From assembly GCA_002686955.1 (NCBI GenBank), contig NYZA01000262.1, positions 1-21,736 on the forward strand: DNA of 21,736 nucleotides, given 5' to 3'. Shown in pieces: positions 1 to 21,736 of the stretch (position 1 is the stretch's first letter; the number at the start of each line of letters is the position of its first letter). The notes under the pieces are model-generated. The model was given only the letters and a program-made list of their open reading frames with translations. It ran no database searches and was not told the origin of the DNA. The position numbers and the translations under genes were made by a program. The DNA comes from Gemmatimonadota bacterium (GTDB taxonomy: Bacteria; GCA-2686955).

Positions 1-171
1 CTAGGAGCCTGTTGCACATAGCCTTCGCTTCGCCCGGCATCCGCCTTCGTTCCGATCTCTGCGTCGCCAAGTCCTTGAAAGGCAACCAGCCTTCCCGCGG
101 ACTCGGCTCCTTGATCTCGAAACGAGCTCGAATACCGGGCTCGAAAGTCTACGCGCAACAGGCTCCTCTAG
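1..171. repeat. Short element with terminal inverted repeats (MITE-like or long palindromic repeat)
   Basis: Seen directly: AGGAGCCTGTTGC at 3-15 and its exact reverse complement at 155-167. CTAG lies outside both arms (1-4 and 168-171). Weaker complementarity continues inward, for example GCCCGG at 32-37 against CCGGGC at 135-140, so the whole segment could fold into a long imperfect hairpin. No convincing coding sequence is present; the reading frame that crosses it is only a shadow. The right end stops 7 bp before the stop codon of the minus-strand PEP/pyruvate-binding gene. That the window starts exactly at the left arm would fit an assembly break at a dispersed repeat, but this is inference. 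It could be a non-autonomous transposable element, a REP-like palindrome or a terminator-like structure. No second copy was seen in the window. Confidence 0.6.
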
Positions 172-182
172 CCCCGGGCTAG
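168..182. terminator. 15-bp perfect palindrome over a stop codon, possible terminator stem
   Basis: CTAGCCC-C-GGGCTAG is a perfect inverted repeat with 7-bp arms and a single central base. It contains the TAG stop (minus strand, 179-181) of the PEP/pyruvate-binding gene and the outer end of the inverted-repeat element. No T-run follows on either strand, so intrinsic termination is doubtful. It may instead be a target-site or insertion-junction signature of the element. Confidence 0.3.
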
Positions 183-1906
183 ACTTCCACGAAAACCAGC
201 CCGCTGCGCGAGCGGCCGTTGACCTGAATGCGAACAGGTGTCTTCGGCTGCAGCAGCCGCACTCCCGCGTGGCCACCGATTCGTCGTGCGTGCTCGAACC
301 ACTCTCGGTTGAGCACGCCGCCCTGTTCTTCGTCGAGGCCCATATACAGAATGTGCCCGGCGGCGATGTTGTGGAAGAAGTGGCTGCCCTGGGACGATGC
401 GACCCGATGCTCATGGGTCGAGAGCTCGACGATGAGCCTGGCTTCCGATATTTGGTGGTAGGTAACTGCGATGCCGAGCGAGAGGTTGATCGAGCCCCAT
501 CGACCGGGTCCGATCAGTAGGTAGCTCTGTTCCCTATCCCTCAGCACTCGGTTGATTCGGGCCACTTCGTCGCCAAATGCACGCGACACACTTGGAGTGA
601 GCGCCGTAGGTGGAATGTAGACGATCGGACCGGAGTGTACGAGGTCGGCGCTGCCCATGGCCGAAGAGGACCGAACGAGTACGCGCTCCGCGGCGACTTC
701 CGAGAGTCGCACCGAGCCGGAATGCCAGGTTTGCGGCAGGCGCCTGAGCTGCACGAAGTCGACGACATGGCGGCTGCGGTTGGGGGAACGAGAGATATCG
801 CCGGCGAATTCGATCTCGACCGCCCCGCCCATTCCCTCTTCGGCGCGCTCCATCACGTGGCAGAGAAGCTGGGCGAGGCGCGTGTTCTGTAGCAACCCTT
901 GGAAGGTCAGCAGTGGTATCCCTTTCGCGAGGGGGCTTTCGCTGATTGTTCGCTCGGCCGGTAGCCAGGTGGACTCGAGCAGGGACATGCCTCCATCTTC
1001 GCGGGCCACCTCCAGGGGAATGCTGGCGATCGTGGCCCTCGGATCGTCGGCGAGTCGCAAGCGACCGGAGGCCATGTCGATCGCATCGAAGCTGCGCTGG
1101 CTGTTCAATCTCACCTCTTCGGGCCGATAGAGCTCCGGTCGCAGAGAGGGGCGATGGGGCGCGAAGCGCGTGACTTGCCCGCCGCCTACCGCGCGCGTGC
1201 CGAGACCGACGGCAGCCGCGACCATTCCGTCCTCCGGGCGCAGGCTGCCGATCGGGAAGTAGTTCACCGAACCGGCGACTCCCCCGATGGTGGGGTAGAA
1301 ATAGCCCCGGTGGCGGCGGCCCGCCATCGGCTGGATGATGACCGCCATGCGCTCTTGGGAGAGCAGCATGCCCTGTCGCCGTAGTGCGCCCTTCGGGGCT
1401 TGGTGATAGGTGCTGGACCAGACCACGCGGATCGCGTCGATGAGCTGTTGCAGGCGGTCCGCCTCCTCAGGACCGTTGTTAGGAAGCAGCACGGTTTGGT
1501 AGAGCCCGGCCAAAGGGGATACAGATCCATCTTCATGGATCGAAGATGAACGGACCGCGAGGGGGATTCGGTGTTTGGCCAAATAGAGCACCAGCGACAT
1601 GACGAGCTCTCGCCGCAGGGGGATCGCGCAAAAGGCCCGTGTGATCTCGGCATCGTCGGTCCAATCGATACATTTCACGAGCTCGTTGCGCTCGACGAAG
1701 CGGTCGAACTCTCGCGTGCAGACCACCGTCGCCGGCGGGATCTCGACCCGGAATCTCGGGAACATGCGGACCAGTTCGGTCCGTCGCAGCAACACGTTCA
1801 GAAAACCGAGCCCCCGTGCTTTTCCGCCGATGCTGCCGTCACCGATCCGCGCCAGTCCGTCGCGATGACCGGGGCGGCTCGACACCAGGAGACGATGCTT
1901 GGTCAT
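179..1906 (-). CDS. PEP/pyruvate-binding (PPDK N-terminal-like) domain protein, C-terminal half of a normally fused protein
   Basis: A 575-residue protein. GSIGGKARGLGFL (24-36) and LAVRSSSIHEDG...LAGLYQTVLLPN (116-143) match the ATP-grasp-type nucleotide-binding module of pyruvate phosphate dikinase and PEP synthase. Near the C terminus, LLIGPGRWGS and SSQGSHFFHN are hallmarks of a family in which this module is fused behind two receiver-like domains in a protein of about 1000 residues, common in Bacteroidetes. No phosphohistidine swivel domain and no PEP-utilising TIM barrel are present, so it is not a complete PEP synthase. Its biological role is not established. The ATG lies 31 bp after the stop of the GT-C-like membrane gene, so the two are probably co-transcribed. 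The missing N-terminal half appears to be encoded at 3936-5246 on the other strand. The family call is firm; a catalytic activity is not implied. Confidence 0.85.
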   Translation of the reverse strand: MTKHRLLVSSRPGHRDGLARIGDGSIGGKARGLGFLNVLLRRTELVRMFPRFRVEIPPATVVCTREFDRFVERNELVKCIDWTDDAEITRAFCAIPLRRELVMSLVLYLAKHRIPLAVRSSSIHEDGSVSPLAGLYQTVLLPNNGPEEADRLQQLIDAIRVVWSSTYHQAPKGALRRQGMLLSQERMAVIIQPMAGRRHRGYFYPTIGGVAGSVNYFPIGSLRPEDGMVAAAVGLGTRAVGGGQVTRFAPHRPSLRPELYRPEEVRLNSQRSFDAIDMASGRLRLADDPRATIASIPLEVAREDGGMSLLESTWLPAERTISESPLAKGIPLLTFQGLLQNTRLAQLLCHVMERAEEGMGGAVEIEFAGDISRSPNRSRHVVDFVQLRRLPQTWHSGSVRLSEVAAERVLVRSSSAMGSADLVHSGPIVYIPPTALTPSVSRAFGDEVARINRVLRDREQSYLLIGPGRWGSINLSLGIAVTYHQISEARLIVELSTHEHRVASSQGSHFFHNIAAGHILYMGLDEEQGGVLNREWFEHARRIGGHAGVRLLQPKTPVRIQVNGRSRSGLVFVEV

Positions 1907-1937
1907 GATGAGCTATGATAGCGATGGGTAGCCAAGG

Positions 1938-3890
1938 TCAGTCGCGAGCCTCGGATCGGTCGCCGCAACAGCCGAGATGCCGGCAGACCGGGTGAGGCCG
2001 TTTTGGAAAAGGGGGGTTGATTCTCTGCGGCGGGGTCGGCCGGCGTTTGGCGAGGGCCGGCGGAGGAAACCCGGCCAGCAAGATGTGGCAGAAGCGGCTG
2101 CGTGCCGGCTCCGTCAGCTCGCCACAAAGGCGGTGCAGTTCGGCGAGGTAGGCCTCGTTGCGCTCCGGCGCCGGTTGATCCGGCTGGGCGAGAAGGTCGG
2201 TCAGGTAGTGGGCGACCATCATCTCTGCTTCCCTCCCCCCCCGCCGCTCGGTCCAGGCGTCGAGGCGCTGGAAGCTGACCCAGGCGCCGGGGTCGAGCCT
2301 TTCTCCCGCGGAGAACCTTGCAACACTCTCGGCCCGCTCGCGCTCCGCGTTCCGCGCGAGCTTGATTCCAAGGGGCGCGTAGTTCGTCCCCTTTTGTCTT
2401 GCCGTTCGCGATGGGTCCCAGGGGAAGAGAGGATCGTCCAGATAGGCAAGGAACGAAACGGTACCCAGGAAGGCCGCCGAAACCAGCGCGGCAACCCCGA
2501 ACGACCGGAGCGCGCGGCTTCTCGCGTCCAGCGCCATTCCTAGGGCGACCGCGGCGCCGAGCAGGAGCATCCACACGGCGGAGACCAAATATCGGTACGG
2601 AATGTATTCGTCGCCGGGGTAGAGCATCAGAGACTTCTCGGGGACACTTTGGGGACTGATCGCGTATCCAAGGGCGATGATCGTGAGGAAGAGAAGGGGC
2701 ACGCCTCCGGCGGTGGCCAGCACTCCCGCCTTTCTTGCTGTCTCTTGGTTGGGCTTGTGGGTGCGGGAAGGGCGCGCGAGGATCTCCGCCACGACGAGAC
2801 CCAGAATCCCAAGAACGCAAATCAGATACCAGGTGAGGCCCGCCGGTGTGCGGGATCGAAGCCGCTCAGCAGGTGGTTTCCTACCGGTCTCGGGCGAGCG
2901 TGCCGAAATGTGCGAGCGTTCCAAGCTTACCGCTCTGGAGAGAGTCTTTCCGAACGGACTCGAAGCGGGCCATCGTGCCGTAAACGCCTCCGGTAGGTCC
3001 CGGCCCAGAACTCCCACCAGATCGCGCCCCGCATCTTTCAGCGCCTCCGTCCAAGGCGTGGTCCGTGCCGAGCCGGCCGAAGGCGCCAATCCAAGTGCGG
3101 CCCTACTTGCCGAGATCGGCCGATCCAGGCTCGCTTGTCCCACGGCGACGGCCGAGTAGCCCCAAGGGGCCGCGCCAAGCGCGAATCCCGCTACGAGCAG
3201 CAAAGCCTTGCGACCGAGGAGAGGAGATGGGCGAGTCCCCAGCAACAACACAAGAACCGCGGCGGCCGCCAACAGAAATCCGTAGTAGTAGGTGACTCCC
3301 GCGCCCAGAACCAAACCGATCAGGGCAAGCCTCATGCCGATCGAGTGTCGCGATCGTCCAGTGGTTTGATCAGAACTGTCGTGGCTGAGCACGCCAAGTG
3401 TTGCAAGCAAGGCCACCGCCGAGAATGCGATCGCTTCCCCGTGATTGCCCTGGGCGCTCAAAGATGCGCGCACGAGGATGGGTGGGGGGAGAAGCAGAAA
3501 AAGTGCTGCGATCCTCTCTGCGCTCTTCCCACCGATATGAGTCGCGATCCGCATCGATGCGAAGAAAGCCACCAGCGCGAAACCGAGCGCCAGAATTTGC
3601 AGCGTCAGGGCGCTCGAGCCGAACACCGAGAAGAGACCGACGGCGAGCACACCGTTCACCAAGGAGCCGAAATCGTGGTCTCCATACTGCAGCTCGAAGA
3701 AGGCGCAGGGATAGTCGCCCAGGAGGATTTCGCGGGCGATCGTGCCGACATAGAGCTCCTCAGGCTCCACGATACGTGGGCTCGAGAGGGCCACCGGCAA
3801 GCGCACCGACAGGAAGAGCAGCGCGAGCAGAAGCGCCTTGCCTGCTCGGCGGACCGCGCTCTTGGAGACCGGAATACGAGTCTTGGCCAT
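1938..3890 (-). CDS. Polytopic membrane protein, GT-C/glycosyltransferase-39-like, function unassigned
   Basis: A 650-residue integral membrane protein read from the ATG at 3890 (MAKTRIPVSKS). The open frame extends 32 codons further, but that stretch is Arg/Gly-rich and would overlap the divergent gene. A basic N terminus is followed by a first hydrophobic segment at about 17-33. An extracytoplasmic loop with PEELYVGTIARE (43-54) follows, placed like the acidic dyad of GT-C enzymes such as ArnT or PMT. About ten hydrophobic segments alternate with loops, and the C-terminal roughly 120 residues are soluble and rich in charge and proline. The substrate is unknown; lipid-linked sugar transfer is only a fold-based guess. 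It lies upstream of, and probably in one operon with, the PEP/pyruvate-binding gene, and is divergent from the plus-strand operon with only 45 bp between starts. No strong Shine-Dalgarno sequence is visible before the chosen ATG. Confidence 0.6.
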   Translation of the reverse strand: MAKTRIPVSKSAVRRAGKALLLALLFLSVRLPVALSSPRIVEPEELYVGTIAREILLGDYPCAFFELQYGDHDFGSLVNGVLAVGLFSVFGSSALTLQILALGFALVAFFASMRIATHIGGKSAERIAALFLLLPPPILVRASLSAQGNHGEAIAFSAVALLATLGVLSHDSSDQTTGRSRHSIGMRLALIGLVLGAGVTYYYGFLLAAAAVLVLLLGTRPSPLLGRKALLLVAGFALGAAPWGYSAVAVGQASLDRPISASRAALGLAPSAGSARTTPWTEALKDAGRDLVGVLGRDLPEAFTARWPASSPFGKTLSRAVSLERSHISARSPETGRKPPAERLRSRTPAGLTWYLICVLGILGLVVAEILARPSRTHKPNQETARKAGVLATAGGVPLLFLTIIALGYAISPQSVPEKSLMLYPGDEYIPYRYLVSAVWMLLLGAAVALGMALDARSRALRSFGVAALVSAAFLGTVSFLAYLDDPLFPWDPSRTARQKGTNYAPLGIKLARNAERERAESVARFSAGERLDPGAWVSFQRLDAWTERRGGREAEMMVAHYLTDLLAQPDQPAPERNEAYLAELHRLCGELTEPARSRFCHILLAGFPPPALAKRRPTPPQRINPPFPKRPHPVCRHLGCCGDRSEARD

Positions 3891-3935
3891 GATGGAGTAT
3901 GGTAGCTCTGAAGGACATCCGCCGGAGGACCCCTC
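3891..3935. promoter_or_regulatory. 45-bp divergent intergenic region
   Basis: This is the only non-coding DNA between the membrane-protein start (minus) and the pseudo-receiver start (plus). It holds the plus-strand Shine-Dalgarno GGAGGA at 3924-3929, six bases before the TTG start. No paired -35/-10 hexamers can be pointed to. At least one of the two promoters must therefore overlap coding sequence or drive a very short leader. Shared control of the two divergent units is plausible by position only. Confidence 0.4.
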
Positions 3936-5246
3936 TTGTCGAAGCGCATGCGAGAGACGCGCGCCGCGAGCGCGGGCGTGCCCCATCCGGAACGAGAGGC
4001 GGTGCTGGCCGGCGGCGGCGAGGTGGAACGACAGCGACGTTTCGATCGTGTGTATTTCGTCGGCAGCCTGTTCCGGGGCTACGCCCTCGTAGAGGCCGCG
4101 CGTGCGGTAGACGATGCCGAGCCGCGCGCGGACGGGCTGCCCGGCGGACTGCGATTCCCCGAAATCGTGGCCGGCACGGAAGCGACATCGCTGATCGAGC
4201 TGGCCGAGACCGATCGCCGCCGGCGTGGATCGAGGGGGGTGAGCGAGCAGCTCTTCGTTCTCGATCGAGAGTTCCTGGGAGCGGACGCCGCCGGCATCGC
4301 CGCCGAGGTTCGCGAGCGCCTGCCGGGAGCCGCGGTCCTGCTCATGGTGGCCGAGACCGAAGGTCGGATCTCGACCGTTCAGGTCGAAGAGCGGGATCGC
4401 GTCGATCTGGTCGGTGTCTGGGGCGGATCGCTCGAGTCGCTGGCTTCCCTGATCTGGCTCGTGCAGGATGAGCGATCAGCTGTGCATGATCTTGGCCGCG
4501 GAATCCCGGCCCTGGTGCTCGTCGAAGATGAGCCGGCGCTCTACAGCATGTTCCTGCCGATGATCTACAACGAGCTCTTGATCCGCACGCGAGAGCTCGT
4601 TCCGGCGGGTGTGCCGGAGGAGTCGTTTTGGCGATTCCTCGATCACCGCCCGAGAATCCTCCTGGCGGAGACCTATGAGCAGGGACTGCTGATTCTGGGG
4701 CGCTACTCCCCCTATCTCATCGGCGTGATCGCCGATTTGCAGTTCCCGGTGGGCTCGGAGGTGCAGCCGGACGCGGGGTTGTGGCTTGGCGGGGTCGTTC
4801 GCGTGCTCCGCCCGACCCTTCCACTGATCATCCACTCCAATGCGAAGCAGCCTCCCGCTGGAATCGACGATCTTGCCGCTTTCTACCTGTCGAAGTCTTC
4901 TGAGGACTGGCTGCTGGAGCTGCGCCGCGTCATGCTCGACTTCTACGGCTTCGGCGATTTCGTTTTCCGCGATTCGCACGGTGTGGAGATCCGTCGGGCG
5001 CACGATGTGCGCTCGCTGCGAGACCAGCTCGCGCTCATTCCGCTCGAGAGCTTCGTCTTCCACGGGCGGCGGAATCATCTCTCCACATGGCTCTATATCC
5101 ACGGGGCTCACGAGCTCGCCCGTCGCCTTCGCCCGCTGCAAGGGGACGACGAGGGCACGCGGGCGAAGGCGGTGACGATGATGGACGAATACCTGCGGGC
5201 CACGGCCCACACACCGCCGACACTTCAGGGAGAGGTGAGCTGGTAG
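3936..5246 (+). CDS. Double pseudo-receiver protein, N-terminal half of the PEP/pyruvate-binding fusion family
   Basis: A 436-residue protein. The TTG at 3936 is preferred because GGAGGA (3924-3929) lies six bases upstream; the ATG at 3948 is too distant. Residues about 37-175 form a receiver-like alpha/beta unit without a clear acidic pocket. Residues about 190-325 form a second one with VLVEDEP (194-200), a candidate phospho-acceptor Asp267 in VIADLQFP, and Lys320 in YLSKSS. It continues with FGDFVFR (339-345) and RNHLSTWL (379-386). In related proteins of about 1000 residues these motifs directly precede the PPDK-like ATP-binding module. Here the protein ends at that boundary, and the matching module is at 179-1906 on the other strand (436 + 575 residues, about the usual fused length). 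It is the first gene of a five-gene plus-strand unit and its stop overlaps the addB start region. No DNA-binding output domain is present, so it is not an ordinary response regulator. Confidence 0.8.
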   Translation: MSKRMRETRAASAGVPHPEREAVLAGGGEVERQRRFDRVYFVGSLFRGYALVEAARAVDDAEPRADGLPGGLRFPEIVAGTEATSLIELAETDRRRRGSRGVSEQLFVLDREFLGADAAGIAAEVRERLPGAAVLLMVAETEGRISTVQVEERDRVDLVGVWGGSLESLASLIWLVQDERSAVHDLGRGIPALVLVEDEPALYSMFLPMIYNELLIRTRELVPAGVPEESFWRFLDHRPRILLAETYEQGLLILGRYSPYLIGVIADLQFPVGSEVQPDAGLWLGGVVRVLRPTLPLIIHSNAKQPPAGIDDLAAFYLSKSSEDWLLELRRVMLDFYGFGDFVFRDSHGVEIRRAHDVRSLRDQLALIPLESFVFHGRRNHLSTWLYIHGAHELARRLRPLQGDDEGTRAKAVTMMDEYLRATAHTPPTLQGEVSW

Positions 5247-8200
5247 ACCGACGCTGGAGCTCCGACGAGCTGATCGTCCTTCCCGACGCCGATCGGGTGG
5301 AGGCGGCGCTCGACGCCGAGCTGGCGAGAGGGGGACGATCTCCGGGTGAGGTCGCGGCGCTCGACGCGTCGAGCTGGATGACGGTCGCGGAGCTCGAAGC
5401 CGGCATCGCCGCGCGGACTCTTCACGGATGCGGCACGGTGAGCGAGCCGACGCTTCGCTTTCTCGTGGCGAGACTGATGGAGAAGCGGGCGGCGCCCCGG
5501 GCCGATCTGGCATCCTCCCGTACCAGTGGGTACAAGAGGGCAGCGTCGGCGGCCTTGCGGGAACTTGGCTTGCTGGATCGGGAGGAGCTGGTCCGTGCGA
5601 TCTCCGGGTTGCGGCCGGGAGCAGGCAGGGAACGGTTGCTCTTCCTAGCCGATCTGCGGGTCGATCTCGAAGATCTTCTGCGGGCGAGATCGTTGATGGA
5701 CGCGGGAATGCGCTACCGCGCGGCGCTCCGGGCGCTTGCTCTCGATGCGCCGCTGCCGACCTGCCTGCGCGACCGGACGCGCGTCGTCTTTCGCTACGTG
5801 CTCGACCTGGGTCCCCGTCGCCTGGCGCTGATCGAGGCATTGGCGAAAAGAGTGGGGGAGAGCGCCACGAAGGTGTCGATCGAGCTGCCGAGAGTGCCGC
5901 TCGATCGCTTTCTCGACGCGGCGCTCGAGCGACTGCATGCAATGGAGAGTGAAGGCTTGCCGGTGTCGGTGGTCCGGCGGGAGGCGGCTCCGGCCACCGC
6001 CGCGGCGCTCGTAGCTGCCGGCGCCCGGGGCGCCGAGGCGAGGGCGGTGATCGAAGAGGCGCGGGTGAGCATGACGCGCGGACCGGTGACGATCGCCCTC
6101 GCCGAAACGGCAGGAGAAGGGGGCACCGGCGCGATTCGGGCCCTCGAGCGAGAAGCCCGCGTGCGAGGCCTGGCGATCCATACCCGCCGGGGGGAAGCGC
6201 TGGCGGCCACCGAAATCGGTCGCCTTTTGCTGCTGGTCCACGAGCTCTTGAGCGATGACATCCCCAGAGAGGGTCTGATTCGGGCCATGGCCTCGGGGGC
6301 GGCCTCGCGGATCGATCGACGTGTGCCGTGGGAGAGAGTCGCCAGGATGCTGCGGCACACCGGCGTGACGAAGGACCGGCCCGCCGGAGCGCTGGCCCTC
6401 GCGCTCGACGAAATGGCCAGGCGGATGGAGCGGTCGCAGGAGCGCAGTCGTTTCAAGCCCGACGACGTGCGCGAGGCGGCGAGGCAGGTGGCGGAGCTCG
6501 TTGCGGTTCTGCGGACCCTCGATGGTGAGCACAGCGCGGTCGAATGGGCTCGCCTGCATGGCGATCTGCTCGATTCGGTCGGCGCCGTGCGGACCGTCGC
6601 CGCTCCCCTTCCCGCGGTCCTCGGGACTTCCCGCGACGGGAGCGGCGGCGCATCGCCGCGGATCCGGATGATGGACGATCACGCGGTCGGACGTGAAGCC
6701 AGAGCTCTTCGCGAGATCGTAGCCATTCTGGAATCGTTGCCGGAGCTCGTTGCGGGCGACCTCTCCGCGCTCCCGCGCAAGAACATCGCCGAACTTCTCC
6801 GGGACGTTCTCGAAGAGCGGCACCTTCGCACTCTGGGGGCGCGCCAGCCGAGGATCCGGATCGTGTCGCTACGAGAGCTGCCTGGGCTTCACGCCGGACG
6901 CCTGCTCATCCCAGGCGCGGTGGAGGGCGGGCTCCCTCGATCGCTCACGCCCGATCCCCTGATCTCCGATCCGATTCGCAACCGCATCAACGAGCTTCTC
7001 GATCGTCCCCTGCTCCAGATCCGAGAGGATCCGGAGGACGAAGCTCCGCCCGGTCACGTCGCGCCCCTGGCCTGGGAGCAGGAGCTACTGCTCTCGGTAG
7101 TGATCTCGGAGTCGCGGGACGGAGCCCTTCTCTTCCGCCACAAGAGCGGCGAGGACGGGCGGATCGTCCCCGAATCCCCTCTGTTGGAAGATTTGCGATC
7201 GGTGGGGCTGCTGGCCGGAGTGGAGCGGGAGCTCCCGAACGAACCACTCGGTTCGGCCTCTACGGAGCAGCGAGAGCTCGCGCGGGCGGTGTCGTCGGGA
7301 AGGGGCGAAGGAAGCGACACCCGGACGGACGACCTCCGCTTCCGCTTGGCCATGGAGGCCGCGCGATTCCGATTCTTCTCGGAGCGGAGCCTGCAGGCGG
7401 ATCGCTTCTCCGGAGAGGCGCCGGTCTCGCGGGCACTGGGTCTTCATCCCACCGACCGGGTTCTCGGCGTTGCATCGGTCGAGAGCTATGTCCGTTGTCC
7501 ATTTCGGTATTTCGGGACAAGGGTTCTGCGAATCGAAGAGGCCGAGGAAGGCGAGCCGGAGCTCGACGCGGCCTCCACCGGAACCTACCTGCACCGGCTG
7601 GCCGAAGAGGTGTACCGCCGCCTTCGTTCCGATCGACTTCTGCCCCTCGATCCGAGCGATCTCGACGCGGTGCGCACACTCGTCGACGCGGTCGAGAAGC
7701 AGCTCGATGCGTCATGGCGAGAGTGCCGGGATGTCGGGCATCCGCGGGTTTGGAGCTGCACGCGCGCCGACGCGCGCCGCAGAATGAAGAGCGTGCTGGA
7801 GCGAGACGCCGAGGAGCTGGGATCGGAAGGCTACGAGCCGGTCGAGATCGAAGCGGAGTTCGGATTCGAGGGGTCCGATTGGGCGCCGCTGGTCATCGAG
7901 CACCCCGAGGGAGATGTTCTGTTGCGGGGCCGCATAGATCGCGTCGATCGCAGGCGGGACGGCGAGGGCGTATCGCTGCTAGTTGTGGACTACAAATCCG
8001 GCAAGGCGGATTCCCACAACAAGAAGCTCACGCCGAAGTACCTTCTCCACCCGCACCTTCAGCTTCCTGCCTACGCGGCCGCCGCCGCCGCCAACTCACC
8101 GCCCGGCAGCTCGATCGACGGCCTCTTTCGTGCGTTCGGCGGCGGCAAGACGGTTCGTCTTTCGCGCCACCTCGACCCGGAAGCCCCGATCGATCTCGGA

Positions 8201-8329
8201 AGCGTCGTTCGACCCGTCGCCGGGGGCATGAGGCGAGGCTCGTTTCCGATCCGCTCGCTCGACTGCGATCATTGCTCCTTGCGTGCTGTCTGTCGTGTTG
8301 TGGAGCTCTCTTTGGAGGACGCGCCGTGA
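5240..8329 (+). CDS. addB: AddB-like subunit of the AddAB helicase-nuclease
   Basis: About 1029 residues if read from 5240. AddB partners AddA in resecting double-strand breaks for RecA loading. The N-terminal part is helicase-like but has no Walker A motif, as in AddB proteins whose motor is degenerate. VSLRELPGLHAGRLLIPG followed by EGGLPR is a typical AddB helicase-core remnant. The C-terminal RecB-type PD-(D/E)XK nuclease has GTYLHRLAEE, GRIDRVD (Asp900), VVDYKSGK (Asp917, Lys919) and a downstream QLPAY. Four cysteines (753, 1009, 1012, 1018; the last three as CX2CX5C) match the iron-sulfur cluster of AddB and Cas4 nucleases. The start is uncertain. Homology seems to begin at DELIVLPDADR, but no ATG, GTG or TTG lies between 5087 and that point. 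A CTG at 5240 beside the upstream stop, or the ATG at 5087 deep inside the previous gene, are the options. It overlaps addA by four bases. Confidence 0.85.
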   Translation: MVDRRWSSDELIVLPDADRVEAALDAELARGGRSPGEVAALDASSWMTVAELEAGIAARTLHGCGTVSEPTLRFLVARLMEKRAAPRADLASSRTSGYKRAASAALRELGLLDREELVRAISGLRPGAGRERLLFLADLRVDLEDLLRARSLMDAGMRYRAALRALALDAPLPTCLRDRTRVVFRYVLDLGPRRLALIEALAKRVGESATKVSIELPRVPLDRFLDAALERLHAMESEGLPVSVVRREAAPATAAALVAAGARGAEARAVIEEARVSMTRGPVTIALAETAGEGGTGAIRALEREARVRGLAIHTRRGEALAATEIGRLLLLVHELLSDDIPREGLIRAMASGAASRIDRRVPWERVARMLRHTGVTKDRPAGALALALDEMARRMERSQERSRFKPDDVREAARQVAELVAVLRTLDGEHSAVEWARLHGDLLDSVGAVRTVAAPLPAVLGTSRDGSGGASPRIRMMDDHAVGREARALREIVAILESLPELVAGDLSALPRKNIAELLRDVLEERHLRTLGARQPRIRIVSLRELPGLHAGRLLIPGAVEGGLPRSLTPDPLISDPIRNRINELLDRPLLQIREDPEDEAPPGHVAPLAWEQELLLSVVISESRDGALLFRHKSGEDGRIVPESPLLEDLRSVGLLAGVERELPNEPLGSASTEQRELARAVSSGRGEGSDTRTDDLRFRLAMEAARFRFFSERSLQADRFSGEAPVSRALGLHPTDRVLGVASVESYVRCPFRYFGTRVLRIEEAEEGEPELDAASTGTYLHRLAEEVYRRLRSDRLLPLDPSDLDAVRTLVDAVEKQLDASWRECRDVGHPRVWSCTRADARRRMKSVLERDAEELGSEGYEPVEIEAEFGFEGSDWAPLVIEHPEGDVLLRGRIDRVDRRRDGEGVSLLVVDYKSGKADSHNKKLTPKYLLHPHLQLPAYAAAAAANSPPGSSIDGLFRAFGGGKTVRLSRHLDPEAPIDLGSVVRPVAGGMRRGSFPIRSLDCDHCSLRAVCRVVELSLEDAP

Positions 8330-11300
8330 GCAGGATGGCGATGTTGCCCGGCGATGTGGTCGTTCGCGCGGGGGCGGGAACCGGCAAGACCCATTCGCTG
8401 ACGACCGTCGTGCTGCATGCGCTGGCCGGCACGACCGAGCTGAGGGAGCCGATTCCGCCTCGCGAGATCACCGCGGTGACCTTTGCCGACGCTGCGGCAG
8501 CGGAGATGCGCGAGCGGATTCGCGCCCGGGTGCTCGCCTTGTCCTCGGGGGCGGGCGAGACCGATAGGGCTCTGATCGCCGGTGCCGCTCGGGAGCTCGA
8601 CCTGCCGAATCCGACTCGGGAGGACTGGTCGCGGATTCTCGCGCGTCTCGGGCGAATGAGGGTTTCGACCTTCCACGGGTGGGCGCTTCGGATTCTGCGC
8701 TCGCACCCGACCACGGCCGGCATCGATCCAGGCGTGAGGGCGCTCGACGAGGATGGGGCGCGGGATCTGTGGCGCCAAGCGGCGGAAGATGTGATTCTCG
8801 CCGACTTGGAGGAGGAGCGCCTCGGTGCCCGCGAGCTCGTGATGCGAATTGGATTCGGCCGGCGGGAGGGACGGCAAGGTGATCTGGTGGACCTGATTCT
8901 CGGGTTGATCGCGAAACTGCGCGAAGAGGGGGAGAGCCCGGAACGTCTGACGCAAGGCGGTCGCTACGACGAGGGGAAGGCGAGGGAGGGGTCGAGGGGG
9001 GCTGTCGAGGATCTGCGCGCGGCGCTCGGAGAGATCGACCGGCGGATCGATGACGCGACCGCCAAGAAGCGGGACCGCGTCGAGCTCATGGGGCGTCTGG
9101 CCGCGGACGATGCGGCTTGGGTCGATGACGCGGCCATCGACGGCTCGATCGACGAAGTGACGCGGGCGACCGGGGGGAATTGGGGGGGGGCGAAGAACCG
9201 GCTTTACGAGCCTCTGCAGAGGATCAAGAGTTGCACGGAGGCGTTGGGGGACGCGCAAGCCGAACTGCTGGCTCTTCCGGTGGTGCGGGCTCTGCGGCGT
9301 TCGTGCGAGCGGATCATCGAGGAGGCAACCGGTCGAAAGGGAGCGGCGGGAGCGCTCGATTTCACCGACATGCTCCTGCTCGCCAGAGACTTGCTGAGGA
9401 CCAACGATTCGGTGCGTCGTACAGAGATGAGCGCATCGCGAGTTCTGCTGATCGATGAGTTCCAAGACACCAACAAGGTGCAGGCCGACCTGGTGGATGC
9501 GGTCACCGACCGATCCGACCCGAAGCGGCGGACCTTCCTGGTCGGCGACCCGAAACAGTCGATCTACGCATTTCGCGGTGCCGACGTTGCGGTCTACGAA
9601 CGAACGGTACGTCGCGAGATCGCGGCGGGCGCCGAAGAGCATCCACTCACCGATTCCTGGCGCTCCCGCCCCTCGGTGCTCAGGCTGGTCAACCGGATCT
9701 CCGCCGAGATCTTCGCGGGGACGGGCGAGTCCGGTCTGCCCGACCACGTGACCCGATACGATCCGGGGCGAGACGATCTTCGGCCGGTACGGCTGGCGCC
9801 GGGGCGAGGGGATCGTGCTCCGGTCGATCTGGTGACGATCCCCGCGGATGACGTTCCCGCGGCGCTGACCCGCGCCCGCTCCTTTCGCGCGCTCTCCCAC
9901 TATCTCCGCTCGCTGCTCGAGGGCGAAGAGGGAGTCGAAGTGCGCGCCTCGGGCGATCCGGGGCTACCCGAGAGCAGCCGGCCGCCGCGTCCCGGCGATG
10001 TGGCGATTCTGCTGCGCACACTCAGCCACTTGGAGCTCCTGCTGCGGGAGCTTCATCTTGCGGGAGTGCCGGCCGGCGCTACGAGCGGTCGCGGCTTCGA
10101 CACCTCGCCCGAGATCCGCGATCTGGTGCATTACTTGCGTTTCGTCGCCGATCCGGACGATGCGATCGCATTCGCCGCGGCGCTCCGTTCCCCCCTCGTC
10201 GGCGTCGAGGACGACACTCTCCTGCACCTTGCGATCCAGAACGGCGATCCCACCCGCGCCAGCCTCGAAGGTTGGCGATGGCTGCACCGCACCGAAGAGC
10301 TTCCGGCGGAGATCGCGCGCGATGACGCACGCAGAGTGCGTCATTTCTTGGCTGCGTGCCGGTGGCTCCGCCCGCGAATCGCTCGCCTGGGACCGGAAGC
10401 GACGATCGAGTCAATCCTGGAATGGACCGATTTCGAGGCATTCCACGCGGCGCGCCCGGGAGGGGATCAGGCCCTCGCGAACATCCGCAAGCTGGTCGAG
10501 ATGGCCCGTGGCGAGGAGATGCGTGGTGGCGACACCGAGTCGTTCCTGCGCTCCGTCTCCCAGCGGCTCGATCGTCCGACCCGCACCCCCCCGGCCGAGG
10601 TGGAGATCTCCGCCGAGGATCGCGTGCGGGTGATGACGGTCCATGCGTCCAAGGGCCTGCAGTTTCCGATCGTGGTCCTCGCCGATCTAGGCCACCCCGA
10701 GGCGTTCCGCCCGCCCCCCTTCTCGCTCGATCATGACGCGGGCTTCGGCATGAAGGTGAAGCGCCATCGCGACGATTCGCCGCGGCACACTCCCTGGTCG
10801 CGGTCGGTCGAAGCGGCGTTGAAATCTCGAGAAGAGGAGGAATCGAAGAGGCTCCTCTATGTGGCGCTGACGCGTGCCCGCGACCATCTGGTCCTCTCGG
10901 GCGAGGGGAAGAAGAAGAGCTGGCGGGGACGGATCGAATCGGTGCGCGACGATCTCGAAGCTTCGGGTCTGATTCGCGTCGTGCACCGAGAGCTCGACGC
11001 CGTCCGAAGGGCGGCTAGCGTTTCTCTCCCCCGCGGATCCGGGACATCGGATGAGATATCGACGGCTGAGCCGCGGGCATCTCTGACGGAGCGGGCCCCC
11101 GGCCGAGCTCCGACGCCGGTCGAGATCACGACGACGGGGCTCGAGCTGCTCCTGGAGTGCCCGCGTCGATACCATCTCGAAGGGGTCCTAGGGTTGACCG
11201 ATCGTCCTCCCGGCGGCGTATCCGAACCGCCGTCATCGGAACGCGTTGATCCGAGAGTGGAAGGGGAGCTCACCCATGAGCTCCTGGAGAAGGTCGATCT

Positions 11301-11880
11301 CATCGAGGCGAAGCGCGACCCGGCGACGGCGCTGCGGAGTGCCGCCGCCGAATCGACAAGCACGGGGCTCTCGCTCGAGAGCGCGCACTCCGCCGCTCTG
11401 CGCTTCCTACGTAGCGACGCCGGGCGCCAGGTCCTTGCATCGGAGACCGTCGAGCGCGAAGTCGATTTCCGACTGCTCCTACCAGCCGGCGAAAACGGTC
11501 CGGCGGTACGAGTGCGGGGCCGCATCGATCTTGTCTTCCGAGACCCAGGCGGACGATGGATCGTGGTGGACTACAAGCGCGCCCGGGCGCGTCCGGGCGG
11601 CGTCGAGCGTCATCGAACCCAGCTCACCCTGTACGCCCTCGCGGTCGAGGCGCTGGAATCGAGTCGGGGGCGTGCAACTCGCGTCGATGCCGCAGTCTGC
11701 TATCTCGGCGACGATCCGCCAACGCTGCATCGGCTCGAACCGGAGTCCGATTTCACCGCCCGCGCCCAAGCCGCGGTCTCCGATCTGCTGCGCTGGAACG
11801 AGCGCCGCCATTGGCCATCCGTGGCCCCCGAGCGCTGCGACCAGCTAGGCTGCGGATTCCGAAAGTGGTGCCACGCATGA
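8326..11880 (+). CDS. addA: AddA-like UvrD-family helicase-nuclease subunit
   Basis: 1184 residues from the GTG at 8326, which overlaps the addB stop as GTGA and has GGAGGA (8314-8319) six bases upstream. It is the ATP-driven 3'-5' motor and second nuclease of AddAB. All SF1 motifs are visible: Walker A AGAGTGKT (15-22), VSTFHGWALRILR, DEFQDT (377-382), VGDPKQS (406-412), TDSWRSRPSVLRLVN, VMTVHASKG (769-777) and VALTRAR (846-852). The C-terminal PD-(D/E)XK nuclease has GRID (Asp1068), VVDYK (Asp1082, Lys1084) and QLTLYA. Unusually, it also carries Cys945 (ECPRRY) and a terminal CX4CX5C (Cys1171, 1176, 1182), a layout like the iron-sulfur tetrad known from AddB-type nucleases. The gene ends in an ATGA overlap with the LarA-like gene, implying translational coupling. 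The AddA call is very safe; RecB is excluded by the AddB-type partner and the absence of RecC and RecD. Confidence 0.92.
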   Translation: MSRMAMLPGDVVVRAGAGTGKTHSLTTVVLHALAGTTELREPIPPREITAVTFADAAAAEMRERIRARVLALSSGAGETDRALIAGAARELDLPNPTREDWSRILARLGRMRVSTFHGWALRILRSHPTTAGIDPGVRALDEDGARDLWRQAAEDVILADLEEERLGARELVMRIGFGRREGRQGDLVDLILGLIAKLREEGESPERLTQGGRYDEGKAREGSRGAVEDLRAALGEIDRRIDDATAKKRDRVELMGRLAADDAAWVDDAAIDGSIDEVTRATGGNWGGAKNRLYEPLQRIKSCTEALGDAQAELLALPVVRALRRSCERIIEEATGRKGAAGALDFTDMLLLARDLLRTNDSVRRTEMSASRVLLIDEFQDTNKVQADLVDAVTDRSDPKRRTFLVGDPKQSIYAFRGADVAVYERTVRREIAAGAEEHPLTDSWRSRPSVLRLVNRISAEIFAGTGESGLPDHVTRYDPGRDDLRPVRLAPGRGDRAPVDLVTIPADDVPAALTRARSFRALSHYLRSLLEGEEGVEVRASGDPGLPESSRPPRPGDVAILLRTLSHLELLLRELHLAGVPAGATSGRGFDTSPEIRDLVHYLRFVADPDDAIAFAAALRSPLVGVEDDTLLHLAIQNGDPTRASLEGWRWLHRTEELPAEIARDDARRVRHFLAACRWLRPRIARLGPEATIESILEWTDFEAFHAARPGGDQALANIRKLVEMARGEEMRGGDTESFLRSVSQRLDRPTRTPPAEVEISAEDRVRVMTVHASKGLQFPIVVLADLGHPEAFRPPPFSLDHDAGFGMKVKRHRDDSPRHTPWSRSVEAALKSREEEESKRLLYVALTRARDHLVLSGEGKKKSWRGRIESVRDDLEASGLIRVVHRELDAVRRAASVSLPRGSGTSDEISTAEPRASLTERAPGRAPTPVEITTTGLELLLECPRRYHLEGVLGLTDRPPGGVSEPPSSERVDPRVEGELTHELLEKVDLIEAKRDPATALRSAAAESTSTGLSLESAHSAALRFLRSDAGRQVLASETVEREVDFRLLLPAGENGPAVRVRGRIDLVFRDPGGRWIVVDYKRARARPGGVERHRTQLTLYALAVEALESSRGRATRVDAAVCYLGDDPPTLHRLEPESDFTARAQAAVSDLLRWNERRHWPSVAPERCDQLGCGFRKWCHA

Positions 11881-13127
11881 ACTCAGAGCTCTCGCCACCC
11901 CTCTTCCGCGTTCACCGCGCCCCCGAACGCCATCCGATCTCCGAAATCGCGCTGCGTGACGCAATTGGTCGCACGGTCGCCTTGCTCGCCCCCGCCGCGA
12001 AGGATCGAGTCGCCATCGCCGTGCCGAGCCGCGGCATCGACCGACTCCCGGAGCTCGTGGCCGCTCTCGCGACGGCCCTCCATGACGCGGGAGCCTCGCC
12101 CTTCATCGTGCCGGCGATGGGCAGCCACGGTGGTGGAGCCCCCGCGGGGCAAGTGGAGCAGCTCGCGCGCCTCGGTGTGGAGGCGGCGCGGGTCGGTGCC
12201 CCGATCCTGGTGCCGGAAGATCAACGGAAGGTCGCGCGTCATGACTCCGGCCCTCCGCTTCTGCTCCCCGCTCCGGTGCTCGATGCCCAAGGGCTCGTTC
12301 TCATCAACCGCGTCAAGCTGCACACCCTCTTCGTGGGACCGGTGCAGAGCGGGCTCTCGAAGATGCTCCTTTTCGGACTGGGGGGGGCGCTCGGCGCAGA
12401 GGCCGCTCACGCCCACGCCGCGTCGATCGGAGGCTCCACTCAACGGCTCCTGCCCGTGCTCGAGAAGGCTGTTCCGCGCCTGCTCGACGCGGCTCCGCCC
12501 ACCGTTGGGTTGGCGCTGGTCGAAGACGAGACCCACGCCCTTTCCCACGCCGAGGCATCGGCCGGCGCCGATCTGCTCGACACCGACCGCCGCTTGCTCA
12601 CGCTCGCCGCGCAGAGGCACCCCAGGCTCCCGATCGCCCGCGGCGCTCTTCTGATTGTCGAAGAGATCGGCAAGGAGATCAGCGGCACCGGACTCGATCC
12701 CCATGTGATCGGGCGTTCGGTCGGCCGCCGCCCCGGCGGCCCACAATTCGACGCGATCCTGGCCTGTGCCTTGAGCCGCGGAACCCACGGCAACGCCCAC
12801 GGGATCGCCCTCGCTGACCACACTCTCGAGTCCTTGGTCGGCCAGATCGATCGGGAGGTCACGGCGCTCAACGGCCGCACGAGCGGCGCACCCGAACGGG
12901 GCAAGATCCCGCGCACACACGAGACCGAAGAGCTCGCCGTGCTGGCGGCACTCGACCGATGCGCACCCGGACCCGTCCTTCAGATCCGCAACACGCTCGC
13001 CTTGAGCGACGCGATTATCGGGGGGGTTTCCGCCTCGGTACTGGCGGCCATTGGGCTGGACATCATCGAGAAGCTCCCCGAGCCCTACTTCGACCAGGCC
13101 GGTTCTCTCATCCACCGCTTCGAGTAA
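11877..13127 (+). CDS. LarA-like protein (lactate racemase N-terminal domain family)
   Basis: 416 residues. The ATG at 11877 overlaps the addA stop as ATGA. VPAMGSHGGG (78-87), RVKLHTLFVGPVQSGLSKML (145-164) and VEEIGKEISGTGLDPHVIGR (261-280) are conserved blocks of the DUF2088/LarA-like superfamily. Lactobacillus LarA interconverts D- and L-lactate with a nickel-pincer nucleotide cofactor made by LarB, LarC and LarE. None of those is encoded here. Members of this branch differ from true LarA, and other 2-hydroxy acids are possible substrates, so the reaction is left open. His149 and Lys162 are candidate cofactor ligands by position in the motif only. The CstA-type carboxylate transporter gene begins 30 bp downstream, which suggests uptake and conversion of small hydroxy- or keto-acids. 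Confidence 0.75.
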   Translation: MNSELSPPLFRVHRAPERHPISEIALRDAIGRTVALLAPAAKDRVAIAVPSRGIDRLPELVAALATALHDAGASPFIVPAMGSHGGGAPAGQVEQLARLGVEAARVGAPILVPEDQRKVARHDSGPPLLLPAPVLDAQGLVLINRVKLHTLFVGPVQSGLSKMLLFGLGGALGAEAAHAHAASIGGSTQRLLPVLEKAVPRLLDAAPPTVGLALVEDETHALSHAEASAGADLLDTDRRLLTLAAQRHPRLPIARGALLIVEEIGKEISGTGLDPHVIGRSVGRRPGGPQFDAILACALSRGTHGNAHGIALADHTLESLVGQIDREVTALNGRTSGAPERGKIPRTHETEELAVLAALDRCAPGPVLQIRNTLALSDAIIGGVSASVLAAIGLDIIEKLPEPYFDQAGSLIHRFE

Positions 13128-13157
13128 GATGCCGCGACGATTTCAAGGAGAGCGCTC

Positions 13158-14867
13158 ATGACTCCCGCCATGGCGGCCATTCTCGCCTTCGTTCTGTACG
13201 GACTTGGCTACCGGTACTATTCGAGGTACCTCTCGACACGGCTTTTCGAGCTGAGTGACTCGAATATTACACCCGCACGCTCGATGGCCGACGGAGTGGA
13301 TTATGTGCCGACCCGCCCCGGTGTTCTCTTCGGCCACCATTTTGCGTCGATTACAGGTCTTGCTCCGATGCTGGGACCCGCGGTGGCCGTGATCTGGGGA
13401 TGGGTCCCCGCCTTCCTCTGGGTTGTCGGCGGTTCTCTCTTCGTCGGGTGCGTACACGATTTCTCGGCGATGGTGATCTCGGTCCGGAACCGGGGGCTTT
13501 CGGTCGGCGAAGTGGCCGCCAACGTAATCGGTCCACGGGCGCGCACCCTCTTCCACCTGATCATCTTTTTCGGCATCGCGCTGGCGATGGGCGTATTCGT
13601 CTTCGTCATCGCGCAGCTCTTCTCGGTCGAGCTTGCGCCCGGTCACCCCGGCTATCCGCAGGCGGTCCTCCCCTCCGGCATTCTCATGATCGTGGCGATG
13701 ATCGCCGGTGTGCTGCTCTATCGAAAAGGCTTTCCGCTGGCTCCGGTCGCGGCCGTCGGATTCGCCGTCGAGCTTTTCGCGATCTGGCTTGGCATGAAGT
13801 TCCCGACGATCGGGCTGCCGGCCCGCGCCTGGCCCGCCGCCGACACATGGATCGTCGTGCTCCTCGTCTACGCCTTCGCCGCCTCTGTGATGCCGGTCTG
13901 GGCACTCCTGCAGTCGCGCGACTTCCTCAACTCGCTCCTGCTCTATCTGGGCGTCGGCCTCGCCTACATCGGGCTCCTGGTTGGGAATCCCCCATTCGTC
14001 GCGCCGGCGATTGTTCCCCATCCCGAAGGCGCGCCGAGCATCTTCCCCTTCGTGTTCATAGTGATCGCGTGCGGGGCCGCCAGCGGATTTCACGGACTGG
14101 TCAGCTCCGGGACGACCGCGAAACAGCTCGATCGCGAGACCCACGCACGACCGATCGGCTACGGCGCGATGATCGGCGAGAGCCTGCTTGGATTGTTGGC
14201 GACACTTGCGTGCACCGCCGGTTTCGCCAGCAGCGACATTTGGCACGAACACTACGGTAGCTGGGCGGCGGTCCAGGGACTGGCGTCGAAGATCGACGCA
14301 TTCATCCAAGGAACGACACTTTTCCTGTCCGGGCTCGGGCTCCCGGCCGATCTTTCGGCGGCACTGATTGCGATGGTCGTCGTATCGTTTGCTCTTACGA
14401 CACTCGATTCAGCGACCCGTCTGCTCCGCTTCAACATCGAAGAGATCGGCAACACACTGCACATCTCGGTTACCTCGAATCGATACCTGTCGTCGGCCCT
14501 TGCCTGCGGCGCGATCGCCTTCTTCGCCTTCTACGACGTGGGCGGCAAGCCGGCGGCTCTCGCGCTCTGGGCGCTCTTCGGCACGACCAATCAGCTTCTG
14601 GCCGGATTGACGCTCACCCTGGCGACACTCTATCTGAAGCACCGCCGTCTGCCGATCTGGCCCACCGGACTTCCCGCCCTCTTCATGATGGTGAGCACCC
14701 TCTCGGCGATGTGGGGCAATCTCGCCCGCTTCAGCTCCGGGCCGGCCGCCGATCCGCTGCTTCTCATCGTTGGTGCGATTCTGATGGGCCTGGGCGTCTG
14801 GCTCCTCATCGAATCGGTGCTGGTGTTCCGGGCGCGGAAAGCGAACACAGCGCTCGAGGTCGGTTGA
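13158..14867 (+). CDS. cstA: CstA-family carbon starvation protein (pyruvate/peptide transporter-like)
   Basis: A 569-residue polytopic inner-membrane protein starting at an ATG with a clean AAGGAG (13145-13150) seven bases upstream. CstA signatures in order: DGVDYVPTRPGVLFGHHFAS (45-64), GCVHDFSAMVISVRNRG (97-113), a central SGFHGLVSSGTTAKQLDRE block followed by GYGAMIGES, and ALTTLDSATRLLRFNIEE towards the C terminus. Escherichia coli relatives CstA and BtsT take up pyruvate and possibly peptides with protons. This protein is shorter than their roughly 700 residues and belongs to the compact form. It is the last gene of the plus-strand unit, 30 bp after the LarA-like gene, and converges on the hypothetical gene at 14887. 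Substrate is inferred from the family. No starvation-type promoter can be seen because the gene lacks its own leader. Confidence 0.9.
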   Translation: MTPAMAAILAFVLYGLGYRYYSRYLSTRLFELSDSNITPARSMADGVDYVPTRPGVLFGHHFASITGLAPMLGPAVAVIWGWVPAFLWVVGGSLFVGCVHDFSAMVISVRNRGLSVGEVAANVIGPRARTLFHLIIFFGIALAMGVFVFVIAQLFSVELAPGHPGYPQAVLPSGILMIVAMIAGVLLYRKGFPLAPVAAVGFAVELFAIWLGMKFPTIGLPARAWPAADTWIVVLLVYAFAASVMPVWALLQSRDFLNSLLLYLGVGLAYIGLLVGNPPFVAPAIVPHPEGAPSIFPFVFIVIACGAASGFHGLVSSGTTAKQLDRETHARPIGYGAMIGESLLGLLATLACTAGFASSDIWHEHYGSWAAVQGLASKIDAFIQGTTLFLSGLGLPADLSAALIAMVVVSFALTTLDSATRLLRFNIEEIGNTLHISVTSNRYLSSALACGAIAFFAFYDVGGKPAALALWALFGTTNQLLAGLTLTLATLYLKHRRLPIWPTGLPALFMMVSTLSAMWGNLARFSSGPAADPLLLIVGAILMGLGVWLLIESVLVFRARKANTALEVG

Positions 14868-14886
14868 GGACCCCGGGTCCCGAAGG
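14868..14886. other. Convergent 19-bp spacer
   Basis: The spacer separates the CstA stop from the stop of the opposing hypothetical gene. It contains a small inverted repeat GGACC-CCG-GGTCC (14868-14880). With five-base arms and no T-run it is at best a weak bidirectional terminator. Confidence 0.25.
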
Positions 14887-15402
14887 CTATTTGCCCTCGT
14901 TCTTCAGCACCGTTTCCAGCGGAGCAATCACCGCGAGCGCGTAGAGGAAGCTCCAGATCAGATTGACGATGCTCTCGACCGCGCCCCCGACCGGCGCGGC
15001 GCCAGCCGGCGCCCCCTGCCGCTGGAACTGCTCGAGAAGCTCCGCGAGCTGTTGCGCGTCCCCTTCCGTCTCCTCTTCGAGGGTCTCTCGCAGATCGCTC
15101 GCCATCTGTTTCAGATTGGTGAAGAAAGATTCCGCCTGAACCTTTCCGGTCTGCCGCAACGAGAGCTCCGAGAGCACGCGGTGGCCGTGATCCATGACAT
15201 TCGCCCACTCCGGGCTCAGGCGCGACCGCCGGATGAACGAATCGATGACCCCCTTGAATTGGCCCAGCGATTCCTCGAACTCCCTGAGGTGACGATCGTC
15301 ACGAGAGAGGGGATCGGCGGTTACATAGGCGGTGGCTGCCTGCACTGCTCGCTTGAGGTGCACATTTTGGAGCAGCTCGTCTCCGAGCATCGTGAAATCC
15401 AC
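14887..15402 (-). CDS. Hypothetical helical protein with a C-terminal membrane segment
   Basis: About 171 residues. It is not recognised as a family. The N-terminal roughly 135 residues look amphipathic and helical, with a charged stretch around SDLRETLEEETEGDAQQLAE. A Gly/Ala/Pro hinge (GAPAGAAPVGG) follows, then one hydrophobic segment, SIVNLIWSFLYALAVIAPLE, near the C terminus. This suggests a tail-anchored cytoplasmic protein. Three starts are possible: GTG at 15417, GTG at 15402 and ATG at 15390. The middle one is chosen because GGAGG lies four bases upstream. It lies 66 bp after the pilin-like gene on the same strand. Nothing in the sequence indicates its role. Confidence 0.6.
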   Translation of the reverse strand: MDFTMLGDELLQNVHLKRAVQAATAYVTADPLSRDDRHLREFEESLGQFKGVIDSFIRRSRLSPEWANVMDHGHRVLSELSLRQTGKVQAESFFTNLKQMASDLRETLEEETEGDAQQLAELLEQFQRQGAPAGAAPVGGAVESIVNLIWSFLYALAVIAPLETVLKNEGK

Positions 15403-15438
15403 GGGGCCTCCGGGCACTGGCCAGTTGCGTCGTCCCCG

Positions 15439-15447
15439 ATTCTACCA
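15439..15447 (-). promoter_or_regulatory. Possible extended -10 promoter for the small hypothetical gene
   Basis: On the minus strand TGG-TAGAAT resembles an extended -10 (TGN followed by a five-of-six match to TATAAT). A start point near 15432 would give a leader of about 30 bases to the GTG at 15402. There is no recognisable -35 hexamer. This is one short match in a 66-bp gap and could be chance. Confidence 0.3.
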
Positions 15448-15468
15448 CGCTAGGGTCGGCGCGGCCCC

Positions 15469-15840
15469 TCAGTTGAACGAGCCGTCGCCGCTCACATAGG
15501 TATAGGTTCCACCCGCGGGCCCCGTGTAGGTGTCGTTCTCCTTCTCCCAATGACGGACTACGCCATAGACGAGCACGCTGTCGAAGAGCGCATTCGTGAG
15601 GGCCGCTTCCCCATCGGCGGCGCCGTCCAGATCGAGCGGAAAGTGCTCGTGCTTGGCGTGGAAGGTCGTAATTCCAGCGCGCACGGCGCCCACGATGCCC
15701 TTTTCGGCCGCGGCCTGGGTGTCGTCCTCCAGCCCCGTGTAGCGCGGTAAGGCAATCACAGCCAGAATACCGATCACCGCGATGACGACGATCAGCTCGA
15801 TCAGCGTAAAGCCGTGGTGGGTGTGGACCTCTGTTTTCAC
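15469..15840 (-). CDS. Type IV pilin / type II secretion pseudopilin-like protein
   Basis: 123 residues from a GTG at 15840. The N terminus is a classic class III signal: a short charged leader MKTEVHTHHG, then the prepilin peptidase site G|FTLIE, then about 20 hydrophobic residues (LIVVIAVIGILAVIALPRY). The remaining roughly 85 residues are a small globular head ending in a Gly/Tyr-rich stretch (YTGPAGGTYTYVSGDGSF). The protein would be inserted in the inner membrane, cleaved and N-methylated by PilD and built into a pilus or pseudopilus. No prepilin peptidase, assembly ATPase or secretin gene is nearby, so it is an orphan pilin depending on machinery elsewhere. No clear Shine-Dalgarno sequence precedes the start. 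Whether it is a pilin, a minor pilin or a GspG-like pseudopilin cannot be decided. Confidence 0.85.
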   Translation of the reverse strand: MKTEVHTHHGFTLIELIVVIAVIGILAVIALPRYTGLEDDTQAAAEKGIVGAVRAGITTFHAKHEHFPLDLDGAADGEAALTNALFDSVLVYGVVRHWEKENDTYTGPAGGTYTYVSGDGSFN

Positions 15841-16039
15841 TGCTCGATCGATTTGGGGCGGTGCGATGGAAGAGGGCGGAGCGTCTCATATGGCGATCGG
15901 CCGGGCGACGGTTCCCTGAAGGACGGAGCGTTCTCTGCCCGAGCGAGCGAGTATAGCGAGCGGCGGAGCGCCGATTGGCGCTCCGCCTGACCTCCTGTAC
16001 CGCTCTTTTGCACCAAGGCGCCGGCCCGGGAGCCCGAGC
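15841..16039. other. 199-bp intergenic region upstream of the pilin-like gene
   Basis: It separates the three-repeat lipoprotein gene (stop at 16040) from the pilin-like gene (start at 15840), both on the minus strand. It holds the strong hairpin at 15962-15987. Next to it on the minus strand is a TATACT hexamer (15951-15956), which resembles a -10 box but has no -35 partner. A sigma-54-like pattern near 16008-16025 has the wrong GG-GC spacing. No small gene was recognised. Confidence 0.4.
15962..15987. terminator. Perfect 11-bp stem, 4-base loop hairpin
   Basis: GGCGGAGCGCC pairs without mismatch with GGCGCTCCGCC around a GATT loop. It lies 53 bp downstream of the three-repeat lipoprotein stop and about 120 bp upstream of the pilin-like start, both on the minus strand. 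It is the most stable short inverted repeat seen outside genes in this window, and the position suits transcription termination or 3'-end protection. No T-run follows directly on either strand, so it is not a textbook intrinsic terminator. Confidence 0.55.
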
Positions 16040-17044
16040 TCAGATCAACGAGCCCACCATGTCCCAGTCGGCCCATTGGTTCGAGCCGTCGCTCTGGTAG
16101 AGCCGCCCGTCGGGCGTGAGGGTGAGAAGGGTGTCGTCCCATGTGTCCGCACAAAGGGCGACAACCCTCAATGGACCATCGAAGGTGCGCACTGCGACAT
16201 CACCGACATGGCGCGGGTCCATTTCGTAAACCCCACCCATGTCGTCGACGAAGACGAAATCGGCCGTGGGCCAGCCGGCACTCTGGACACCGTCCACGGC
16301 GACCGCCCCCAGCTGGAGGGGAATCGAGGCGACCAGGCTCCAGACTGTCCAGTCTTGCTCTCCACTGCTTTCGTAGAGGTCACCATCGGAGGTCAGGGCG
16401 AACATCGTAGTCGCGTAGCCGTTGAGGAATAGGCTCACGATACCGATGGGGTCCTCCGTAGTTCGCAGGACGATGCTGGAGAGATGGCGCGGGTCGACTT
16501 CATAGATTCCGCCGATATCGTCCGAGATTACGAAGTCCCCGGTTTCACCCGCCGACTGCTGAATGTCGGCGCATCGCCCGCCCGGCTGAAGTGGAACCGT
16601 TCCAACAAGCACCCATATCGTCCAGTCGGCTTGACCGTCACTCTGGTAGAGGTCACCGTTTCTCGTGAGCGCAAGAATGCTGTCGTCATAGTGGTCTTGA
16701 GCCAGAGCCACAATATTTCGGGGCGCGTCATCCGTGCGGAAGACGTACTCACCCAAGTGCCGTGGGTCCATCTCGAAGATGGCGCCGCGGGCAGTGGCGA
16801 ACACGAAGTCCGACGATGGCCCCCCCGGGCTCTGGACGAAGTCATTGAAGGCGTGCTCGGGCGCGTCATCGAGATGGGTCGCGTGTTCGATGCCGCTTCG
16901 TGCCGAAGCGGCACCTTCATGGACAGACCAATCTCCCATAGCGTCGCCGACGCCTTCGATCTCTGTAGGGCCGGGACCCGAGTCGCAGCCCGAGGAGTTG
17001 AGAATGGCGAAGAGCATGGCCGGAGCCAGGATGAACGAGCGCAT
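16040..17044 (-). CDS. Putative secreted lipoprotein with three tandem repeats of about 91 residues
   Basis: 334 residues from the ATG at 17044, which has GGGAGGA (17049-17055) four bases upstream. The frame is open further upstream but lacks such a site. The N terminus has one positive residue, a hydrophobic core and Cys20 in NSSGC, a lipobox-like sequence with an atypical -3 residue. Three repeats begin at about 79, 170 and 262. Each runs DFVF, a GG(I/V)(Y/F)E(M/V)DPRH block, an RT and V(A/S)L strand, then LT.(D/N)G.LY(Q/E)S and (D/A)W..W..V; the first two end in (I/V)PLQ.G. The layout suggests beta-propeller-like blades, but I do not recognise the family. A sigma-54 promoter lies about 70 bp upstream and a sigma-54 activator gene precedes it, so it is probably the activator's target. 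It may be surface- or periplasm-located. Function unknown. Confidence 0.75.
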   Translation of the reverse strand: MRSFILAPAMLFAILNSSGCDSGPGPTEIEGVGDAMGDWSVHEGAASARSGIEHATHLDDAPEHAFNDFVQSPGGPSSDFVFATARGAIFEMDPRHLGEYVFRTDDAPRNIVALAQDHYDDSILALTRNGDLYQSDGQADWTIWVLVGTVPLQPGGRCADIQQSAGETGDFVISDDIGGIYEVDPRHLSSIVLRTTEDPIGIVSLFLNGYATTMFALTSDGDLYESSGEQDWTVWSLVASIPLQLGAVAVDGVQSAGWPTADFVFVDDMGGVYEMDPRHVGDVAVRTFDGPLRVVALCADTWDDTLLTLTPDGRLYQSDGSNQWADWDMVGSLI

Positions 17045-17113
17045 GGATTCCTCCCGCGTGTGTTGCAGTTCCGAGGTCGCCCCGTTGCGGCCTCGGTGGG
17101 TTGCCCGGCCTAC

Positions 17114-17130
17114 AGCAACGAGCGTGCCCA
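17114..17130 (-). promoter_or_regulatory. Sigma-54 (RpoN) -24/-12 promoter of the three-repeat lipoprotein gene
   Basis: On the minus strand the sequence reads TGGGCACGCTCGTTGCT. It holds GGCACG, four bases, then TTGCT, with exactly ten bases between the -24 GG and the -12 GC. This matches the consensus TGGCACG-N4-TTGCW apart from one extra G at the front. A start point near 17103 gives a leader of about 60 bases to the ATG at 17044. A gene for a sigma-54 activator ends 160 bp upstream on the same strand, which strongly supports the call. Confidence 0.8.
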
Positions 17131-17210
17131 GTCTCCGACCGCTCGCTATCGCGCGAGTAGTCAAGGGTTTCCGGAATGCGTTCCTCCACCAGACGCTTGT
17201 CGGGACTCTG

Positions 17211-17236
17211 AGATTCTGGAGATTCCTCTAGAATCT
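17211..17236. promoter_or_regulatory. Candidate activator-binding site (UAS) for the sigma-54 promoter
   Basis: A 17-bp palindrome AGATTC-CTCTA-GAATCT (17220-17236) is preceded by another AGATTC half-site nine bases earlier (17211-17216). Its centre is about 125 bp upstream of the predicted start point, inside the usual 80-150 bp window for binding sites of Fis-type HTH activators. The local sequence is visibly less G+C-rich than the surrounding DNA. An alternative is a weak terminator hairpin for the activator gene, but no T-run follows. Confidence 0.5.
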
Positions 17237-17289
17237 TGGAGCTTCTGGAGTTGCGAGAAGCGACGGTACCGCTCGCCAGCAGCCGATCC

Positions 17290-18852
17290 TCAGGGTTGTC
17301 GGCGCAAGCCGTACAGGTTCATTTTGGAGTAGAGGGTTGCCACACACACACCGAGGACTCTTGCGGCCTCCTCTCGGCTTTGCTGCGCCTCCAGCACTGT
17401 GCGGATGTGCTCCCGCTCAGCGTCCGCCCGCACTTCCGGCAGAGTGGCTCCGGAATTACACGTCAACGGAGTCCGCACCAGTGAGTCGGAATGGGCCGCG
17501 AGGAGCTCGCTGGTGAAGGCAATGAGATCCGGCATGATCTGAGCTCCCTTGGAAAGGGCAACCGCTCGCCGCACCGCCTGCTCGAGCTCTCGCACGTTTC
17601 CGTCCCGATAATCGTGGGAAAGCAGTTTGCTAGCCGCCCCGTCGGTCAATTCCGGCGCCGACTCCAAGCTCAGCTCATGCGCCGTCTTCTGAGCAAATCG
17701 GCGAGCCAGGGGCACGATCTCCTCTGGCCGTTCCCGGAGCGGCGGAAGCGCCAGGATCCACCCGGTCAGTCGCCCGAATAGATCAGGCAGGAAGGTGTTC
17801 TCTTGCGCCATCGCCCTGAGGTCACGGCTCGTCGTGGCGACAACTCGAAAGTCTACCGACAAAGGTCGGTCCATTCCCACGGGGCGGACTTCGTTGAACT
17901 GGATCGCGCGGAGCATGGCCGCCTGAATGTCTCGATCGAGCTTGTCTACGTCGTCCAGAAAGAGTGTTCCTCCATGCGCCTCCCTGGCCAGTCCTTTCCT
18001 CGCACGGACCGCGCCCGTGAAAGCGCCTTTTTCGTGCCCGAAAAGCTCCGCACGACCGAGCTCGGAGCTCAGGCCGCCGCACTCCACTTTCACGAATGGC
18101 TCTTGTCGGCGTTCGCCATTCTCGTGGATCGCGCGCGCGACGAGCTCTTTTCCCGTTCCGCTCTCACCGGCGATCAGCACGGGCCAGGCATTGGCCGATG
18201 AGGCGATCCTGAGGGCCAGCTCCACGACATGGCCCATCGCCGGGGAAACAACCACGAAATCGGGCAGATCCAGCTCACCCGCGAAGAGCCGGTCATGATA
18301 ACGGGACAGGTCTTTTGCTCTTTCGCTCTCCTGAACGCGGGCGAGGAGCGGTGCGCCCGCGCGAGTCAGGGTGAGGAGTCGCTCCTTTCGATCATCCGCC
18401 AGGAGAATCTCGCTGTTGCGCGCCTCCAGGTAAAGCACTCCGCGAAGCGTGTCTTCCGCGGCGAATCCGACGAGAACCACGCTGCGATCTGGATTTCGGC
18501 GCACGCTCTCCAGCTCCAGGAAGCGGCGATCCGCGTGAAGGCCGTTCGACAGGACGACATCGCGGTCGAGGGCCTCCGCCAATAGGTGTCGGCTCACCTC
18601 CCCGGCGAGGGGGATCTCGCTCCCGTCCACTCCTCGCCCAACCCGGAAATCGGGGAAGCCGTGGCCCTTCTCATCGAGAGTGACAAGCCCTCGCTCCGCC
18701 TGGGGGACGATGCCCATGGCGAGATCCAGCAAGCGCATCAGCAGACCGTCGGACGAGGTCTCTCTTGCGAGCTGGACCAACGCGGTGGCGAGCAGCCTCC
18801 ACTGTCTCTCCCGCGCTGCGGTCTCGGATCGGTTCCGGTCCCTATTCGACAC
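17290..18852 (-). CDS. Sigma-54-dependent activator with GAF sensor, AAA+ and Fis-type HTH domains
   Basis: 520 residues from the GTG at 18852, chosen because AAGGAG (18861-18866) sits eight bases upstream. Another GTG at 18861 overlaps the previous stop but has no spacing. Residues about 16-176 are a GAF-like sensor. The AAA+ domain shows Walker A GESGTGKE (229-236), ELFGHEKGAFTGA (269-281, the sigma-54 contact loop intact) and Walker B TLFLDDVDKL (296-305). The HTH is at about 490-516 (EEAARVLGVCVATLYSKMNL). There is no receiver domain, so a ligand or protein contact, not phosphorylation, is the likely signal. Two oddities are seen: Walker B has DD where DE is usual, and the arginine-finger segment reads FLPDLFGRL, where FRxDLYxRL is usual, so the first arginine is missing. 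It follows the beta-sandwich protein gene by five bases and probably acts on the promoter at 17114-17130. Confidence 0.92.
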   Translation of the reverse strand: MSNRDRNRSETAARERQWRLLATALVQLARETSSDGLLMRLLDLAMGIVPQAERGLVTLDEKGHGFPDFRVGRGVDGSEIPLAGEVSRHLLAEALDRDVVLSNGLHADRRFLELESVRRNPDRSVVLVGFAAEDTLRGVLYLEARNSEILLADDRKERLLTLTRAGAPLLARVQESERAKDLSRYHDRLFAGELDLPDFVVVSPAMGHVVELALRIASSANAWPVLIAGESGTGKELVARAIHENGERRQEPFVKVECGGLSSELGRAELFGHEKGAFTGAVRARKGLAREAHGGTLFLDDVDKLDRDIQAAMLRAIQFNEVRPVGMDRPLSVDFRVVATTSRDLRAMAQENTFLPDLFGRLTGWILALPPLRERPEEIVPLARRFAQKTAHELSLESAPELTDGAASKLLSHDYRDGNVRELEQAVRRAVALSKGAQIMPDLIAFTSELLAAHSDSLVRTPLTCNSGATLPEVRADAEREHIRTVLEAQQSREEAARVLGVCVATLYSKMNLYGLRRQP

Positions 18853-18857
18853 GTGTT

Positions 18858-19958
18858 TCACTCCTTCGGGCTCACCCGCAGCTCGATCTTCTCGATTCGG
18901 ACCCGTACCCGCTCCTCGCTCCGTCCACGAGGTCGGATTCCGAGCAGCCCCAGTTCGACCCGCTCCGACACGCCTCCGTGCCACACATCGAATAGCCGAA
19001 CCGCGACGATCTGTTCGTCAGAGTAGGCGCTTCGAAGGGTGGCCCAGTAGCCTCGCATTCTCGGCACATGCTCGAGCTGAGCCACAAGCACTTGGTCTCT
19101 TCCAATGCCGAGTTCATCTTGGTGGAGCAGCGGCGACATGGCGAACTCCCGCCCGTGGGGACCGACGAGCAGTGTGAGCTGCACCGCGTCGCCCCCTTCC
19201 CCGCTTCTCTTGTGAATCTGAAGCGCTACGACGGGACGATCGGACCGGGGGCGGTTGGTGTCGCCCCACGCCAAACCCATCACAACTGGGGTGTCGAACC
19301 CCAGCTCGGCCAGTCGAAACTCGAACCGGACGCGAAACGCGGCAGGTGCTTCCAGCAGCACAGGCACGGTCCAAACTGTCGGCTCATCTCCCTCCCAAGC
19401 CAAATCGACGCCGTCGCGCCACGACAGAACCGTCCGGTAGTCATTCAGCGGACGGAGTTCCTTCAGGAGAATCTCGGCGTCTAGGAGGGCGACGGGCCCG
19501 AGGTCGCCCCACTGCATCGCCGTCACCACGTGACCGCTCGCGGTAGCCCAATGCGCGAGCCCGCGCTCGGCCATGGCGGAGAGAAGGTGTGCGGTCCCAT
19601 CGTGTCGAAGTTGGTGCAGGGGCCACCGGTCTAGGGCCGCCAAGGCCTCCTCGAATCGTCGTTGATCGAGGAGCGCGGCGCTCCAGTCCCTCACGTGGAC
19701 GGCCCGAATGGAGTCGCTGGCCGCGCGCTCGGCGAGCTGTCGAGCAATACCGCCTCGAACATCCGCGCCCACGGCGGCGACGAGTCGGCGGACTGGGGAG
19801 GCGGTGCCCGATGAGTCGGCGAACGCGTCGATGAGCGGCTGGATTTGCTCGCGCTCAGAGCGGGACGGCCCATCCGCCCGCCCGTGGACCGAGAGCTTCC
19901 AAAGCTGCGCGCGAGGGATGTTTCGCGTCGACGATGAGGAGCTCTGGCGTCGGATCAC
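18858..19958 (-). CDS. Hypothetical protein: helical N-terminal part plus predicted beta-sandwich, possibly continuous with the FG-GAP protein
   Basis: 366 residues if read from the GTG at 19958, which has GGAG seven bases upstream. That start lies 104 bp inside the preceding gene, and the first roughly 34 residues are just the preceding gene's sequence in another frame. Conserved-looking sequence starts after EREQIQPLIDAF. Residues about 85-130 contain a TPR-like helix pair (WSAALLDQRRFEEALAALDRW). About 175-360 are rich in alternating strands with FRVRFEFRLAE, VVALQIHKRSG and RVRIEKIELRV, suggesting a LamG/jelly-roll-like fold. I do not recognise the family. The reading frame is +1 relative to the upstream gene, so this could be a separate overlapping gene, a programmed frameshift product or one gene broken by a frameshift or sequencing error. 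The stop is five bases before the sigma-54 activator start. Confidence 0.55.
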   Translation of the reverse strand: MIRRQSSSSSTRNIPRAQLWKLSVHGRADGPSRSEREQIQPLIDAFADSSGTASPVRRLVAAVGADVRGGIARQLAERAASDSIRAVHVRDWSAALLDQRRFEEALAALDRWPLHQLRHDGTAHLLSAMAERGLAHWATASGHVVTAMQWGDLGPVALLDAEILLKELRPLNDYRTVLSWRDGVDLAWEGDEPTVWTVPVLLEAPAAFRVRFEFRLAELGFDTPVVMGLAWGDTNRPRSDRPVVALQIHKRSGEGGDAVQLTLLVGPHGREFAMSPLLHQDELGIGRDQVLVAQLEHVPRMRGYWATLRSAYSDEQIVAVRLFDVWHGGVSERVELGLLGIRPRGRSEERVRVRIEKIELRVSPKE

Positions 19959-21736
19959 CGTCGAGCTCCACGATCGGAAGGTCCAACATCGGGGCCGGAA
20001 TCAGTTGATACGGTTGGATGTGCACCGGCGTTGCTCCGTCAAGCTCGATTCGGTATGTCGCGGGCGGGCTCTGCGCCCTCGCCCAGAGCACTGTTGCTGG
20101 ATCAGATCCAACGGCACCGGCCATTGTCGATAGGGTCGCAATTCCGAACCCCGCGGGAGATTCCTGGGAGGGGTGCCGATGCCACGGCGGAAGATAAGCG
20201 GAGAGAGCGCGACGGAGCCGACTGTTTTCGACTTCGTAGAGATGCACCCCTGGGGGAAGGTGCGTCTGGCGCAATGCCGCGCCACCACGACCTCGAGCCA
20301 GCAACACCCCGTCCGTGGAAGGCAATGCAACGAAGGGAATCGTCGCCCTATGGTTCGTCACGAGTTGCAGAGCGCCGATCCGAAGTGTTTGGATGGACTC
20401 CAGCATTCCCGAGCATACGCTCGCACCCTGAAGGCTGAGTACTTCAGTGACGTTGGTGTGCCACCCGCCTCGTCCGACGAGCAGTTCGTCACGTCCGTCA
20501 TCGTCGAGATCAAGTGCCGCGACGCAGTCGATGTCGTCTCCACGCCGAGACATGTTCTCCATCGGTGTGTAGAAGGGGAGTTCGCTCGCACAGCCGCGCG
20601 CCAGCACGAGGAACTCGTACGCGGGGTAGTTCGTGCCCACGACGATCTCAGGCTCGCCGTCTCCTTCGAGGTCGGCACAGACCGCCCGCGCCCGCGTTGT
20701 ATTGAGCTCGATTCGCCCGAGTTGAACAAGTTCGACGGCAGGCCCGCGATCTTCCAATTCCAACAGAATGAACCGACTGTTTCCACCACCACGCGGAGCC
20801 ACGTGAATGGCATAGGTTGTCGATCGAGGGGCGGTCTGGTCCTCTGTGTCGAACGCCCAGAAACCGAGCACCTGTCCCCTGATCGTCGCGGGAAGAGCGA
20901 CACCTTCGTCGACCGCGAGCGACTGGCCCGCCTCTGCCCGGATGCGGTGGAGTCGCCCGTCCGCTATTGCGAGAAGGGTGTCGATACCTCCCAGCCCACG
21001 GATCGTCGCCAGCCGCTCGACCGGTATTCCCAAGGGCTCGGCGCGCGCGAGGTTCCCGACTCTACGCAGACCGGCCTCGACGTCCCTTCCCAGATCTTCC
21101 ATACCCGGCCGAATGTTGTCGCCAGCCATGCGATAGCGGTCTTCAGCCTCGTACCAACGGAGTCGCGCTTCGCTGCCCTGGCCCGCCAAGTACAGAAGTT
21201 CGGCTCGCGGAGCGCATGGCAACGCGAGGGCGGCGCGCACCCAGGCATCCAGGCGATCGAAGCGAAGCTCGGTGAGCTGGATTCGCGCAACATCCACGAG
21301 GATTCGGGGGACGTTTTCCCCCTTGGGGTCCGCAAGAAGCGCTACGACCAGGTCCTCCTGAGCGGCGCGGGGCGGATTCTGATCGACGCACGCGAGACGG
21401 GCCGCCTCGAATCGGGCGCGGGCACCGATCCGCGGAGCGGGATGCCCCGCGATGGCCGCTCCGATCGGGTCCGCCGAATCGAGAGCCGTAATTCCCGACG
21501 CGCGCTCGGCGCCCATCCAAAGGGAGTGCTCCGATGTCCTCAGCTCCAAATCGAGCAGAGCCGTGCGGAGGGCCGCTCCCCGCTCTCGCAGCGCTCGGCC
21601 ACGCGCCTCCTGGAGCTCGCGCAACACGCCCGCCTGGGGATCGCAACCCGAAGAAGCGCCCTCCGTAGCTCGGTCCACGAGGGTGTCCAGCAGTGCGGTC
21701 GGTTCGAGCCAGAGCAATCCGAGATTGGGAGTTGCC
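19855..21736 (-). CDS. C-terminal part of an FG-GAP/VCBS-like repeat protein, 5'-truncated by the window edge
   Basis: Open to the last base of the window, so the true start is outside; a TTG at 21717 is not a credible start. Counting from there (620 residues), the first roughly 225 are helical and TPR-like (ARARFEAARLACVDQ, AEDRYRMAGD). Residues about 235-600 form strand-rich blades. Three have calcium-loop-like D-x-D/E-G-D signatures: DLEGDGEPEIVVG (349-361), DLDDDGRDELLVG (403-415) and VELDGDPTPELLIVD (583-597). This suggests an FG-GAP/VCBS beta-propeller. No signal peptide or kinase domain is visible. In large bacterial signalling proteins such sensor regions often follow a Ser/Thr kinase, and a sigma-54 activator lies two genes downstream, so an upstream kinase is a testable guess. 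It ends in TGA at 19855-19857, overlapping the next open frame. Confidence 0.7.
   Translation of the reverse strand, partial: ATPNLGLLWLEPTALLDTLVDRATEGASSGCDPQAGVLRELQEARGRALRERGAALRTALLDLELRTSEHSLWMGAERASGITALDSADPIGAAIAGHPAPRIGARARFEAARLACVDQNPPRAAQEDLVVALLADPKGENVPRILVDVARIQLTELRFDRLDAWVRAALALPCAPRAELLYLAGQGSEARLRWYEAEDRYRMAGDNIRPGMEDLGRDVEAGLRRVGNLARAEPLGIPVERLATIRGLGGIDTLLAIADGRLHRIRAEAGQSLAVDEGVALPATIRGQVLGFWAFDTEDQTAPRSTTYAIHVAPRGGGNSRFILLELEDRGPAVELVQLGRIELNTTRARAVCADLEGDGEPEIVVGTNYPAYEFLVLARGCASELPFYTPMENMSRRGDDIDCVAALDLDDDGRDELLVGRGGWHTNVTEVLSLQGASVCSGMLESIQTLRIGALQLVTNHRATIPFVALPSTDGVLLARGRGGAALRQTHLPPGVHLYEVENSRLRRALSAYLPPWHRHPSQESPAGFGIATLSTMAGAVGSDPATVLWARAQSPPATYRIELDGATPVHIQPYQLIPAPMLDLPIVELDGDPTPELLIVDAKHPSRAALEALGPRAGGWAVPL

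Follow-up and report, generated by a model that had tools for sequence, protein, structure and literature searches.

The modules of a normally fused receiver-PPDK_N protein family are encoded by two genes on opposite strands in a Gemmatimonadota genome

Gene content of the window

The window, by which we mean the entire stretch of DNA analyzed, corresponds to contig C262 in its entirety (21,736 nt), part of a draft MAG of 270 contigs and 4.28 Mb that is 84.5% complete and 0.9% contaminated. The phylum is barely sampled, as G001 is the only other genome representing it in our collection. Positions 1 to 167 of the contig are occupied by a dispersed MITE-like repeat, and because this terminal repeat recurs at 44 scored places in the same genome, the contig can be assigned to it. 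Adjoining the repeat is a minus-strand gene of 575 aa (positions 179 to 1906), referred to below as the C-half, on whose side the contig edge is 178 bp away. A plus-strand gene of 436 aa (3936 to 5246), the N-half, begins with a TTG start codon, and located between the two is a minus-strand gene encoding a GT-C-like membrane protein (1938 to 3890, with an ATG at 3890 and an ORF that stays open to 3986). The GT-C-like gene is separated by 31 bp from the C-half, which is the second of the two minus-strand genes, and it is transcribed divergently from the N-half across a gap of 45 bp. The two halves are found in separate transcription units, each with its own neighbors, and both lie within 5 kb in divergent orientation. 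On the plus strand, the N-half is followed by a gene encoding a PD-(D/E)XK protein (5246 to 8329; the ORF extends from 5087 and its start is uncertain), which is given here as context only. A gene encoding a UvrD-family helicase comes next on the same strand.

This arrangement is the one described in the first-pass annotation, namely ORFs of 436 and 575 residues on opposite strands that carry a set of conserved blocks and read apart on either side of a GT-C-like gene. The blocks VEDEP, FGDFVFR, and RNHLSTWL are present in the N-half, while GGKARGLGFL, GPGRWGS, and SQGSHFFHN are present in the C-half. Inspection of the sequence revealed a Shine-Dalgarno-like GGAGG (3924 to 3928, plus strand) 7 nt before the TTG at 3936, as well as a weak TATCAT resembling a leaderless-type -10 site (1915 to 1920, minus strand) 8 nt before the C-half ATG. 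A scan for sigma-70 promoters found none, nor were any RNA families or tRNAs found. The GT-C-like gene had no Pfam or NCBIfam match and no match in G001. The codon-position G+C of both halves is that expected for coding sequence.

Both genes are modules of one conserved family

By BLASTP, the N-half matched residues ~100-440 and the C-half residues ~420-1005 of the same ~1000-aa proteins (best E-values of 4e-47 and 8e-98, respectively), and these consecutive alignments bear out the earlier proposal that the halves belong to one normally fused family of this size. The single reading frame of the fused REC-REC-DUF5752-PPDK_N family is absent here, its place being taken by two genes on opposite strands. 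Module profiles derived from 13 and 15 aligned family members were covered at positions 27-418 of 419 by the N-half and at positions 6-574 of 575 by the C-half, while a profile search of the other window ORFs of at least 80 aa found no remnant of either module. Because the halves together cover essentially all conserved positions, the cut lies in the linker with nothing lost, and both catalytic sites are kept, in agreement with the break at a domain boundary that had been suggested. The two lengths do add up to 1011 residues as previously pointed out, but this is partly a coincidence, since the N-half has inserts and tails of its own. Overall, both genes are modules of one conserved family that have been separated cleanly, with the catalytic and receiver residues kept.

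The N-half is predicted by AlphaFold (pLDDT 85) to fold into two receivers and a third, DUF5752-like domain, and as a whole this predicted structure matches the tandem-receiver protein PleD. The first receiver, REC1 (4041 to 4496, plus strand; residues 36-187), keeps 6 of 20 near-invariant columns and belongs to a domain that is degenerate family-wide, its phospho-acceptor column being mostly Met or Thr. In REC2 (4503 to 4952, plus strand; residues 190-339), 14 of 17 near-invariant columns and all six fully invariant ones are kept, and the receiver pocket is complete, with E197/D198, D267 (nt 4734-4736), S301, and K320 making up the full phosphorylation quintet, of which D267 and K320 are invariant across 44 relatives. 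The AlphaFold model of REC2 matches the receivers of Spo0F, DivK, and KdpE with Z scores of 13-13.8 (for Spo0F, Z 13.8 with 116 residues aligned and an rmsd of 2.1). The term "pseudo-receiver" used in the first-pass annotation suits the degenerate REC1, but not the VEDEP block to which it was applied, as this block lies in REC2 with its complete pocket. The DUF5752-like domain (4953 to 5207, plus strand; residues 340-424) keeps 7 of 8 near-invariant columns. At the level of Pfam, 43 of the 45 alignment members match PF00072 and 32 of the 45 family members match PF19027 (DUF5752), while the window N-half itself is matched by neither. The restriction of the erosion to REC1 suggests that this receiver serves a function bound up with either the covalent linkage or the gdhA context described below, and the erosion could also mean that a contact needed for the halves to pair has gone.

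The C-half matches the PPDK_N profile (PF01326) well above its curated cut-off (91 vs 27 bits). Its ATP-grasp domain (731 to 1837, minus strand; residues 24-392) keeps 48 of 53 near-invariant columns, including K29, R119, E125, E364, E366, Q386, and R388; all of these except E125 correspond to the ligands of ATP and Mg (the GGK lysine, the VRSS arginine, ExE, and QxR), which are thus all present. In structure comparisons, the predicted C-half (pLDDT 89) aligned with PEP synthase 2ols over 352 residues (Z 26.8), with residues 6-575 of the model lying on residues 4-467 of the chain. The C-terminal domain (182 to 721, minus strand; residues 396-575), in which 19 of 21 near-invariant columns are kept, superposes in part on the swivel domains of PEP synthase, PPDK, and rifampin phosphotransferase, and given what we take to be the limits of the swivel domains in 2ols, PPDK 1dik, and rifampin phosphotransferase 5hv3, the alignments to the latter two structures reach their swivel domains as well. 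A sequence-profile comparison did not support this domain as the swivel of a PEP-utilizing enzyme, and it is from the predicted structure that we infer its homology to the swivel. An invariant histidine, H509 (nt 380-382), opens a helix in the domain and is a candidate for the phospho-acceptor. The swivel-like domain is the last one of the C-half, which contains no PEP-binding TIM-barrel domain and has no Pfam match beyond PPDK_N. Across the whole module, 67 of 74 near-invariant columns and 40 of 42 fully invariant ones are kept. That 67 of 74 C-module columns and all of the fully invariant REC2 columns have survived along the long branches described below argues that both halves are still functional.

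Family distribution and a fused-type copy in the same genome

The family spans about a dozen phyla, archaea included, and its commonest neighbor is glutamate dehydrogenase, which was found at 47 of ~97 loci and was identified by its sequence and by the gdhA annotation next to the Parabacteroides gene. Of the 55 named loci with sufficient flanking sequence in both directions, 29 carry gdhA no more than 300 bp away, and the linked loci come from ten named phyla (Bacteroidota, Acidobacteriota, Ignavibacteriota, Thermodesulfobacteriota, Actinomycetota, Planctomycetota, Spirochaetota, Calditrichota, Gemmatimonadota, and the archaeal Thermoplasmatota). Other recurrent neighbors, likewise named from their sequences, resemble subunits of 2-oxoglutarate:ferredoxin oxidoreductase and NuoF-like/electron-bifurcating proteins. 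The gdhA linkage is the best functional clue for the family, and the papers searched held nothing relevant on the family, on DUF5752, or on the link to glutamate dehydrogenase. There is no gdhA in the window, which on the C-half side ends at the nearby contig edge.

In 80 loci of named genomes, nearly all copies are fused, the short exceptions being contig ends, one frame break (L078), and stand-alone C-modules. A wider set of 386 genomes contained the N-module at 49 places in 45 genomes, always within frames of 980-1404 aa except for the window, a contig-end fragment (G291), and four places belonging to lineage f7; stand-alone N-modules were found nowhere else in this set. In lineage f7 (G007, G294, and G155), three of the four places have a C-module gene whose downstream neighbor, on the same strand, is an N-module ORF that overlaps it. 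These separate genes are extremely divergent (about 85-143 bits vs 420-850), and they keep the key motifs; their adjacency suggests that the products still work together. Stand-alone C-modules of 576-591 aa occur at four loci (L145, L047, L046, and L117), where no stand-alone N-module gene was seen. They form a clade of their own (support 100), and three of the four are located directly downstream of gdhA. Placement of the window C-half inside this clade was rejected (AU p = 2.7e-5). Separation of the modules thus has precedents, but their arrangement on opposite strands was seen in this one genome only. The family itself is known but uncharacterized.

Two readings of the split were not supported, namely that it is conserved in related genomes, as the first-pass annotation had suggested checking, and that it replaces the fused protein. 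G001, the sole further representative of the phylum, encodes a fused protein, and a protein search of this genome (83% complete) detected no split pair; one of its contigs weakly matches the start of the PD-(D/E)XK nuclease, with no N-half beside the match. Moreover, our MAG contains part of a canonical fused-type copy, of which the C-terminal third (the final 330 aa; C171:3-992) is present and the remainder is cut off by the start of the contig; this fragment shares 67% identity with the fused protein of G001. The latter is encoded 104 bp downstream of gdhA, and our contig C177 breaks off within a gdhA with 90% identity to its G001 counterpart. Most simply, gdhA and the fused gene would lie on either side of an assembly gap between C177 and C171. 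The N-part of this copy was not found in the MAG, and from the G001 ortholog, C171, and C177 we consider that the copy is probably fused. With the end of a fused-type copy present in the MAG as well, the split pair is probably a fast-evolving, divergent second paralog and not a replacement of the fused protein. An intact fused copy accompanied by unrelated paralogs had been named earlier as an outcome that would speak against the split; the fused copy is indeed probable, but the split genes are its homologous paralogs rather than unrelated ones. The window C-half is only about a third identical to the C171 copy, which is the sole other fragment of either half elsewhere in the MAG. The branches leading to the split genes are about four to five times the median length (2.1 vs 0.49 for the C-half and 2.89 vs 0.59 for the N-half). 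A sister relation to G001/C171 was not rejected for either half (p = 0.166 for the C-half and p = 0.39 for the N-half), so that the duplication may date far back in the phylum, but the long branches block placement.

Proposed origin and operation of the split pair

The explanation to which we assign an even chance is that the pair represents a split paralog of the fused protein, consisting of a REC1-REC2-DUF5752 part and a catalytic phosphotransferase module, with the receiver subunit acting in trans. The reading frame of the paralog would have been cut in the linker and its parts rearranged onto opposite strands, such that the N-half and the operon bearing the C-half would be expressed divergently from one short intergenic region. 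By analogy with PEP synthase and PPDK, the ATP-grasp domain would move phosphate from ATP to H509 of the swivel-like domain, and the mobile C-terminal domain might then hand the phosphate on or serve as a signal. Phosphorylation of D267 in REC2 would gate this transfer, with the receiver subunit acting in trans upon either the catalytic subunit or the fused paralog. The fused gdhA-linked copy probably keeps an ancestral role in glutamate/2-oxoglutarate metabolism, while the split copy would have left the gdhA locus. Phosphotransfer, gating, and complex formation are all steps that we infer; action of the halves in trans is likely, helped by the separate-gene precedent of lineage f7. Only tentatively do we propose the more specific model that the phosphotransferase is naturally bipartite and under two-component-type control, its PEP-synthase-like catalytic subunit being switched in trans by a dissociable receiver subunit, beside a fused gdhA-linked version in the same cell.

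It is also possible, if doubtful, that the halves are independent, subfunctionalized proteins that form no complex, in which case the C-half would be an unregulated phosphotransferase cotranscribed with the GT-C-like gene and the N-half would be a stand-alone response regulator, perhaps acting upon the fused paralog. The fused-type copy in the same MAG, the differing transcription units and neighbors, and the erosion of REC1 would all accord with this, as would the stable clade of receiver-free C-modules, most of which adjoin gdhA (L145, L047, and L046). However, the window C-half falls outside of that clade by the AU test, lineage f7 keeps its separate C and N genes adjacent, suggestive of joint work, and the sites are kept in both modules of the window pair, which lie divergently <5 kb apart. 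An improbable alternative is that the pair is a decaying duplicate on its way to becoming pseudogenes. The very long branches in both trees, the 14 of 20 near-invariant positions lost from REC1, and the presence of a fused-type copy would be expected of such a duplicate, yet both frames are intact and have start signals, nearly all fully invariant C-module columns and every one of REC2 are kept, and codon-position G+C is as expected in both genes. It is very unlikely that the C-half is simply an old stand-alone C-module lineage next to an unrelated N-half, with no fission having occurred: stand-alone C-modules do exist at four other loci, but they are a fully supported clade of their own from which the window C-half is rejected, and stand-alone N-modules were not found in the 386 genomes outside of the window and f7. 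Finally, a chimeric MAG contig joining two partial genes is scarcely credible even for a draft assembly of 270 contigs in which the window is an entire short contig with a repeat at its end, as a mis-join would cut arbitrarily whereas both halves possess a start and a stop of their own and the cut is in the linker, the MAG holds no second fragment save the distantly related C171 copy, and the terminal repeat ties the contig to the genome.

The family combines a phosphorylatable receiver with an ATP-dependent phosphotransferase module, a combination suggestive of an enzyme at the carbon/nitrogen junction that is controlled directly by signals. The natural split additionally provides a receiver and a catalytic part that can be made separately and mixed, without designed truncations, to test receiver control of catalysis. 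Compared with the fused "PEP/pyruvate-binding domain-containing protein" family (WP_041525632.1 from Parabacteroides, ~1000 aa), the window pair has the same modules, block order, and catalytic residues, but the fused proteins are encoded in one frame, often beside gdhA, and the identity of their C-modules to that of the window does not exceed about 37%, whereas the window pair occupies two frames on opposite strands with no gdhA nearby. Lineage f7 similarly employs two polypeptides with the key motifs kept, but has its genes on the same strand with the C gene first, is extremely divergent, and is confined to three genomes. The stand-alone C-modules resemble the C-half in consisting of an ATP-grasp and a C-terminal domain without receivers, at about 580 aa, but constitute a separate clade that is mostly downstream of gdhA. 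PEP synthase, PPDK, and rifampin phosphotransferase share the ATP-grasp residues and fold, together with a partial swivel superposition, while the C-half lacks the PEP-binding barrel or rifampin domain and has a C-terminal domain that is unrecognizable by sequence as that of PEP utilizers. Lastly, PleD-type proteins (REC-REC-output) likewise combine, in tandem, a degenerate receiver and one whose site is intact, but the output of the present family is DUF5752 plus a phosphotransferase module rather than GGDEF.

Alternative gene arrangements in the family

Most members of the family join an N-module (receivers) to a C-module (phosphotransferase) in a single protein, but in the divergent lineage f7 the two are encoded separately: the C-module gene comes first, and an N-module ORF in the same orientation overlaps its end. 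Loci of this lineage are L042 (6027-8895), L151 (44-3137), L152 (2474-5588), and L150 (7868-9376), the last of which yielded only the N gene and no C gene. The f7 arrangement is a separate-gene form independent of the split in the window. Stand-alone C-modules at L145 (9935-11686), L047 (5773-7533), L046 (3183-4910), and L117 (14873-16645) form one clade, and the glutamate dehydrogenase gene gdhA lies directly upstream of three of the four. Fused paralogues also occur as tandem pairs (L072, L074, L077, L101, L108, L114, L126, L140, and L143), in which the first member, ~1150-1280 aa long and extended by an additional N-terminal segment, precedes a second of ~995 aa.

Features of the window

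In the first receiver (REC1) of the N-half, the phospho-acceptor column, occupied mostly by Met or Thr in relatives, holds Asp (D110; 4263-4265), despite which this REC1 lacks the acidic pair. On the minus strand, a TAYCAT hexamer lies 8 nt 5' of the ATG of both the C-half and the GT-C-like membrane protein gene (regions 1907-1920 and 3891-3904), a placement that, judged from sequence, would resemble that of leaderless transcripts; the hexamer at 3899-3904 may be shared by both directions. Also on the minus strand are a protein in which a unit of ~90 residues (DFVF...DPRH...YQSDG) recurs about three times (16040-17164), possibly a beta-propeller-like secreted protein, and a type IV pilin-like prepilin signal (GFTLIELIVVIAVIGILAVIALP; 15469-15840). 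A MITE-like dispersed repeat at 1-167, with 23-nt inverted arms (3-25 and 145-167), was scored at 44 places in the genome, many of them contig ends, from 40 of 98 candidates.

Linkage to glutamate dehydrogenase

Across 80 named loci plus the surveyed genomes (examples include L041, L046, L067, L076, and L145), the REC/PPDK_N family as a whole is strongly tied to glutamate dehydrogenase: gdhA was found ≤300 bp from a family gene at 29 of 55 eligible loci, spanning many phyla. Separately, family genes in Bacteroidales were also linked to KorAB-looking genes. The glutamate dehydrogenase linkage of the family may outweigh the split itself in importance.
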